This document shows positions 1-64,000 of a stretch of DNA of 64,000 bases, piece after piece. Source of the stretch: Tropicibacter sp. Alg240-R139 (GTDB taxonomy: Bacteria; Pseudomonadota; Alphaproteobacteria; Rhodobacterales; Rhodobacteraceae); the NCBI RefSeq assembly GCF_900537075.1, contig NZ_UNRA01000001.1:496001-560000 (forward strand). The letters are read 5' to 3'. The notes below the pieces were generated by a model. It saw nothing but the letters and a program-made list of their open reading frames with translations. It was not told where the DNA came from and searched no databases. Made by a program: the position numbers and the translations under genes. How positions within the stretch are numbered: position 1 is the first letter of the stretch; the number at the start of each line of letters is the position of its first letter.

Positions 1-1
1 A

Positions 2-625
2 TCGACGTTCTTACGCACTCTGATCGGGGCGCAGCCGCCGACCTCGGGTCGGGTGACGCGCGCGGATGGCCTGCGCATTGGCTATGTACCGCAAAAGCTG
101 GCCATCGACGCCTCGTTGCCGATGACCGTGCACCGTTTCCTGGGCCTGCCGCGCCGCATCTCAGGCACCAAGGCGCGTGAAGTATTGGAAACGGCAGGCG
201 CACCGGGGTTGAAAGACCAGCAAATGTCGCAGCTGTCGGGCGGGCAGTTCCAACGGGTTCTGCTGGCGCGCGCGCTGCTGGAAACCCCAGACCTGCTGCT
301 GCTGGATGAGGCGACGCAGGGGCTGGACCAACCTGGATCGGCGGCGTTCTATCAACAGATCGAGGAGGTGCGCCAAACCCTGGGTTGCGCCGTTGTCATG
401 GTCAGCCACGATCTGCATGTGGTCATGGCCGCATCCGACCGGGTGCTGTGCATGAACGGCCATGTCTGCTGCGAGGGCACACCCGAGGTGGTGGCCGAGG
501 CGCCGGAATACCGCGCGCTGTTCGGTTCTGGCACCAAGGGCGCGCTGGCGCTGTACCGCCACCAGCACACGCATGATCATGATCACTCACACGACCACCC
601 TACAGAACACGGGCACACCCACTGA
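2..625 (+). CDS. znuC: Zinc ABC transporter ATP-binding protein ZnuC (5' end cut off by window)
   Basis: ATPase of a ZnuABC-type zinc importer, acting on the cytoplasmic face of the inner membrane. The window opens just after the Walker A lysine (the frame reads STFLRTLIGAQPPTSGRV), so the start lies upstream. Visible are the ABC signature QLSGGQFQRVLLARALL, the Walker B segment LLLLDEATQGLD and the H-loop MVSHD. The C-terminus is a histidine/aspartate-rich tail (HTHDHDHSHDHPTEHGHTH), which fits metal binding in zinc transporters. The stop overlaps the znuB start by one base (TGATG), so the two are translationally coupled. An internal GTG at 53 is not the true start because it would omit the nucleotide-binding loop. 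A manganese transporter is possible, but the His tail favours zinc. Confidence 0.92.
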   Translation, partial: STFLRTLIGAQPPTSGRVTRADGLRIGYVPQKLAIDASLPMTVHRFLGLPRRISGTKAREVLETAGAPGLKDQQMSQLSGGQFQRVLLARALLETPDLLLLDEATQGLDQPGSAAFYQQIEEVRQTLGCAVVMVSHDLHVVMAASDRVLCMNGHVCCEGTPEVVAEAPEYRALFGSGTKGALALYRHQHTHDHDHSHDHPTEHGHTH

Positions 626-1416
626 TGCTTGACGATTTTATGGTCCGCGCCGCGCTTGCCGGCGTCGGTGTTGCCTTGGCTGCGGCCCCCATGGGCTGTT
701 TCGTGGTCTGGCGCCGAATGGCGTATTTTGGCGAGGCGACAGCCCACGCCGCCGTTCTGGGCGTGGCTCTGGCGCTGTCCTTCTCACTGCCGATCCTGCC
801 TGCGGTGATCGTGGCCGCGCTTGCCATGTCCTCTGCCGTGACCGCGCTGAGGGGGAGAGGGTATGCCATGGACACGCTGCTTGGCGTGATGGCGCACAGC
901 GCGTTGGCCGTGGGGCTGGTGGCCGTGGCGATGCTGTCCAATGTCAGGCTGGATCTGATGGCGTTCCTGTTTGGCGACATCCTGGCCGTGAACCGCATGG
1001 ACCTGGCGACCATCTGGCTGGGTGGTCTTGGGGTCGCGGGGCTGATCCTGTGGCGCTGGTCGGCGCTGATCCTGTCGACGCTGAACCCTGACCTTGCGCG
1101 TGCATCGGGCATTGATCCAAGGCGAGAAGAGGTCTGGCTGACGCTGGCGCTTGCGCTGATGGTGGCCGTTGCAATCAAGGTGGTGGGCGTTCTGCTGATC
1201 GCCGCGATGCTGGTGATCCCGGCCGCTGCCGCACGGCCCCTTGTGCGCACCCCCGAAGCCATGGCTGTGACAGCGGCCATAATCGGCGCGCTGTCGGCAT
1301 TGGGGGGGCTATACGGAGCCTATTGGTTCGACACCCCCGCAGGCCCCAGCATCGTCTGCGGCGCCTCACTGGCCTTTGTGGTGACAACTGTGGTGGGGAG
1401 TGTGGTGCGGCGATGA
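625..1416 (+). CDS. znuB: Zinc ABC transporter permease ZnuB
   Basis: Integral membrane permease of the ABC-3 family, 263 aa (typical length), partner of the ATPase just upstream. The translation is strongly hydrophobic along its whole length, with a Gly/Ala-rich first helix (AALAGVGVALAAAPMGCFVVW) and the conserved core around the YFGEATAHAAVLGVAL segment. The ATG overlaps the znuC stop. The substrate-binding protein ZnuA and any zur regulator are not seen in the window. The call rests on family resemblance and on pairing with a His-tailed ATPase. Confidence 0.92.
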   Translation: MLDDFMVRAALAGVGVALAAAPMGCFVVWRRMAYFGEATAHAAVLGVALALSFSLPILPAVIVAALAMSSAVTALRGRGYAMDTLLGVMAHSALAVGLVAVAMLSNVRLDLMAFLFGDILAVNRMDLATIWLGGLGVAGLILWRWSALILSTLNPDLARASGIDPRREEVWLTLALALMVAVAIKVVGVLLIAAMLVIPAAAARPLVRTPEAMAVTAAIIGALSALGGLYGAYWFDTPAGPSIVCGASLAFVVTTVVGSVVRR

Positions 1417-1616
1417 GCAACTAGTGTCAAAAAACTCAATCCAATCGTGTATATTTTTCACAAAAGTCGACCGAACCTTGGTCTAATTTCAGGAATGACA
1501 AACCCTGTCCAAGCGGTGCACAACTTCTCAGAAACACATGCGTTGTAGTATTGCCATTTACGAATTCTAGATCTACCTATAGTTGATTGAATTTAGTCGC
1601 ACTAGAGGTTGGTAAG
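1417..1616. other. A+T-rich intergenic stretch
   Basis: Two hundred bases between znuB and the DUF4062 gene, visibly richer in A+T than the flanking host genes. I see no tRNA, terminator hairpin or convincing sigma-70 promoter. A GAGG at 1605-1608 is the probable ribosome-binding site of the next gene. The base-composition shift fits the left edge of a small acquired segment. Confidence 0.4.
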
Positions 1617-2819
1617 TTGGTTAAGCATCAAAAAATCATTTCGGTTTTCATCTCTTCTCCAAGCGACGTGACGCAAGAGCGCGCCACGGTGATCGAGATA
1701 ATAGAGGATGTAAACAAGTTAATTGGAGACCAGCATGGCTGCAATTTCCAACCAGTCACTTGGGAGAATGATGTACTACCCACATTTGGCAACAACCCGC
1801 AGGCAACGATTGATGCGGAGGTCGGCGACGAATATGATTTGTTTCTAGGCATTATGAGCACAAAATTCGGAACTCCAACAGAAAGCGCCTCATCTGGAAC
1901 AGAGCACGAGTTTGAAAGAGCCTACTCAAGAAAAATGAACAACCCAGAAGCTGTAGAAATCCTCTTCTACTTCCAAGAACCCGGGCATTCAGGTCGCCAA
2001 ATCGACGTCAAAGAGTTGGGGAAAGTCGAAAACTTCAAGTCGAAGATTTCTGATAAGGGCATCTACGCAAATTACAAATCCCTAGAGGACTTCAAAACCA
2101 AAGTCACATCACATCTGTCAAAACTGATGCCTCGTATCCTAGAAGGTCATGCGACCGAGGACCCGGCGGAAGCAACTGCACAACTTAGCGAAAACGATGA
2201 TACCGTTTCGCCTAGCCAGAAAAACCTACTAGCCGACCCTCTCGAATTCCTCAGCGGCTTAGATGACTCAGACGAGCCGGGTTTTATGGAACTTACTGAA
2301 CAAACAGAAGATGCTTTCTCGGCTACAAGACTTCAGTTAGAAGCGCTATCCACCGCCGTCACTAAGATGGGTGATGACATCCAAGAACAAGCCAGCATCC
2401 TAACAAGCTCTCCAGGCACCCTCTCACAAAGCGAAACTCGAAACGTGCTCAGGGACTCGAGTCGCTCGATGGAGGCTTTCGTTGAAACTTCGGCAGCAGT
2501 TCTGCCTCTGTTTAGAAATCACTTATCAGAAGGCATTCGACTATCTCGCGACCTGATAATTGTACTTTCGCAAGACAACGTGGGCACTAAAAAAGATCGC
2601 GATGACTTGTCGAGTGCCTTTGTCACTATGCGCTTGGGAATGCAAAGGGGGCTATCCGGTTTTGAAGACCTTTCATCGACACTAGGATCACTCCCAAGAG
2701 CAACATCGGAGTTCAATAGAGCCAAGAAACGAACGAAAGCTATTGTTGATGGTGTATGCTCATTGATTTCGGACGCGCTCAACCAAATAGAAGAGATCGA
2801 AGATGCTCTTCTTCCTTAA
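1617..2819 (+). CDS. DUF4062 domain protein, orphan, possible defence gene
   Basis: 400-aa protein. The N-terminal ~115 residues match the DUF4062 pattern: a buried strand and loop VFISSPSDVTQERATVIE, then WENDVLPTFG, a YDLFLGIMSTKFGTPT strand and EHEFERAY. This domain is usually the N-terminal module of multidomain proteins, some in defence or conflict systems. Here the remainder (about residues 190-400) is acidic and helix-prone, with no NTPase or nuclease motif I can see. TTG at 1617 was chosen because GAGG lies 8 nt upstream; an in-frame TTG at 1587 has no such site. Base composition is A+T-rich and the gene stands alone between housekeeping genes, suggesting transfer. Function is inferred only loosely. 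Confidence 0.7.
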   Translation: MVKHQKIISVFISSPSDVTQERATVIEIIEDVNKLIGDQHGCNFQPVTWENDVLPTFGNNPQATIDAEVGDEYDLFLGIMSTKFGTPTESASSGTEHEFERAYSRKMNNPEAVEILFYFQEPGHSGRQIDVKELGKVENFKSKISDKGIYANYKSLEDFKTKVTSHLSKLMPRILEGHATEDPAEATAQLSENDDTVSPSQKNLLADPLEFLSGLDDSDEPGFMELTEQTEDAFSATRLQLEALSTAVTKMGDDIQEQASILTSSPGTLSQSETRNVLRDSSRSMEAFVETSAAVLPLFRNHLSEGIRLSRDLIIVLSQDNVGTKKDRDDLSSAFVTMRLGMQRGLSGFEDLSSTLGSLPRATSEFNRAKKRTKAIVDGVCSLISDALNQIEEIEDALLP

Positions 2820-2941
2820 GTGCATCTAGTAACACAACTTTAGTTTGATCAACCAGCCACACCCAATCCTCTTAGTACAGTGCACCAAGTTGGTTTGGTC
2901 CGAGGCTTTTGCAGGATAAGTAGAGCCGAAGATGGACAGCC

Positions 2942-4756
2942 TCAGCTGTCCATCTTCAAAGCCGAGATGAACGCCTCCTGCGGGATGTCTACCTTCCCGA
3001 ACTGGCGCATCTTCTTTTTACCCGCCTTCTGCTTCTCGAGCAGTTTCTTCTTCCGGGTCGCGTCGCCGCCATAACACTTCGCCGTCACGTCCTTGCGCAG
3101 CGCGGACAGGGTCTCGCGCGCGATGACCTTGCCGCCGATGGCCGCCTGGATCGGGATTTTGAACATGTGGCGGGGAATGAGGTCCTTGAGCTTTTCGCAC
3201 ATCGCCCGGCCCCGCATCTCGGCCCGGTCGCGGTGGACCATCATCGACAGCGCGTCCACGGGCTCGTCGTTCACCAGCACCGACATTTTGACCAGATTAT
3301 CCTCGCGGTACCCGGTCATCTGATAGTCGAACGAGGCATAGCCCTTGGTCACCGATTTCAAGCGGTCGTAAAAGTCGAACACCACCTCGTTCAGCGGCAG
3401 GTCATAGACCACCATCGCGCGGGTGCCCGCATAGGTCAGGTTTTCCTGAATGCCCCGGCGGTCCTGACACAGTTTCAGCACGTCGCCCAGATATTCGTCC
3501 GGCACCAGGATCGTCGCCTTGATGCGCGGTTCCTGGATGTGGTCGACCTTGGACATGTCGGGCATGTCGGCGGGGTTGTGCAGGTCGATCTTTTCGCCTG
3601 GCTCTCCATCTTTGCCTTTCATGAAGACGTGATAGATCACCGACGGCGCGGTGGTGATCAGTTCGATGTCATATTCACGCTCGATCCGGTCGCGGATGAC
3701 CTCGAGGTGCAAGAGGCCCAGGAAACCGCAGCGGAAGCCAAAGCCAAGCGCGGCAGAGGTTTCCATCTCGAACGAGAAGCTGGCGTCGTTCAGGGCCAGT
3801 TTGTCGATGGCTTCGCGCAGGTCTTCGAATTCGGATGAATCCACCGGGAAGAGACCACAGAACACCACCGGCTGCGCGGGCTTGAAGCCATCCAACGCCA
3901 CTTCGGTGCCGTTGCGGTCATTGGTGATGGTGTCGCCCACACGTGTGTCGCGCACCTGCTTGATCGAGGCGGTGAGGAACCCGATCTCTCCGGGACCGAG
4001 GCTGTCGATCATCTCCATCTCGGGGCGGAAGACGCCAACGCGGTCGACGTGGTGCAGGGTGTTGTTGGACATGAACTTGACCCGCATCCCCTTTTTCAGA
4101 GTGCCGTCGATGATGCGGACCAGAACGATCACGCCCAGATAGGCGTCATACCAGCTGTCCACCAGCATCGCCTTGAGCGGCGCGTCCAGCGTGCCTTGGG
4201 GGGCGGGCAGATGTGTGACGATGGACTCCAGCGTTTCGTGGATGCCCTGCCCGGTCTTGGCGCTGACCTGAATGGCCTCGGACGCGTCGATGCCGATCAC
4301 ATCCTCGATCTGCTCGGCCACGCGGTCACAATCGGATGCGGGCAGGTCGATCTTGTTGAGTACCGGGACGATCTCGTGATCGGCATCCAGCGCGTGATAG
4401 ACATTGGCCAGCGTCTGCGCCTCGACCCCTTGCGAGCTGTCGACCACCAAAAGCGAGCCTTCGACCGCACGCATGGAGCGGGAGACCTCGTAGGCGAAAT
4501 CGACGTGACCGGGAGTGTCGATCAGGTTCAGTACATAGGCCTCGCCGTTGTCGGCGGTGTAATCGATGCGGACGGTGTTGGCCTTGATCGTGATGCCCCG
4601 CTCGCGTTCGATGTCCATGCTGTCGAGCAGCTGTTCCTTCATGTCGCGGTCCTTGACCGTCCCGGTCTCTTGGATGAGCCGGTCAGCAAGGGTGGATTTG
4701 CCATGGTCGATGTGGGCGACGATGGAGAAATTGCGGATATGAGCGAGGTCAGTCAT
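2942..4756 (-). CDS. lepA: Elongation factor 4 (LepA), ribosomal back-translocase GTPase
   Basis: 604-aa translational GTPase of normal LepA length. G motifs are visible: [14 protein letters not shown] (G1), [10 protein letters not shown] (G3), NKIDLP (G4) and SAKTGQG (G5). The characteristic LepA C-terminal domain ends in [18 protein letters not shown]. The start is ATG at 4756 ([20 protein letters not shown]), matching family N-termini; the frame stays open for 62 codons further upstream, but those residues are not LepA-like. LepA associates with the ribosome and affects initiation and elongation under stress. It is transcribed away from the 444-aa gene at 4880, with 123 bp between the two starts. 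Confidence 0.97.
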
Positions 4757-4879
4757 GGTGAGGCGTATGATTTGGATTCGCGGTTTGGTCAAGTGGGCGC
4801 GACTCTCCAAAATAAGCTCAATCAACTCCACAAAATTGCGGTGCCATAGCATCAACCAAATTCCGAAACGGGGAGTACT

Positions 4880-6214
4880 ATGCCCAAGACTAACCGCGAA
4901 GCATTCGAAGAATGGGTGATTTCTCAGAACCGCGAAACCCAAACCGCCATTGCGACCCGCGCAACTATTCGTGCGTGGCCGTGTAGTTGGCCTACATTAC
5001 CACTCATTGCGGGTCGTTCGCTGATTACATCACTTGCTTACACTCGCACCCCAAACAAGGAACTCGAATTCGTATGTCAAAAATTGGGCGTTACCAATGC
5101 TCACGACTGGGCGCACTTCCCGCTTGCACATGACTACACATCCTACGACTTTGCGATCGTAGAGTCGGTGAACTCCGCACTTAAACTGGCAGCCTTTGCC
5201 AGCGCAACGCAGTCAGAGCCTCCATCGGCACTAGATGTTATTCAACAGGCACAGAATCCGTTCATATCGTGGCTAAGTGATACTGAAGAGTATCACAATG
5301 GATCCTTTGACGAAGCTTTCAATCGCTCGCTTTGGTCAGATGAAGCGCAACGCTACGAAACCTTAATCCGCCAACCTTGGTTGAAAAAATATAACGACGA
5401 GAGCCACTTGTTTTGGTTAGATTGGTATCAGGGGTTTCTCAATGGCACTCCCATTGATTGGGAACTGCAACGCCGGGTCGCGCTGATTGACGAAGCGATC
5501 TGGGACAGCGGGACCAATGCGGTGGCCGACAAAATTCGTGATATCCAAGGAGACTACAGGCGCACCGCCACGCCCCCGCCCCAGCGCTTCCCAGAGTTGG
5601 AGCCAACCTCAACCACACGGCTTATCACCAACGCGGCAACGATTTCCCCTGCTCTTTCTAGCCTGTCGTTTCGAATCGAAGGCGCGCAGGCGCAGTTTCA
5701 TCAGTTTGGCTACAACGAAGTCCCCGAAGCCTTTGCCCCTTTGGTCGAACTGCCTGCCATTCTGGCCCGCATCTCGTCCAAACTGGGCAACCCTGCACCG
5801 AATACAGATGTAGAAGACGCTCTGCGCGCCGAGGTCGGGCGGCTGAACGCTAAGGTCGTTGCGCTAGAGGCCGCGCTGGACAAGGCGCTTAGGAACCAGC
5901 CCGCCACCTTCACCAACACGTTCAAAGAGCACTGCGCCAAAAGCCTGGGCGACTGGAAACTCTACGGAGCGATTGTGAGCGGGCTGTTCCTTTTGTCCGG
6001 CGATGACGCGACGCTTAAGGAACGCGGAGAAAACCTCATGTTGAAACGCGAACAGCTGTTTGGGGATGTCAGCCCTTCACCTTATTCTTCGGGCCTTTCC
6101 GATAAAGTCGCCAGAGCCGAGCGTGGCAGCGCTCCATTGCCACGGATCAATAAACGGCGACCTTTCGCCAAAGCTCTGACTTTACTGGGCTTCCTACTGA
6201 AGTCCTCACCTTAA
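4880..6214 (+). CDS. Unrecognised 444-aa protein with [12 protein letters not shown] motif
   Basis: Not assigned to a named family. ATG at 4880 is preceded by a GGGGAG ribosome-binding site. The middle (about residues 165-225) has the aromatic block [20 protein letters not shown] followed by [14 protein letters not shown], a combination I associate with uncharacterised alphaproteobacterial proteins. Residues ~310-340 form a short coiled-coil-like helix ([20 protein letters not shown]). A hydrophobic segment near residue 360 ([14 protein letters not shown]) could be one membrane helix or a buried helix. No signal peptide and no catalytic motif seen. It is monocistronic and divergent from lepA. 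Confidence 0.75.
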
Positions 6215-6288
6215 TATTGCCAAGATGAACGGATATTATGCTGTTCAATACGATTCGCGTGTTTGAACGCGGACGATTTGAGGCACAT

Positions 6289-7350
6289 ATGGCAAACTAT
6301 TCGATCTTCACCCTCGGTGAATCGCAGATGACGATCTCGGGTGGCGGGCAGCTGGATGGCGTGACCCAGGGCGATGGCTCGCATCTGGTGGGGTTGTCGA
6401 TCACGCTGAACTCGGACGCCTGGCAAGAGGTTCAGATCCGCGATGGTGGGTCTGATACCGATTTTCGCGACAATGATGGCAACCAACGGCTGGATGGCGA
6501 TCAGGCCATTGATGGAGTCATCTATTCGGACAACACCCGGATCGAGGCCGAGTATGGGCTGACACTCACTGATGGGGTGAATTTCTATCAGGTTGTTGGC
6601 GTCAACGTGAACAACTCCAGCCCCTCGTTTGGCACGATCGAGGGGCTGGCCTTTGTTGGCGGACCGGGCGGGTTTCCGCCAGTCGGCGTGCCTCTCACGG
6701 TAGTCAACGCCCAGGAAGGGCCCAATTTCGAAAGCAGCGAATACGCCACGCCGATCTGCTTTGTACGAGGCACTTTGATCGACACCCCATCAGGGTTACG
6801 TCAGATCGAAACCCTAGATGCTGGTGATCGCGTCTGGACCGAAACGGGCCGTATGGCACGCGTTAAATGGGCTGGAGGGCGCGCTGCAATTGCGGTGGGC
6901 CGGTTTGCTCCGGTTGAAATTCCGCTTGGGGTTTTGGGGGCCAACCGCCCCCTGCGTGTATCGCAGCAACATCGCATCCTAATTTCGCACCCTGTCGCCG
7001 AATTACTGTTCGGATCGCCTAAGACTTGGGTACCCGCTCTGTATCTGGTGGATGCGGGTCTGGCCCGGCTTGCACAGGGTGGCGGTGTCGAATTTTTCCA
7101 TCTTCTGCTTGAAACCCACGACGTAATTCAAGCCAACGGCGTCGCGACAGAAAGCCTATACATTCCTGACGCGTTTCCGCAGACCAGCGCGACCACGTCA
7201 GAGACCTTGCATTTCTTCCCCGAATTGGCGGGCATCGACCCTGCTCCATATCGGCTGACATATCCCAACCTCAAGCGGCACGAAGCAGCCATACTGTTTC
7301 GTGAAATCGCCAAGATTGATCCAGACAATAGCTTGCGCCATAGTGCGTGA
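6289..7350 (+). CDS. Hint-domain (hedgehog/intein-like) protein
   Basis: 353-aa protein. The first ~140 residues are Gly/Asp-rich and beta-strand-like. The Hint_2 module follows, starting at the conserved cysteine in ICFVRGTLIDTPSGLRQIE and continuing through GDRVWTE, VSQQHRIL and HLLLETHDVIQANG. Hint domains in this lineage are usually not inteins; many are proposed to cleave or attach secreted proteins autocatalytically, but this has not been shown for this type. ATG at 6289 was chosen because GAGG lies 5 nt upstream and MANY- is a typical opening; an in-frame ATG at 6238 lacks such a site. The short Gly/Asp-rich N-terminus hints at export but no classical signal peptide is present. Confidence 0.85.
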   Translation: MANYSIFTLGESQMTISGGGQLDGVTQGDGSHLVGLSITLNSDAWQEVQIRDGGSDTDFRDNDGNQRLDGDQAIDGVIYSDNTRIEAEYGLTLTDGVNFYQVVGVNVNNSSPSFGTIEGLAFVGGPGGFPPVGVPLTVVNAQEGPNFESSEYATPICFVRGTLIDTPSGLRQIETLDAGDRVWTETGRMARVKWAGGRAAIAVGRFAPVEIPLGVLGANRPLRVSQQHRILISHPVAELLFGSPKTWVPALYLVDAGLARLAQGGGVEFFHLLLETHDVIQANGVATESLYIPDAFPQTSATTSETLHFFPELAGIDPAPYRLTYPNLKRHEAAILFREIAKIDPDNSLRHSA

Positions 7351-7399
7351 AAATTCAGATCGGGGCACCAGACCCTGCACGAACGACCGAGGCAATGAC

Positions 7400-7717
7400 A
7401 TGAAGTACTATCTGACGGCTCTGCTGTGCGCAGGGACATTTACTGTTGCGACCGCAACCGCGTCACTTGCGGCCAATGGCGTTATCAAGCGCGCCTGTGT
7501 TGCATCAGATCGCGCTGCGGCCACGCCGTCGCGCTGCGGATGCATCCAAAAAGTTGCCAACGACGCGTTGAGCCGCAGTGATCGACGCACGGTGGCCAAG
7601 TGGTTCTCGGACCCGCATCAAGCCCAGGAGCTCAAGATGTCGCAAACAGCCAGCGATGACGCTCTTTGGGAGCGTTATCAGGCATTTGGCCAATTGGTCC
7701 AGGCCGTCTGTAAGTGA
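7400..7717 (+). CDS. Small secreted cysteine-containing protein
   Basis: 105 aa. A clear Sec signal peptide (MKYYLTALLCAGTFTVATAT, cleavage probably near ASLA-AN) leads to a mature part of about 80 residues with four cysteines (ACVAS, RCGCIQ, AVCK), suitable for two disulfides. The motif WFSDPHQAQELKMS is characteristic of a small periplasmic family found across Roseobacter-type bacteria whose function is not established. Its TGA overlaps the GTG start of the next gene (GTGA), so the two are probably co-transcribed. ATG at 7400 is the start because it opens the signal peptide. Confidence 0.8.
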   Translation: MKYYLTALLCAGTFTVATATASLAANGVIKRACVASDRAAATPSRCGCIQKVANDALSRSDRRTVAKWFSDPHQAQELKMSQTASDDALWERYQAFGQLVQAVCK

Positions 7718-8382
7718 GCTTGGGCGGCTCTGCTGACACGCACGCAGCCCCTTTTACACTGATCGGGTATCGCTACTCAGTCTACACTTGGATCGTTCGG
7801 GGCGCGTTGCATCTGACATCCACACCGTACAAGTTCGACGACTTCGATCCGTTCACCCAAAACGTCGATACACATCCGCACCCTTTTGGGCGCGTGCCCG
7901 TCCTCAGGCATGGCGCGGTGACCTTGTATGAAACCGCCGCGATCTGCAGCTATTTGGACGCGATTCGGAACGGGTCATCTCTGATGCCCGGTGATGCTCT
8001 GGCCCGGGCACGCGTCATGCAAGTCATCTCGATCATCGACACTTACGGGTATTGGCCCATGATCCGGCAAGTTTTCGCTCAGCGGGTGTTTCATCCGTTT
8101 GTCGGCGAGGAATCGATCGAAAGCACTGTCGCCGAAGGTTTGCAAGCTGCGACACCGGTATTGGCCGCTCTGGAAGAGATCGCCACAGAACGCGTCATCT
8201 TGGCGAGTTCAAAGTTGACGCTTGCTGATTGCCATCTGGCCCCGATGGTCGACTATTTCAGCCGCGCCCGTGAAGGCTCGCGCGCGCTAAGCACCTATCC
8301 CGCACTGTCTTACTGGTGGGAACGGGTGTCTGCTCTTGATTTTCTGCGAGACACCGATCCCCTGCCGAATTATTCTGTCTAA
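7714..8382 (+). CDS. Glutathione S-transferase family protein
   Basis: 222 aa, typical length for a cytosolic GST. The N-terminal thioredoxin-like half includes YRYSVYTWIVRGALHL and the cis-proline/glutathione-binding segment HPFGRVPVLRHGAVTLYETAAICSYLD; the C-terminal half is helical with the N-capping-like LTLADCHLAPMVDYF. Start is GTG at 7714, overlapping the previous stop by 4 bp, with no in-frame ATG near the N-terminus. The 3' end overlaps the convergent HisD-family gene by 4 bp. Substrate is unknown. Confidence 0.9.
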   Translation: MSLGGSADTHAAPFTLIGYRYSVYTWIVRGALHLTSTPYKFDDFDPFTQNVDTHPHPFGRVPVLRHGAVTLYETAAICSYLDAIRNGSSLMPGDALARARVMQVISIIDTYGYWPMIRQVFAQRVFHPFVGEESIESTVAEGLQAATPVLAALEEIATERVILASSKLTLADCHLAPMVDYFSRAREGSRALSTYPALSYWWERVSALDFLRDTDPLPNYSV

Positions 8383-9677
8383 CTGTTGACCACCGCCTGC
8401 AATGGGGATTGCACCCTCTCCAGTCGGATGTCGGCCGTGCGGGCGTGTCCTTCCATCCCTTCGGCCCGCGAGATGGCTGCTGTGGCGCGGGCCAACGCGG
8501 GCAGCGCCTCGTCCTCGACCCGCTGCCAGGTCACTGTCTTGAGGTATTTATGCACACTCAACCCGCCTGTGTAGCGCGCAGCCCCTGAGGTCGGCAGAAC
8601 ATGGTTCGGACCGCTGGCCTTGTCACCAAATGCCACCGTGGTGTTGGCGCCCAAAAACAAGGATCCATACGCGTTCAGACGATTACGCCACCAGTCCAGA
8701 TCAGCGGCCTGCACGTGCAGATGCTCGGGCGCATAGTGATCAGCCATCTGCGCCATCTCTTCGCGGTTTTCGCACAGGAGTATCTCTCCCAAAGCGTCCC
8801 AAGCTGCCTGCGCACTGGACCGGTTGGGTTCAGGTAACTCGGCGATGCATGCCGGTATATGTGCCTGCACCTTTGCTGCCAGCTCTGCATCGTCGAGAAC
8901 CAACCAGACAGGCGAGTTGTACCCATGCTCGGCCTGCCCGACCAAATCCCAGGCAACAGTCAGGGCATCAGCGGTTTTATCTGCGATCACCAAAGAATCC
9001 GTCGGCCCCGCAAACATATCAATCCCCACAGGACCAAAAAGCTGCCGCTTGGCTTCGGCCACGAATTGATTGCCAGGTCCGACCAGAATGTCCGCTTCAG
9101 GTGCCCCAAACAGGCCAAAGGCCATCGCCGCCACACCTTGCACACCGCCCAAGGCCAGGATGCGGTCAGCCCCCGAGAGGGACATCGCGTACAGGATCGC
9201 AGGATGAACCCCCTGCCCCGGACGCGGAGGTGAACAGGCGGTGATGTTGGGAACACCCGCCGCACGCGCCGTAGTGATAGTCATCAGCGCCGATGCAATA
9301 TGCGCATAGCGCCCGCCTGGCACATAACAACCCGCCGCGTTAAGCGGGATCTGTCGCTGTCCCGCGATCAGGCCAGGGCGCAATTCGGTTTCGAAATCCA
9401 TCGCGGACGCCCTCTGAGCCTCGGCAAAACGACGGATGTTGTCATAAGCATAGCGGATTTCTGCCTTGAGCGTTTCCGGAACCAGCAAAGACGCGCGTTC
9501 AACCTGCTCAGGACTAACGACAATGTCACCGTCCCACCCATCCAGCTTGGCCGAGTATTCGCGCACCGCGTCCTCCTTGCCCGTTTTCAGACGAGCCAGC
9601 ATGATCTGGACAGTGTCAGTTGTATCGCCAGAAGATTGAGGCGGAAGGCCGGGAGCGGATTTCAGATATTCAACCAT
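8379..9677 (-). CDS. Histidinol dehydrogenase family oxidoreductase (HisD paralogue)
   Basis: 432-aa NAD-dependent dehydrogenase. The HisD core is intact: GCYVPGGRYAHIASALM, PGNQFVAEAKRQLFG, the QAEH and APEHLH motifs, SGPNHVLPT, and a late EGHA histidine, so zinc ligands and the Glu-His catalytic pair appear conserved. Several signatures differ from biosynthetic HisD: RYAHIAS replaces the usual TAAYPSS-type loop and AEHGYNSPVWLV replaces AEHDP. Such changes are typical of catabolic paralogues, for example HpsN, the sulfopropanediol dehydrogenase of Roseobacters. A divergent LysR-type regulator and the absence of other his genes also argue for catabolism. The exact substrate cannot be read from sequence. 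Confidence 0.88.
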   Translation of the reverse strand: MVEYLKSAPGLPPQSSGDTTDTVQIMLARLKTGKEDAVREYSAKLDGWDGDIVVSPEQVERASLLVPETLKAEIRYAYDNIRRFAEAQRASAMDFETELRPGLIAGQRQIPLNAAGCYVPGGRYAHIASALMTITTARAAGVPNITACSPPRPGQGVHPAILYAMSLSGADRILALGGVQGVAAMAFGLFGAPEADILVGPGNQFVAEAKRQLFGPVGIDMFAGPTDSLVIADKTADALTVAWDLVGQAEHGYNSPVWLVLDDAELAAKVQAHIPACIAELPEPNRSSAQAAWDALGEILLCENREEMAQMADHYAPEHLHVQAADLDWWRNRLNAYGSLFLGANTTVAFGDKASGPNHVLPTSGAARYTGGLSVHKYLKTVTWQRVEDEALPALARATAAISRAEGMEGHARTADIRLERVQSPLQAVVNS

Positions 9678-9756
9678 AGTGGATGTCCTGTCAGTTCAAA
9701 GCTTGACCAATTGGCCGCATAGTTTCACAAAAGGCAAAACTGTGAGGGTCTACCAA

Positions 9757-10722
9757 ATGCTGATGAAAGGGGTGACGTTGCGCGGTCTCGAGGTGTTCGA
9801 GGCGCTCGCTAAAACGGGATCGGTGGCGCAAGCCTCGGACCTGACCGGCCTGAGTCAACCGGCCGTCAGCCAGCAGCTGCGCAACTTGGAAAGGGCGCTT
9901 GGCACCGACCTTGTTGACCATGGCAAACGCCCGATGGTGGTGACGCCCGCAGGCCGCTCGTTTCTGGCTCGGACCGAGGCTGTCCTGTCCGAACTTCGGC
10001 TGGCGCAGAGTGAATTGACGGTGATGGACCTGACCCATCTGAGCACGTTGTCCATCGGTCTGATCGACGATTTCGACAATGACCTGACGCCGCGCCTGGT
10101 TACGATCCTGGCCGACAGCCTCACCAAATGCCGGTTCAAATTGATCACCGCCCCCAGTCACGAAATCAGCGAAGCAATGCAGGCGCAACGGTTGCACATT
10201 GCAGTCGCTGCCACCACCGGAGAGATGCATGACGGCGTCGTCGAGTACCCACTGGTACGCGATCCGTTCCTGTTGGTTGTGCCCAAGAGCTATGTCCCCG
10301 AAGGTGGCGACGTCATGCAGGCCCTGCAGGGATTGCCATTGCTGCGGTATGCCCGCGAACAGCTGATCAGCCGCCAGATCGAGGCGCATCTGGCTCGGCA
10401 AAAACTGATGTTCGAAGAACGGTTCGAGATCGGCTCGCACCTGGCGCTGATCGCGATGGTGGCCCGCCGGGTGGGTTGGTCTGTGACAACGCCGCTGGGG
10501 TACATGCGGGCCGCACGCTTCCACGATCAGATCGACGCTATCCCGCTGCCTTTTGCCTCTTTCTCGCGCACCATCTCGCTTTTTGCCGGGGCTGATTGGG
10601 CCGACCGGGTGCCACGTGATGTTGCCCAGACGATGCGACGTTTGGTGCAAAGCCAGATGATCGACCCGGCGGTGGCCAAGCTGCCGTGGCTCAACACGCA
10701 GCTGCGCGTCATCGACAGCTGA
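9757..10722 (+). CDS. LysR-family transcriptional regulator, divergent from the HisD-like gene
   Basis: 321 aa. The N-terminal winged helix-turn-helix (about residues 5-65: LRGLEVFEALAKTGSVAQAS, LSQPAVSQQLRNLERALG) is followed by a LysR effector-binding domain. ATG at 9757 has GAGGG 8 nt upstream; an in-frame ATG at 9679 would overlap the divergent promoter. The intergenic gap to the HisD-like gene is only 79 bp, the usual arrangement where a LysR protein autoregulates and activates its neighbour. The inducer is probably the substrate of that dehydrogenase or a related metabolite (inference). Confidence 0.93.
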   Translation: MLMKGVTLRGLEVFEALAKTGSVAQASDLTGLSQPAVSQQLRNLERALGTDLVDHGKRPMVVTPAGRSFLARTEAVLSELRLAQSELTVMDLTHLSTLSIGLIDDFDNDLTPRLVTILADSLTKCRFKLITAPSHEISEAMQAQRLHIAVAATTGEMHDGVVEYPLVRDPFLLVVPKSYVPEGGDVMQALQGLPLLRYAREQLISRQIEAHLARQKLMFEERFEIGSHLALIAMVARRVGWSVTTPLGYMRAARFHDQIDAIPLPFASFSRTISLFAGADWADRVPRDVAQTMRRLVQSQMIDPAVAKLPWLNTQLRVIDS

Positions 10723-10878
10723 GCAGGCGAGGCGCGGTCTGACGCAGAGCAGAGGCATTTCGGGAACGATCCTGTTGCAAATGGCGATGGGATGCTCAGC
10801 ATAAATCCCACGCACCGCCCGTCCCGCAAGAGACGCAACAGCAGTTTCCTGATCAGCAGATGTTTGTTTTTGCTTTGC

Positions 10879-11319
10879 TTAAGTAATGCTGCGTTTCAAA
10901 CCCTCTGCCGCACGCTCGATCAGATCCAGTGTCCCATCGAAATCGCGGGTGTAGTATGGGTCAGGCACGTGATCGATGCGAGCATCATCGATGTAATCTG
11001 TAAGGACGCGCACCGGCGTGTCATTGCCTGCGGGGCGCATATCTTCGATATTCTGGATGTTCTCTGCATCCATTCCGACAATCAAATCGAAACGGTCAAA
11101 GTCCTCTGCTTGAAACTGTCGAGCACGCATATCGGCGATCTCAAGCCCCCTTTCCCGTGCAGCAGCCTGCATCAGACCATAAGGCGGTTTACCCATATGC
11201 CAATTTGCTGTTCCGGCACTGTCGGTCGCAACCCCAGGCATCAACGCGCGAAAAACCCCTTCGGCGGCGGGGGAACGGCAGATATTACCAAGGCAGACAA
11301 AGAGGATTCGGTGAGACAT
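10879..11319 (-). CDS. Low-molecular-weight protein tyrosine phosphatase
   Basis: 146 aa. The N-terminal phosphate-binding loop is complete (FVCLGNICRSPAAEG, C-X5-R-S) and the general-acid DP motif appears near the end as PDPYYTRDFDG. This family removes phosphate from tyrosine residues, in bacteria often on regulators of polysaccharide export; arsenate reductases share the fold but not this exact loop. ATG at 11319 is preceded by AGGAG at normal spacing. It is divergent from the sirtuin gene with 44 bp between starts. A link to the kps-type cluster 26 kb away is possible but unsupported. Confidence 0.93.
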   Translation of the reverse strand: MSHRILFVCLGNICRSPAAEGVFRALMPGVATDSAGTANWHMGKPPYGLMQAAARERGLEIADMRARQFQAEDFDRFDLIVGMDAENIQNIEDMRPAGNDTPVRVLTDYIDDARIDHVPDPYYTRDFDGTLDLIERAAEGLKRSIT

Positions 11320-11363
11320 CGTCGGGCTCCTTTGATCCAATAGGTTTAGGGATTGGAACGGGT

Positions 11364-12059
11364 ATGGAAAAGATCGTCATTCTGACCGGCGCAGGAATTT
11401 CAGCTGAAAGCGGGCTCGGCACCTTTCGGGATGAAGGCGGCCTCTGGTCACAACACCGGATCGAGGACGTGGCCACCCCCGAAGGCTTTGCGCGCAACCC
11501 AGGCTTGGTGCAAGGGTTTTACAATGCACGGCGGGCGCAGGCCGCACAGGTCCAACCAAATGCCGCTCACCGGGCATTGGCAGCACTGCAACGAGACTGG
11601 CCCGGTGATGTGGTGATCGTGACCCAAAACGTCGACGGGCTTCATGAAGCTGGCGGTGCCCGTGATGTTTTGCACATGCACGGAACGCTCGCAGGCGCGC
11701 TCTGCGCCAGCTGTGGTCATCGCTGGGCTGCGCCGGACGACATGAAAGTGGGTGAACCTTGCACGGACTGTGGGGCGCCTTCAGGTCGCCCCGATGTAGT
11801 ATGGTTTGGCGAGACGCCGTACTTCATGGACCAGATCTATGACCACTTGGCCAAGGCTGACATCTTTGCTGCGATCGGAACGTCGGGTCAGGTCTATCCA
11901 GCAGCGGCTTTCGTCCACGAGGCCATCGCGGCGGGTGCACTCACGGTCGAGCTGAACCTGGCCCCTTCAGCGGTGGTATCCAACTTTGATGAGACCCGGT
12001 TCGGACCAGCCAGTGAAACGGTTCCGGCCTGGGTCGACGCTTTGCTGGGGAAACGGTAA
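11364..12059 (+). CDS. cobB: Sir2-family NAD-dependent protein deacylase
   Basis: 231 aa, the usual size of bacterial CobB. The NAD-binding GAGISAESGLGTFRD motif, the catalytic TQNVDGLHE segment, a four-cysteine zinc site (CASCG and CTDCG) and the late GTSGQVYPAA loop are all present. The sequence GFYNARRAQ carries the Tyr-x-x-Arg pair that in class III sirtuins (SIRT5, E. coli CobB) binds acidic acyl groups, so removal of succinyl or malonyl as well as acetyl groups is expected. ATG at 11364 begins MEKIVILTGAG; the frame is open upstream but that part is antisense to the phosphatase gene. Confidence 0.95.
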   Translation: MEKIVILTGAGISAESGLGTFRDEGGLWSQHRIEDVATPEGFARNPGLVQGFYNARRAQAAQVQPNAAHRALAALQRDWPGDVVIVTQNVDGLHEAGGARDVLHMHGTLAGALCASCGHRWAAPDDMKVGEPCTDCGAPSGRPDVVWFGETPYFMDQIYDHLAKADIFAAIGTSGQVYPAAAFVHEAIAAGALTVELNLAPSAVVSNFDETRFGPASETVPAWVDALLGKR

Positions 12060-12108
12060 ACGCCCGCGCCGGTTCTTTGTCGCGGTTAAACTTGCGTTTC
12101 GCGGTGAC

Positions 12109-12185
12109 GCGCCGCGCAAAGCGCGGCGCCGGGCCCAACGGGAGGAGATGTTTCGTCAGAAACATCGACGACGGGCGGGAGCTCC
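12109..12185. repeat. Two-hairpin intergenic element, copy 1
   Basis: A 9-bp perfect stem with an AAA loop (12109-12117 with 12121-12129), then GGCCCAACGGGAGGA, an 8-bp stem GATGTTTC/GAAACATC with loop GTCA (12147-12166), and a terminal block GACGACGGGCGGGAGCTCC (12167-12185). The same order of parts recurs at 18038 and 53432. It lies between the convergent ends of the sirtuin and PCuAC genes. No U-tract follows either stem, so it is not a standard terminator. Confidence 0.8.
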
Positions 12186-12198
12186 ACCTCTAGGTTTG

Positions 12199-12675
12199 TC
12201 AGTTGCCGTGCCCACCATGCGCACTAGCCTGCGGCTTGCGCTCCAGATCAACTGGCACTTCGATCTCGACCTCACCGGCCTTTTCGAACACCAATGTCAC
12301 TGGAATCATGTCACCCTGGGCAAAGGGCGCCTTTAGCCCCATGAACATCACGTGATCACCGCCACGCTGCAGCCCATGCATTTCGCCTGCCGGAATGGCA
12401 AAACCCTCTTTCACATGCAGCATCTGCATGACGCCATCGGAGTTTTCGTTATGGGTATGCAATTCAACCCGTGCAGCCGCATCTGATTTGACATCGACCA
12501 GCCGGTCATCCTCGGCCCCGTGGTTCATGATCATCATGAAAGCCGCGCCTGTTTTGGCTGTTTTGGTGGCCGAACGCGCATAGGCGTCTTTTACCATGAT
12601 CGACTCGGCGGCAAAGCTGGATGTTGCAAAGGTGATGGCGGTCACTGCCGCAACGAGAGGTTTGGTGAAGCGCAT
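12199..12675 (-). CDS. PCu(A)C-type periplasmic copper chaperone
   Basis: 158 aa with a signal peptide (about 23 residues, MRFTKPLVAAVTAITFATSS). The mature domain has the copper-binding set of the family: a first His (ELHTHNENSDG), Met residues (GVMQMLHV) and HGLQRGGDHVMFMGLKAPF. The C-terminus is His/Gly-rich (SAHGGHGN). PCu(A)C proteins carry Cu(I) to cytochrome oxidase CuA or CuB sites in the periplasm. It follows the DUF2946 gene by 45 bp on the same strand, probably one transcript. Confidence 0.93.
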   Translation of the reverse strand: MRFTKPLVAAVTAITFATSSFAAESIMVKDAYARSATKTAKTGAAFMMIMNHGAEDDRLVDVKSDAAARVELHTHNENSDGVMQMLHVKEGFAIPAGEMHGLQRGGDHVMFMGLKAPFAQGDMIPVTLVFEKAGEVEIEVPVDLERKPQASAHGGHGN

Positions 12676-12720
12676 GTCTTCTCTCCTGTATGTTTGATCC
12701 GTCTGAAAGGAAGTTGGGTG

Positions 12721-13071
12721 TCAGACAGTCACGGGCGGCGCCCGAGCCAGAGGCGGCAAGAGCAGAGAAGAAATCAGCGCGCCGCGGAAACGTGCCAAAG
12801 CGGGCGGCCCAAGAGGCATTTGTGGAATCGCGACCACGTCTTCGGGCATAACCGCGCCCAGCAACGCCAGAGCATAATCGGGACAATAGGCCGGTGCCTT
12901 TGTGGGCTGACCGTCTTCGTCAACCATAACGACGACAGGTCCAGTCCCTGTACAGATCACCATATGCCCAACGGCCGCAGTCATCCCCCGCGAAGCGGCC
13001 AGGCCTTGCCCGGTCAGAACGACCAGAAAACTCAGCCCAAGTGCTAGATATATGCGGATCGTGGCTCTCAT
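12721..13071 (-). CDS. DUF2946-like small membrane or secreted protein
   Basis: 116 aa. A hydrophobic N-terminal segment (MRATIRIYLALGLSFLVVLT) is a signal peptide or anchor. The body carries HMVICTGTGPVVVMVDEDGQ and AYCPDYALAL, resembling the DUF2946 pattern C...CPDC, except that Tyr replaces the last cysteine. Families of this type often neighbour copper-handling genes, and here the PCu(A)C chaperone follows directly. ATG at 13071 was chosen because it opens the hydrophobic segment; the ribosome-binding site is weak (GATAAG). Confidence 0.7.
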   Translation of the reverse strand: MRATIRIYLALGLSFLVVLTGQGLAASRGMTAAVGHMVICTGTGPVVVMVDEDGQPTKAPAYCPDYALALLGAVMPEDVVAIPQMPLGPPALARFRGALISSLLLPPLARAPPVTV

Positions 13072-13161
13072 CTTATCGGCGATATAGGCAGCGGACGAAT
13101 TGCGCCGCAAGCTGAAACCCGCGCCTGCAACCTCATGACGCAACCGCTGGTTTCGCAAAAG

Positions 13162-13189
13162 AAAAACCCCGCACGCTAAGTGCAGGGCT
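13162..13189 (-). terminator. Rho-independent terminator of rpmB
   Basis: Reading on the minus strand, CCCTGCAC and GTGCGGGG form a stem (one T-G wobble) around TTAGC, followed directly by TTTTTC. It lies 31 bp beyond the rpmB stop. Confidence 0.85.
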
Positions 13190-13219
13190 TTCCTGAAATC
13201 CGAAATGCGTGTGAAGCGA

Positions 13220-13507
13220 TCAGGCTGCGGCTTGCGCCTTGGCGATCTCTTTCTTCACTTTCAACGCGGCTGTGGACAGCTCATCATCCTTGGCTTTTGC
13301 CAGGAACGCGTCCAGACCACCACGGTGATCGACCGAGCGCAGAGCAGCCGCCGAAATGCGCAGCTTGACACCGCGACCCAGGGTTTCCGACTGCAGGGTA
13401 ACGTCGTTCAGGTTCGGCAGAAACCGACGACGAGTTCTATTTTTGGCGTGGCTGACATTGTTGCCAGTCATCGGGCCTTTTCCGGTCAGTTCGCAACGGC
13501 GCGACAT
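13220..13507 (-). CDS. rpmB: 50S ribosomal protein L28
   Basis: 95 aa. It opens [20 protein letters not shown], the canonical L28 start, followed by [14 protein letters not shown] and the Ala/Lys-rich tail usual in alphaproteobacteria. A structural protein of the large subunit. ATG at 13507 fits the family; the frame continues upstream without meaning. A clear terminator follows. Confidence 0.98.
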
Positions 13508-13751
13508 GGTTTCTTCCTTTGTCTCTGGAGGCTCGGTGTGACCCGCAGCCAAATCACAAGGGGCGCAATCCGCAGACACGCCCGAAAACTGGTTGGATGC
13601 ATTTAGGAGGAATCGCTGGGATGGTCAAGACAGCTGTCACGGATTCTTTGTCTTTGTCTGCCTTACCCGGTCCAGAAACGTAAAGGTGACCCAGTTCAAG
13701 CTACACCTTGAGCGACCGCGTTAACGAGTTTGAGAAGAACTGGACGCACGC
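13508..13751. other. Intergenic region upstream of rpmB
   Basis: 244 bp between rpmB and the end of meaB. It must hold the rpmB promoter, but no hexamer pair stands out. No small gene with a plausible ribosome-binding site was found. Confidence 0.3.
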
Positions 13752-14729
13752 TTAGGCAGACGAAAGCGACTGCAACATCCGTTTTGCAGCCACCGCGGGC
13801 CCCAACTCCCCCCGCGCCACACCCTCGGCGAGACTGTCCATCTGCGACCGCGCTTCTGGCGTGTCCAACCGGGCCAGCAGGGTCTGCCGCACCTCTTGGT
13901 CGAACCAGTAACGGGCCTGATTGGCGCGAGTCGCGTCCCAGAATCCGTTTTCTTTGCGCCAGGTGATCAGCGCCTGCATCTCGTCCCAAGCGATAACCAA
14001 CCCATCCTCTTGCAGCGCCGAGACCATCATCGCTTTGGGAAATTCTTGTGGGTCCTGCGGTCGTTTACGCAACAGGCGCAAAGCGCCAGCGTAATCAGCA
14101 CAAGTGCGTGTGGCCGCCGGCTTCAAATCACCATCAGCCTTATTGACGAGAATCAGATCAGCCATTTCCATGATGCCGCGCTTGACTCCCTGCAGTTCAT
14201 CCCCACCTGCAGGCGCCAGTAGCAGCAGGAACAAATCCGACATCTCAGCCACGACCGTTTCGGACTGACCGACACCCACGGTTTCGATCAGCACCACGTC
14301 AAATCCAGCCGCTTCACACAATGCCACTGCCTCACGTGTGCGCCGCGCCACACCGCCCAAATGGGTCTGACTGGGGGACGGGCGAATGAATGCGTTACGC
14401 TCACGGCTCAGACGCTCCATGCGGGTTTTGTCACCCAGGATCGAGCCGCCCGAACGGGATGAACTGGGGTCAACGGCCAGCACTGCGACTCGCAACCCCA
14501 GCTCAACCAAATGCATACCGAAGGCTTCGATGAAAGTAGACTTGCCCACCCCTGGCGTTCCCGACAGGCCAATCCGCATGGCCTGTCGTCGTGCGCCATT
14601 CAACCGCTCTAACAAAGCCGAGGCTTGGGTGCGGTGGTCATCCCGCCCACTTTCGACCAGCGTGATCGCGCGCGCCAAAGCCCGGCGATCGCCTGTCAGA
14701 ATCCTGTCACCCAGCTGTGCGATGTCCAT
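13752..14729 (-). CDS. meaB: Methylmalonyl-CoA mutase-associated GTPase MeaB
   Basis: 325-aa G3E-family GTPase that protects and reactivates adenosylcobalamin-dependent methylmalonyl-CoA mutase. Motifs: P-loop GLSGTPGVGKSTFIEAFG, DPSSSRSGGSILGDKTRM, ETVGVGQSE and the base-recognition NKADGD. Length is normal. Methylmalonyl-CoA epimerase, another enzyme of the same propionyl-CoA route, is also in this window at 53907-54311, about 39 kb away; the mutase itself is not seen. Divergent from the DUF3108 gene with 80 bp between starts. Confidence 0.95.
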   Translation of the reverse strand: MDIAQLGDRILTGDRRALARAITLVESGRDDHRTQASALLERLNGARRQAMRIGLSGTPGVGKSTFIEAFGMHLVELGLRVAVLAVDPSSSRSGGSILGDKTRMERLSRERNAFIRPSPSQTHLGGVARRTREAVALCEAAGFDVVLIETVGVGQSETVVAEMSDLFLLLLAPAGGDELQGVKRGIMEMADLILVNKADGDLKPAATRTCADYAGALRLLRKRPQDPQEFPKAMMVSALQEDGLVIAWDEMQALITWRKENGFWDATRANQARYWFDQEVRQTLLARLDTPEARSQMDSLAEGVARGELGPAVAAKRMLQSLSSA

Positions 14730-14809
14730 GGTGGTTCGACCCTTTCCGATTTAACGCTACTTGACGCAGAGCGGATTGCTTTGTCCAGAGTTTGAGATGG
14801 TTTCACAAC

Positions 14810-15526
14810 ATGCTTCTTCGCCGCATTGCCTTTGTCCTGACAGCCCTGCTCTCTTTCGGGGCCACTTCCGCGCACTCTGCCGACACAGACGCGCACTTTG
14901 ATGTGCGGGCCTGGGGCGTAAAGGTCGGAGAGTTTCACGTTTCGGGGCGAGACAGCCAACGCACTTATGACGTGAAAGGGGGTTTCGAAACGACGGGCCT
15001 CGTCAAACAGCTAGGTCGCATCTGGTTCACGATGTCGGTCAGCGGGTATAAATCCGGCGACATCTTTGCCCCGTCCCGCTACACCGAACAAGTCCAGACT
15101 GGGCGACGCAGATCTTCAGCTCAGATAGATTATGCATCGGGTATTCCGGTTTTGACCGGCGGCAAGCTTGGCACCGAAGAGGCCGAGGCTCTGGATGCCG
15201 CCAAACAATCGGACACAGTCGACCCGCTGACTGCCATGTTCATTGCTTTGCGGGACCAGCCACGTGCGGGCCTGTGCCAGCTCAATCAGCCAATCTTTGA
15301 CGGTGCACGCCGCACGATTGCCTTTTTCAGTGGGCGTAGGGACGACGGTAGCCATGTGATCTGTACAGGGCAATTCCGGCGCTTGGGTGGATATTCACCC
15401 AAACAGCTGCAACAAGGCCGTGAGTCCAACTACGAACTCGTCTATGTTCCCGTCGGATCTCTGATGCGGGTGCACGAGGTGCGCGTGACCAGTTCACGCG
15501 GCACCGCCATTCTGACCCGGCGCTAG
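14810..15526 (+). CDS. DUF3108 domain periplasmic protein
   Basis: 238 aa. The signal peptide MLLRRIAFVLTALLSFGATS ends near AHSA. The mature part matches DUF3108: FDVRAWGVKVGEFHVSG, then YDVKGGFETTGLVKQLGRIW and repeated beta-strand pattern. The family is periplasmic or outer-membrane-associated and of unknown function; the fold is probably beta-rich. ATG at 14810 opens the signal peptide; the in-frame TTG at 14792 has no better ribosome site. hrpB follows 32 bp later and may be co-transcribed. Confidence 0.8.
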   Translation: MLLRRIAFVLTALLSFGATSAHSADTDAHFDVRAWGVKVGEFHVSGRDSQRTYDVKGGFETTGLVKQLGRIWFTMSVSGYKSGDIFAPSRYTEQVQTGRRRSSAQIDYASGIPVLTGGKLGTEEAEALDAAKQSDTVDPLTAMFIALRDQPRAGLCQLNQPIFDGARRTIAFFSGRRDDGSHVICTGQFRRLGGYSPKQLQQGRESNYELVYVPVGSLMRVHEVRVTSSRGTAILTRR

Positions 15527-15558
15527 ACGCGGCCGCCTGCTTTGGCGATAAGGCGGAC

Positions 15559-18009
15559 ATGAGCAAGCTCCCCATCGAAGACACCCTTCCCGACCTGATC
15601 GACGCTCTGCGCCGCACAGGCCGCGCCGTGTTGCAGGCCCCCCCTGGTGCGGGCAAAACCACACGCGTGCCCCTTGCCATGTTGGAGGCGGGTCTGTGTG
15701 AAGGGCGGATCATCATGCTGGAGCCCCGCCGTCTGGCCGCGCGCGCCGCCGCTGAGCGCATGGCGCAGACCTTGGGAGAGCCCGTGGGGCAGACGGTTGG
15801 CTACCGGATCAGAGGCGACTCCAAAACCACAAAAAACACCCGAATCGAGGTCGTGACCGAAGGCATCCTGACCCGCATGCTACAGTCCGAACCCGATTTG
15901 CCAGGTGTCAGTGCGATCTTGTTCGATGAGTTCCACGAGCGCTCTTTGAATGCTGATCTCGGGCTGGCTCTGAGCCTTGAGGTTGCAGAGGCGCTGCGTG
16001 ATGACTTGATGTTGATGGCCATGTCCGCGACCTTGAATGCCGGGCCGGTGGCGGAGTTGATGGCTGCGCCACTGGTGACTTCGCAAGGGCGCAGTTTTCC
16101 CGTTGAAACCCGATGGCTCGAACGCCCGCTGCCGCCCAAATCGCGAAGGCTGGACGCGCTGGTGGATCTGGTGGTGCAGGCCGAACGGGACACCCGCGGC
16201 GAAGGTGGCAGCATTCTGGTATTTCTACCCGGCGAGGGTGAAATTCGGCGTGCCGAAGGGGCCTTAAATGGACGCTTGTCCGGCGATTGCGTCGTGTGCG
16301 CCCTGTTTGGCGCAATGCCGTTTGCCGATCAGCGCGCCGCTATCACCCCGGTGAAATCGGGCCGCAAGATTGTGCTGGCAACCTCCATCGCGGAAACCTC
16401 GCTTACCATTCCGGATATCCGAGTCGTGGTGGACATGGGACAGGCCCGCCGCGCGCGGTTTGATCCCGGTTCGGGTATGTCACGACTGGTCACCGAGCGG
16501 GTGACACGGGCCGAAGCCACGCAACGCGCAGGCCGTGCGGGTCGTGTGGCCGCCGGTGTCTGCTATCGTTTGTGGACAAAAGGCGAAGAAGGCGCGCTGT
16601 TCGCCTTCCCTCCTGCCGAGATCGAAGCCGCAGACCTGACCGGGTTGGCTTTGGAACTGGCGCTTTGGGGCGCGGACGCATCTGAACTGGCGTTCTTGAC
16701 ACCCCCGCCCGAAGGGGCGTTGGCCGAGGCCCGCACGCTCCTGCAGATGCTCGGGGCGTTGGACGGCGCACATCGGATGACGGATCACGGGCGAGCTCTG
16801 GCTGCCCTGCCGCTGCATCCACGCCTGGCGCATATGTTAGTGACCGCAGGGAGGGACGCAGCCCCTTTGGCCGCCCTTCTGGCAGAACGCGACCCTTTGC
16901 GCGGAGCGCCCACAGACCTGGCGTTGCGGCTAGAGGCATTGCGCGATCCAAAGGCGTTTCAACGCAAGCGATCTTATCAGGTGAACTTCGGTGTGGTTGA
17001 TCGCATCAGGACCGAAACCAAGCGCCTGCGCACCCTGACACGGGTCCAACGCGCCGACTTGTCAACAGCGGCGATGGCTGCACTGGCCTATCCGGACCGT
17101 ATTGGGCAGCGCCGCAAGGGTGATGCGGCGCGCTATGTCCTATCGGGCGGCAAGGGCGCGGTAATGCAGGACAGCGATACATTGGCCGCAGCGCCGCTCA
17201 TCGTGGCGCTCAACACCGACGGCAACCCGCGCGAGGCACGTCTACGGTTGGCAGCGCGGATCGCCGAGAGTGAGATCCGGGATCTTTTTTCAGATCAGAT
17301 CACTTGGACGGATCACTGCGAATGGTCCAAACGCGAACGCCGGGTGACCGCGCGCAAGCGCGAGTGTTTCGGATCCATCGCACTTGATGATCGCATCTGG
17401 AAAGATGCACCGCCTGATGCAGCCTCCTTGGCCATGCTGGACGGGGTGCGCGACCTTGGGTTGCGTCTTGACGGGGCCGCCGCACGGCTGGCGGCACGGG
17501 TCGAACTAGCCCGCGCAGATGGTGCCGTGATGCCGGATTTCTCGTTTGCGGGGTTGATGGCAACGCTGGACGATTGGCTGTTACCGATGCTCACCGGCGT
17601 GCGCAGTGCCGAGGATTGGAAGCGATTTGACCCGTTGCCGGCGCTGCAAGCGGCGCTCAGTTGGGATCAGTCGCAAACTCTGGACCGTTTGGTGCCGTCG
17701 AAGTTCACAACGCCTTTGGGTCGCAGGATCGCAATCGACTATGACATCGAAGGCAACCCAGAAATCCAGGTCCGTCTGCAAGAAATGTTCGGCATGACCC
17801 GCCACCCCACCAGCGGTGGGGTGCCCTTGAAGATCACGCTTCTGTCACCCGCGCAGCGCCCGATCCAGATCACCCGCGACCTGCCGGGGTTCTGGACGGG
17901 CTCATATGCGGATGTACGCAAGGACATGCGCGCGCAATATCCCAAACACCCCTGGCCCGAAGACCCAACACAAGAAGACCCGACTTTGCGCGCGAAACGC
18001 AGAAAATAG
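15559..18009 (+). CDS. hrpB: ATP-dependent RNA helicase HrpB
   Basis: 816-aa DEAH-box helicase of normal HrpB length. Motifs in order: Walker A QAPPGAGKTTRVPLAMLE (residues ~27-45), LEPRRLAARAAA, DEFH box (ILFDEFHERSLNADLG), SAT (MAMSATLN), and helicase-C motifs TSIAETSLTIPDIRVVVD and QRAGRAGRVAAGVCYRLW. The HA2 and HrpB-specific C-terminal domains complete it. HrpB is a cytoplasmic helicase of uncertain physiological role. The end is followed by two-hairpin element copy 2. Confidence 0.96.
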   Translation: MSKLPIEDTLPDLIDALRRTGRAVLQAPPGAGKTTRVPLAMLEAGLCEGRIIMLEPRRLAARAAAERMAQTLGEPVGQTVGYRIRGDSKTTKNTRIEVVTEGILTRMLQSEPDLPGVSAILFDEFHERSLNADLGLALSLEVAEALRDDLMLMAMSATLNAGPVAELMAAPLVTSQGRSFPVETRWLERPLPPKSRRLDALVDLVVQAERDTRGEGGSILVFLPGEGEIRRAEGALNGRLSGDCVVCALFGAMPFADQRAAITPVKSGRKIVLATSIAETSLTIPDIRVVVDMGQARRARFDPGSGMSRLVTERVTRAEATQRAGRAGRVAAGVCYRLWTKGEEGALFAFPPAEIEAADLTGLALELALWGADASELAFLTPPPEGALAEARTLLQMLGALDGAHRMTDHGRALAALPLHPRLAHMLVTAGRDAAPLAALLAERDPLRGAPTDLALRLEALRDPKAFQRKRSYQVNFGVVDRIRTETKRLRTLTRVQRADLSTAAMAALAYPDRIGQRRKGDAARYVLSGGKGAVMQDSDTLAAAPLIVALNTDGNPREARLRLAARIAESEIRDLFSDQITWTDHCEWSKRERRVTARKRECFGSIALDDRIWKDAPPDAASLAMLDGVRDLGLRLDGAAARLAARVELARADGAVMPDFSFAGLMATLDDWLLPMLTGVRSAEDWKRFDPLPALQAALSWDQSQTLDRLVPSKFTTPLGRRIAIDYDIEGNPEIQVRLQEMFGMTRHPTSGGVPLKITLLSPAQRPIQITRDLPGFWTGSYADVRKDMRAQYPKHPWPEDPTQEDPTLRAKRRK

Positions 18010-18037
18010 CCACGACATCAGCCGTCTAGCGCGACCG

Positions 18038-18111
18038 CAGCGCGTAAAGCGCGCTGCCCGGCCCAACGGGTTTGCGTGCATTTTCAATGCATGCAAACCG
18101 GGCGGGAGCGC
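18038..18111. repeat. Two-hairpin intergenic element, copy 2
   Basis: Stem AGCGCG(T)/(G)CGCGCT with loop AAA (18039-18055), then GGCCCAACGGG, a long second stem GGTTTGCGTGCAT paired to ATGCATGCAAACC with one wobble (18069-18099), then GGGCGGGAGCGC. The framing boxes match copies 1 and 3 but the second stem is a different sequence, so structure rather than sequence is retained. Lies between convergent hrpB and the SDR gene and touches the SDR stop. Confidence 0.75.
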
Positions 18112-18860
18112 TACGAGCGTAAGCTGGGCAAGCCAATACCCGTCGCTTGAAACCCACCATCCGCCGCAAGGATCTGGCCGGTGATAAAGCTCGCCTTATC
18201 GCTGAGAAGAAAGGTGATAGCTGCGGCGATCTCATCCTCGCTTCCATAGCGGTTAAGCGGGACAGCGTCGTGATAGGCCGCACGGATATCTGGCGTATGC
18301 ACCGCCAGCGCAAGCTTGGTGTCCACCGGCCCCGGTGCCACGGCGTTAACGCGAATGCCAAGCTCTCCCAGCTCTACTGCCTGTTGCAAGGTCAGCTGCG
18401 CAAGCCCCGCTTTGGACGTGCCATAAGCCACCCGCAGGGTCGAGGCCCGCAAACCAGAAATCGAAGTGATGTTGACGACCGCTCCTCCGTCCCCGTCAGC
18501 CAGTAAACTGGTCAAGGCCTGTGTCATCAGAAACGGACCATCCAGATTGGTCGCCATGACCGTTTTCCAACGCTCGAAACTGGTTTCGCGGATCGGGCCA
18601 AAGTCGGCCACACCCGCATTGTTCACCAACCCATCTAAGTGCCCAAACTCGGCCCCCAACCATTCAGCCACGCGGCTGGCATCGTCGGGATCGGACACAT
18701 CCGCTTCGCAAGCCACGGCCCTCTCGACACGCTGAACGGCCGCGGTCAGCGCCTCGACATCACGGTCGAGCATAATCACACGCCAATCTTGTTGTGTCAG
18801 TTGACGAGCTGTTGCCAGGCCAATGCCACGTGCGGCCCCTGTCACCAATGCAGTTTTCAT
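18111..18860 (-). CDS. SDR-family NAD(P)-dependent oxidoreductase
   Basis: 249-aa classical short-chain dehydrogenase. Cofactor motif VTGAARGIGLATA at residues 6-18, LVNNAGVADFGP, catalytic serine in NITSISGLRAS, and the YxxxK pair in AYGTSKAGLAQL. C-terminal dimer helix and FITGQILAADGGFQ typical of the FabG-like subclass. Substrate unknown. Starts 9 bp after the gnd stop on the same strand, so the pair is probably one operon; a role in sugar-acid metabolism is a reasonable guess. Confidence 0.92.
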   Translation of the reverse strand: MKTALVTGAARGIGLATARQLTQQDWRVIMLDRDVEALTAAVQRVERAVACEADVSDPDDASRVAEWLGAEFGHLDGLVNNAGVADFGPIRETSFERWKTVMATNLDGPFLMTQALTSLLADGDGGAVVNITSISGLRASTLRVAYGTSKAGLAQLTLQQAVELGELGIRVNAVAPGPVDTKLALAVHTPDIRAAYHDAVPLNRYGSEDEIAAAITFLLSDKASFITGQILAADGGFQATGIGLPSLRS

Positions 18861-18869
18861 CGCGCGTCC

Positions 18870-20261
18870 TTATCCCCAATCCCCATGATGTTTGCCCGGC
18901 ACGTCTGTGCGCTCAAACCCGTGCACACCAAAAGCATCCCGCTGCGCCTGGATCAGATTTGCCGTGCCTGTGCCTTGGCGCGCCGTATCAAACCACGCCA
19001 GCCCTGCTGACAAGGCCGGAACCGGCAAACCTGCGGCCACCGCTGCGCCAACCACCTGCCGCAAGTCGGGGATCGCAGGCAACAGCAAATCGGCCATCCC
19101 ATCCGCCAGCAAAACCGGCCGCTCAGGTGCTTGTCGCAAAAGCGGTGCCAAATCATCCAGCAGGTTGGAGCGGATGATGCAGCCCGCTCGCCAAATCTCG
19201 GCAATCCGCGCCAGATCCAGCGACCAATCAAACTCGGCCGACGCCGCGCGCAAGACCTCGAACCCCTGCAAATGTGCGAGTACGCGTCCCGCAAAGAGCG
19301 CATTTTCAAGTGACGCCGGATCAAGATCGACCTGTTCCGCTCCAGGAAACTGCGTTGCCGCCGCCAACCGCGCGGATTTGGTGGACGACCAGGCGCGTGC
19401 GCCGACAGCGGCTTCGATCGCGCTGGCTGACTGACCAAGTTTTAGGGCCTCGATTACCGTCCAACGACCGGTGCCTTTTTGCCCGGCCTGATCCCGGATC
19501 ATATCGACCAAAGGGTGACCGCTATTTGGGTCAGTGACCTGCAGTACCTTGGCCGTGGTTTCGACCAAAAAAGACGCGAGCTTACCCTTGGCCCAGTCCG
19601 AAAACAGCGCACCAATCCGGGGGGCCTCCCAGCCCTGCCCGTCCCGCAGCAAGCCATAGATCTCGGCAATCATCTGCATGTCCGCATATTCGATACCGTT
19701 GTGCACTGTCTTGACGAAATGCCCCGCCCCATCAGGTCCCACATGGGCGACACAAGGATCGTGCTTAAACCGGGCAGCAATCGGCTCAAGGATCGGCTGG
19801 AGTTGCTGCCAACTGTGATCAGATCCGCCAACCATCATCGACGGGCCATGGCGCGCACCATCTTCTCCACCCGACACGCCCATGCCGACAAAGTGAATGC
19901 CTGCGGCCTCGGCTGTGCGGCGGCGCGTGTCAATGAAATCGGCATTGCCCGCGTCAACAACGGTGTCTTCTTCGCCCAGCAGAGGGATCAACCGCTTGAT
20001 CATCGCGTCGACCGGCGCACCCGAGGGGATCATCAAGATGATCACTCTGGGCTGCGCCACAGCGTCCACAAACTCTGCCAGCTCAACAGCGCCGGTGATC
20101 CGAATTGCCAGTTCTCCGGCCTCGGCCAGAAAAGGGGCGATCCAATCACTCTCTCGGTTGCTGATTGCGACATGAATGCCCTGTTCGGCCATGTTCAACG
20201 CCAAGGCGCTGCCCATCGTACCCAACCCATAGACCCCGACCCGCGCCTGTGTTCGCGTCAT
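18870..20261 (-). CDS. gnd: 6-phosphogluconate dehydrogenase, decarboxylating
   Basis: 463 aa, close to the long (about 468-aa) bacterial enzyme. The N-terminal Rossmann motif GVYGLGTMGSALALNMAEQG, the substrate loop GMGVSGGEDGARHGPSMM, catalytic lysine region GHFVKTVHNGIEYADMQ and late KGTGRWTV are all present. Converts 6-phosphogluconate to ribulose 5-phosphate with CO2 and NAD(P)H in the pentose phosphate pathway. zwf and pgl are not in the window. The SDR gene follows immediately. Confidence 0.96.
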   Translation of the reverse strand: MTRTQARVGVYGLGTMGSALALNMAEQGIHVAISNRESDWIAPFLAEAGELAIRITGAVELAEFVDAVAQPRVIILMIPSGAPVDAMIKRLIPLLGEEDTVVDAGNADFIDTRRRTAEAAGIHFVGMGVSGGEDGARHGPSMMVGGSDHSWQQLQPILEPIAARFKHDPCVAHVGPDGAGHFVKTVHNGIEYADMQMIAEIYGLLRDGQGWEAPRIGALFSDWAKGKLASFLVETTAKVLQVTDPNSGHPLVDMIRDQAGQKGTGRWTVIEALKLGQSASAIEAAVGARAWSSTKSARLAAATQFPGAEQVDLDPASLENALFAGRVLAHLQGFEVLRAASAEFDWSLDLARIAEIWRAGCIIRSNLLDDLAPLLRQAPERPVLLADGMADLLLPAIPDLRQVVGAAVAAGLPVPALSAGLAWFDTARQGTGTANLIQAQRDAFGVHGFERTDVPGKHHGDWG

Positions 20262-20424
20262 GCACCGCCTCGTAACTGATCACCTCGGCAAGGTTGCGAC
20301 ATCCCGGACACGGGTGCAAGGCAAAGAAAAACATGTTAACCTGTTGGTCATTGTAAGTATTGCTACATTCCTTATATTTGTTTGCAACAGCCGTGACACA
20401 ATGCGGCCAGATCGAGCGCGACCC

Positions 20425-20883
20425 ATGACAAATGTCTTTGAAAAAACCTGGCAGGAGGTTGTCCGCCCCCTGTTTCTCCGCCCCAAGCGCGTCCAAGTGG
20501 CTGCCTTGTGCCTGAGAGACGGCAAGGACGGGCAAGAGGTTCTGATGATCACCAGCCGGGGAACCGGACGGTGGATTGTCCCCAAGGGTTGGCCGATTGA
20601 TGGGTTGAACGGACCTGAAACCGCGCTTCAGGAAGCTTGGGAAGAAGCGGGCGTGAAAGAGGCCAAAGTCCAGAAAGAACCGGTCGGCAGGTACAATTAC
20701 GACAAAGTTTTAGACAACGGCACATCAGAACCGGTCGAAACCCAAGTTTACCAGATTGCGGTGTCGGAACTGTCTGAGGAGTATCCAGAGGTCAGTGAAC
20801 GCAAGCGCTGCTGGATGTCGGCCTCTGAGGCCGCAAACTTGGTTCGGGAACCACAATTGCAAGACATCCTGCGGGATTTGTAA
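20425..20883 (+). CDS. Nudix hydrolase
   Basis: 152 aa. The segment RGTGRWIVPKGWPIDG followed by ETALQEAWEEAGV is a Nudix box of the degenerate type (QEAWEEAGV in place of REUXEEXGU), as found in diadenosine/diphosphoinositol polyphosphate hydrolase-like bacterial proteins. It is expected to hydrolyse a nucleoside diphosphate linked to another moiety; substrate unknown. ATG at 20425 (MTNVFEKTWQEVVRP) resembles family starts; ATG at 20401 is an alternative. Neither has a strong ribosome site. Divergent from gnd. Confidence 0.9.
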   Translation: MTNVFEKTWQEVVRPLFLRPKRVQVAALCLRDGKDGQEVLMITSRGTGRWIVPKGWPIDGLNGPETALQEAWEEAGVKEAKVQKEPVGRYNYDKVLDNGTSEPVETQVYQIAVSELSEEYPEVSERKRCWMSASEAANLVREPQLQDILRDL

Positions 20884-20975
20884 CACGCTCACGACTGTTT
20901 CATGACTACTCTCTTGCTTTGACGGAACACAGCCTCTACTTGCCCGCGCTATGACCTGAAAAGACGGCGGAAGAG

Positions 20976-22454
20976 ATGGCAGACGCGGAAAACAGCAACA
21001 AATGGACCACGCTTGATCGTGACTTGAACCGGATTTCACGGGTCGAAGTCGCGACGGCCTACGTTGCACGGCCGATGGTCGGGCCTGGGATCGCGCTGGC
21101 GTTCATGGTGATCGCCGCCCTTGTCGCAATGCTGGCCTTTGGCACCACTTCTGGAAGCCTGATTATTGCTTTGGCCGCAGCTTTCGGTGCCTATATGGCG
21201 ATCAACATCGGTGCCAACGACGTTGCCAACAACATGGGACCTGCGGTCGGCGCCAATGCTCTTACCATGGGCGGTGCCATCGCAATTGCCGCCATCGCCG
21301 AAAGCGCGGGGGCCTTGCTTGCTGGTGGGGATGTTGTTTCGACCATTTCCAAGGGGATCATCGACCCCTCGGGTATGAAAAACAGCGAAATCTTCATCTG
21401 GGCCATGATGGCTGCGCTGATTTCATCGGCGCTGTGGGTCAATCTGGCTACATGGGTCGGTGCACCGGTATCCACCACGCATTCGGTTGTCGGCGGTGTC
21501 ATGGGGGCGGGCGTTGCTGCGGCTGGCATGGCTGCAGTGAGCTGGCCCACAATGAGCAAGATCGCCGCCAGCTGGGTGATATCGCCGGTGCTCGGCGGGG
21601 CGATTGCAGCCGCATTTCTGGCATTGATCAAGGCACGCATCCTGTACCAAGAAGACAAGATCGCCGCTTCACGCCGCTGGGTTCCGATCCTTGTGGGTGT
21701 GATGGCTGGGGCCTTTTCGGCCTATCTGGCGGTCAAGGGGCTCAAGCGAATCGTCAAAATTGAATTGGAAATCGCCTTACTGATCGGCTTGTTCGGTGGC
21801 TTGGCGGTCTGGGCGGTCTGCGTGCCGCTGATCCGCCGTCAATCCGAAGGGCTGGAAAACCGTAACAAATCAGTCAAAACCCTCTTTGGCCTGCCACTTG
21901 TGGTCTCTGCTGCTCTGCTCAGCTTCGCCCATGGCGCCAATGATGTGGCCAATGCCGTTGGCCCGCTGGCGGCCATCGTGCATGCGACCGAGTTCGGCGA
22001 TTTTGCCGCCAAAGTGACGATCCCGACCTGGGTCATGGTGATCGGCGCCTTCGGCATTTCGTTCGGCTTGTTCCTGTTTGGCCCCAAACTGATCCGCATG
22101 GTGGGCAGCCAAATCACCAAACTAAACCCGATGCGCGCCTACTGCGTGGCCTTGTCTGCCGCCATCACGGTGATCGTTGCAAGTTGGTTGGGGCTGCCGG
22201 TCAGCTCCACACATATCGCTGTCGGTGGTGTGTTTGGCGTCGGCTTCTACCGCGAATGGCACATGGAGCGGCGCTTGCAGAAATCCAACGCAAACCGCCC
22301 CGAAGAAAAACGCATCGCGCGTGAAGAACGCCGCCGTCGCAAGCTGGTTCGCCGGTCTCACTTCATGACGATCATTGCAGCTTGGATCATCACTGTGCCA
22401 GCCGCCGCGCTTATGTCGGCCAGCATCTTCTGGCTGTTGTCGCTGATGCTGTGA
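20976..22454 (+). CDS. pit: Inorganic phosphate transporter, PiT family
   Basis: 492-aa integral membrane protein with the two PHO4 repeats: NIGANDVANNMGPAVGA near residue 70 and HGANDVANAVGPLAAI near residue 315. These duplicated GANDVAN motifs form the phosphate/sodium or proton site. A basic cytoplasmic loop (RRLQKSNANRPEEKRIAREE) precedes the last helices. Ribosome-binding sequence GGAAGAG is just upstream of the ATG. Likely low-affinity phosphate uptake; no phoU-like gene (DUF47) accompanies it. It ends 10 bp from the convergent PanE-like gene. Confidence 0.95.
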   Translation: MADAENSNKWTTLDRDLNRISRVEVATAYVARPMVGPGIALAFMVIAALVAMLAFGTTSGSLIIALAAAFGAYMAINIGANDVANNMGPAVGANALTMGGAIAIAAIAESAGALLAGGDVVSTISKGIIDPSGMKNSEIFIWAMMAALISSALWVNLATWVGAPVSTTHSVVGGVMGAGVAAAGMAAVSWPTMSKIAASWVISPVLGGAIAAAFLALIKARILYQEDKIAASRRWVPILVGVMAGAFSAYLAVKGLKRIVKIELEIALLIGLFGGLAVWAVCVPLIRRQSEGLENRNKSVKTLFGLPLVVSAALLSFAHGANDVANAVGPLAAIVHATEFGDFAAKVTIPTWVMVIGAFGISFGLFLFGPKLIRMVGSQITKLNPMRAYCVALSAAITVIVASWLGLPVSSTHIAVGGVFGVGFYREWHMERRLQKSNANRPEEKRIAREERRRRKLVRRSHFMTIIAAWIITVPAAALMSASIFWLLSLML

Positions 22455-22464
22455 GCTGTGTTGG

Positions 22465-23433
22465 CTAGCCCTTGATTTCGGATGCAGAGACCGGTGCTTT
22501 TGCGGTTTCGATCAGATTGGCCACCCTGCTGCAGATCGGGGTGGCAATACCAGCCTGATCTCCCAAGCGTATGATTTCGCCCTGGAGACTGTCGATTTCG
22601 GTCGGACGCCCTGCCATCAGATCATAAGCCATTGAGGTGCGCGCAGATGGGTCAATCGTCAGCATTTTGGCCGCGATCCGGCTGAACAGCGGCGTCGGCA
22701 AGCGCAGAATATGCGGCGTCATCCACGCGGGCAAAGGTGTAGTCGAGGCGACTTCGATGCCCGAGCGTCGCAATACACCTAGAGCTTCGGCCATCTGATC
22801 CGCCATTACCCGCCGCCAATTGCGATCCAAAAGCTGTTCTTGCAAGGTCAAACCGCTCAAAGCGTTGAGAGCATTATTAAGGTTGATTACCAGCTTGCCC
22901 CACTGCACCGCCTTGATCCGGGGGCTTTCGGTCACGGACAGATGCGGGACAGACAGCGCCTCTCCCAATTCACCAGCCCCTTGTTCGATCACGATGTCGC
23001 CCGATGTTGCGCGATGAAATCCCGTCTCGGAAGGGACAACATTAAATGGCACCATACCTGCGCGCACATCGTGGTCATGTAAAATGTTGCGCAAAACGGC
23101 GACGTTTTCGATCCCGTTCTGCCAGGAAACGACTGGCACGGTCGCCGACGCATGTTCCGCGATCAATCGCGCAATTTCCCGCGTTGCACCGGATTTGACC
23201 GTCACAATCACCAGATCAGCTTGAGCGAAGCAAGCAGGCTCGTCACTCAATCCCAACCGCTCGGATGGAACTGCCTGCCGAACACCTGAAAAATCAGTAA
23301 CTGTCAGGCCTTGCGCCCGGATCTGATCAAGAATGCGGGCGCGCCCCAATAGTGTGACATCCTTGCCCGCAGCGGCCAACAGCCCGCCTGTGAAACAGCC
23401 GATACTTCCGGCCCCTGCAATCACGATCCGCAT
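22465..23433 (-). CDS. panE: 2-dehydropantoate 2-reductase family protein
   Basis: 322 aa. N-terminal Rossmann motif MRIVIAGAGSIGCFTGGLLA, the conserved VTVKSGATREIA and SWQNGIENV segments, then KLVINLNNALNALSG with the catalytic Lys, and a C-terminal helical domain. This is the ApbA/PanE family, which reduces ketopantoate to pantoate with NADPH for coenzyme A synthesis. PanE paralogues acting on other 2-oxo acids are common, and no other pan gene is adjacent, so pantothenate specificity is likely but unproved. Confidence 0.85.
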   Translation of the reverse strand: MRIVIAGAGSIGCFTGGLLAAAGKDVTLLGRARILDQIRAQGLTVTDFSGVRQAVPSERLGLSDEPACFAQADLVIVTVKSGATREIARLIAEHASATVPVVSWQNGIENVAVLRNILHDHDVRAGMVPFNVVPSETGFHRATSGDIVIEQGAGELGEALSVPHLSVTESPRIKAVQWGKLVINLNNALNALSGLTLQEQLLDRNWRRVMADQMAEALGVLRRSGIEVASTTPLPAWMTPHILRLPTPLFSRIAAKMLTIDPSARTSMAYDLMAGRPTEIDSLQGEIIRLGDQAGIATPICSRVANLIETAKAPVSASEIKG

Positions 23434-23578
23434 TTCCCACTCCCCTTCAGTTGATCTTGCGATCGCTCAAAGAGAGACGCAACCGTGACCACACGACAGG
23501 GCCCCTGAATTTCTTGCAGATGCTTCACACCGTGGCAAACCATTGCGGCCTTGGACCAGGCACTGCCCGACTCTGCTG

Positions 23579-24559
23579 TCAGCCCGCCCGTCTTTGTCTG
23601 CGCTCCTTCAGGCGTGTGTGGGCCTCGGGTGTCCCGTCGTGAAAAGACCCAAACCACTTGTCCCAGGGCATTTCCAAATTGCCGTAATTCACCTCGAAGT
23701 ATCGGTGGTGCATCTGGTGGTGAAACGTCCCAAGCGCCAGCGTCTTGCGATCCTGGACCAGCAAACTTTCGAACCCTGTGTGCGACGTTGCTGCCGTCAG
23801 CCCCTGATGTTGCAGATGGAACAGGATGTGCAGTGGATGGGCTGGCACCACAAAATGGATCAGAATCGAAGTGAAGAAGAAAAACGCCTCGACCGGGTGC
23901 ATCGACAAGCCAGACCAGGGGCCAACATTGACGTTGCGGTGGTGCAGCGCGTGCGCCAGCCGATAGAGCGGCCCCCAATGCAGCGCGCGGTGGATCCAGT
24001 AGAAATGGAACGAGATCCAGACTGGCGTCAGCAGGAAGAAGAGCACAAACAGAACTGGGTTTTCTGACGGCATCAACATCGGAACCCAGCCATTGGCCAT
24101 ACCATAAAACATCACCACCTCGAAAAACGTCCAGCACCCGACCCCGCTTACCAAGGTCCAGAACATGTTGTCATGCACCTGATTGGCAAAGGTGAACTGT
24201 TTGCCTTTGCCTGCCAGGGGGCGAGGATCAAACTTGAGCTTTTCGCCTTGCTTGCGGGCACGGAAAAAGAACAGATGCAGCCCCCCTGCCACCAACACCA
24301 TCAGCGCCAAATTTCGCAGCCAGATCAGGCCGATCCAATCCAAAGCCAGCACTTCCATCCGCTCTAACGCAGGGGTTAGCCAGGTCCAGCTGACGTAGGC
24401 AATGAGTAAGACCAATACGTTTTCGGCCAACCCCAACCATCGCACCGCCAGCCAATGCGCCATGCGCGCGGGGTTTGGTGGCCAACTAAAGAACGGCGAA
24501 ACCGCGATTGGCACGTCGGGGATGTACGCCCAGCCGGGCAGCTTTGATGGTTCTGACAT
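23579..24559 (-). CDS. Sterol desaturase / fatty acid hydroxylase family membrane protein
   Basis: 326 aa. Three histidine clusters that bind a di-iron site are visible: HFYWIHRALHW, HALHHRNVN and HHQMHHRYFEVNYG. Several hydrophobic segments precede them (LAENVLVLLIAYVSWTWL, NLALMVLVAGGLHLFFF, NPVLFVLFFLLTPVWI). Members hydroxylate or desaturate lipids, sterols or carotenoids at the membrane; the substrate here is unknown. ATG at 24559 (MSEPSKLPGW) is preferred over the in-frame ATG at 24583. Divergent from the LysR gene, which may control it. Confidence 0.9.
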   Translation of the reverse strand: MSEPSKLPGWAYIPDVPIAVSPFFSWPPNPARMAHWLAVRWLGLAENVLVLLIAYVSWTWLTPALERMEVLALDWIGLIWLRNLALMVLVAGGLHLFFFRARKQGEKLKFDPRPLAGKGKQFTFANQVHDNMFWTLVSGVGCWTFFEVVMFYGMANGWVPMLMPSENPVLFVLFFLLTPVWISFHFYWIHRALHWGPLYRLAHALHHRNVNVGPWSGLSMHPVEAFFFFTSILIHFVVPAHPLHILFHLQHQGLTAATSHTGFESLLVQDRKTLALGTFHHQMHHRYFEVNYGNLEMPWDKWFGSFHDGTPEAHTRLKERRQRRAG

Positions 24560-24671
24560 GGCGGGCCCCTGTAGCTTGCTCAATTATGTTGACCTAATCT
24601 GTCACTTTCACATACCCCTGAAAAACAGAACCAATTGATCAAATACATCTGCTTTTCTGAGGAAGAATAAT

Positions 24672-25598
24672 TTGGACGATCTTCGCCTGTCACTTAGATT
24701 GCTGCGGGCCTACATGGTCGCTGTCGACTGCGGTTCCATCACAGGCGCGGCTGAAGTGTTGAACGTTGCGCCATCGGCCGTGGCCGCAGCGATCGACCGG
24801 GTCGAGGCCGAATTCGGCGCAACGCTTGTTGTTCGTGCACGGGCCCGTGGCATCACGGCGACGCCGGCCGGGCGAGCGTTGGCCGCGCGGATCAGACCGC
24901 TGATTGAGGACTATTCTGACGTCATGCAGCAAGGATATGCGTTGAGCCAAGGTTTGCGTGGCACACTGCATATTGGCTACTACGCCCCCATCGCCCCTGC
25001 ATTTTTGCCGCATATTTTGCGAAATTTGACTGATAACACCTCAGAATTGAACTTTAGCCTGCAAGAATGCGACAATATCACGGCGCAATCAGGGCTTTTG
25101 GATGGCACGCTCGATGTGGCTTTGTTTGCCGGAGATGAGTTGTTGGCCGGGGTGGAAACACGCTCGCTGATGGATCTGCCGCCCTATGTCCTTGCTCCTA
25201 AGGGTCACGCGCTAAGTGCTCGATCAGAGTTGAGTTTGCGCGATCTGCATGACACCCCCCTCGTTTTGCTCGACTTGCCTGTGGCCGGTGCCTATGTCCG
25301 CCGTTTGTTGCGCGCTGCCGAGGTCACACCTCACGTCGTGGCAACCTGCACGAGCGTCGAGATGGTGCGCTCTTTGGTCGGCGCGGGTGCGGGTGTGGCC
25401 GTGTTGAACATGCGCCCGCGCACCCAGCAGAGCTATGGCGGCGACATACTGCGAACCCTCCCCCTGACGGATGGAGACCCCTTGCACTTGGTAACAGGGC
25501 GCGCTGCCGGAACGCCGCGCCGGTTGGTGCAAGTGTTTCAGGACCGGCTGCACGACTGGTTCACCGGACCTGAGGCACGAGAATTGATCACGCTGTAA
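24672..25598 (+). CDS. LysR-family transcriptional regulator
   Basis: 308 aa. HTH in the first 60 residues (LSLRLLRAYMVAVDCGSITG, then LNVAPSAVAAAIDRVEAEFG) followed by a periplasmic-binding-like effector domain. Start is TTG at 24672 with GAGGAAG 6 nt upstream; no ATG lies before the HTH. Divergent from the sterol-desaturase-family gene (112 bp between starts), its most likely target. Its end overlaps the convergent ACT-GNAT gene by 11 bp. Confidence 0.92.
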   Translation: MDDLRLSLRLLRAYMVAVDCGSITGAAEVLNVAPSAVAAAIDRVEAEFGATLVVRARARGITATPAGRALAARIRPLIEDYSDVMQQGYALSQGLRGTLHIGYYAPIAPAFLPHILRNLTDNTSELNFSLQECDNITAQSGLLDGTLDVALFAGDELLAGVETRSLMDLPPYVLAPKGHALSARSELSLRDLHDTPLVLLDLPVAGAYVRRLLRAAEVTPHVVATCTSVEMVRSLVGAGAGVAVLNMRPRTQQSYGGDILRTLPLTDGDPLHLVTGRAAGTPRRLVQVFQDRLHDWFTGPEARELITL

Positions 25599-26472
25599 TT
25601 GCCGATGTCGCCCAGGACCAACGAAAGATCAGATTGTCTGATTTCCAAAGGGGTCCTGTGTCCTGCTTCTCGGCCACGATATCGCCGCCCTGAACCGCAT
25701 AAAACCCAACGGCCTGCGTATTTTCCTTGACGACCGCCAATGTCACCTGCGTATTGCCCGCCCGGCTCGACAGTCTCTGAGACAGCCGCAAAAGATGGGC
25801 TCCGATCCCGGACCCACGGGCGGATTTTACCACATAAAGGTGATCAATCTCACCCGCGCAGTCTGAAAGTGCACACAACCCGACGATACGCCCATCCATC
25901 TCGGCCACCAGCGCTTGCGCGGGGCCCTCAAGGCGGGTTTGCCAATACCTTTTGCGATGGGCCAGGTTCAACGCGAGACGCACCTGGGGTGGGGCGATCT
26001 TGGCATAGGTTTCTTGCCAAGTTTCAAAATGGACCTGCGCCAGAGCTTCGTTATCCGCCGACGTTGCCAAACGATAGGTAACGGCGGCGGTGCAATAGTG
26101 ATGCCCTGTAGCGATCCAGGCAGCTTGCGCGGCATAGGCTTCCCTCTTGCGCACCAACAGATAGTCGCGATCAAACGTCGAGGTGACGAAAGCGCCCAAA
26201 CCGGCCCGAGAAATCGGCTGCACCGCCGTCAACACAACACCGGGCACGTCCAAATCGACCAGGTTCGACACCTGTACGGCGTGCCATCCACCCGAGCATT
26301 GTTCGGTAACAGGCACGCGGGCCTCAAGGCACAGGATCGATGTTTCATCGGGGGCTTGAGTGACACTCACCAGCCCCTCCCCCTGCACCCAATCAGGCAC
26401 AGGAGTTTCGGGCGCGCGCCGGGTCACCGCATAGGTTCCCGGCAGCGCGTTCAGCACGAGCTGCACAGTCAT
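25588..26472 (-). CDS. ACT domain (CASTOR/ACT_7-like) fused to GNAT N-acetyltransferase
   Basis: 294 aa in one uninterrupted frame. Residues ~1-115 follow the pattern of the small bacterial ACT_7/CASTOR-like family: LPGTYAVTRRAPETPVPDW, TSILCLEARVP, GWHAVQVSNLVDLDVPGVV, and the ending ISRAGLGAFVTSTFDRDYLL. Residues ~130-290 are a GNAT domain with the acetyl-CoA loop VVKSARGSGIGAHLLRLSQ (R219, G222, G224) and the late NTQAVGFYAVQGG. It starts 24 bp after argF on the same strand, so it is probably the third cistron of argD-argF. ACT domains bind amino acids, and mammalian CASTOR binds arginine, so an arginine-responsive acetyltransferase is a fair inference. The acetylated substrate is unknown. 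Confidence 0.85.
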   Translation of the reverse strand: MTVQLVLNALPGTYAVTRRAPETPVPDWVQGEGLVSVTQAPDETSILCLEARVPVTEQCSGGWHAVQVSNLVDLDVPGVVLTAVQPISRAGLGAFVTSTFDRDYLLVRKREAYAAQAAWIATGHHYCTAAVTYRLATSADNEALAQVHFETWQETYAKIAPPQVRLALNLAHRKRYWQTRLEGPAQALVAEMDGRIVGLCALSDCAGEIDHLYVVKSARGSGIGAHLLRLSQRLSSRAGNTQVTLAVVKENTQAVGFYAVQGGDIVAEKQDTGPLWKSDNLIFRWSWATSAITA

Positions 26473-26496
26473 GATGTTATCCTTGGTCCGGTTCGG

Positions 26497-27423
26497 TTAA
26501 GCGCCCAAACACCAGCGCATGATGGCCTTTTGCGCATGCAGACGGTTTTCGGCCTCGTCGAAGATCACTGAGTTCGGCCCGTCCATCACTTCGGATGTCG
26601 CCTCTTCCTCGCGGTGTGCCGGCAGGCAGTGCATGAACAAAGCATCTGGTTTGGCGTGCGACATAAGCTCGGCGTTAACCTGATAGGGCCGTAGCATGTT
26701 GTGGCGACGTTCCTTGGCGGATTGCGCATCATGCATCGACACCCATGTATCAGCCACCACGAGGTCGGCCCCTTCAACGGCTTTGAACGCATCACGCTCA
26801 ACCTGGACAGTGGATCCCTTCTGGCGCGCAAAACCCATAAATTCTTCTTCCGGATCCAACTGCGCAGGGCCGGTGAAGGTCAGGTCAAATCCAAATTGAC
26901 CGGCAGCATGTAGGAAGGACGCGCAGACATTGTTGCCATCGCCGGTCCAAACCACCTTTTTGCCAGCGATGGGGCCGCGATGTTCCTCGAACGTAAGAAC
27001 GTCAGCCATGATCTGACAGGGGTGGGTTCGATCGGTCAGGCCATTGATCACAGGTACGCTGGCGTATTCCGCCATCTCGGTCAGCACCGTTTCATCAAAG
27101 GTGCGGATCATGATCATGTCGACATAGCGCGACAGCACGCGGGCGGTATCGGCGATGGTCTCGCCATGACCAAGCTGCATGTCCTTGCCCGACAGCACCA
27201 TGGTTTGCCCGCCCATCTGGCGCACACCGACATCAAAGGACACCCGCGTCCGGGTCGACGGCTTTTCAAAGATAAGCGCAACCATACGGTCTTTGAGCGG
27301 CAACTCGTCGTCAAGGGCCGCCTTGGGTTGGCCAGCCCGCGCGGCCTTGGTCTTGGCAGCTTGGTCAATGATGCCGCGCAACTCAGCGGCATCGGTTTTG
27401 TGGATGTCTAGGAAGTGGTTCAT
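26497..27423 (-). CDS. argF: Ornithine carbamoyltransferase
   Basis: 308 aa, normal length. The carbamoyl-phosphate loop [15 protein letters not shown], the [14 protein letters not shown] segment and the ornithine-site motif [12 protein letters not shown] are all intact. It makes citrulline from ornithine and carbamoyl phosphate in arginine biosynthesis. ATG at 27423 ([15 protein letters not shown]) matches family starts; the frame stays open into argD but that part is not protein-like. It follows argD with a 79-bp gap that holds a repeat hairpin. Confidence 0.97.
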
Positions 27424-27442
27424 GTCGGTATCGCTTTTGGCT

Positions 27443-27502
27443 ATCGGTCGCCGGGGGCTGTCTGCCCCCGGACCCCCGAGGATATTTTCAGCAAGAAGAA
27501 GA
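27443..27502 (-). repeat. Hairpin repeat in the argD-argF gap
   Basis: An 8-bp G/C stem CCGGGGGC/GCCCCCGG with loop TGTCT (27451-27471), then a second G/C run and, on the minus strand, CTTCTTCTTGCTGAAAATAT at the argD-proximal end. A diverged relative begins at 42480 (CTTCTCGTTCAAAATACAGC followed by CGGGGG and GGGGGCAGCGCCCCC). In an operon gap such a stem could protect or separate the argD and argF messages. There is no U-tract for full termination. Confidence 0.65.
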
Positions 27503-28690
27503 TCAGGCGGTTGCCAGCTGGCTTTCGACCTGTTTGGCGGCGGCACCGAGGCGGCTTGCGGCCTCGGCGATGTCGTCCTCGGTCAATGTCAGCGGCGGCA
27601 ACAGGCGGATCACGTTGTCGGCGGCAGGAACCGTGACGACTTGGTTGTCATAGCCTGCGTTCACCACTTCGATGTTGCTCGCCTTGCATTTGAGGCCCAG
27701 CATCAAGCCGGATCCGCGCACCTCTTCGAACACTTCGGGGTGTTCGGCGATCACCCCTTCGAGCTTTTGACGCAGCAGACCTGATTTTCGGTTCACCTCG
27801 GCCAGAAACTCTGGTTCGGCTACATGATCCATGACAGCGCAACCAACAGCACAACCCAGCGGGTTGCCGCCGTAGGTAGAGCCGTGGGTGCCCGCGACCA
27901 TGCCAGATGCAGCCTCTTCAGTGGCCAAAACAGCCCCCAGTGGGAAGCCGCCCCCGATGCCCTTGGCCACCATCATGATGTCGGGCGCGATGCCCGCCCA
28001 TTCGTGAGCAAAAAGCTTGCCTGTCCGACCCACGCCGCATTGCACCTCGTCCAGTATCAAGAGCAGATCGTTATCTTCGCAGATTTGACGCAGCGCCTTG
28101 AGTTCAGCGTCAGGCACAGGGCGAATGCCCCCCTCGCCCTGAACAGGTTCGATCATAATTGCGGCCGTATTCTCGGTGATGGCATTGGTCACGCCGTCCA
28201 GATCACCAAAAGTCAGGTGAACAAAGCCACCCAACAGTGGGCCAAAACCTTTGGTCATCTTTTCGGACCCGGCGGCGGCGATGCCTGCGGACGACCGACC
28301 ATGGAACGAGCCATCAAAGGTGATGATCTCGACTTTTTCCGGCTGCTCTTTGTCGTAGAAGTATTTGCGCGCCATCTTCACTGCCAGTTCGCAGGATTCA
28401 GTCCCAGAGTTGGTGAAGAACACCGTGTCAGCAAATGTATGTTCCACCAGCTTGTCGGCCAGTGCTTGCTGTTGCGGGATCTCGTACAAGTTCGAGACAT
28501 GCCACAGGTTCTGCGCCTGATCTGTCAGGGCCTGCACCAATGCCGGATGCGCATGGCCCAGCGCGTTCACGGCGATGCCTGCGCCCAGATCCAGAAAACG
28601 TCGGCCATCCGCCTCGATCAGCCAAGCGCCTTCGCCCTTCACAAACTGAAGGGGCGCACGATTATAGGTCGGCAGAACGGACGGGATCAT
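27503..28690 (-). CDS. argD: Acetylornithine aminotransferase
   Basis: 395-aa class III PLP aminotransferase. It starts [20 protein letters not shown], then [69 protein letters not shown] and the PLP-lysine segment [17 protein letters not shown]. It converts N-acetylglutamate semialdehyde to N-acetylornithine. ATG at 28690 has AAGG 9 nt upstream; the ATG at 28699 would abut that site. First structural gene of the arginine operon, 117 nt downstream of an Arg-rich leader ORF. Confidence 0.96.
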
Positions 28691-28807
28691 CTGGATCATC
28701 CTTTTCGAAGAGTTGAAGCCCGATGAGTGCATCACATGGGGCGGTTTCGTCAACATTTTGAGGTAGGGAAGCGCGGATTAAGAGACGCGCAAGATCAAAC
28801 GGGCCGG
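28691..28807 (-). promoter_or_regulatory. Candidate attenuator between the Arg leader ORF and argD
   Basis: Leader region of the argD transcript. Segment GCGTC at 28784-28788 is complementary to the two GACGC copies formed by the leader's Arg codons (28820-28824 and 28826-28830). The overlapping segment GCGCG (28786-28790) can instead pair with CGCGC (28771-28775). The two pairings exclude each other, which is the logic of attenuation. I see no strong U-tract after the second stem, so the output could be Rho-dependent termination or control of argD translation rather than intrinsic termination. Confidence 0.5.
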
Positions 28808-28861
28808 TTACGCAGCAAAGCGTCGGCGTCGGAGCAGGGTGATATGTGCAACTTTGATCAT
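28808..28861 (-). CDS. Arginine-rich leader peptide (candidate attenuation peptide)
   Basis: 17-codon ORF encoding MIKVAHITLLRRRRFAA and ending TAA. ATG at 28861 is preceded by GGAG with a 7-nt spacer, a good ribosome-binding site. Codons 11-14 are consecutive arginines (CGA CGC CGA CGC). It lies on the argD strand, 117 nt upstream of argD. A run of codons for the end product just upstream of its biosynthetic operon is the hallmark of leader-peptide attenuation. The call rests on position, codon content and ribosome site; expression is not shown. Confidence 0.75.
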   Translation of the reverse strand: MIKVAHITLLRRRRFAA

Positions 28862-28898
28862 GAGACAGCTCCATAACGAAGGAATCGAGGCTTGAAAA

Positions 28899-28913
28899 CC
28901 CCTTTTGAAGGGG
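28899..28913. promoter_or_regulatory. Short palindrome in the arg leader / MFS divergent region
   Basis: CCCCTT and AAGGGG around TTG, 38 bp upstream of the leader ORF and within the 112-bp region shared with the divergent MFS gene. It could be an operator or a small hairpin in the arg 5' untranslated region. No promoter hexamers were firmly recognised. Confidence 0.35.
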
Positions 28914-28973
28914 AACACCTGCATTTTGTCACCCCTCCTTGACCATCTTCGCAAATTGACGACCAATGCCGCT

Positions 28974-30203
28974 ATGACAACGCTTTGGTCCCTGCGCAAT
29001 TATCGCCTGTTGTTTTCCGCTTCTGCCATTTCCAATCTGGGCGACGGGGTATCTGCCCTTGCCTTTCCCTGGCTTGCCACCTTGATCACCCGTGATCCGA
29101 TGCTGATTGCCATGGTCGCCTTTGCCACGCGCCTGCCTTGGCTGCTATTTTCGATCCCGGCCGGGGTCTGGACCGACCGAATGGATCGCCGCCGCTTGAT
29201 GGTGCAGGCCGATCTGGTGCGGATGTTGCTGACCTTTGGCGTCGTTGCGGTGATCCTGAGCGCGCCCGAATTCCCAGCCGCCCGCGCCGAGCTGTATATC
29301 GTCGCGATTTCGGCGCTGGCCTTCTTGTTGGGCTTGGCCGAAGTGTTGCGGGATAATGCGGCCCAGACAGTATTGCCCGCTGTTGTGTCCACCGATCAAC
29401 TGGAGCGCGCAAACGGGCAGATCTGGAGCATTGAGCAAATCATGGGGTCCTTTGTTGGCCCACCTTTGGCAGGGTTGCTGATCGCAACCGCCGTACCTGT
29501 TCCTTTTGTGCTGGACGCCGCGACATTTGCACTGGCGGCAGGGTTGGTGTGGTGCATGACAATTGCACCACGTTTGAACCCCAATCGCAGATCATGGACG
29601 CTAGAGGCAAAGGAAGGGATTTCCTGGTTGCGGGGGCACCGGGTCATCCTGCAACTGGCCATCATGCTGGGGCTGATGAACGCGGTGTCGCTGATGACGC
29701 TGACGATTTTGATCCTCTTCAGTCAGGAAATACTGGGGCTGGGAGCTGCGGGGCACGGCCTGTTGCTAACAGCAGGCGCCGCCGGTGGCGTGACGGGCGG
29801 GCTGTTATGTCCCGCAATCGCCGCGCGTCTCGGGCGCCGCTCCTCGCTCTTGATCGCATTGGCTTTACTAGCGCTCGCATTGGGTGTGATCTGGCTCGCG
29901 ACCTCTGTCTGGCTGGTCTCCCTCGCGCTTTTCGTCGAAATGTTTGCCGCCCTGCTGTGGAACGTGGTCACAGTTTCTTACCGCCAACGGCTGATTCCAG
30001 ACGATCTGTTGGGCCGCGTCAACAGCCTCTACCGGTTCTTCGGTTGGGGCATGATGCCATTTGGCGCTTTGATTGGCGGAGCGATTGTTTCACTGGTTGA
30101 ACCCTCGCTGGGGCGCGAAGATGCGTTGCGCCTACCCTACTTCTTGGGCGCGCTCGGCATGTTGGCAATCTGGCTTTACGCCTATCGACAATTACGCCTT
30201 TGA
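28974..30203 (+). CDS. MFS transporter (MFS_3/EntS-like)
   Basis: 409-aa integral membrane protein with about 12 hydrophobic segments. It begins MTTLWSLRNYRLLFSASAIS, followed by NLGDGVSALAFPWLATLIT and the loop GVWTDRMDRRRLM with the charged MFS motif A pattern. It resembles the EntS/MefA-like exporter branch, which includes siderophore and drug efflux. Substrate unknown. ATG at 28974 was chosen as the first Met before the first helix. It is divergent from the arginine leader. Confidence 0.88.
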   Translation: MTTLWSLRNYRLLFSASAISNLGDGVSALAFPWLATLITRDPMLIAMVAFATRLPWLLFSIPAGVWTDRMDRRRLMVQADLVRMLLTFGVVAVILSAPEFPAARAELYIVAISALAFLLGLAEVLRDNAAQTVLPAVVSTDQLERANGQIWSIEQIMGSFVGPPLAGLLIATAVPVPFVLDAATFALAAGLVWCMTIAPRLNPNRRSWTLEAKEGISWLRGHRVILQLAIMLGLMNAVSLMTLTILILFSQEILGLGAAGHGLLLTAGAAGGVTGGLLCPAIAARLGRRSSLLIALALLALALGVIWLATSVWLVSLALFVEMFAALLWNVVTVSYRQRLIPDDLLGRVNSLYRFFGWGMMPFGALIGGAIVSLVEPSLGREDALRLPYFLGALGMLAIWLYAYRQLRL

Positions 30204-30325
30204 CCTCGTTTTTTGTTATGCCAAAAATTCCCCAAGAGAGGCCGAGCGCAAAGCCCGCGCTCGACTTTGTACCCAACACATTTTGACGCTTGCCAATCTG
30301 ACCAAGCTCGTCCACCGCTGGGGCC

Positions 30326-31210
30326 ATGTATGAACCCCGCCAACAGAACCCTGCCCTGGCTGCCGCACTGATTATTGCCGCCACCGCTTTTATTGCCGGA
30401 ACAACTCTGCTGGCCAAAGCGCTTGGCACCGGAGCGCTTGGGCCCGCGCTGCATCCCATGCAGATCAGCCATGGACGGTTCCTGTTTGCCTTTATCGCCA
30501 TCGGATCAGCCGTTGCAGTGTTTCGCCCCCCATTGCAAAGGCCACATTGGGGTATTCACATCGGGCGCACAACGTTTGGCTGGACTGGTGTCACGCTCAT
30601 GTTTGCCAGCGTCGCATACATCCCGATGGCCGATGCGACGGCGATCTCTTTTCTGAACCCGGTGTTCGCCATGGTTCTTGCCATACCACTATTAGGCGAA
30701 CGAGTAGGTCCATGGAGATGGGGCGCGGCAATTGTCGCACTGTTTGGCGCGCTGATTTTGCTCCGTCCAACACCGGACAGCTTTCAGCCCGCCGCGCTTC
30801 TGGCTTTTGGGGCTGCTTTGGTCATGGGGATGGAGCTGATTTTCATCAAGAAACTGGCATCCCGAGAATCTCCTTTCCAGATCTTGTTGGTCAACAATAC
30901 CATGGGATTGGCAATCGCCACAGTCGCTGTCATTCCCGTTTGGCAAATGCCAACGGTTGCGCAATGGGCGGCATTGGCTGGAGTCGGGGTGCTTATGGCG
31001 TGCGCACAGACCTTTTTTGTCAATGCGATGGCGCGGGCAGATGCATCGTTTGTAGCGCCATTCAGCTATGCCACCCTGATCTTTGCCGCCGTGTATGATT
31101 TTGTGGGCTTTGACGTCATCCCAGACAGAGTGAGCCTGATTGGTGCCGCGATCATCCTGAGCGGGGCGCTTGTGCTTGCCTGGCGCGAAGGGCGCCTCGC
31201 CAAGCGCTAG
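30326..31210 (+). CDS. DMT-family (EamA) transporter
   Basis: 294 aa with ten hydrophobic segments arranged as two EamA repeats (first around AALIIAATAFIAGTTLLAKA, second beginning AALLAFGAALVMGMELIFIK). Members export amino acids or other small metabolites, but the substrate cannot be read. The C-terminus ends in a basic WREGRLAKR tail after the last helix. The 122 bp before it hold no gene; the MFS gene upstream is on the same strand. Confidence 0.9.
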   Translation: MYEPRQQNPALAAALIIAATAFIAGTTLLAKALGTGALGPALHPMQISHGRFLFAFIAIGSAVAVFRPPLQRPHWGIHIGRTTFGWTGVTLMFASVAYIPMADATAISFLNPVFAMVLAIPLLGERVGPWRWGAAIVALFGALILLRPTPDSFQPAALLAFGAALVMGMELIFIKKLASRESPFQILLVNNTMGLAIATVAVIPVWQMPTVAQWAALAGVGVLMACAQTFFVNAMARADASFVAPFSYATLIFAAVYDFVGFDVIPDRVSLIGAAIILSGALVLAWREGRLAKR

Positions 31211-31318
31211 GGAAAATTTCCAGCGCACAGTCCGCGGGCGACCCCCATGTCGCAAACCCCCAAGAACGGCATTCCAATGCATACGAAATGAACTCATAGC
31301 ACAAAGTGAGCTTGAACC

Positions 31319-32566
31319 ATGCATGAACGCCGAATCCCTGAATGGGTCCGTCACGCCCCTGCCCCGTCGGTCCGGGATTTTGGCATCCTTGCGGGATTAG
31401 AGGCGGTTGTGCGCGGCATCCTGATCTCGGTTTTTCCATTGATCATGTATCGAACGCTTGGGGACGCAGGGACCGTATCATTCATCTACTTCCTGATCGG
31501 GATCGTGTCGCTGATCGCAGGCCTGATGGTGCCTTATGCCGTGCGATATGTGCCGCGCAGATGGGCCTATTCCGCTGGCGCTTTGATGTTCACAGCTTCG
31601 GCCGTTCTTGCGATCATCGGCACGCCAACAGCTGTTGTGGGTGCTTTGGGTCTCAACACTGTGGCGGCAGTCACAACATTCGTTTGCTTCAACGCATACG
31701 TGCTGGACTACATCAACCGAATTGAGCTGGGAAAATGTGAAACCAGCCGGATGTTTTATAGCGCAATTGGCTGGACCGCAGGTCCTATGGCAGGTGTACT
31801 GCTGTTGGAATACTGGGCACCAGCACCTTTTGTGATCTCTGCCGTAGCCTCGATTGTTATGCTTGGCGTTTTCTGGACCATGCGTTTGGGCAACGGCAAG
31901 CTGATCGCCCGTGCCCGCACCCAAGCGGCAAACCCTCTGGCCTACCTGCCCCGATTCTTTGCTCAACCCCGGCTGGTGGCTGGGTGGCTCTTTGCCGTAA
32001 TCCGATCCTGCGGGTGGTGGATTTATGTGGTCTACCTGCCGATCTTCGCGATCCAGAGCGGGTTGGGTGAACAACTGGGTGGCATCCTCTTGTCCTTTAC
32101 CAACGGCATGCTCTTTGCCTCTCCTTTGATCCTGAAATGGATGCAGCGCCGGTCAGTCAAACAATCCGTGCGCATCGGCTTTGCCGCTGCCGCCGCCTGT
32201 TTTGTCACTGCAACAGTGGTGTCCCCCATGCCTTGGGTCGCTGTCGCCGTGATGGTGATCGGCTCTCTCTGGATGATCGTGTTGGATATCTGCGCCGGGC
32301 TGCCGTTCCTGATGGCGGTAAAACCCTCGGAGCGGACCGAGATGTCGGCCGTCTACAGCTCGTACCGGGATGTCAGCGGCATCCTGACACCCGGAGCGGC
32401 CTGGGCTGTGCTGCTTGCATTCCCGGTGTCGGGCATTTTTGCCGCTGGCGGCGTGGCGTTGGCCATTGCCTGGGTGATCGCTGCACGCCTGCATCCCCAA
32501 CTGGGTCAGCCCAAAACACCCCTGCGCGCAAGCGAGCTGGTACAGCCGCAGGCCGAAGCCGCCTAG
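31319..32566 (+). CDS. MFS transporter
   Basis: 415-aa membrane protein with repeated hydrophobic segments (GILISVFPLIMYRTLGDAGT, VSFIYFLIGIVSLIAGLMVP, and others). It begins MHERRIPEWVRHAPAPSVRD, then the first helix. Central cytoplasmic loop near residue 195 (RLGNGKLIARARTQAAN). No specific subfamily recognised; substrate unknown. Its stop overlaps the convergent ABC permease stop by 4 bp. Confidence 0.85.
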   Translation: MHERRIPEWVRHAPAPSVRDFGILAGLEAVVRGILISVFPLIMYRTLGDAGTVSFIYFLIGIVSLIAGLMVPYAVRYVPRRWAYSAGALMFTASAVLAIIGTPTAVVGALGLNTVAAVTTFVCFNAYVLDYINRIELGKCETSRMFYSAIGWTAGPMAGVLLLEYWAPAPFVISAVASIVMLGVFWTMRLGNGKLIARARTQAANPLAYLPRFFAQPRLVAGWLFAVIRSCGWWIYVVYLPIFAIQSGLGEQLGGILLSFTNGMLFASPLILKWMQRRSVKQSVRIGFAAAAACFVTATVVSPMPWVAVAVMVIGSLWMIVLDICAGLPFLMAVKPSERTEMSAVYSSYRDVSGILTPGAAWAVLLAFPVSGIFAAGGVALAIAWVIAARLHPQLGQPKTPLRASELVQPQAEAA

Positions 32567-33366
32567 GATTTCAACCGATAGCCGGTTTTCAGCATCCACC
32601 AGGCCAGCAGACACACAGCCATTGTTGCACCTGAACACACCCCAAATCCCAGCCACGGGGAACTGTCCGAGACCCCGATAACACCAAACCGTACGCCATC
32701 AATCAGGTAGAATACCGGGTTCAAGTGGCTGATGACGTTCAGAGCGGGTGGCAGTGCCTCGACCGAATAAAACGTACCCGACAAAAAGGCCAAGGGCGTC
32801 ACGATGAAATTGGTAATCGCCGCCATCTGGTCGAATTTGTTGGCAAAGATACCCGCAACGATTCCTAAGGCCCCAAGAAACGTGGCTCCCATCAACACAA
32901 ACAGCAGGACAAGCAATGGATGCTGCGGCACGATGTCCAACGCCAGCGCAAGAGCCACGCTGATGGCAATCGCAACCAGCAACCCTCGCGCTACTCCGTC
33001 CGCCAGATAGCCAAACAGCTGCTCAATGGCTGAAAGCGGCGGCATCAACGTATCGACAATGTTGCCTTGCACCTTGGAAATCACGATCGAGGATGAAGTG
33101 TTCGCAAAAGCGTTCTGGATCACCGTTATGGTAAGGATGCCTGGTGCCAGAAAGGTCAGGAACGGAACGCCCATGACGTCACCGCGTTTAGAGCCTACGG
33201 CGATAGTAAAGATCAGCAGAAACAAACCCGCCGTTACCAAAGGCGCCAATAGGGTCTGCGTCCAAACCACCATGAAACGTGCCGTTTCGCGGTGCGCCAA
33301 GGTCCGCAGGCCCAGCCAATTGACACGCCCAAACCGGCGTTCGCCAAGTTCCATGAAATCTGACAT
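32563..33366 (-). CDS. ABC-2 type transporter permease
   Basis: 267 aa with six hydrophobic segments and the ABC-2 signature region (VQGNIVDTLMPPLSAIEQLFG, then HLNPVFYLIDGVRFGVIG). The family exports drugs, polysaccharides or lipid-linked sugars and needs a separate ATPase, which is not adjacent. ATG at 33366 (MSDFMELGERRFGRVNWLGL) is the likely start; the open frame continues upstream antisense to gcrA. It could pair with the kpsT-like ATPase 4 kb away, but its sequence looks more like YadH/DrrB than KpsM. Confidence 0.88.
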   Translation of the reverse strand: MSDFMELGERRFGRVNWLGLRTLAHRETARFMVVWTQTLLAPLVTAGLFLLIFTIAVGSKRGDVMGVPFLTFLAPGILTITVIQNAFANTSSSIVISKVQGNIVDTLMPPLSAIEQLFGYLADGVARGLLVAIAISVALALALDIVPQHPLLVLLFVLMGATFLGALGIVAGIFANKFDQMAAITNFIVTPLAFLSGTFYSVEALPPALNVISHLNPVFYLIDGVRFGVIGVSDSSPWLGFGVCSGATMAVCLLAWWMLKTGYRLKS

Positions 33367-33505
33367 TCGCCCTGCCCCACGCTTTGCCGCTGTTCTGATT
33401 CTAAGACGCCTTGTAACTCGGAGCGCAGTGATTAAAATAGGGCGCTGAGACAAATTCCGAAGGCGGCCGCATTGGGGGCCGCTTTCCCGCTTTGAAAGGC
33501 ATGCC

Positions 33506-34090
33506 ATGTCCTGGACCGACGAGCGCGTAGAACTGCTCAAGAAAATGTGGGGCGAGGGCCAGTCGGCCAGCCAGATCGCCAAGGAACTGGGCGGCGTGAC
33601 ACGCAACGCCGTCATCGGCAAGGTGCATCGCCTAGGCCTGTCGAATCGCGCGACCAGCAACGCCTCGACCAAGGCCGAGCCAAAGGAAAAGCCGGCACCC
33701 GCCGCCAAGGCGGAACCGCGCGCCAAGCCTGCGCCTAAGACCGAACCGGCCCGCAAACCGACGCCCGCGCCTGCTGCGCCCGCGGCCGAGGCTAAACCGA
33801 TCCCTGCGCGTAAACAGATCATCCCGGCCGGCCAGCCACTGCCGCCACAGCCCTCTGCCAATGAAATCAGCCCCGAAGCGCTGGCCAAGGTCAATGAGAT
33901 CGAGAAGAAGGCCAAGAAATTGGGCTTGATGGAATTGACCGAACGCACCTGTAAATGGCCGGTAGGCGACCCTGCAACGGACGATTTTTGGTTCTGCGGT
34001 CTGCCCGTGCAACAAGGCAAACCCTACTGCGAGGCGCACGTTGGCGTGGCCTTCCAGCCGATGAGCGCACGCCGCGACCGCCGCCGCTAA
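33506..34090 (+). CDS. gcrA: Cell cycle regulator GcrA
   Basis: 194 aa. The N-terminal DNA-binding helix-turn-helix is diagnostic: MSWTDERVELLKKMWGEGQS, then ASQIAKELGGVTRNAVIGKV and HRLGLSNR. A long Ala/Pro/Lys-rich linker (about residues 50-110) leads to the C-terminal sigma-factor-binding part, ending TCKWPVGDPATDDFWFCGLP. GcrA works with the CcrM methylase and sigma-70 in alphaproteobacteria. A strong terminator follows. The linker is longer than in the Caulobacter protein. Confidence 0.96.
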   Translation: MSWTDERVELLKKMWGEGQSASQIAKELGGVTRNAVIGKVHRLGLSNRATSNASTKAEPKEKPAPAAKAEPRAKPAPKTEPARKPTPAPAAPAAEAKPIPARKQIIPAGQPLPPQPSANEISPEALAKVNEIEKKAKKLGLMELTERTCKWPVGDPATDDFWFCGLPVQQGKPYCEAHVGVAFQPMSARRDRRR

Positions 34091-34112
34091 GCTGCGACAC
34101 CCGGAGTTACTC

Positions 34113-34143
34113 AAAAGGCCCGCGCATCAAACGCGGGCCTTTT
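34113..34143 (+). terminator. Rho-independent terminator after gcrA
   Basis: Perfect 11-bp stem AAAGGCCCGCG/CGCGGGCCTTT with a 7-nt loop and T-run. A-tract on the left arm means it could also act on the minus strand. Confidence 0.92.
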
Positions 34144-34173
34144 ATGTTGAGCGTTGCCGGTCACGTATCGTCA

Positions 34174-34202
34174 CAAAAAGCACCCGAGTTAATCCGGGCG
34201 CT
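34174..34202 (-). terminator. Rho-independent terminator after the YHS gene
   Basis: On the minus strand AGCGCCCG pairs with CGGGTGCT (one mismatch) and is followed by TTTTT. It sits 24 bp beyond the stop of the YHS-domain gene. Confidence 0.85.
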
Positions 34203-34225
34203 CTGCTTGATAACCAAATGAATGA

Positions 34226-34744
34226 TCAGTTCTTGATCGGTGCCTCGGACGTGAATTTTGGGATCTTGTTCGTCGAAGCTCCGTTGTTTTCGATGCCCGG
34301 CCAGTTGCCTTCGGCCAGGTTCAGATTCGCGGGAATATCTTCCTCCCAGAACCCGACGACAACGTCGGTGATGTTCAGATACAGCTTGTCGTCCACGATC
34401 CGCCACAGGTTCGGGTTGCCGGGCACCTTACCGCCTTTGGACACGCCGTATGCGCAATGACCATCGTACTGCGGTGCAAAGAAGGCCGGGTCTTCGAGGA
34501 ACGCATCGCGGTTGGCTTCGGTCGAAAAGGCAAAGGTTGAGCCGTTGTAATCAGCTGTGATATCCGCGCGCCCTTTGACGCCGGCGGGTTGGGACTGTCC
34601 GACCGCCACCTGATCAAGGCCGCGATACGCCACCACGTCGTAACCGGAAACGGCAAAACCGGTTCCGTCAATGTATTGAGGACCTGCAAGCGCAGGCAAA
34701 GCGAACATCGTGGCGGCGGCAAAGGCCAGGGCAAAGCGTTTCAT
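34226..34744 (-). CDS. Secreted YHS-domain protein
   Basis: 172 aa. Signal peptide MKRFALAFAAATMFALPALA. The mature part has the YHS-like arrangement: GFAVSGYDVVAYRGLDQ, then GSTFAFSTEANRDAFLEDPA and the PQYDGHCAYGVSKGGKVPGN block, with WRIVDDKLYLN following. This is a periplasmic branch of YHS proteins, thought to bind metal (the motif often neighbours copper or mercury genes), although its role is not established. ATG at 34744 opens the signal peptide. Ends with its own terminator. Confidence 0.85.
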   Translation of the reverse strand: MKRFALAFAAATMFALPALAGPQYIDGTGFAVSGYDVVAYRGLDQVAVGQSQPAGVKGRADITADYNGSTFAFSTEANRDAFLEDPAFFAPQYDGHCAYGVSKGGKVPGNPNLWRIVDDKLYLNITDVVVGFWEEDIPANLNLAEGNWPGIENNGASTNKIPKFTSEAPIKN

Positions 34745-34998
34745 GGCGGGGTCCTGTCTGGGTTCAAATCTCTGGACGGTCCGGCATCTGTACCGGCCGT
34801 GTTCAGACAATATGTGAAAAATTTCATCTGCGAAGGGGGGCTAACGCGGCTGTGAGGGGTTACGAGATTTCGTGATCAAGACAGCCCCTTTTGTTTCAAT
34901 ACCCCTCTTGCCCCCTGGACGCGGTTGGACTTTGATCGCCGTCGGACTAGCTCGCAACCGGGGCAGCAGACCCCAAACAGATACGGATGACACGCACC

Positions 34999-35877
34999 AT
35001 GAGCGACGATACGATCTATACCCCGCCAAAGGTTTGGACTTGGGATACCGAAAGCGGCGGGCGCTTTGCCAGCATCAACCGCCCCATTGCAGGCGCTACA
35101 CAGGACAAGGATCTGCCGGTGGGCAAGCACCCGCTGCAGCTCTATTCCCTGGCTACGCCCAACGGGGTCAAGGTCACGGTGATGCTCGAAGAGCTGTTGG
35201 CTCTTGGTCACGAAGGCGCAGAGTACGATGCCTGGCTGGTCAACATTGGCGAAGGCGACCAGTTTGGATCGGGTTTTGTAGATGCCAACCCCAATTCCAA
35301 GATCCCGGCCATGATGGATCACTCTGGAGACACGCCAGTACGCGTGTTCGAATCCGGGTCAATCCTCGTGCATCTGGCCGAGAAGTTTAATACCTTCCTG
35401 CCTAACGATGGCGCTGCGCGAACCGAGGTGATGAACTGGCTATTCTGGCAAATGGGCAGCGCGCCCTATTTGGGCGGTGGCTTTGGACACTTCTACGCCT
35501 ATGCGCCGGAAAAATGGCAGTATCCCATCGACCGCTTTGCGATGGAAACGAAACGGCAACTCGATGTGCTGGACCGGCAGCTGGCAGAAACCGCGTACAT
35601 TGCGGGCCCTGATTACACCATCGCGGACATGGCGATCTGGGCCTGGTATGGTCAACTGGTTCTTGGGCGTCTCTATGATGCGGCAGAGTTCCTGGATGTA
35701 ACCAGCTACGTGAATGTTCTGCGGTGGGCCAAAGAAATTGACGCCCGCCCGGCCGTCAGCCGCGGTCGCATGGTGAACCGCGCCTTTGGCGAATTGCACA
35801 CACAGCTGCGTGAACGCCACGACGCCGGGGATTTTGAAACCAAGACTCAAGACAAGCTCGAGCCGACCGAAGAATAG
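34999..35877 (+). CDS. yghU: YghU-type glutathione S-transferase / disulfide-bond oxidoreductase
   Basis: 292 aa, longer than a typical GST because of the N-terminal extension seen in YghU (IYTPPKVWTWDTESGGRFAS, then INRPIAG). Thioredoxin-like half: LQLYSLATPNGVKVTVMLEE, then NPNSKIPAMMDHSG and VFESGSILVHLAEKF. C-terminal helices include YTIADMAIWAWYGQLV. E. coli YghU binds two glutathiones and acts as a disulfide-bond reductase. ATG at 34999 preferred over 34987. Confidence 0.93.
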   Translation: MSDDTIYTPPKVWTWDTESGGRFASINRPIAGATQDKDLPVGKHPLQLYSLATPNGVKVTVMLEELLALGHEGAEYDAWLVNIGEGDQFGSGFVDANPNSKIPAMMDHSGDTPVRVFESGSILVHLAEKFNTFLPNDGAARTEVMNWLFWQMGSAPYLGGGFGHFYAYAPEKWQYPIDRFAMETKRQLDVLDRQLAETAYIAGPDYTIADMAIWAWYGQLVLGRLYDAAEFLDVTSYVNVLRWAKEIDARPAVSRGRMVNRAFGELHTQLRERHDAGDFETKTQDKLEPTEE

Positions 35878-35884
35878 AGCGCAA

Positions 35885-35939
35885 GCGCGGGAGGCCGGGG
35901 GCATGGCCGCGTTGCGGCCATGCCCCCGGCCTCCCGCGC
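35885..35939. repeat. Long perfect inverted repeat between convergent genes
   Basis: A 26-bp perfect stem (35885-35910 with 35914-35939) with a three-base loop GTT, almost entirely G/C. It fills the gap between the yghU-like and sseB-like genes, 7 bp and 4 bp from their stops. It could end transcription from both sides even without U-tracts. The trinucleotide-loop plan recalls the first hairpin of the repeats at 12109, 18038 and 53432, but the framing boxes are missing. Confidence 0.85.
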
Positions 35940-35943
35940 CCCC

Positions 35944-36732
35944 TTACTTCAATCGCGGCGGTTTATCCGGGTCGCTGCCCGGAGCAACTTGTTTCAACTC
36001 GGGTACCTCTGGTTGCGGCAAGTCAAACCGCAGGCCAACCGATTCCAACTTTCCTGCGACCGGGTCGCCCGCGTCAAAGAAACCCACATCCATTGCACCA
36101 GCATCCACGCCAGAAAAAGTCAGCGCCTCTGAGGCCGCCTTGGCCAGAGCCCCTTGCGCGCCCTCAATCGCTCCAACAAATCCCAAAAGATGCCCTTGCC
36201 CACCACCGGAATAGGTGACACCCACGAGATAGGCCGAAGTCGCCAACCCTTGAGCTGTACTCAACTTGGTGTCGAGTGAAGTGATCAGAATTTCAGGCAA
36301 TCCAGCGGGCGGCAAAAACTGTTCGACTCGGGCCTCGACCTCGTCTGGGGCATGCTCCAAAATCTGTTGCAGCCAGGCCATCGCCTCGGGCGGGATCAGA
36401 ATCGAAGACGGCGCCACCTCTAGATTCAACCCAAGACCAACCCCCTGCCCTGCGAGCATCATCGCCAAGATACGCCCCGACAAAGCAGCGTAAGGCGCGG
36501 GCTGCCCCACGAATTGGGCCAACCGCTCTTCGCGATCAAAGGCAAGTACAAACCGACCATCCGCGATCTCGAACAGCTCTGGCGAAATGTTCTCGCCCTT
36601 CGCCTCTTCCGTCAACAGCAGGAATAGCTCGCAATCGCCCAAACGCTCATAGAACCGCAACCGGGCTGCATCATCTTCTGGCACGGCTTCCATCGCGGCA
36701 TGAGCGGCATCAAGCGGCGTGGGATCAGTCAT
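35944..36732 (-). CDS. SseB-family protein
   Basis: 262 aa. The N-terminal half follows the SseB pattern: FYERLGDCELFLLLTEEAKG, then GRFVLAFDREERLAQFVG and AYAALSGRILA-type strand-helix units. The C-terminal half (about residues 130-250) has a second SseB-like repeat. No signal peptide or catalytic motif. The family is of uncertain function; E. coli SseB influences serine sensitivity. Its start overlaps the UDG-family gene stop by 8 bp, so the two are co-transcribed. Confidence 0.82.
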   Translation of the reverse strand: MTDPTPLDAAHAAMEAVPEDDAARLRFYERLGDCELFLLLTEEAKGENISPELFEIADGRFVLAFDREERLAQFVGQPAPYAALSGRILAMMLAGQGVGLGLNLEVAPSSILIPPEAMAWLQQILEHAPDEVEARVEQFLPPAGLPEILITSLDTKLSTAQGLATSAYLVGVTYSGGGQGHLLGFVGAIEGAQGALAKAASEALTFSGVDAGAMDVGFFDAGDPVAGKLESVGLRFDLPQPEVPELKQVAPGSDPDKPPRLK

Positions 36733-37351
36733 AGAGCACCTCTTTCACACGGGTCCGCAGCGCCGGCAACAGCTCGGCTTCGAACCACGGGTTTTTCTTC
36801 AGCCATGCCGTATTGCGCCATGAGGGATGAGGCAAGGTAAAGAGTTCGGGCGCATGGTCGCGCCAACCCGCCACAGTCTGGGTGACCGTACCTTTAGCCC
36901 CCATATGGTATTTGTGCGCATACCCTCCGACCAGCACAGTCAATTCTACCTGATCCAAGGCCCCCATCACCTGATGATGCCAGATTTTGCCGCAAACCGG
37001 CGGCGGCGGCAGATCGGCTTTGCGATCATTATAGCCCGGGAAACAAAAGGCCATCGGCACGATGGCGACACGATCTTTGTCATAAAATACCTGTTCATCC
37101 ACGCCCAGCCACTCACGCAACCGATCCCCAGACGGGTCAGTAAAGGGCCGCCCCGAGGCATGCACCCGCGCGCCCGGTGCCTGTCCTGCAATCAAGAGAC
37201 GCGCGCTGGAACGGAACCACACCACTGGCCGTGGTTTATGCTTTGACGCGGTTTTTGCAAAACGATCCGAACACAATGTGCACGCACGTATCTGAGTTTT
37301 GAGTTGTGCAGATTGTGTCAATGCACGTACCTTTCCCGCTTGCGGTTCCAT
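36725..37351 (-). CDS. Uracil-DNA glycosylase family protein
   Basis: 208 aa. N-terminal region has ACTLCSDRFAKTASKHKPRP, then LLIAGQAPGARVHASGRPFTD with the catalytic loop region, and the C-terminal PHPSWRNTAWLKKNPW that parallels the HPS motif of UDGs. This resembles the YgiF/family-4-like bacterial members. The lone N-terminal CxxC does not make the four-cysteine iron-sulfur cluster of true family 4 enzymes, so activity on uracil is uncertain. ATG at 37351 was chosen over an in-frame TTG at 37366; no strong ribosome site. Confidence 0.85.
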   Translation of the reverse strand: MEPQAGKVRALTQSAQLKTQIRACTLCSDRFAKTASKHKPRPVVWFRSSARLLIAGQAPGARVHASGRPFTDPSGDRLREWLGVDEQVFYDKDRVAIVPMAFCFPGYNDRKADLPPPPVCGKIWHHQVMGALDQVELTVLVGGYAHKYHMGAKGTVTQTVAGWRDHAPELFTLPHPSWRNTAWLKKNPWFEAELLPALRTRVKEVLYD

Positions 37352-37668
37352 AAGATTGTAGGTCAAAATAAGTAAGTTCCGTTGCTGGTCCAGAGTCAGA
37401 ACAACTCAGCACACGTAATTGTTCACAAAATGGAAACAGCCTGTATCAGTGCCGCAGGCCCGTGCGCCTCTTCGAATTGCTAAAATGCATCCTATGTTGA
37501 CAAGTCAAGGTTTGCCCGGAAAACAAGGCGTTGAATATTTGTTTCACATTTCGACATAATGTGGCCAAAATCGCCCTATAGACCGACCAAACGCCCCCGA
37601 CAAAGAGGGGCTGCCAGCGACCACCGGCGGACACCCGGCCACCCGACAAGGCATAAAGCAGTAAACCG
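37352..37668. other. Intergenic region upstream of the kps cluster
   Basis: 317 bp between divergent genes with no protein-coding signal. A -35-like TTGACA occurs at 37497-37502, but no matching -10 at the right distance stands out. The region is more A+T-rich than the flanking genes and must hold promoters for the UDG-sseB pair and the kpsT cluster. Confidence 0.35.
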
Positions 37669-38328
37669 ATGCTCGAGTTTGACAATGTCAGCAAGTCCTT
37701 TTGGACAGGAACCCATCGCAAGGTGATCCTGGATCGTGTTTCTTTTCGTGTCGAATTAGGAAAATCCTTAGGTATTCTGGCTCCGAACGGCACCGGCAAA
37801 ACAACGATGATCAACATGATTGCCGGCCTGGAAAAACCCGACGAGGGTGAGATCCGGCGCCACTGCAACATCTCCTTTCCGCTAGGATTTATGGGTGGCG
37901 TTATTGGACGCGTCTCGGCCATGGAAAACTCGCGCTATATTGCCAAACTCTATGGGCTCGACCCGGACTATGTTGAGGCATATTGCCGGTGGCTCTGTGG
38001 TTTGGGCGAGTATTTTGACCAACCCCTTGGCACGTATTCCTCGGGTATGCGTGCTCGGTTTTCTTTTGCGTTGATGCTGGCGCTGGATTTTGACGTCTAC
38101 CTCATTGATGAGGGCATGCCCGGTTCTACGGACGTGGAATTCAATAAGCGGGCCGGCTCGATCCTAGAAGAACGCCTGCGCACGACCACGATTATCATCG
38201 TGTCGCACCAGCCGGAAACACTTGAAAAATTCGCACGTCAGGCCGCCGTCTTGCTGGATGGCCACCTGCACATGTTCGACACCTTGGAAGAGGCGAAGCA
38301 GCTCTATGACTACGAAACCCAAGGCTAA
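37669..38328 (+). CDS. kpsT: Capsule polysaccharide export ATPase (KpsT-like)
   Basis: 219-aa ABC ATPase of the KpsT/polysaccharide type. Walker A GILAPNGTGKTTMINMIAG, signature LGTYSSGMRARFSFALML and Walker B DVYLIDEGMPGS are intact, with VSHQPETLEKFA as H-loop. This subfamily drives export of capsular polysaccharide through KpsMT with KpsE and KpsD. The KpsE-like gene overlaps its end; no KpsM or KpsD is adjacent. Starts ATG at 37669. Confidence 0.92.
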   Translation: MLEFDNVSKSFWTGTHRKVILDRVSFRVELGKSLGILAPNGTGKTTMINMIAGLEKPDEGEIRRHCNISFPLGFMGGVIGRVSAMENSRYIAKLYGLDPDYVEAYCRWLCGLGEYFDQPLGTYSSGMRARFSFALMLALDFDVYLIDEGMPGSTDVEFNKRAGSILEERLRTTTIIIVSHQPETLEKFARQAAVLLDGHLHMFDTLEEAKQLYDYETQG

Positions 38329-39973
38329 AAAGTTCCGCATCCGCCGCAATCCGGCCAACCCGACCGAGGGTGAGGCCGAACCGGTGCGTCAGTCCGTGCC
38401 GGCCGAAGAGGCCACACAACCCAAGGCGCCCACTCCGGCCACCGACCCCTCTGCACGCGCGCGGGCCGAACAAGCCGCTCAACCCGCGATGAAGGGGCAA
38501 GTGTCGTCTGCTCGTGAGACCAACGCCGAAACCGAAATCGAAACCATCAAGAAAGAGGGACTGACCGGTCGCCAATTGCGTATGGCGCGGCGCGTGGCGC
38601 AAAAGCACAATCTGCCCGCGACCTCGGATTATGACGCGGTCCGCCTGCTGCGCCAAAACGGCATCGACCCGCTGAAACGGTCGAATATGTTGGAGCTGGT
38701 GGTTCCCAAGAATGAGAGCCAGACGCAAGTCGAGGCCAAAAACGAAGAAAAGTCGGCCAAGGTACAGCTCCCACAAACAGTGGCACCGCAAAAACAGACA
38801 TTGCCGTCGACCGAATTAAGCCCCGCTGAACGACGCGACCGCGAAATCGGCCAGATTCAGCGCGACATTGCCAAGCGTCGCCGCAAGAAGTTGTTGCTGC
38901 TGTTAACGCGCCTCACGGCCTTTGTCTTTCTTCCCACTTTTATCGTGGGTTGGTATTTTTTCGTCATTGCGACTCCGATGTATTCGTCAAAGTCCGAGTT
39001 CCTGATTCTGCAAGCTGACAACGCCAGCGGCATTGGTGGCCTCTTATCTGGTACCCAATTTGCCACCAGCCAGGATTCCATCGCGGTGCAATCCTATCTT
39101 GAATCCAAGGATGGCATGCTGCGTCTGGACCGTGATGTCGGCTTCAAGAGCGAGTTCTCGCAGGGCTGGATCGACCCAATTCAGCGCTTACCCCAAGATG
39201 CGTCGAACGAAGAAGCCTACAAGACCTACAGCCGCAACGTGAAAATCGGCTATGACCCGACCGAAGGTGTCATTCGGATGGAGGTGATTGCGGCAGATCC
39301 GGCCGTCGCATCACAGTTCTCGGAAAAGCTCATTTCCTACGCTGAAGAGCGCGTGAACAACCTGTCGGTCAAAAAACGCTCGGATCAGATGAAAGACGCC
39401 GAGAACGGCCTGGAAATCGCCGAGGAAAAGCGGCGCGAAGCTCAGGAAAACCTGGTTGAACTGCAAATCAAGGGGGCTTTGTTGGACCCCGAAGGGGTGA
39501 TTGCCAGCCTGCGCAGCCGCATCAACACGGTTGAAATCCAACTGCAGGAAAAAGAGCTGGAACTGGCGGCATTGCTGGACAACACGCGACCCAACCGCGC
39601 CAAAGTCGATGGTACGCGCGGCGATGTCGAACGTCTTAACGATGTGCTGACCAAACTTAATGCGCAGATGACCGACGCCTCGAACGGCGAAAACTCGCTC
39701 GCGCAATTGGCGGTGCGCATCCAGATGGCTCAGGCTGACCTGGTGACACGGGACGTCATGTTGCAAGCCTCTTTGCAGCAAATGGAGACAACCCGGATGG
39801 AAGCAAACCGACAAGTGCGCTATCTTACGACCTCGGTTTATCCGGTGGAAAGCGACGAACCCGCCTATCCGCGTGCCTTTGAAAATACGATTTTGGCATT
39901 CCTGGTGTTTTCCGGTATCTACCTGATGATCTCGCTTACAGCGTCCATCCTTCGTGAACAGGTATCATCGTAG
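38306..39973 (+). CDS. kpsE: Capsule export inner-membrane protein (KpsE-like, PCP family)
   Basis: 555 aa. Residues ~1-190 form a long charged cytoplasmic extension (Ala/Pro/Glu/Lys-rich, then RQLRMARRVAQKHNLPAT, DYDAVRLLRQNG). TM1 is LLLLLTRLTAFVFLPTFIVG near residue 200, and TM2 near residue 530 (NTILAFLVFSGIYLMISLTA). Between them lies a ~300-residue periplasmic helical region with coiled coil (EKRREAQENLVELQIKGALL). This is the wzz-like polysaccharide co-polymerase/KpsE arrangement. ATG at 38306 overlaps kpsT by 23 bp. The N-terminal extension is much longer than in E. coli KpsE (about 380 aa total). Confidence 0.88.
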   Translation: MTTKPKAKKFRIRRNPANPTEGEAEPVRQSVPAEEATQPKAPTPATDPSARARAEQAAQPAMKGQVSSARETNAETEIETIKKEGLTGRQLRMARRVAQKHNLPATSDYDAVRLLRQNGIDPLKRSNMLELVVPKNESQTQVEAKNEEKSAKVQLPQTVAPQKQTLPSTELSPAERRDREIGQIQRDIAKRRRKKLLLLLTRLTAFVFLPTFIVGWYFFVIATPMYSSKSEFLILQADNASGIGGLLSGTQFATSQDSIAVQSYLESKDGMLRLDRDVGFKSEFSQGWIDPIQRLPQDASNEEAYKTYSRNVKIGYDPTEGVIRMEVIAADPAVASQFSEKLISYAEERVNNLSVKKRSDQMKDAENGLEIAEEKRREAQENLVELQIKGALLDPEGVIASLRSRINTVEIQLQEKELELAALLDNTRPNRAKVDGTRGDVERLNDVLTKLNAQMTDASNGENSLAQLAVRIQMAQADLVTRDVMLQASLQQMETTRMEANRQVRYLTTSVYPVESDEPAYPRAFENTILAFLVFSGIYLMISLTASILREQVSS

Positions 39974-39977
39974 TCCC

Positions 39978-40811
39978 ATGAAACATGTCCCAGTCGCCGG
40001 TCTGATGATCGGCAATGACCTCCCGCTCACCATCATCGCGGGCCCCTGCCAATTGGAAAGCGCGGACCACGCGCAGATGATTGCTGGCACCCTGAAAGAA
40101 GCCTGTGATGCCGTCGGCGCGCAGTTTGTTTTTAAAGGGTCTTACGACAAGGCAAACCGCACCTCGGTCAATGCAGCCCCTGCCCTGGGGCTGGAAAAGG
40201 GGCTGGCGGTTCTGCAGTCGGTCAAGGATGCCATCGGCGTGCCGGTGACAACAGACGTGCATGAAAAAGAGCAATGTGCGGCTGTGGCAGAAGTTTGCGA
40301 CATTCTGCAGATCCCGGCGTTTTTGTGCCGCCAGACCGCCCTGCTCAAAGCCGCGGGCGCAACTGGCGCAACGGTCAACGTCAAAAAGGGCCAGTTCCTG
40401 GCGCCCTGGGACATGCAGAACGTCGCGGCCAAGATCGAAAGCACCGACAATCACAAGATCATGCTGACCGAGCGCGGGGTTAGCTTTGGCTACAACCGCC
40501 TTGTGGTCGACATGCAGTCGCTGCCGGAAATGGCGCGCACCGGTTATCCGGTGATCATGGACGCAACCCACACGGTGGCACAGCCCGGTGGTCTGGGCGG
40601 GTCATCTGGCGGTCAGCGTGAGTTTGCCCCCCTCATGGCCCGGACCGCTGTGTCAGCCGGCGTCGCCGGAGTTTTCATGGAAACGCATCAAGACCCCGAC
40701 AATGCCCCCTGTGACGGGCCAAACATGATCTACTTGGATCAAATGCCTGCGCTGATCAGGAACCTCATGGATTTCGACCGGCTTGCCAAAGCCAACCCCA
40801 TTAAAATCTGA
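39978..40811 (+). CDS. kdsA: 3-deoxy-8-phosphooctulonate synthase
   Basis: 277-aa aldolase making Kdo-8-phosphate from phosphoenolpyruvate and arabinose 5-phosphate. Motifs: TIIAGPCQLES, FKGSYDKANRTS, PVTTDVHE, NVKKGQFLAPWDM, ERGVSFGYNRLVVD and DATHTVAQPGG. The cysteine in GPC places it in the metal-dependent class, unlike E. coli KdsA, which has Asn there. Kdo is used in lipopolysaccharide and as the linker of ABC-exported capsules, which fits its place 4 bp after the kpsE-like gene. Confidence 0.96.
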   Translation: MKHVPVAGLMIGNDLPLTIIAGPCQLESADHAQMIAGTLKEACDAVGAQFVFKGSYDKANRTSVNAAPALGLEKGLAVLQSVKDAIGVPVTTDVHEKEQCAAVAEVCDILQIPAFLCRQTALLKAAGATGATVNVKKGQFLAPWDMQNVAAKIESTDNHKIMLTERGVSFGYNRLVVDMQSLPEMARTGYPVIMDATHTVAQPGGLGGSSGGQREFAPLMARTAVSAGVAGVFMETHQDPDNAPCDGPNMIYLDQMPALIRNLMDFDRLAKANPIKI

Positions 40812-40831
40812 CCCAGACAGAGACATTTGAC

Positions 40832-42328
40832 ATGACCAAACCCCTTGCCGAGGTGACCCCGAACACCTGGAGCTTTTTGCGCGACGCCATGATCAAGCCT
40901 ACGGGCTTTCGCGAGTATGACGCGCGTTGGAAATACCCGGACGAGATCAACCTGCCCGGCATGACAGCACTTGGCCTGGGGTTGGGCACGCAGATGCACA
41001 AACGCGGGATCGACCCGGTGATTGCCGTGGCCAATGATTATCGCGACTATTCGCTTAGCATTAAGAACGCCCTGATCCTGGGGCTGATGCAGGCCGGAAT
41101 TCAGGTCAAGGACATCGGCCCTGCGGTGTCCCCCATGGCGTATTTTGCACAGTTTCATCTGGATGTCCCTGCCGTGGCCATGGTCACGGCCAGCCACAAC
41201 CCCAACGGCTGGACCGGGGTCAAGATGGGATTTGACCGCCCCCTGACCCATGGCCCCGATGAAATGTCTGAGCTGCGCGACATCGTGCTGAACGGCGAAG
41301 GCGTGGCACGCACGGGTGGCTCGTACGAGTTTGTGGACGGGGTGAAAGAGGCTTATATCGACGATCTGGTGGGAGATTTCAAAATGTCCCGCCAACTCAA
41401 GGTGGTCTGCGCTACTGGCAATGGAACCGCCGCGGCTTTTGGACCCGAAGTGTTCGAGCGCATGGGAGTCGAAGTCGTGCACAGCCACACCGAGCTCGAC
41501 TATACCTTCCCCAACTACAATCCCAACCCAGAAGCCATGGAAATGCTGCACGACATGTCGGCATCGGTCAAAGCGTCGGGGGCCGACATGGCGCTTGGGT
41601 TTGATGGCGACGGCGATCGCTGCGGCGTCGTGGACGATGAGGGCGAAGAAATCTTTGCCGACAAGGTAGGCGTGATCATGGCACGCGATCTGTCCAAGAT
41701 TTACCCCAATGCGACTTTTGTGGCGGATGTCAAATCCACAGGCCTCTTTGCGAGCGATCCCGAGTTGCAGGCCAATGGTGTGACGGCGGATTACTGGAAA
41801 ACCGGCCACAGCCACATGAAGCGTCGCGTCAAAGAGATCGGCGCGCTGGCAGGGTTCGAGAAATCAGGTCACTACTTTTTGGCCGAACCGGTCGGGCGTG
41901 GTTACGATTGCGGCATGCGCGTTGCAGTCGAAATCTGCAAGCTGATGGATCGAAACCCTGACAAGAACATGTCGGACCTGCGCAAGGCACTGCCCAAGAC
42001 CTGGTCGACCCCCACCATGTCGCCCTATGCGGCTGACACCGAAAAATACGACATCCTGGCGCGTCTGGTCGACAAGTTGGTGGCCAAACATGACGCGGGC
42101 GAAACCCTGGCAGGACGCCCGATCAAAGAAGTCGTCACCGTCAACGGTGCCCGCGTGATACTAGACAACGGCAGCTGGGGTTTGGTCCGCGCGTCGTCCA
42201 ACACGCCAAACCTGGTGGTGGTCTGTGAAAGCAGCAAGAGCGAGGCCGAAATGCGCGCGATCTTTGCCGATATTGATGCGGTGATCCGCACCGAACCCGG
42301 CGTAGGCGACTACGACCAAACCATCTGA
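40832..42328 (+). CDS. Phosphomannomutase/phosphoglucomutase
   Basis: 498-aa alpha-D-phosphohexomutase. The active-site phosphoserine loop is MVTASHNPNGWTGVKMG, the metal loop GFDGDGDRCGVVDDEG, the sugar loop GFEKSGHYFL, and the phosphate-binding loop near the C-terminus VRASSNTPNLVVVCE. It interconverts hexose 1- and 6-phosphates for nucleotide-sugar precursors. It follows kdsA by 20 bp on the same strand, so it is part of the surface-polysaccharide cluster. Confidence 0.93.
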   Translation: MTKPLAEVTPNTWSFLRDAMIKPTGFREYDARWKYPDEINLPGMTALGLGLGTQMHKRGIDPVIAVANDYRDYSLSIKNALILGLMQAGIQVKDIGPAVSPMAYFAQFHLDVPAVAMVTASHNPNGWTGVKMGFDRPLTHGPDEMSELRDIVLNGEGVARTGGSYEFVDGVKEAYIDDLVGDFKMSRQLKVVCATGNGTAAAFGPEVFERMGVEVVHSHTELDYTFPNYNPNPEAMEMLHDMSASVKASGADMALGFDGDGDRCGVVDDEGEEIFADKVGVIMARDLSKIYPNATFVADVKSTGLFASDPELQANGVTADYWKTGHSHMKRRVKEIGALAGFEKSGHYFLAEPVGRGYDCGMRVAVEICKLMDRNPDKNMSDLRKALPKTWSTPTMSPYAADTEKYDILARLVDKLVAKHDAGETLAGRPIKEVVTVNGARVILDNGSWGLVRASSNTPNLVVVCESSKSEAEMRAIFADIDAVIRTEPGVGDYDQTI

Positions 42329-42333
42329 GTATC

Positions 42334-42540
42334 GGGGGGCTCCCGCCCCCTCAAAGGCCTCTCTGACGAGAGCCCCTTTCGGGGTTGGGCCGGGCCACAC
42401 GTTCCGCGTGGCGGTCGCGTCCAGTCGCCAACGGCCCGTGCCGCGCCTATCGATCAGCTTGGGGCAACCGCACTCTGTTTCTTCTCGTTCAAAATACAGC
42501 CGGGGGAGTCGCAGCCTGCTGCGACGGGGGCAGCGCCCCC
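42334..42540. repeat. Intergenic mosaic of G/C hairpins
   Basis: Between phosphohexomutase and AsmA. Successive small stems: GGGGG/CCCCC at 42334-42350, CCCC-TTTC-GGGG at 42373-42384, an imperfect stem around GTTCCGCGT near 42390-42410, then from 42480 CTTCTCGTTCAAAATACAGC with GTCGCAG/CTGCGAC and GGGGGCAGCGCCCCC. The last part resembles the element in the argD-argF gap read on the other strand. No gene with a credible ribosome site lies here. Confidence 0.6.
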
Positions 42541-42553
42541 AAACCGATCCATG

Positions 42554-44512
42554 TCAATCGAACCCAAAAAGTTTCTCCAGCCCTCTCTTGGCTTCATCCT
42601 CAAGCCGGTCCTTGATCAATTCTTCAATGTCCTGATCCTCGGTCACGGAGGTATCAAGCTCTTCGCTCAGTTTCTCAAGCGCGCGGTCCTTGGCCTCTTG
42701 CTCGATCTTGTCGATCTCGACCCCAGCCGCAGTTTCGATGACCTGGCTCAGGTCTGGTTTGAACGCCGGATCAGACCACGGCCCCAAAACACGTACGGGG
42801 ATCGCAAGCCCCTTGCCCGCGTTGGCCCGCAAGGCCACAGGTGTGAACAGGTAGTCGATGTCACGATTGCCCAAGCCAACCCGCCCGGTCCCATCAGCGC
42901 GAAAGTTGTCGAGTTGCAGCAGCAAGTCGCGGTTGTCCAAATCACCGTTCTGTATCGTAAAACTCGCGGTCAGGCTGTTGAACACTGTGGTTCCGCCCGA
43001 GCCGCTGCCGGTCCCCATCAGCCCGTCCAGATCAATGCCAGAAATCACCCCCTGCCCCATCTGCATCACGCCTTTGCCGGACAACGAGCGCATGATGGAC
43101 TCTTCGGTCTGGCCCACACCCAGAAATTCAAACGACCCGTCCAGCTTGCCTGACAGCCGGTCAATGTCGGCAAGTGTCACCAACGCATCCCGCGCTTCGA
43201 TCATGTTCATCTTCAGATTGCCACCCACCGACAGACCGTTGCGGTTGTTCGCCACAAGTTGACCGGTCACTGCCCCGCCAAAGACCGACACCGGCGACAG
43301 TTTCAAAACGGCGCGCGACCGGTCCAGGGTCAGGGTCAGATCACTGGACCCAAGCGTCAGATCCGATGTTTTGATCATGTCCGCCGTCAATCGAATGCTG
43401 CCGTTTGCCAGCGCCAGCGCCGATACATCGATTGGGACTGTGGACCAACCATCGGCCGCCGCAGCGGCACCGTCACCTGAATCACTGCCGTGTGTGCTAA
43501 TGCCACCTAGACCAGCCAGATCCAAAGTACCGATCCAAAGCCGCGCTGTGATCTGCGGTGGATCAGAGACAAGCAAATCCGCACTGCCTGCAAAACTGTT
43601 CTGATCCAGCGCGGCCTTCAGCTCGCGCAAGGCCAATTTTCCGTCATGAGTATATGTGATCTGCGCAGAGACCTGTGCCACGCGTCCCAATCCCTGCGGC
43701 AAGTTCACGCCCGGTTGCCCGAAAGCTGCCAGCATCAGGGCGGTGTCCTTGGATACCAATGAAGCCTGCCCTGCAATCTCACCCGTCCTACTGACCTTGC
43801 CGCGATATCTCACGGTCGTTTCCGGTGCAGTCATCGTGAAACTCATGTCCGTCACACGCCCCGCGGCAAACCCCGGCAGATCCGGCAGTGTCATCGCCAC
43901 GTCAATAGCGTCTTCACCTACGGCCAAGGCCGCCTCAACTTCGAGCGGGGCGGTGGGGTTTGGCCAACGCGCCTTGAGTGTGACACCATCGAAATCCAGA
44001 TCGGTCTGGCCGTCCTTTACATGCACCATGCGGGCATTGCGCAGCTCCAGCCTCTCCAACGTCACGCCAAAGGCATCGATCGAAGGAGTCGAAGATGTTC
44101 CACCGTCTGCACTGGCTTTTGCACCCGAAGCGGTCGTGAAAATCCAGTTCTGACGCCCGCCGGATTCTTCCAACCGCAAGACGGGGTTCTGGGCGATCAC
44201 CCGCTCAATCTGAACCTCACCAGACAAAAGCGGGGAAGCGGCCACACCAATCGAAAGGGCATCAGCCGTCAACATCGGCGTGTCACTGGCCCAATCTGCA
44301 TTGCCCACTGTAATGGCCCCGGTCTCAATGCCCAGCACAGGCCAGAGTGTTACCTTGACGTCCTTACCGAAATCCACATCGCGCCCTGTCTGCGCCCTAA
44401 TCTGGTCTGCAACAAGCGAGGCGATCTTGTCGCCTGGCAACAACGCCAGCACGCCCGCAATCAGCACGACGACAACAATCAGGATCACACCGATCCGAAC
44501 CAACCAAACCAT
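42554..44512 (-). CDS. AsmA-family protein
   Basis: 652 aa. One N-terminal membrane helix ([20 protein letters not shown]) followed by a large periplasmic part. The start [20 protein letters not shown] resembles AsmA; the C-terminal region with [20 protein letters not shown] and [20 protein letters not shown] is the conserved AsmA C-terminal domain. AsmA-like proteins are beta-rich bridges that move phospholipid toward the outer membrane. ATG at 44512; divergent from rimO. Confidence 0.88.
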
Positions 44513-44624
44513 GACACTGCTCCCGGTATATCTTTTGTGTCCGTCTTTTGCCCCATTCTATGCCAGTGCACTGCCCATGGCACAACATTTGCAAGGTCCA
44601 CGAAACCCCACTATACGCGCGGAC

Positions 44625-46028
44625 ATGAGCACGAACCCGCCAAATCTCCGCCCCGACCTTGCGCCCGCCGCCCGGATGACCGAGCAGCCCCGCGCAGGCC
44701 AGCCAACGATTGGAATGGTATCCTTGGGATGCCCTAAAGCTCTGGTCGACAGCGAACGCATCCTGACCCGGCTGCGCGCCGAAGGGTATGGCATCTCGCC
44801 CGATTATTCCGGTGCGGACGCAGTGATTGTGAACACCTGCGGGTTTCTTGACTCAGCCAAAGCCGAAAGCCTTGACGCTATCGGCGAGGCGCTGACCGAA
44901 AACGGCAAGGTCATCGTGACCGGCTGCTTGGGGGCCGAGCCGGATTACATCCGCGAACATCACCCCCGCATCCTGGCCGTCACCGGACCGCATCAATACG
45001 AACAGGTGCTAGATGCGGTGCACGGCGCTGTGCCGCCCTCGCCCGATCCGTTTGTCGACCTGCTGCCCGCCAGCGGCGTCAAACTGACCCCGCGCCACTA
45101 CAGCTATCTCAAGATCTCTGAGGGTTGTAACCACAAGTGCAAGTTCTGCATCATCCCCGACATGCGCGGCAAACTCGCCAGCCGCCCCGCCCACGCGGTC
45201 CTGCGCGAGGCCGAGAAACTGGTGGACGCAGGCGTGCGGGAACTGCTGGTTATCTCGCAAGACACCTCGGCCTATGGCCTGGATCGCAAATACGACGCCA
45301 GCCCCTGGAAAGATGGCGAGGTGCGCAGCCATATCACCGATCTGACACGCGAATTGGGCAAACTGGGTAATGCCAAGGACCTCTGGGTGCGGCTGCACTA
45401 TGTCTACCCCTACCCGTCCGTGCGCGAGCTGATCCCGCTAATGGCGGACCCGGAAAATGCCGTGCTGCCCTATCTGGACATCCCGTTCCAGCACGCCCAC
45501 CCGGATGTTCTCAAACGCATGGCCCGCCCTGCGGCCTCTGCCAAAACCCTGGACGAGATCGCCGCTTGGCGCGCGATCTGCCCCGACATCACCCTGCGCT
45601 CGACCTTTATCGTGGGTTATCCGGGAGAGACCGAGGCAGAGTTCCAGTATCTGCTCGATTGGATGGACGAGGCGCAGCTGGACCGGGTGGGCTGTTTCCA
45701 ATACGAAAACGTCGATGGCGCGCGGTCAAACGATCTGCCGGACCACGTTCCTGCCGAGGTCAAACAAGACCGCTGGGATCGGTTCATGGAAAAGGCGCAG
45801 GCGATTTCCGAGGCCAAGCTAGAGGCTAAGGTCGGTCAGATCATCGACGTGATCGTTGACGACATCGACCAAGACGGCGTCGCCACCTGCCGCGCCAAGG
45901 CCGACGCGCCAGAGATCGACGGGAACCTGTTCATTGATGAAGGGACCGAAGGGTTGAATGTTGGGGAGATCGCGACCGTTGAAGTTGATGAGGCGGGGGA
46001 GTATGATTTGTGGGGAACTCTCGCATAA
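44625..46028 (+). CDS. rimO: Ribosomal protein S12 methylthiotransferase RimO
   Basis: 467-aa radical SAM enzyme that methylthiolates Asp88-equivalent of ribosomal S12. N-terminal UPF0004 domain with [17 protein letters not shown] and [14 protein letters not shown]; radical SAM cluster [19 protein letters not shown] (CxxxCxxC); C-terminal TRAM domain. ATG at 44625 is within the family range; ATG at 44676 is another possibility. Divergent from the AsmA gene. The 46041 gene follows by 12 bp. Confidence 0.96.
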
Positions 46029-46040
46029 CTCGGAGATCAT

Positions 46041-46832
46041 TTGAAAAAATTCTTAGATAGCCTTTTGGCCAACCCATCAGCCGCAGCATTCTTTGGATGC
46101 GTTATTGGTGCCTGCTTCATCATTCTGACAGGAACAGACTTCAATCAAGACATTAAAAGATATGGCACTTTTGCTCTATCGGCCTTGGTCGCACTTTTTG
46201 CATCAGCCGTTTCTCTTGCTGGGGTCTTCTCAAACATAAACAATCAGAACGAAAACTACAAAGAACAAAGACTTGCATCGCTGAAGGCCGCAAAGGCTAC
46301 GCTACCGCTTGCGTTGTCACAATTTTCACAGTCAGCGCGTGAAGCAACTGCTCTTTGTCTGAAGTTGAGTGAAGATGACAGCTTAACAGATGTCATAGAA
46401 GGCAATGGAGAAGCAATCTCAATCCTCAAGGAAACAATTGAGTACTCAGATGATACTTCCGGTCGTTGGATAGCTGCGATCATAGCTCGATTTCAGGTTC
46501 TTTCCTCGAACACGAACAACCGAACGATTTTCCACAGTCGGGAAAATTTCTACGGAACTGCGGCTGATTGGATAGTTTTCACGCGCATGGTCGGTCATTG
46601 TTTTGACTATGCCAGGAGCAACGATCCAAAATACAAAATACCTGAAGATATCAAAGTGTGGGACTTGGAACTACCGTTGGACGTAGAAACACTTGCGGAT
46701 GTCGACACACACGAACTAAGGAACTCTTTGGAAAAAGTTTCGAGCCGCCTAACTGGACGCCTAGAAGAATTTGAAGGTGGGCGTGTGATGAGTATCGAAG
46801 CAAGACAATCAGAACAAACTCAATGGTGGTAG
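46041..46832 (+). CDS. Unrecognised two-helix membrane protein, A+T-rich
   Basis: 263 aa. TTG start at 46041 with GGAG 5 nt upstream. Two hydrophobic segments (AAAFFGCVIGACFIILTG at ~13-30 and TFALSALVALFASAVSLAGV at ~43-62) form a hairpin at the N-terminus. The rest is cytoplasmic, helical and acidic, including NENYKEQRLASLKAAKATLP and WIVFTRMVGHCFDYARSND. No family recognised. Base composition is clearly A+T-richer than rimO, with codons such as AAA, GAA and TTT frequent, suggesting acquisition. It sits on the rimO strand 12 bp after it but is probably not functionally linked. Confidence 0.7.
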   Translation: MKKFLDSLLANPSAAAFFGCVIGACFIILTGTDFNQDIKRYGTFALSALVALFASAVSLAGVFSNINNQNENYKEQRLASLKAAKATLPLALSQFSQSAREATALCLKLSEDDSLTDVIEGNGEAISILKETIEYSDDTSGRWIAAIIARFQVLSSNTNNRTIFHSRENFYGTAADWIVFTRMVGHCFDYARSNDPKYKIPEDIKVWDLELPLDVETLADVDTHELRNSLEKVSSRLTGRLEEFEGGRVMSIEARQSEQTQWW

Positions 46833-46840
46833 AGAAGCCA

Positions 46841-46915
46841 CGCGCCCGATACTGGGTGGGTGCGTAAGCGCCCTCCCGGGGGGAGGGTCGGGCGCGGCTT
46901 TTGCTTTGCAAAAGC
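46841..46915. repeat. Nested hairpin intergenic element
   Basis: Outer stem CGCGCCCGA/TCGGGCGCG (46841-46849 with 46888-46896) encloses a second stem CCCTCCC/GGGAGGG with loop GGG (46871-46887). A third stem GCTTTTGC/GCAAAAGC with loop TTT follows at once (46897-46915). It lies between the 46041 gene and the convergent TVP38 gene. No U-tract after the last stem. Confidence 0.75.
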
Positions 46916-46965
46916 TTAAGAGGGGTGTCGTGTGTGCACGTTGAGCAGGTCTGTTTCAGGCTCAC

Positions 46966-47613
46966 TTAAATCCAGCCGTGTTTTTTTGCCTGAGTGTGAC
47001 ACAGGACAACCAAGCCAACGGCCACGGCGGACACTATCAACAGCATCGGCCAATCCAGTGTTTTCATCTGCGCCCCCAAGTAGGTCGACAACACGGTCAC
47101 GGGCAGAATGCCCAAGCCGGTGGTCCATAAAAACGTCCAGACACGGACGCGGGTCAGCCCTGCGGCGTAGTTGATTAGATTAAAAGAAATCACCGGGATC
47201 AGACGGCAGACAAGCAATGTGATCGTGCCCTGATCCTTGGTCCAACGCTCTAGCGCGATGTTTTGACGGTCCGAAATCCAACCTTGCACGACTTCTTGCC
47301 CCAGAGCACGGGCCAGATAGAACGCCAAAACTCCGCCCAGCATGGCACCCCCCCAGATCACAACACTGCCCATCAAAGTGCCAAACACGGCCCCCGCGCA
47401 CAGTGCCAAAAGTTCAGCAGGAAACGGAACAAAGCTGTGCACAACCATCAAGGCGATCACAACAACAGGGGCCCACATCCCGTAAGCTCGGAGAATGGTA
47501 GACATCTCGTCAGGAGTGGGCAGCGTCAGATCAGAAAAATAAAAGGCCAAAGCTCCAACCAAGATCAGGCCAAGCAGCCCGGCACATACACACGCTCGCT
47601 TTGACACTGACAT
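46966..47613 (-). CDS. TVP38/TMEM64-family membrane protein
   Basis: 215 aa with about five hydrophobic segments. The family core is visible as FVPFPAELLALCAGAVFGTL, then MGSVVIWGGAMLGGVLAFYLARALGQ and RLIPVISFNLINYAAGLTRV. SNARE-associated/DedA-like proteins of this type are related to lipid scramblases and flippases. ATG at 47613. Convergent with the 46041 gene; its 3' end lies 50 bp from the hairpin element. Specific function unknown. Confidence 0.9.
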   Translation of the reverse strand: MSVSKRACVCAGLLGLILVGALAFYFSDLTLPTPDEMSTILRAYGMWAPVVVIALMVVHSFVPFPAELLALCAGAVFGTLMGSVVIWGGAMLGGVLAFYLARALGQEVVQGWISDRQNIALERWTKDQGTITLLVCRLIPVISFNLINYAAGLTRVRVWTFLWTTGLGILPVTVLSTYLGAQMKTLDWPMLLIVSAVAVGLVVLCHTQAKKHGWI

Positions 47614-47769
47614 GAGGGCGTCCCCAAGGCTTTCATCGTGATTTGGAACAGAGAGCGAGTTTAACCTGTCTGCCGAAAAATTGCACGGTAGCGGCCTTTA
47701 GTGAGGGTTGCGCGTTGCCGGAGCGCCTCTATCCTTTGGATCAGACAGCCGCCATCCAAGGAGAGCCAC

Positions 47770-48012
47770 ATGTCCGACGTGCCTATCATCGCCCAGAAAG
47801 CCCCGTACCCTGTAGAGGTGACCGAAGGGAAAACCTATTTTTGGTGCGCCTGTGGGAAATCGCAGAAACAGCCGTTCTGCGATGGATCGCACAGGGATAC
47901 GGAGCTGTCTCCGATCAAATACACGGCAGCGGCCAACAAGAAGGTGTTCTTTTGCGGCTGCAAAGCCAGCAACAAATCCCCGCTTTGCGACGGCAGCCAT
48001 TCAAAACTCTGA
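47770..48012 (+). CDS. CDGSH iron-sulfur domain protein
   Basis: 80 aa with two CDGSH-type motifs, CACGKSQKQPFCDGSHRDTE and CGCKASNKSPLCDGSHSKL. Each provides three Cys and one His ligand to a [2Fe-2S] cluster, as in mitoNEET and Miner proteins. ATG at 47770 (MSDVPIIAQKAPYPVEVTEG) is preceded by GGAG. Monocistronic. The role in bacteria is mostly unproved; electron transfer or cluster delivery is likely. Confidence 0.93.
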   Translation: MSDVPIIAQKAPYPVEVTEGKTYFWCACGKSQKQPFCDGSHRDTELSPIKYTAAANKKVFFCGCKASNKSPLCDGSHSKL

Positions 48013-48139
48013 CCCCTTTTTTTCGGCGGAACCTGTCGTTCAGTGTCGGCGGAACTCCCGCACCCGAGCGATCCCGACTTCGTCAGCACCGCTAGCGGCT
48101 TTGGGCCGGACGTGAGTACCCCCGAGTTTGGCAACAGAC

Positions 48140-48400
48140 TTACCGCAAGCGGTTCATGAGTTCGGCATTGGCGCAGTGCATCGGAGCATCGTCCACAACA
48201 CCTGTCTGTTCCGCAAGCCATGCTTGGCACCTATCAGCGCAATCGGCCCGGCGGCAGGTTGTAACCATTCGCGCGTAGTCGCCTTCGGTGATACGGCCCG
48301 TTGCCATCGCCTCGGTCAATGACACGCCCATGCAGCGCGCCACCGACCGGGTCAGCCAAAAATGCCGGTTGATCGGGCCAAGGGTGTCGCGTGTGGTCAT
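48140..48400 (-). CDS. DUF6455-like small protein, copy A
   Basis: 86 aa. The C-terminal half has a cysteine pattern CRRADCADRCQAWL followed by MHCANAELMNRL, like the DUF6455 group common in Rhodobacteraceae. No signal peptide. Metal binding is plausible from the four cysteines but unproved. It lies 22 bp downstream of copy B on the same strand. Confidence 0.8.
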   Translation of the reverse strand: MTTRDTLGPINRHFWLTRSVARCMGVSLTEAMATGRITEGDYARMVTTCRRADCADRCQAWLAEQTGVVDDAPMHCANAELMNRLR

Positions 48401-48422
48401 AACATTTCTCTAGTTTGGGGCT

Positions 48423-48677
48423 CTACTTCGGGGCCAGTTCCGCGAAAAGATCGGCGTTGCGACAGTATTCCGGCGTCGCCGGTGCACTCTCGCGTGCGTT
48501 TAGCCATTGCTGACAATGCTCGGGGTTTGTGCAGTTGGTGCAGCTGAGCACTGCATCGCTGATCTCATCAATCGAGACATTGCCGCGCAGCGCCTGTTCC
48601 TCAAGGTCGATGCCACGAACGGTGGCCATCCGGTCGACAAGGTCGGCGTGGCGTTTGAGTTGTTCACGGTTGTGCAT
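48423..48677 (-). CDS. DUF6455-like small protein, copy B
   Basis: 84 aa. Same plan as the neighbour: SCTNCTNPEHCQQWLNARES and EYCRNADLFAEL. ATG at 48677 has AGAGG 9 nt upstream, while ATG at 48686 abuts that site. The two copies are diverged tandem paralogues, probably co-transcribed. Confidence 0.8.
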   Translation of the reverse strand: MHNREQLKRHADLVDRMATVRGIDLEEQALRGNVSIDEISDAVLSCTNCTNPEHCQQWLNARESAPATPEYCRNADLFAELAPK

Positions 48678-48749
48678 GGGTTTCATCCTCTGATCGCGCG
48701 TGTCACCCAAGAAGATTACGTCAGTTCCCACACACCGCCTTGATTCAGA

Positions 48750-49118
48750 TCAATGAGCAATCCCCTGGTCATCATAGTAGGCCCGCACCGCGTCCTGGAC
48801 CCGTCGAAACCTGTCACCGCCCAGCTTTTTGCCACCATACCAGCGGGTCACGATGATCACATGATCATTCAACCCAGCCCGTTCCATCATTCGCAAGATC
48901 ACAATCCCGGCCCCGCTTTCACCGTCATCCGCCTTGAGCGCCCCCTGAGGCAGGATCGCAGCCCAAGTGTTGTGCGTGGCCTTGGCGTAAGCCCGGTCTT
49001 TCTTGAGTTCCGCGAGCACTGCGTCCACCTCGGCCCGGCTGGTCACCTGAGCACCCGTGACCGCGTATTTCGAGCCGCGGTCCGTCAGCACCACACCCAG
49101 TTGGATCAGATCACTCAT
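48750..49118 (-). CDS. YigZ/IMPACT-family protein (UPF0029)
   Basis: 122 aa. Conserved block: AKATHNTWAAI, ADDGESGAGIVILRMMERAG, IVTRWYGGKKLGGDRFRRV. This corresponds to the N-terminal UPF0029 domain of YigZ/IMPACT; the C-terminal extension seen in E. coli YigZ (about 204 aa) is absent, making it a short form. Function unclear, possibly translation-related. Its ATG overlaps the M48 peptidase stop (ATGA). Confidence 0.9.
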   Translation of the reverse strand: MSDLIQLGVVLTDRGSKYAVTGAQVTSRAEVDAVLAELKKDRAYAKATHNTWAAILPQGALKADDGESGAGIVILRMMERAGLNDHVIIVTRWYGGKKLGGDRFRRVQDAVRAYYDDQGIAH

Positions 49119-49819
49119 TGCAGCAACCCCGGATTGCGCACAGCAAGGCGCACAATTTCCAACCGTTCTGCGTTGGGGGGATGGCTGCCAAGAAACTTGT
49201 CCGACGGATCAGGCAGGCGAAAGAAGAACTGCGCGCCCTGCAACGGATCATAGCCCGCCTCCATTGCGATGATCGAGCCCAAGGCGTCTGCCTCAAGCTC
49301 GAACTCTTTGGAAAAAATGCGCGAGCCTACAACCGCGCCCAGCTCTTGTGCCTGGCGAATATCACTCGGTGTACCGCCCTTGCGCGCCTCGCGATCCCCA
49401 TAGAATTCAGCCCCGGCTGCTGCATTGTTGGCCTGTTTGTCTAAGTGCCCCAGAATATGATGCGCGGCCTCGTGGCTCATGACAAAGGCAAGCTCATCCG
49501 GATTGCGTACATCGGCGAGCATGGCAACCGTGAACAGAACCACCGGATTGCCCTGGTCATCGATAGTTTGGAACGCGTTGACCGGAGCGGTCGGGTCCAG
49601 GTCAATTGCGATGCGAAAGTTGCAATTGATCCCCCGTGTACGCGCGCGACAAACCCGTTCGGCCGTAGGCCCGACTGCACCACTGACCTGTCGAAAAGTA
49701 AGTTCCGCAGCATCCGCGTCAAAATCGGCTGGCAGGTTGCCACCCTCGGGCAGACTCGGTTCCGGGGTCTGACCGCAGGCGGACAAAAAAGCTGCCAGCA
49801 GCAGAAACATCCGGCGCAT
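49115..49819 (-). CDS. M48-family metallopeptidase, lipoprotein
   Basis: 234 aa. Lipoprotein signal MRRMFLLLAAFLSAC with lipobox LSAC (cysteine 15). Zinc site HEAAHHILGH with Glu further down (EFELEADALGSIIAMEAGYD), as in BepA/LoiP-type M48 proteases. Expected to act in periplasmic or outer-membrane protein quality control. Normal size for the short single-domain form. Overlaps the YigZ-type gene by 4 bp. Confidence 0.93.
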   Translation of the reverse strand: MRRMFLLLAAFLSACGQTPEPSLPEGGNLPADFDADAAELTFRQVSGAVGPTAERVCRARTRGINCNFRIAIDLDPTAPVNAFQTIDDQGNPVVLFTVAMLADVRNPDELAFVMSHEAAHHILGHLDKQANNAAAGAEFYGDREARKGGTPSDIRQAQELGAVVGSRIFSKEFELEADALGSIIAMEAGYDPLQGAQFFFRLPDPSDKFLGSHPPNAERLEIVRLAVRNPGLLQ

Positions 49820-49939
49820 GAAGGTGCCTTTCCGTATTTGGACCCGTCTGAGAACCTAGCGCGCAAGAAATGCGCCTGCCACCCAGAAACGACGCGGCTT
49901 TTGGTTGCATTGGCAGCGGTCGCTGGGCACTCTGGCCTC

Positions 49940-50185
49940 ATGTTTACGATTGAGCACGAATTCGACGCCACCGTTATCACTCTGGTAGACGAAGGCGATA
50001 CGCCCTTACAAGAAGATGTCGTTATCAACAGCTTCGCCGAATGCATCACCTTGGAGCAGTTTGACCCGCGCACGGAAAGCGTACAAAAGATTACGCTGTC
50101 ACCCGAGCAGCTGCGTGATCTGGCCGCTGCGCTGGACCTACCTGAAGGCGTATACCAACTGCGCCTGACGCCGGACGAGGACTAA
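49940..50185 (+). CDS. Small acidic protein of unknown function
   Basis: 81 aa, acidic (for example GDTPLQEDVVINSFAECITL and LDLPEGVYQLRLTPDED). Begins MFTIEHEFDATVITLVDEGD. No transmembrane or signal sequence. The frame is open far upstream over the M48 gene, but ATG at 49940 is the only start outside that gene. Conserved-looking pattern, but no family recognised. Divergent from the M48 lipoprotein gene. Confidence 0.65.
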   Translation: MFTIEHEFDATVITLVDEGDTPLQEDVVINSFAECITLEQFDPRTESVQKITLSPEQLRDLAAALDLPEGVYQLRLTPDED

Positions 50186-50282
50186 GGCGAACCTATAGGA
50201 TCGGGGCCCTTCCCCCACCACACGTCGCCCCTCAGGGAATTTGCGGCACGCAGAAAAACGGATTGAGAGAGGGAATGTTGGC

Positions 50283-50561
50283 TCAGACGTCATCAATCCG
50301 AAATGTCTTTAGCCTTGAAGTTTGCCCATGCAGTAGAGTCAGCCGACTTGGAGCAATGCCAAGCGCTTGAGCTAATAGACGAGTCACAGCCAAATTTGCT
50401 TTACCGTCTTCGGGTGGAACAGAGACAAAGGCCTGCAGCACATCACCCTTGTATGCCAACCTTGTCTGCGCCGCATTTGGAGTGACTTTGACTGTAATCT
50501 CTTGTCCCTGACAGACCAACGCCGACAGGTCCGGTAGGTTTTTGACTTTTGCTCTTGCCAT
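50283..50561 (-). CDS. DUF167 (YggU-like) protein
   Basis: 92 aa. Core: ITVKVTPNAAQTRLAYKGDV, EDGKANLAVTRLLAQALGIA, RLTLLHGQTSRLKTFRI. DUF167 proteins are small, mixed alpha/beta and of unknown function. ATG at 50561 (MARAKVKNLPDLSALVCQGQ). Divergent from the deacetylase gene with 75 bp between starts. Confidence 0.88.
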   Translation of the reverse strand: MARAKVKNLPDLSALVCQGQEITVKVTPNAAQTRLAYKGDVLQAFVSVPPEDGKANLAVTRLLAQALGIAPSRLTLLHGQTSRLKTFRIDDV

Positions 50562-50636
50562 GTGGGGTAGTCTGACAAAACTGAGGCTCAAGCGCCACTG
50601 CATTTGACCGCGTGCGCTAAACGGGAGGCAAGGTGC

Positions 50637-51761
50637 ATGAAGACAGGGTTTTTCTGGGACGAGCGGTGTTTTTGGCACAGCGGCGGCAACTATGCTTTTA
50701 CGCTTCCAGTGGGTGGGCTGGTGCAGCCCTTGGCCGCAGGCGGGTTTCCCGAAAGCCCCGAGACCAAGCGGCGTCTGATCAACCTGATGAACGTAACCGG
50801 CCTGCCCAGCGACCTGGACATGCGCGGGGCCGAACCTGCGACGCGAAATGACTTGCTGCGCATTCATCCCACCAGCTATCTGGACGAATTCAAACGCCTT
50901 TCGGACGGAACGGGTGGAGAGTTGGGGCGGCGTACCCCTTTTGGCTCGGGCGGGTATGAGATCGCGGCTTTATCGGCGGGCCTAAGCCTCGCGGCAGTCG
51001 AGGCTGTCTGGACAGGTGCCTTGCCCAATGCCTATGCCCTGTCACGCCCACCAGGGCACCATTGCCTGCCCGATTTCCCCAATGGGTTCTGCCTGCTGGC
51101 CAATATCGCAATCGCGATCGAGGCTGCCAAGGCCAATCATGGCCTGGGTCGGGTCGCGGTCATTGATTGGGACGTGCATCACGGCAATGGAACCGAAGGG
51201 ATCTATTATGATCGCTCGGACGTTCTGACAATTTCGATGCATCAAGAGGGCAATTATCCGATGGACACTGGTGCTCTGGTCGATCGGGGCAAAGGGGCAG
51301 GAGAAGGGTATAACCTGAACGTACCTTTGCCCGCTGGAGCGGGTCACTCGGCCTATATGGCGGTGATGGATCAGATCGTTCTGCCCGCGCTTGACGCCTA
51401 TCAGCCCGACATGATCATTGTGGCCTGCGGCTATGATGCGTCAGGCGTGGACCCCTTGGCGCGAATGCTGGCAACTTCGGACACGTTTCGGCAAATGACG
51501 CTCAAAACCAAGGCCGCAGCCAAACGTTTGTGCGGAGGCAAGCTGGTTCTGGTGCACGAAGGTGGGTATTCGGAAGTCCACGTGCCCTTTTGCGCCCACG
51601 CCGCTCTCGAGGCTTTGTCAGGCAGCGACATCACAGCCCCCGATCCGTTGACCGAAGTGCTGGACGCACGCCAACCATTTGCACGGTTTGACAGTTTTCT
51701 TTTGGAGCTGATCGAGGACACGGCCCATCAATTGAACCCCCAATCCATCAGACCAGCCTGA
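50637..51761 (+). CDS. Class II histone deacetylase-like amidohydrolase
   Basis: 374 aa. Zinc-dependent HDAC fold: ALSRPPGHHCLPDFPNGFCL (His-His pair), VIDWDVHHGNGTEGIYYDRS (DxHHG metal ligand region), VACGYDASGVDPLARML and VLVHEGGYSEVHV. The opening MKTGFFWDERCFWHSGGNYA resembles the bacterial acetylpolyamine/acetoin-utilisation branch. Substrate unknown: candidates are acetylpolyamines or protein acetyl-lysine. GGGAGG ribosome site upstream of ATG 50637. Confidence 0.92.
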   Translation: MKTGFFWDERCFWHSGGNYAFTLPVGGLVQPLAAGGFPESPETKRRLINLMNVTGLPSDLDMRGAEPATRNDLLRIHPTSYLDEFKRLSDGTGGELGRRTPFGSGGYEIAALSAGLSLAAVEAVWTGALPNAYALSRPPGHHCLPDFPNGFCLLANIAIAIEAAKANHGLGRVAVIDWDVHHGNGTEGIYYDRSDVLTISMHQEGNYPMDTGALVDRGKGAGEGYNLNVPLPAGAGHSAYMAVMDQIVLPALDAYQPDMIIVACGYDASGVDPLARMLATSDTFRQMTLKTKAAAKRLCGGKLVLVHEGGYSEVHVPFCAHAALEALSGSDITAPDPLTEVLDARQPFARFDSFLLELIEDTAHQLNPQSIRPA

Positions 51762-51959
51762 TCACCACTCATCCCCGCGCGGACCCTGATAGTATTTGCG
51801 ACGCGCAGAACGCTCGGCTTCTGTTCGGCCCGGCGGCGGCGCACTGCCCACGGCAAACACAGGTGAGGAAAAGCCCACGTTGACCGAGCTTGAGGTCGTG
51901 GGTTGGCATGCTGACAATACCACGACTGCGCACACCAGAAGAGAAAACGATTTGATCAT
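51762..51959 (-). CDS. Small lipoprotein
   Basis: 65 aa. MIKSFSLLVCAVVVLSACQP has a lipobox LSAC with cysteine 18. The short mature part is Ser/Gly/Pro-rich and ends in a basic RRKYYQGPRGDEW. Unknown function. ATG at 51959; an upstream TTG at 51965 is less likely. Stop codons of this and the deacetylase gene are adjacent. Confidence 0.7.
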   Translation of the reverse strand: MIKSFSLLVCAVVVLSACQPTTSSSVNVGFSSPVFAVGSAPPPGRTEAERSARRKYYQGPRGDEW

Positions 51960-52113
51960 GAACAACCCCGCGAAATCCTATGCACTCATACGTATCGGGC
52001 ATCCCCGGTTGAACACAACCCGCACCGCTCCACTCTGACGTAAGATTTACCCTTGAAACTTGCCCCACGCTGACCGAGATACAACTCACCCCGCATGTAA
52101 ACAGGTTTCACAT

Positions 52114-52692
52114 ATGCCACTTGAGAGCCCCGCCGCCCTGGAATTTCTGCTGTCACGCCGATCCCGTCCGGCAAAAACTTTGGTGGCCCCGGTCCCCACC
52201 CGCGAACAGCTAATGCTCCTGTTGACTGCCGCAGCCCGCAGCCCGGATCATGGGAAGCTGGAACCCTGGCGGTTTATCGTTTTGGAAAAGGGCGCGATGT
52301 CCCGGCTTGCAGCTCTGACCGAGGATCGAGGGCACGCATTGGGAAAGGCCCCCGAGGACATCACCAAGGGTCGCAATCAGTTTGACCTGGGCCAATTGGC
52401 CGTCGCGGTTATCGAGGTGCAGAAGCCGTCAGAGAAAATTCCCACTATCGAGCAAACCTATTCTGCGGGGGCTGTTTGCCTGGCTCTGCTCAATGCTGCT
52501 CTGGCTGCTGGATGGGGTGCAAACTGGCTATCAGGCTGGGTCAGCCACGACCGCGTGTTCTGCGATCAGGCTCTGGGACTGGCCGACAACGAACGGGTCG
52601 CGGGCTTTGTCCATATCGCCACCGAAGGTACAGCCCCGCCCGAGCGTCCCCGTCCAGATCTGAATGCCATCACAAGTTGGGTATCCGAATGA
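52114..52692 (+). CDS. Nitroreductase-family protein (YdjA-like)
   Basis: 192 aa. FMN site signatures LSRRSRPAKTL at the N-terminus and TAAARSPDHGKLEPWRFIVL, with NQFDLGQLAVAVIEVQ and GAVCLALLNAALAAGWGAN in the middle. The short YdjA-like branch usually lacks the large cap domain. Expected NAD(P)H-dependent reduction of nitro or quinone compounds; physiological substrate unknown. ATG at 52114. Its stop overlaps the EI24 gene start (ATGA). Confidence 0.92.
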   Translation: MPLESPAALEFLLSRRSRPAKTLVAPVPTREQLMLLLTAAARSPDHGKLEPWRFIVLEKGAMSRLAALTEDRGHALGKAPEDITKGRNQFDLGQLAVAVIEVQKPSEKIPTIEQTYSAGAVCLALLNAALAAGWGANWLSGWVSHDRVFCDQALGLADNERVAGFVHIATEGTAPPERPRPDLNAITSWVSE

Positions 52693-53387
52693 CAATCCTG
52701 AACGCTTTCTTTTCCGCATTGGGTCAAATGGGCGATCCCCGCTTTCGCAAGGTCCTGTTTTTGGGGGTGGGCCTGACGATCGGGTTGCTTGCCGGCGCCA
52801 CGTTCGGCTTTGTCTGGCTGGTACAATTTCTGGTGGGTCCATCAGTGACGTTGCCCTGGATAGGCGAAGTGACTTGGCTGGGGGACGCGGCGGGCGTCTC
52901 ATCGGTTCTTCTGATGATGGTGCTGTCCGTGTTCCTGATGGTGCCGGTGGCCTCGGCCTTCACCTCAATGTTTCTAGACGAAGTGGCCCAAGCAGTTGAA
53001 GATAAACACTACCCCCATTTACCCCCCGTGCCAGGTGTCCCCTTCGCCGAGGGGCTCAAGGACTCGCTCAGTTTCCTCGGCGTTCTGATCGCAGCGAACC
53101 TTGTGGCGCTGATCCTGTATGTGATCTTTGCACCCTTGGCCCCGTTCATCTTCTGGGCCTTGAACGGATTCCTGTTGGGTCGAGAATACTTCGCGCTGGC
53201 CGCAATGCGCCGTCTTGGGCGAGAGGGCGCGCGCAAGTTGCGTTCAAAGCATTCGATCACAATCTGGATGGCGGGAGTATTGATGGCAATTCCTCTGTCG
53301 GTCCCGCTGGTCAACCTGCTGATCCCCATCATCGGGGCGGCGACGTTCACCCATATCTATCACCAACTGAGCGAGCGATCCCGCTAG
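52689..53387 (+). CDS. EI24/CysZ-like membrane protein
   Basis: 232 aa with four hydrophobic segments. EI24 pattern: LFLGVGLTIGLLAGATFGFV, VASAFTSMFLDEVAQAVED, AANLVALILYVIFAPLAPFI, NGFLLGREYFALAAMRRLG. In E. coli CysZ carries sulfate; other EI24 proteins are of unknown function. Overlaps the nitroreductase gene by 4 bp, so the two form an operon. Confidence 0.88.
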   Translation: MTILNAFFSALGQMGDPRFRKVLFLGVGLTIGLLAGATFGFVWLVQFLVGPSVTLPWIGEVTWLGDAAGVSSVLLMMVLSVFLMVPVASAFTSMFLDEVAQAVEDKHYPHLPPVPGVPFAEGLKDSLSFLGVLIAANLVALILYVIFAPLAPFIFWALNGFLLGREYFALAAMRRLGREGARKLRSKHSITIWMAGVLMAIPLSVPLVNLLIPIIGAATFTHIYHQLSERSR

Positions 53388-53431
53388 CAAACTGCGCGGC
53401 CTGTCGGCCTTGCGTCCTGCGGACGGCAGGG

Positions 53432-53520
53432 GGCCAGGCTCACGCGGGCTTTGCCCGCGTGAGCCTGGCCCAACGGGAGGATACGTTTCGCCAGAAACGT
53501 TGACGACGGGCGGGAGCTCC
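53432..53520. repeat. Two-hairpin intergenic element, copy 3
   Basis: An 18-bp perfect stem (53432-53449 with 53453-53470) capped by TTT, then CAACGGGAGGA, a 7-bp stem ACGTTTC/GAAACGT with loop GCCA (53483-53500), and GACGACGGGCGGGAGCTCC (53502-53520), identical to the end of copy 1. Compared with copy 1 the second stem changes one T-A pair to C-G, a compensatory change. It lies after the EI24 gene. Confidence 0.85.
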
Positions 53521-53576
53521 TGGAACTGTAGATCGCGAACACAGGTGTCGAGCGAGATGACAGTGACAGAACAGTA

Positions 53577-53852
53577 TCACTGATTGGAAGGCAGATTTTT
53601 CGTCCAGTCAAAATCGCTGACCGAAACCCAACCGCTCAGAACGATACCACCGATGATCAGCCACAAGACAAAGGCCACACCTGTTGTGATCCAGGCCTTT
53701 GTCTTCAGGTGATGTTCCTCAGGGGCGCCTGCATGGGTTCCAGGGACGACATCGCCTAGATCCCCTTGAGTTTTCACCCGGATCGGCAAGACAATCAGGA
53801 ACATCATGAACCAGATGACGGCATACAGCACCAGCGCCGAAGTTATGGACAT
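53577..53852 (-). CDS. DUF1467 membrane protein
   Basis: 91 aa. Two hydrophobic segments (ALVLYAVIWFMMFLIVLPIR and WITTGVAFVLWLIIGGIVLS) separated by a charged loop TQGDLGDVVPGTHAGAPEEH, the DUF1467 plan of alphaproteobacterial small membrane proteins. Unknown function. It follows the epimerase gene by 54 bp on the same strand. Confidence 0.88.
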   Translation of the reverse strand: MSITSALVLYAVIWFMMFLIVLPIRVKTQGDLGDVVPGTHAGAPEEHHLKTKAWITTGVAFVLWLIIGGIVLSGWVSVSDFDWTKNLPSNQ

Positions 53853-53906
53853 ATTCGCTCTCCTGCTTGCGTCTGGCCCATGATCGGGCCAGAGTTATTA
53901 TTTGGC

Positions 53907-54311
53907 TCAGATCTGTTCGAGTTCGACCAAGCAGCCATTGAAATCCTTGGGGTGAAGGAACAAAACCGGCTTACCATGCGCGCCGATCTTGGGTTCGCCC
54001 GACCCCAAAACGCGGGCGCCGGTTTCTTGCAGGTGGTCGCGGGCCGCGATGATGTCGTCGACCTCATAACACACATGATGAATGCCACCCGCCGGGTTCT
54101 TTTCCAAGAAACCGTTAATCGGGCTGTCCTCGCCAAGCGGGTATAGAAGCTCGATCTTGGTGTTTGGGAGTTCTATAAACACTACAGTCACACCGTGATC
54201 AGGTTCGTCCTGCGGCGCGCCGACCTTGGCACCCAATGCGTTGCGATACTGTGCCGACGCCGCTTCGAGGTCGGGCACAGCAATGGCGACATGGTTCAGA
54301 CGACCGATCAT
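53907..54311 (-). CDS. mce: Methylmalonyl-CoA epimerase
   Basis: 134-aa vicinal-oxygen-chelate protein. Motif start MIGRLNHVAIAVPDLEAASA, middle VTVVFIELPNTKIELLYPLG, and GGIHHVCYEVDDIIAARDHL with metal His/Glu residues. It interconverts (2R)- and (2S)-methylmalonyl-CoA in propionyl-CoA catabolism. MeaB, the mutase GTPase, is elsewhere in the window. Last host gene before the prophage. Confidence 0.93.
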   Translation of the reverse strand: MIGRLNHVAIAVPDLEAASAQYRNALGAKVGAPQDEPDHGVTVVFIELPNTKIELLYPLGEDSPINGFLEKNPAGGIHHVCYEVDDIIAARDHLQETGARVLGSGEPKIGAHGKPVLFLHPKDFNGCLVELEQI

Positions 54312-54504
54312 GGCAAATCTCCTAAGGTCCTGTTGGTTGCCGGCGGTTATGCGGGGTCAACGCCGCAAGAGCAAGTGCGCCATATCGACCGCCCTCGTTA
54401 ACCGCTTGTTAGCCTTGCCTCCGTTATTTCCGATCTAAGTATTTGTTTTTTCTCGAATTTGACTTTCGGTGTATAACAGTAAATAACATGAATATAGGGT
54501 GCAT

Positions 54505-54526
54505 TGACGGAGAAATGACGGAGAAA
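54505..54526 (+). repeat. Duplicated 11-bp block at the integrase start
   Basis: TGACGGAGAAA occurs twice head to tail (54505-54515 and 54516-54526), each with a GGAG Shine-Dalgarno-like core. The second copy ends at the A of the integrase ATG. Confidence 0.85.
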
Positions 54527-55521
54527 TGGCTTCTATCAAGAAACGCGACGGATCATGGGTCGCTCAGATCAATAAGAAGGGCGTCCGTCGCAGTAAAAGC
54601 TTTCCTACCAAGGTGTTAGCGCAGGATTGGGTTAGTGAAGTAGAGCGGGAGCTTGTTGTTAACGACATGTCAAGCGGCGAGTTTTCGTCCGCTGGTTCTA
54701 TGACGATAACGGATTTGATGAGGCGTTATCAGGATGAAATCGGTTACGAATGGAGCGATAGCAAAGCCAGTGCAGCGCGTCGTTTAGTCGAAGTGATGGG
54801 CGATCTGCGCGTAGATAAGCTGTCAACATTGACAGTACGTGACACCGCATTGAGGCAGGAAAAATACGGGCTAGGCACTTTAAAAATAAGCCTAAAAACT
54901 CTGCAAGGTGCTCTGACCCATGCGCGCGAAGCTTGGCTAATTGACGTAGACGGGAAGGCTGTAGGCCGCGCCATTACCGCTCTGGAGAAGTCCCGACACA
55001 TTCCAAAAGTTCGAGAGCGTGATCGCCGCGTTAGTGCAGAAGAAGAAGCACTGATAGTGGCTAACTGGCGCTCTAATCTGGTGCCGCCTGATGTGGTGGC
55101 GTTTCTGATTGATACCCCCCTACGGTCGGGGGAAATGTGCGGTATTCTCAAGGGCGATATTGTGGGCGGGAACGTCGTTCTAATCCGCAATCGGAAAGAC
55201 CCAAGCGATAACGCCCGTGTTGACCGGGTGCCGCTGCTAGGTCGCTCTGCGGCGATCTTGCAAGCGCAAAGAACAGACAGCCCGTTCCCGTATAGTCAGG
55301 ATCAAGTTAGCGATGCGTTCCGCCGCGCTGTCCGTGCTGCTGGTCTGGACGACATACGGCTGCATGATCTACGACACGAGGGCGTATCTAGGCTGTTCGC
55401 CCGTGGGATGCCCCTGCCCCTGATTGCAAACATCACCGGCCATAAGAGTTGGGATATGCTCAAGCGGTACACCCACGCCACGGCAGAGGATGCCCATGCA
55501 TGGGAATCGGCTAACTCCTAA
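54526..55521 (+). CDS. Tyrosine-family phage integrase
   Basis: 331 aa. N-terminal arm-binding-like part (MASIKKRDGSWVAQINKKGV, then RRSKSFPTKVLAQDWVSEVE), core-binding helices at ~60-160, catalytic domain with R200 (IDTPLRSGEM), H280-x-x-R283 (LHDLRHEG), H306 (ITGHKSW) and nucleophile Y315 (KRYTHAT). All expected catalytic residues are present, so it looks active. It faces right, into the prophage. No tRNA-like attachment site was recognised in the 214 bp upstream. Confidence 0.93.
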   Translation: MASIKKRDGSWVAQINKKGVRRSKSFPTKVLAQDWVSEVERELVVNDMSSGEFSSAGSMTITDLMRRYQDEIGYEWSDSKASAARRLVEVMGDLRVDKLSTLTVRDTALRQEKYGLGTLKISLKTLQGALTHAREAWLIDVDGKAVGRAITALEKSRHIPKVRERDRRVSAEEEALIVANWRSNLVPPDVVAFLIDTPLRSGEMCGILKGDIVGGNVVLIRNRKDPSDNARVDRVPLLGRSAAILQAQRTDSPFPYSQDQVSDAFRRAVRAAGLDDIRLHDLRHEGVSRLFARGMPLPLIANITGHKSWDMLKRYTHATAEDAHAWESANS

Positions 55522-55584
55522 CTCCCCTAATACTGTGCATGATCTGCCCTGCTGAGCTAACGTGCTTCTGAGAGGGACAAAAAA

Positions 55585-56037
55585 ATGAAAATACTAGCAA
55601 CTATTGCCACCGCCATTGTCGCGGCCATCACGTCCACATCCGCGACTGCGCGCTTTGTTTCGCCCGATTTAGAGGGCGCTGCTTCGCTTAGGCCTATTTA
55701 CATTGAAATCACAGATCAGTCTGAAGACGACTGCTTTAGCAACAGCGATCAAGTGAAAGCGTATGCCCGCGACCTACTAGCGGAAAAAAATTACCAAGTT
55801 ACAAACCTAGTTTTTCATAGAGGGTACAACCTGTCGGTTACTGTGATTGCGCATCGTGTAAATGGCCTTTGTGCCGGAGCGATTTATACACAGTTGTGGA
55901 ACGGTAATGTGCGAAAAGACATTTATGGCGTCCATGAAATTGCATCAGGTTTTGTTATAGCAACCCACTCAGAAAGCATTGGCACCGCCGTACTCGAAGC
56001 GCTCCAGGCATTCATTGCCCAGCTGCCAGAAAACTAA
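55585..56037 (+). CDS. Small secreted protein, prophage cargo
   Basis: 150 aa. Signal peptide MKILATIATAIVAAITSTSA. The mature part contains SEDDCFSNSDQVKAYARDLL, a hydrophilic helix, and RVNGLCAGAIYTQLWNGNVR. Two cysteines (DDCFS and GLCAG) may form a disulfide. No family recognised. Lies between the integrase and the leftward structural genes, where accessory genes often sit. A+T-richer than host genes. Confidence 0.7.
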   Translation: MKILATIATAIVAAITSTSATARFVSPDLEGAASLRPIYIEITDQSEDDCFSNSDQVKAYARDLLAEKNYQVTNLVFHRGYNLSVTVIAHRVNGLCAGAIYTQLWNGNVRKDIYGVHEIASGFVIATHSESIGTAVLEALQAFIAQLPEN

Positions 56038-56262
56038 CCAGCGCGCCTGCCCCCGTCACCATCGCACCCGCTTAGCACACCTTGAACCGCGCTCGGCATT
56101 GGAGATGGACACGCACACCACCCCCCGCCAGAGACGGTTAACTCCCCTCAGAGGGGAAAGGACACAATTGCCGAAACCAAGAACACTTTGGCTTGCTTGA
56201 CGTGTGATGATGCTGGCCGGATGTTTATGATGTTTTCAATCGAAGCAACGCTAGGAACCAGT
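56038..56262. other. Gap holding the left copy of a direct repeat
   Basis: 225 bp with no credible gene. It contains a palindrome CCCCTCAGAGGGG, inside the 16-nt direct repeat CCTCAGAGGGGAAAGG at 56146-56161; the second copy is at 56696-56711. Confidence 0.55.
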
Positions 56263-56655
56263 ATGCTTAAGTACATCGCACTTGCCGCAGGTATTTTTGC
56301 GGCCAGCCAGAGCGCCGCAGCTACTTATGAATGCTTCATTATCGAAGCTGGTGGGTTTCGCTATGAGAACCGCTGGAAAAGTACAGTATTCCGGCTACCT
56401 AAACAGTTCCGTTTCACAATAACCAGCACTGGCGAGTCTTCGCAGATTGAGACAACGCGCGACTCTCTCGATTGGTTCCCAACTTGCAGGGCATTCGATG
56501 AACATTTGACTTGCGTCACTGATTTAGGTGGTAGTTTCTATTTCAACAAAAACACCCGCAAAGGTGCCGAAAGTCGATTGTCCGGCGCGGGTTCAGATTC
56601 CTACGGCTATAGAGACACCGTGAGTGTTGTGCTTTTTGGTTGTGATAAACTGTGA
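56263..56655 (+). CDS. Small secreted protein bracketed by direct repeats
   Basis: 130 aa. Signal peptide MLKYIALAAGIFAASQSAAA. Mature part with four cysteines (YECFII, FPTCRAFDEHLTCVTDLGG, FGCDKL) likely paired. Charged, mostly beta-like. AGGA lies 6 nt before ATG 56263. No family recognised. Flanked by the 16-nt direct repeats at 56146 and 56696, suggesting insertion as a unit. A candidate lysogenic-conversion protein (inference). Confidence 0.7.
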   Translation: MLKYIALAAGIFAASQSAAATYECFIIEAGGFRYENRWKSTVFRLPKQFRFTITSTGESSQIETTRDSLDWFPTCRAFDEHLTCVTDLGGSFYFNKNTRKGAESRLSGAGSDSYGYRDTVSVVLFGCDKL

Positions 56656-56697
56656 CCACACCAAAATCTATGAAGTGCGGGAATGCTCCTTCTCTCC

Positions 56698-57087
56698 TCA
56701 GAGGGGAAAGGTCATATGGACGGATTTTTCTTTCCATCCCTCATCTTTGAGGCGGCGCGCGAAGCCTTTCCGTCCTGTGAAGGATAGGCGGTCACAGTGA
56801 AGGGCGCGCGCATTGTCAGCGATGAAGCCCTTCTGTGCCGCTAGCAGTTCCTCTGTGTTCCCGCCTGCTAGGAAGCAGTGATAGGACTTGCGCATAGGGT
56901 AGACGATAACTTCCATGATGATGAATGAGCTATTGAGTGGGTAGAAGTGATATTGACCGCCCAAGACACCATGCACGATCTGGTCGAAGGTGTGCGAACC
57001 CTCCGCCACCACCAGCGCCCGCTCTATTAGCGGCTTAAAGTCTAGCAGGTTCTCCGTGATGCTGCCCACGGTGGCGATACGGCTCAT
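56698..57087 (-). CDS. Phage protein, unknown function
   Basis: 129 aa. Contains ALVVAEGSHTFDQIVHGVLG, then FYPLNSSFIIMEVIVYPMRK and FTGRKGFARRLKDEGWKEKS. No signal peptide. The pattern of a short GNAT-like alpha/beta protein seen in podovirus tail-end operons is possible, but I do not assign it. Its start overlaps the 570-aa protein stop (ATGA). Its stop lies inside the right copy of the direct repeat. Confidence 0.7.
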   Translation of the reverse strand: MSRIATVGSITENLLDFKPLIERALVVAEGSHTFDQIVHGVLGGQYHFYPLNSSFIIMEVIVYPMRKSYHCFLAGGNTEELLAAQKGFIADNARALHCDRLSFTGRKGFARRLKDEGWKEKSVHMTFPL

Positions 57088-58796
57088 CGCAACAGCCCTG
57101 CGCCCGGTATGCCAACAACCTCTGCAATACCCTGCAACATTGGCGCAAGCCCTGCTGGTGTGCCACTGTCCCTGCTCTCTTTGAACATGGCGGCGGCGGC
57201 AGTATCTAGGAACTGCGCGAAGCGGGTGTTGTCATAGCCGATTTTGTAGCGGCGGTTGCCTCTGGCGTAGCTGTTGATGAAGGACGTTATGTTGACGTCG
57301 CCTCTTGCATTGGTGGCGGCTCCGCTCCTTAGAGCGGCGTTGGCTACGCCCCACTTGCGGCGGTTCGCCAGCAAGTCCGCGCGGTCCTCTGCATCCAGTG
57401 AGTTCATAAGACGCGCGTCCATTGCCTGCGATACATCAGACAGGGCGTCACCTAGCTCTAGGTTCGGCTCTCTGCCGTAAGCGTTACGCAGGTCTGCGGC
57501 CACCTTGTTCTTGATGCCCATAAACTGCTCTGCGGTGATACGCCCTTGGTTGTCGATCTTGGCTAGGATTTGTTCGCCATAGCGTTGCAGCTTACGCGCT
57601 ACCGTGTCGTCTAAGGCGTTGTCGTCCACGATCCGCGCAATCTCATCCACTAGGTCAGCGGCTTGTATGTCCCCTGCCCTGAGTGCAATTTCGTCATAGC
57701 TCTTTGAGATAGCTTTACGGGCTTCACCGACATTGCCGCGCGTAGCGGTGACTGCGTTTGGTTCGCCCATCGCTCGCATGACTTCCTTGTTTAGCGAACG
57801 CTGCTGCATCGTCCGCAGTGCGCCGTAGTCGTCAATAGGCTTAGCAAAGTCTTTAGCCGCCCTCAGCGGTGCCATCTGCGCACCACGGGAACGCCATGTG
57901 TCGAAGTCCTCTTTATCCTGCGCTCTGGCCGCTTCGAACTTTGCCGGGTCGTTGGTGTCCAGTAGTTCTTTCTGCGCTGCTGATGTGGGAAAGCCGTAGT
58001 CATCCGCAAGCTGCTTAGAGGTCAGCATACCTTCACCAACGACGCGCGTAGATAGCTCTCCGCTAGGGGTAACGTTCTTCGCCGCCCCCATGCTGCCCAT
58101 GCGGTCAGTGGGTTCTAGACGCAGCGGTGTGGGCGTGTCGTCAGGGACATTGCGCGGTACGGGAATAGTACCCTCTGCGGCTTGTCGCTGCACCGCCCTG
58201 ATACCTGCGCGGGTGGATGCTGCGTTAGACGCTTGCCGTGCGATATCAAGCCCACGCTGCGCGCCTTTGGCTGCACCGGACGCCACTACATTTGTACTGC
58301 CGCCGATTGCTGCGCCGATTATCGCACCTGCTACCGGGTTCTCTGGGTTCTGCACCGCCCCAAGGGCTGCATCTGTGCCAATGGCAACGGTTGGATTGCG
58401 CGCGGCCAAGCCGATACCAATTTCCGGTATTGCCTCTGCGGCCATGTTGAGGGCGGGATTGCGGCGCTGTAACACGTCTTGCTGCGGGTCGTTTTCTCTG
58501 GCGATGGCCAAACCCAGATCGCGCACACGGTTGTCTCTGCTGCCGAATGGCTGGCCTGTGATCAGGTTGTTGATTTCTTCGACTGCGGTAACGGCTGTAC
58601 CAAAGAGCGGAACCTTCTCTAAGGTCGCCAGATAGCCGCCTGCGGCGTCCTGTACGGCGTTACCAGCACCCATAAGTAACCGCTCGCCTACGCCTGCCCG
58701 TGCAGCTTCATATTCGGCGCTGGAAACCTCTGTCCACCCGCTGTCGCCGGGGAAGCGAATGACGAACTTACCGTCTTTGGTGCGTCCTGTGTCCAT
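57084..58796 (-). CDS. Phage internal/ejection-type structural protein
   Basis: 570 aa. Starts MDTGRTKDGKFVIRFPGDSG. Central part is Gly/Ala-rich with hydrophobic patches (AVAGAIIGAAIGGSTNVVAS) and many helices. This composition is typical of podovirus internal virion (DNA-ejection) proteins that cross the envelope. No enzyme domain recognised. GGAGG lies 9 nt before ATG 58796. Function is inferred from place and composition. Confidence 0.7.
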   Translation of the reverse strand: MDTGRTKDGKFVIRFPGDSGWTEVSSAEYEAARAGVGERLLMGAGNAVQDAAGGYLATLEKVPLFGTAVTAVEEINNLITGQPFGSRDNRVRDLGLAIARENDPQQDVLQRRNPALNMAAEAIPEIGIGLAARNPTVAIGTDAALGAVQNPENPVAGAIIGAAIGGSTNVVASGAAKGAQRGLDIARQASNAASTRAGIRAVQRQAAEGTIPVPRNVPDDTPTPLRLEPTDRMGSMGAAKNVTPSGELSTRVVGEGMLTSKQLADDYGFPTSAAQKELLDTNDPAKFEAARAQDKEDFDTWRSRGAQMAPLRAAKDFAKPIDDYGALRTMQQRSLNKEVMRAMGEPNAVTATRGNVGEARKAISKSYDEIALRAGDIQAADLVDEIARIVDDNALDDTVARKLQRYGEQILAKIDNQGRITAEQFMGIKNKVAADLRNAYGREPNLELGDALSDVSQAMDARLMNSLDAEDRADLLANRRKWGVANAALRSGAATNARGDVNITSFINSYARGNRRYKIGYDNTRFAQFLDTAAAAMFKESRDSGTPAGLAPMLQGIAEVVGIPGAGLLR

Positions 58797-58801
58797 AGGT
58801 C

Positions 58802-59752
58802 TTAGCCTCCGTCGCGGATAACTGCGCTATCAGGGATGCCCCCGCTTGGCGGTGTGGGCTGCACGTTTACGCCAAGGTTAGGATTTGTGAGGCGGTCAAC
58901 ACGTCGCTGCGCCTCTTGAGCAATGCTGGCGACTTCGCCGGTGTACTCATCTGCGCGGGTTTTGTACCGCTCATGAAGCGGTTGCCAGCTTTCGTAACTG
59001 GTGTTCGAATAGGTCGGGAACGCTTCTTGTAGTTCGGCCAGAACGCGCCCGGTAGCCTCAGTAGGGCCGTAGACCTTATTCTTGAAGTCATAGAACAGGT
59101 CGGCGTCAATCTCGCTCAATTCGAACTCTTTGGCGCGGATTTCCGTGTCAGTCAGAATACCCGGTGTGCGTCGTGCCGCTGCGACCTCATTGGCAAGCTG
59201 GATAGCGCGTTGGGTACTGTTGATGCGCTGTTCAACTGGCCTGATAAGTGCTTCCGCCTCTGCCTGAATAGTGCCAGTTTGATTTAGCAGTGTTTGTTGC
59301 CGCTCTTGCGCGGCGGCGGTGGCGGCTCGCTGCTGTGTAAGTTCGGCGGCGTCTGCTTGACGGGCGGCGGTGTTGGCGTTGCGCTCATCTATCAGAGAGC
59401 TATTCAGCAACGCTTCGTCTGCGCGGTAGTCATACTCAGAAGCGGTGTTCTGATTACGCAACCGCGCGTCCTCAGTCATGAGCAGCATATCGTTAATGAA
59501 GTCCGCGCCACGGCGGTTTTCTTCGAAGCCGTAGCGCATGAAGGCGTCAGGATCGAGCAAGCCGCCCATTGCCAAGCCCCGCGCCGTTTCGTCTGCGCCT
59601 GCGTTGGGGTCCATGTCGTCAAGGATGCCGGTAAGAGCCTTACCGCGCGCGTCACGCTGCTTGCCCTCTGCCCACGGCTTACCGTAGCCCTGCACAAGTG
59701 CTTGAGAGCCAAGACCGGCGGCGAGGATGCCGAGAAGTGGGATAGCCACCAT
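58802..59752 (-). CDS. Phage structural protein, coiled-coil-rich
   Basis: 316 aa. The short hydrophobic N-terminus (MVAIPLLGILAAGLGSQALV) is followed by a long Gln/Ala/Arg helix region (DAAELTQQRAATAAAQERQQ, then TLLNQTGTIQAEAEALIRPV). Probably an internal or tail-tube-associated component of the same particle. AGGAG precedes ATG 59752; a G/C palindrome CCCCCAC/GTAGGGG lies just upstream. Confidence 0.68.
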   Translation of the reverse strand: MVAIPLLGILAAGLGSQALVQGYGKPWAEGKQRDARGKALTGILDDMDPNAGADETARGLAMGGLLDPDAFMRYGFEENRRGADFINDMLLMTEDARLRNQNTASEYDYRADEALLNSSLIDERNANTAARQADAAELTQQRAATAAAQERQQTLLNQTGTIQAEAEALIRPVEQRINSTQRAIQLANEVAAARRTPGILTDTEIRAKEFELSEIDADLFYDFKNKVYGPTEATGRVLAELQEAFPTYSNTSYESWQPLHERYKTRADEYTGEVASIAQEAQRRVDRLTNPNLGVNVQPTPPSGGIPDSAVIRDGG

Positions 59753-59795
59753 TGTTTTGCTCCTTCTCCCCTACCGTGGGGGACTTGTGATTGCC

Positions 59796-60476
59796 TTAGA
59801 ATACGAAGCCGAATTTACCGCTGCTGTCAGTCGATTGGCCGGTGCCGTAGTTGTAGCCGTACTTCTGACCCACGTTCGCGCCGAATGCGTCGGACAGGAC
59901 TGTCGGATCGCCAAGCAGACCTTGCAGTGCGCCCAAGCCGCCGAACTGCGAACCCATGCCCAGATTGAATAGCTGAGGTATCAGCGCCCCGGCGGCGCTA
60001 TTGGCTTGTAACGCCTGCTGTGAAGCGTTCGCCATGATGTCGCCGTAGCCTTGCGTGTACGCCTTGCCAATCTCGCCACCTAGAACGCCTTCGGCTACGC
60101 CCTGCCTGGCACCACCAAACGCCCCCGCTGCGGCGGCGTTGTCGCCAATGCTGTTAAGCCCTTGACTGTGGATATCGTTCAGACCGGAGCGCAGCCCTGT
60201 AAGCTGCGCGTCAATGATTTGCTGCGTGTTACCGGCTTGCTGCATCTGGCCAAGTACAGCGTTGCCTTGACCAAGTAGCTGATCGCCAAGCGCGTTGATT
60301 TGGGGGTTCGCTTGGTTGAATGTGCTGAACGCCTGCTGACGTAGCTGATCAAGGTACGGCGCTTGGCTCGGATCAATGTAGCTGCTGCTACCGGAGAACC
60401 CAACGTCTGTGCCGAACTGTTCGCCAAGGCTTGTGTTGCTGCTCTGGCCTTCGGATTTACCGCCTCCTACGCTCAT
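59796..60476 (-). CDS. Phage structural protein, Gly/Gln/Ala-rich
   Basis: 226 aa. Starts MSVGGGKSEGQSSNTSLGEQ. Low-complexity Gln/Asn/Gly/Ala content (QQAGNTQQIIDAQLTGLRSG, then GDNAAAAGAFGGARQGVAEG) is common in podovirus ejection proteins. Start ATG 60476 has GAGAGG 8 nt upstream and overlaps the 178-aa gene stop (ATGA). Confidence 0.7.
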   Translation of the reverse strand: MSVGGGKSEGQSSNTSLGEQFGTDVGFSGSSSYIDPSQAPYLDQLRQQAFSTFNQANPQINALGDQLLGQGNAVLGQMQQAGNTQQIIDAQLTGLRSGLNDIHSQGLNSIGDNAAAAGAFGGARQGVAEGVLGGEIGKAYTQGYGDIMANASQQALQANSAAGALIPQLFNLGMGSQFGGLGALQGLLGDPTVLSDAFGANVGQKYGYNYGTGQSTDSSGKFGFVF

Positions 60477-61009
60477 CCCGCGTACCTCTCTATTTTGATA
60501 TTTCCGATGATCAGATGATCCTCTGCGCCCACGCCGCTGCACAGGCGAACAACAAATATTACCCGACCGATTGGGAACTCGGTGTCGTCGCCCTTGTAGC
60601 CCTTGTGGTAGATGGTCGCGAAGTAGGCGTTGTTTTCCGAAGAAACCATGCCGCCCACAGAGCGTTCGTAGCGGGTAGGCACTCGGTCATTACATACCGG
60701 CTCGCTGCTGTCGTAGACTGCTCTGCCTGTTGGTTCGTTGGCGGTGGTGTCACCAACTTTGACTTCAAAGGTGTCGTAGTAGAAGCGAAAACGCCCCTCT
60801 AGGCCCTCCGGCTGGAACGTGATCTCTGCACTCGGCCCAGTCAGCTTGTAGCGCCCGTTGCCCTCGTCGGTGGCACCTTTGCCGGGCGAGACAAGAGGGA
60901 AGTATGTACGCTGCAATGCGCGGCGGTTTGGGATGATGTGGGTGCGGTTGGCGTTGTGTGGGCTGATAGCGGTCAATGCGCCCTGTCGCGCCCTAATTAG
61001 GGTAGCCAT
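60473..61009 (-). CDS. Phage structural protein, beta-rich
   Basis: 178 aa. Pattern of strands: GRYKLTGPSAEITFQPEGLE, then GRFRFYYDTFEVKVGDTTAN and GRVIFVVRLCSGVGAEDHLI. Probably a tail or decoration protein by position. GAGG lies 6 nt before ATG 61009. The palindrome CCCTAATTAGGG (60991-61002) lies within its first codons. Confidence 0.7.
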   Translation of the reverse strand: MATLIRARQGALTAISPHNANRTHIIPNRRALQRTYFPLVSPGKGATDEGNGRYKLTGPSAEITFQPEGLEGRFRFYYDTFEVKVGDTTANEPTGRAVYDSSEPVCNDRVPTRYERSVGGMVSSENNAYFATIYHKGYKGDDTEFPIGRVIFVVRLCSGVGAEDHLIIGNIKIERYAG

Positions 61010-61013
61010 TCTG

Positions 61014-61298
61014 TTACCTCACTCGAAAGAATTGACCTTCGCTCGACTGAGCGAAAGCGCGCCAAGCGATTGCGCGGCGCTGTGGGTCAGGATCGTTTAA
61101 CTCTGGATGAAGCTTCATAACCAAATCGTACTCATCTTGAGTGAAGTTGAACGCCTCATTCCAAGGGCTGTTACCGTCAGGTGTGCCGCCGTTGTCTATC
61201 ATCGCCCTGATATGGTCGCGCTGCTGCTGTCCTGCGGCGTGATCGGCGTAATCGCGGCGGGTGATGGTATCGTTCTGGATGTCGATATGATGGGCCAT
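61014..61298 (-). CDS. Small phage protein
   Basis: 94 aa, charged, with TRRDYADHAAGQQQRDHIRA and NEAFNFTQDEYDLVMKLHPE. No family recognised. Its start overlaps the adaptor stop by one base-sharing ATGA; GAGGG lies upstream. Probably a head-completion or chaperone-like protein (inference). Confidence 0.65.
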   Translation of the reverse strand: MAHHIDIQNDTITRRDYADHAAGQQQRDHIRAMIDNGGTPDGNSPWNEAFNFTQDEYDLVMKLHPELNDPDPQRRAIAWRAFAQSSEGQFFRVR

Positions 61299-61951
61299 CA
61301 GCGATACACCCTCTGCCCTCTGGTGGTACGTGAAGGCTGCGCTGTGTGCGGAGCGGTCGTACCAAGTTGCCGCTCATGTTTGTCCTCAAACAGTGCGGTT
61401 TCCAGTGCCTCTTTGAACATGTTCTGCCAGAGTGTGACGCGCTCATCTTCTCTGAGAAATGGCGCGGTCTGTTTCAGAACGGCATAGGTGTACAGGTCCA
61501 GATACTTTTCAGCTAAGAAGCTGGTGTTGGTCCCTCTGTAGTCGGGCAGTGTGCCGTAGTAAGCCAAGATGGTGTTGAACGGCGTTCCTACGCTGAACGG
61601 GCCAGCGAACAGGATGCTGGGACCAAGCAGCGAATACGCATTTACTACGTTGGTAGCGCCTACAAGGCTGCGCGTGGTGATCAGCTTGGCCGGTGTGGTG
61701 TAGTAGAACTCGCCTACCGTGCTGGTCTCAGTCGAAGTGACAGAGCGGATAGAGCGGAAATCTGCTGGAAGCGGCATTTCATTTGCTGTGATCGGGAACG
61801 CCGCCAACTTAACGCGGTCCTCAATCTTAAGCAGTTGCTCAAGAGAGGCGGTCCCCATTGTGATCAGGTTGTCCAGAGAGGCGATAAGCGTGGCGTCATT
61901 GTCCTTCCAAAGAAAGACTGACAGATGCGTTTTGAAGTCATCGTAGGTCAA
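61298..61951 (-). CDS. Phage head-tail adaptor (SU10 adaptor-like)
   Basis: 217 aa from TTG 61951, chosen because GGAG lies 7 nt upstream. The ATG at 61981 would add ten residues but has no ribosome site and sits inside a 12-bp inverted repeat. Content LTYDDFKTHLSVFLWKDNDA, then ASLEQLLKIEDRVKLAAFPI and LPADFRSIRSVTSTET matches the adaptor that follows the capsid gene in SU10-like and DUF5309 phages. Helical, no enzyme motif. Confidence 0.78.
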   Translation of the reverse strand: MTYDDFKTHLSVFLWKDNDATLIASLDNLITMGTASLEQLLKIEDRVKLAAFPITANEMPLPADFRSIRSVTSTETSTVGEFYYTTPAKLITTRSLVGATNVVNAYSLLGPSILFAGPFSVGTPFNTILAYYGTLPDYRGTNTSFLAEKYLDLYTYAVLKQTAPFLREDERVTLWQNMFKEALETALFEDKHERQLGTTAPHTAQPSRTTRGQRVYR

Positions 61952-61968
61952 AAGCTCGCTCCGGTTAC

Positions 61969-62004
61969 GGGTTCGCCCCATGATGGGGCGAACCCTAATT
62001 AGGG
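61969..62004 (-). terminator. Hairpin pair between capsid and adaptor genes
   Basis: Perfect 12-bp inverted repeat GGGTTCGCCCCA/TGGGGCGAACCC with a 3-base loop (61969-61995), overlapping the palindrome CCCTAATTAGGG (61993-62004). It lies at once after the capsid stop. It is a candidate partial terminator or processing stem that would keep capsid expression higher than the genes behind it. No U-tract. Confidence 0.55.
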
Positions 62005-62005
62005 C

Positions 62006-63040
62006 TTAGGTCGTCACCGCTGCTGCGATGTCGATGTCAGTGATCACGCCATGCGCTTCGCGGTTCAGCACCTTGGTAGTCCAATCGACTGACATGAGCC
62101 TTGTGTTTGTCATACCAGTCTTGGCCTGTTCGTCGGTGCGATAGCCTTGCAGGAAACCGTGACGGGCATAGGCCGGATCAAGGATGAACGCGGTCGCTGC
62201 ATCGCCTGTGGTGCCGCCTGCGCTGTCATAGGGCTGCTGCAAGCGGTTCGGTGACATACGCAGTTCGACACCAAAGTCCGTCAGGAACACGTTGACGCTG
62301 CCCATTGCGGTAGCTGGACCTTCGTTGTTGGTCTCGCCTTGCAGGGTCGCGATACGTGCGCTGCTGGTGAACATGTAGCTGGACAGGTTACGGATAACCT
62401 TCGGAACGCTCATGATCACGGACGGGTTGCCGCCCTTTTCCCAGACTTCCTGAGCAACGTCACGGACCATCGTTTCAGTCAGAGCGCGCTTGGCACCGGG
62501 TACGAATGCCGCCCACACACCGCTTGAGAAGCCGCCGCCTGTGCCGATACGGTTGCCTTGCGTGATCATCGCACCAAGACCAGCGGTAGCGGGTGCTGTG
62601 GCTTGTGTGGTGGGAGCCTGTGAGCCTTGGCCGGTCAAACTGATCGCTTCGACGTCCCGGCGCAGTTCACGCTGTCGCATCATGATCTGATACGCCATTT
62701 CGTTTCGGCGTCCGATGGTGTCGGAAGCGTCCGCACGGTGGGTCACGCCTACCTGCTTGATCGAGATTTGACACTGGTTGCCGATACGAGCGCCGCCCTT
62801 GGCGTCGTTCTGTGTCGGCACTGCGTCCTCTGCCACGGCGTTCGCGGTGTTCGGCTGCGCCAGCTTGTCTTCGGTCCATTCCGTGTAGGAATTGTCCGCG
62901 CTGTCGCTGCCGATCAGGTCAGTAAGCGGCAACGGAATACGGCTGATGTCGAAGATTTTGTCCATGACGTCTTCACGGATCAAACCGTTAAAATCGACGC
63001 TTTTCAGGTCCACTGAGGACCAATGATTTGAAACGGCCAT
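62006..63040 (-). CDS. Phage major capsid protein (SU10-like, DUF5309)
   Basis: 344 aa, HK97-fold type by family. Diagnostic order: DISRIPLPLTDLIGSDSADN, GNQCQISIKQVGVTHRADAS, then TIGRRNEMAYQIMMRQRELR, RDVEAISLTGQGSQAP, and PSVIMSVPKVIRNLSSYMFT. This matches the capsid of SU10-type podoviruses. GGAGG 6 nt before ATG 63040. Probably the most abundant product of the module. Confidence 0.85.
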   Translation of the reverse strand: MAVSNHWSSVDLKSVDFNGLIREDVMDKIFDISRIPLPLTDLIGSDSADNSYTEWTEDKLAQPNTANAVAEDAVPTQNDAKGGARIGNQCQISIKQVGVTHRADASDTIGRRNEMAYQIMMRQRELRRDVEAISLTGQGSQAPTTQATAPATAGLGAMITQGNRIGTGGGFSSGVWAAFVPGAKRALTETMVRDVAQEVWEKGGNPSVIMSVPKVIRNLSSYMFTSSARIATLQGETNNEGPATAMGSVNVFLTDFGVELRMSPNRLQQPYDSAGGTTGDAATAFILDPAYARHGFLQGYRTDEQAKTGMTNTRLMSVDWTTKVLNREAHGVITDIDIAAAVTT

Positions 63041-63042
63041 GA

Positions 63043-64000
63043 TTAGCCTCCTTCAAAGATAGCGGCAATCTCGCTGACCATCCGGTCAGTCTCACTGCCG
63101 CGCGTGTTACGATTGCGGTGCGGGCTGCGCCCACGCGATTGCTTTGTCTGAGACTTCGCTGATTTTGGTGGCTTCTTGTCCTTCTCAGGATCGAACGCCA
63201 TCAGCTTCGATAGCTGCGCTTTCGTCCGCATGTGATCGCGGATCATCAGCAAAATGCGGTGATCCGTGATGTTCATTTCTGCGGGTTGGAAACCGTATTG
63301 CGTTAGTGTCTCCACCACGCCCGTACGGAATGTGTCGAAAGACTGCTTATCGGATAGTTCAGGCATAGCTTGCTGCATCAGACGCGCCTCTTGGGCGTCT
63401 CGCTGCTGCTGGCGCTGCTGCACTTGCTGCAACGCTTGCGGCGACAATTTACCTACCAAGTCTCCTTGGATTGCCGCCAATAGTTGCTCCGATTGGAGCA
63501 CCGCGCTCTCACGCTGTGTAACGGACTGCTCTTTCGCGACTAGTTCTCGCGTAGCAGTCTCTTGATCCTGAACAGCATCCTTTAGCTGTCCAAGGGTCAT
63601 GGTTTCGCCCGATGCTTGGGCGGTGATCTGTAACTTTTCGTACAGGTCTTTAGGCGTCGTCCCTAGCTTCTCAGCCAGTTCCGACACGGATAGCATACCG
63701 TCGATAGCGGGTTCTTCGCCGCCCTCCTCTTGCGAGGAAACATTAGCGGGATCATCGCCACTATCGACGGACCCCGGCTCGACTGGAGCAGAGCCGGGTT
63801 CATCTTGCTCCCCTACGCTAGGGGCGTTTTCGTCGCCAAAGAGCAGGTCAGCTACCGCGTCTACCCGCTCTGCCTCTGTCTCCAGAGGACTTACCTTCTG
63901 CGGTTCCGCTTGTATCTGCGTGTGTTGAGAACGTGATGTGTTGGAAGACGTCTCTGGCGGCTGAGAGGCGCGTGTGGATCGCCTCTCTGTCCTCTGCGGT
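63043..64000 (-). CDS. Phage scaffold/head-assembly-like protein (5' end beyond window)
   Basis: The frame is open to the right window edge, giving at least 318 aa. An ATG at 63696 is internal. N-terminal side: Ser/Thr/Glu-rich acidic (LFGDENAPSVGEQDEPGSAP, then VEPGSVDSGDDPANVSSQEE). Then MLSVSELAEKLGTTPKDLYE, a helical coiled-coil part (TATRELVAKEQSVTQRESAV, QQVQQRQQQRDAQEARLMQQ) and a basic C-terminus. An acidic head, coiled-coil middle and basic tail just before the capsid gene is the usual scaffold plan. Confidence 0.7.
   Translation of the reverse strand, partial: PQRTERRSTRASQPPETSSNTSRSQHTQIQAEPQKVSPLETEAERVDAVADLLFGDENAPSVGEQDEPGSAPVEPGSVDSGDDPANVSSQEEGGEEPAIDGMLSVSELAEKLGTTPKDLYEKLQITAQASGETMTLGQLKDAVQDQETATRELVAKEQSVTQRESAVLQSEQLLAAIQGDLVGKLSPQALQQVQQRQQQRDAQEARLMQQAMPELSDKQSFDTFRTGVVETLTQYGFQPAEMNITDHRILLMIRDHMRTKAQLSKLMAFDPEKDKKPPKSAKSQTKQSRGRSPHRNRNTRGSETDRMVSEIAAIFEGG

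Follow-up and report, generated by a model that had tools for sequence, protein, structure and literature searches.

Bacterial arginine synthesis is best known to be controlled by ArgR-type repressors, whereas leader-peptide attenuators of the classical kind are known for the trp, his, leu, ilv, thr and phe operons. In the stretch of DNA analysed here (64,000 nucleotides of Tropicibacter sp. Alg240-R139; the window), a short open reading frame (ORF) with a run of arginine codons stands in front of argD and argF, and the question that it raises is whether a ribosome reading these codons controls the two genes and, if so, by what route. The ORF lies on the minus strand (28808–28861), with its ATG at 28861 and its stop codon ending at 28808, and comprises 17 codons with the translation MIKVAHITLLRRRRFAA. 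Codons 11–14 are CGA CGC CGA CGC, and a gap of 117 nt lies between the stop and the argD ATG at 28690. Re-reading of the sequence found the ORF, its four consecutive arginines and the 117-nt gap where a preliminary description of this DNA had placed them. The downstream genes are also those that it had named, as NCBIfam assignments identified argD, encoding acetylornithine transaminase (27503–28690, minus strand; NF002325 and TIGR00707), and argF, encoding ornithine carbamoyltransferase (26497–27426, minus strand). A Shine–Dalgarno (SD) sequence, AAAAGGA (28705–28699, minus strand), precedes argD. In 78 of 80 related loci argF comes after argD on the same strand. A minus-strand ORF of 294 aa after argF (25591–26472) had no NCBIfam match at E 1e-10, and an MFS transporter gene on the plus strand (28974–30200) is divergent, on the far side of the promoter-like element P1 described below.

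Conservation of the leader was assessed in two sets of relatives. The close set consisted of the best 80 argD loci of 587 relatives, with leader starts picked by hand; the family set was an even draw of 149 Rhodobacteraceae genomes, 147 of which, from 146 genera, yielded argD. The named genomes closest to the window belong to Ruegeria and further Rhodobacteraceae. All 147 upstream regions were inspected, two of them shortened by contig ends. A scan of the family set for ATG-started ORFs of 6–28 aa located 70–250 nt upstream of argD found RRRR in 75 of the 147 genomes, compared with 0–1 in ten dinucleotide shuffles and 1 of 147 on the reverse complement, and RRR in 89 (1–5 in ten shuffles, 3 on the reverse complement). 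ORFs with RR or R.R were present in 119 of the 147, and because shuffles gave 25–39 of these and the reverse complement 25, this looser class is weak evidence for a leader, whereas the RRRR and RRR counts are strong evidence. Under the same weak rule, a candidate short ORF precedes argD in all 80 close loci; in 69 of them the upstream ORF carries 3–5 arginines in a row, the longest run of the chosen ORF being two in 11 loci, three in 10, four in 52 and five in 7. The four-arginine run, whose recurrence before argD in relatives the preliminary description had proposed as a check, is thus conserved in both sets.

Not every family member carries the leader. In 28 of the 147 genomes an ATG ORF with even two clustered arginines was absent; 21 of these 28 encode an argD protein at most 70% identical to that of the window, and at least one begins its leader, which has RRR, with GTG. 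When the leader region was used as a plain DNA query, 12 of the 149 family genomes matched, so DNA similarity alone is insufficient to follow the element. At E ≤ 1, a covariance model recovered just 15 of 41 genomes, several with weak matches, and is therefore unsuited to distant members; in the window's own genome its single match was the argD leader. In other alphaproteobacterial families, argD was matched in 56 genomes, and among the 28 of these that were inspected by eye two had an RRR or RRRR ORF, neither with the leader layout. By these sequence comparisons, a leader with an arginine-codon run before argD is real and conserved.

What is kept within the leader was examined in a set of 104 genomes of different genera, for which an ATG ORF with RR and a TTGAC element (see below) at its usual place were required. 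Of the 147 family genomes 105 qualified, and one was left out because the window's genus was already represented; where there was a choice of starts, a start with TA upstream or with RRR was preferred. RRR is present in 79 of the 104 leaders. Residues ahead of the arginine run show free variation, I or T being somewhat favoured at position 2, and since the N-terminal residues change from genus to genus, it is the codons that are conserved. The run usually opens with CGA, a codon that accounts for 50% of leader arginine codons (n = 365) versus 7.7% of those in argD (n = 1,207) across the 80 loci. Retention of the arginine run while the rest of the peptide changes fits sensing of Arg-tRNA, and the free variation of the peptide, combined with the CGA-rich run, favours codon sensing over a sensor of peptide sequence. 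A leader of the latter sort is SpeFL, in which the peptide binds a metabolite inside the ribosome. The conserved C-terminal arginine run and the pathway-related gene downstream would suit such nascent-peptide sensing, but no conserved peptide precedes the presumed stall site here: positions 2 to 8 differ from genus to genus in the set of 104, and anything from 0 to 6 codons separates the run from the stop, making this reading highly improbable.

The uniformity of the run could also have a cause other than translation. The 12-mer CGACGCCGACGC forms the run in 49 of the 104 genera, and such nucleotide uniformity would be expected if the run were kept by chance or by a constraint on the DNA, with the ORF left untranslated. 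However, the ATG, the frame and a nearby stop persist although the rest changes, other arginine spellings such as CGACGA and CGTCGC occur too, and shuffles and the reverse strand lack such ORFs; we give this explanation very little credence. The window's own genome holds six copies of CGACGCCGACGC, and at the five outside the leader no leader layout was seen by eye.

The start of the leader transcript can be predicted from the promoter-like element P1 (28870–28898, minus strand), which was drawn from a position profile over the 80 loci and the genus sample and consists in the window of a −35-like TTTTCA (28898–28893), a 17-nt spacer and a −10-like TATGGA (28875–28870). Over the 80 loci, the profile displays a T-rich −35-like element and a −10-like element that contains TA, and the base just ahead of the ATG is a pyrimidine; the −35 is often clearer in genera distant from the window, for example TGGACA or TTTACA (by eye). 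In the 104-genome set, C or T directly precedes the leader ATG in 96 genomes, and a −10-like TA is present in 97, a count inflated by the preference for TA in the start-picking rule. P1 was not detected by a generic sigma-70 promoter scan. With this layout, transcription from P1 is expected to start at the leader ATG or at most 2 nt from it. The preliminary description had read GGAG, which does sit 7 nt before the ATG, as the ribosome site of the leader; this part of the description falls away, as the motif is unconserved and lies inside the −10-like hexamer, as part of a TATGGAG found in 5 of 80 loci. SD-like motifs precede the leader in 9 of the 80 close loci and in 6 of the 104 genomes, versus 101 of 104 before argD (search windows of 11 and 14 nt). 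Because SD-like sequence is so rare before the leader and P1 lies right upstream of the ATG, the leader mRNA is probably leaderless.

An RNAalifold consensus run on a 49-row alignment recovered three helices unprompted, all on the minus strand. H1 joins leader codons 1–3 to a GATC segment beyond the stop, its 5′ arm being GATCAAA (leader nt 3–9; 28853–28859) and its 3′ arm TTTGATC (28793–28799). Hairpin H2 (28810–28823) pairs ACGC (28823–28820), at the end of the arginine codons, with GCGT (28813–28810), a 3′ arm that runs into the stop codon in the window and lies after the stop in many relatives. Hairpin H3 (28771–28790) pairs GCGCG with CGCGC. RNAalifold also drew a two-pair loop within the arginine run and, at the argD start, GATC paired with GATC; both are too invariant to test. 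Across H1–H3, 9 of 16 pairs had changed on both sides in 37 rows, compared with 2.6 in shuffles and 3–5 in slid versions; for H2 one pair of four had done so, which is weaker than H1. At the genus level, 37 of 74 distinct H1 5′ arms had a helix score of at least 6 versus 8.1 expected from swapping arms between genomes, and control arms gave 7 versus 4.8 and 16 versus 16.6 expected. This test of H1 is stronger than the row alignment because its sequences differ widely.

Own-versus-swapped folding energies pointed the same way, and these swap tests, like the z values of the scan that follows, ignore kinship among the genomes and are thus comparative only: mean z (n = 104) was −0.98 for H1, −0.34 for H2 and −0.55 for a further hairpin, H4 (GCCC/GGGC; 28718–28742, minus strand), compared with −0.04 and −0.02 for controls. 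In an open scan of 696 window pairs (mean z 0.2, s.d. 1.05), H1 windows ranked first to third (z 6.2, 5.7 and 5.3), above a match of the leader stop codon to the argD SD region (4.5), H2 (4.4), H3 (3.7) and H4 (3.3 and 3.0). The stop–SD match was rejected as a pairing, since it breaks up into matches of 2–6 bp at shifting places. The helix between the leader's start codons and TTTGATC is therefore the best-supported long-range helix in these comparisons, and H2 supplies a covarying hairpin that involves the control codons, as in attenuators.

A switch between two mutually exclusive structures had been proposed in the preliminary description, with GCGTC (28784–28788) pairing with the arginine codons and the overlapping GCGCG (28786–28790) pairing with CGCGC (28771–28775). 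The three motifs are where it had put them, and the second pairing, which is H3, covaries; the first is kept in 4 of the 63 loci, among the 80, that have the GATC motif. Nothing in the 696-pair scan covaried in competition with H1 or H4, and the masked-ribosome folding (below) was flat, so no such pair of alternatives was found. The window's own leader RNA is no more stable than shuffles (z 0.76), although z averages −1.3 across the 80 loci. At codons 5–7, the leader in the window also contains a CATAT motif (28841–28849). This motif occurs in 45 of the 80 loci, in the same frame in 37 of them and in another frame in 8, and because the frame differs its conservation may be at the nucleic-acid level; no pairing partner for it was found.

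The sensing half of the leader is thus well supported, and its output half we infer. Neither the preliminary description nor the present analysis found a U-tract terminator before argD, and the leader is therefore not filed as a classical intrinsic-terminator attenuator. H4, which precedes the argD ribosome site and has no U-tract after it, is more stable than shuffles (mean z −1.36 over 80 loci). It was rejected as a candidate intrinsic terminator because the best stem is followed by an average of 3.0 T in 9 nt over the 104 genomes. Between H3 and the TTGAC element lies a C-rich, G-poor stretch (28754–28770, minus strand), a candidate Rho loading site that is shorter than typical rut sites. 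From the leader stop to argD, C exceeds G in 103 of 104 genomes, compared with 40 of 104 upstream and 17 of 29 genomes without a leader, a composition that fits Rho action. When folding was computed with a ribosome masked at the arginine codons or at the stop, the argD start was unchanged (mean difference −0.002, P = 0.35) and the C-rich stretch differed by only 0.013 (P = 0.007). H1 dropped from 0.39 to 0.23 in both states and H2 was nearly gone; because the drop was equal, stalling and finishing look alike in this static model.

These results bear on translational attenuation, in which a stalled ribosome would act by changing how accessible the argD ribosome site is and not by ending transcription early. 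The lack of a terminator and the position of H4 just before the argD SD would agree with it, and a report on Staphylococcus aureus rbfL describes a precedent, in which arginine codons of a leader peptide sense arginine limitation and act on translation; there, the leader lowers translation of the biofilm regulator rbf by blocking its RBS and, in contrast to the argD leader, is presented as unlinked to arginine biosynthesis (PMC13009471). However, the argD SD lies outside H4, its accessibility did not change in the folding test and no consistent anti-SD pairing was found. We regard a purely translational output as quite unlikely.

A second promoter-like element, P2 (28724–28753, minus strand), overlaps H4 and consists of TTGACG (28753–28748) followed after 17–18 nt by CA. 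TTGAC is present 51–88 nt before argD in all 80 close loci and 48–115 nt before it in 127 of 147 family genomes, versus 6.8 expected. It is followed by GGCA after 16 nt in 57 of the 104 genomes, after 17 nt in 9 and at other spacings in 2, with none in 36, and it occurs in relatives without the leader too, there often as TTGAC, 18 nt and CA (by eye). The −10 region of P2 starts with CA instead of TA despite the strong TTGAC, and in many genera it is preceded by GG. By eye, the varying arms in the stretch that holds TTGAC and H4 gave no support to two other readings, a sigma-54 promoter and a fixed transcription-factor palindrome. We read the TTGAC element as an apparently older argD promoter, so that part of argD transcription may bypass the leader.

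This promoter-like element also speaks for a leader that acts mainly in trans or by itself, in which P1 would give a short, 5′-protected RNA ending before P2 while the TTGAC promoter, found with and without the leader, drives argD. H1 would shield the 5′ end of such an RNA, and rnTrpL/peTrpL of Sinorhizobium meliloti offers a model: as reported, this alphaproteobacterial attenuator RNA starts at the trpL ATG, as we predict for the argD leader, and unlike that leader it belongs to the Trp operon, its attenuated RNA and peptide acting in trans (PMC7298713). By contrast, the argD leader peptide is unconserved save for its arginine codons, the leader stays beside argD, and H4, which lies downstream of TTGAC, covaries, suggesting transcription of an RNA that contains this hairpin. 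We consider action in trans unlikely.

The reading that we prefer is a ribosome-mediated arginine attenuator, that is, a leader peptide controlling argD–argF, and we judge it likely. Attenuation by sensing of Arg-tRNA was also the mechanism of the preliminary description, and parts of it stand (the conserved arginine-codon leader, the covarying H3, the lack of a U-tract), whereas the GGAG site and the GCGTC switch do not. In the attenuator that we propose, P1 would place the transcript start at or next to the leader AUG, so that the message would be translated as a leaderless mRNA. H2 would stay open while a ribosome occupies the leader, since the last arginine codons form the hairpin round the stop, and the leader's first codons could pair with the segment beyond the stop as H1; these early steps are those to which the comparisons speak. 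When Arg-tRNA is ample, the ribosome would leave quickly and H1 and H2 would close. Closure of H1 would keep further ribosomes off the 5′ AUG, and transcription of the now untranslated RNA, which contains the C-rich, G-poor stretch, would be terminated before argD, most likely by Rho. When Arg-tRNA is scarce, the ribosome would wait on the arginine codons, keeping H2 and often H1 open, and transcription would enter argD–argF. The TTGAC element would supply a basal level of argD from its own promoter. More tentatively, and with less confidence than doubt, we suggest that the leader is a self-locking, one-round gauge: the long-range helix would seal the 5′ AUG after about 70–100 nt, so that the pioneer ribosome alone reads the arginine codons and its dwell time sets argD–argF transcription, without an intrinsic terminator.

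Rfam gave no match at gathering scores in the window and none up to E 10 in 28600–29050. Among the papers that our searches of the open-access PMC literature listed, none described such an arginine leader, whether ahead of argD or in Rhodobacteraceae. A comparative study of Actinobacteria describes no conserved RNA structure before arginine operons there (PMC1262725). Classical attenuators and the Rhodobacterales cysS leader uORFC-8-2 (PMC8632094) resemble the argD leader in having a short ORF with consecutive codons of the pathway amino acid before a biosynthesis or synthetase gene, and hairpins that involve these codons. The cysS motif, however, ends in a U run typical of an intrinsic terminator, which the argD leader lacks (PMC8632094), and the argD leader further differs from both in its leaderless look, in having its first codons in a long-range helix and in its amino acid, arginine. 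Salmonella orf34/speF senses arginine through two consecutive arginine codons, with Rho-dependent termination and a hairpin past the stop involved, but controls ornithine decarboxylase through a conserved 34-aa peptide with an SD, in a leader of about 500 nt (PMC6386406). The Pseudomonas aeruginosa carA leader peptide likewise precedes a gene, here one common to arginine and pyrimidine synthesis, but attenuation is ascribed to pyrimidines and arginine control to the transcriptional level (PMC4997734). Attenuation by the S. meliloti duf1127 upstream ORF is alphaproteobacterial, lacks an intrinsic terminator, probably uses Rho and includes pairing of the RBS of the ORF with its first codons, but it senses translation in general, and the ORF has an RBS and contains the C-rich element within itself (PMC12218461).

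From its sequence features, the argD element is best filed under ribosome-mediated attenuation, as a family-wide, codon-based arginine leader of unusual build. If this is correct, arginine biosynthesis would join the pathways with an attenuator, codon-based control of arginine synthesis would extend through much of a large bacterial family, and the leader would provide a simple test bed for attenuation on a leaderless mRNA without a terminator hairpin. A family-wide self-locking arginine attenuator, if that is what it is, would be a new form of attenuation, and because the start-codon helix covaries, the mechanism is directly testable through compensatory mutations. A different arrangement was seen by eye upstream of argD in seven distant family members without the arginine leader, in which a TTGAC promoter-like site is followed by a GC hairpin with a T-tract that resembles a different attenuator or a terminator.
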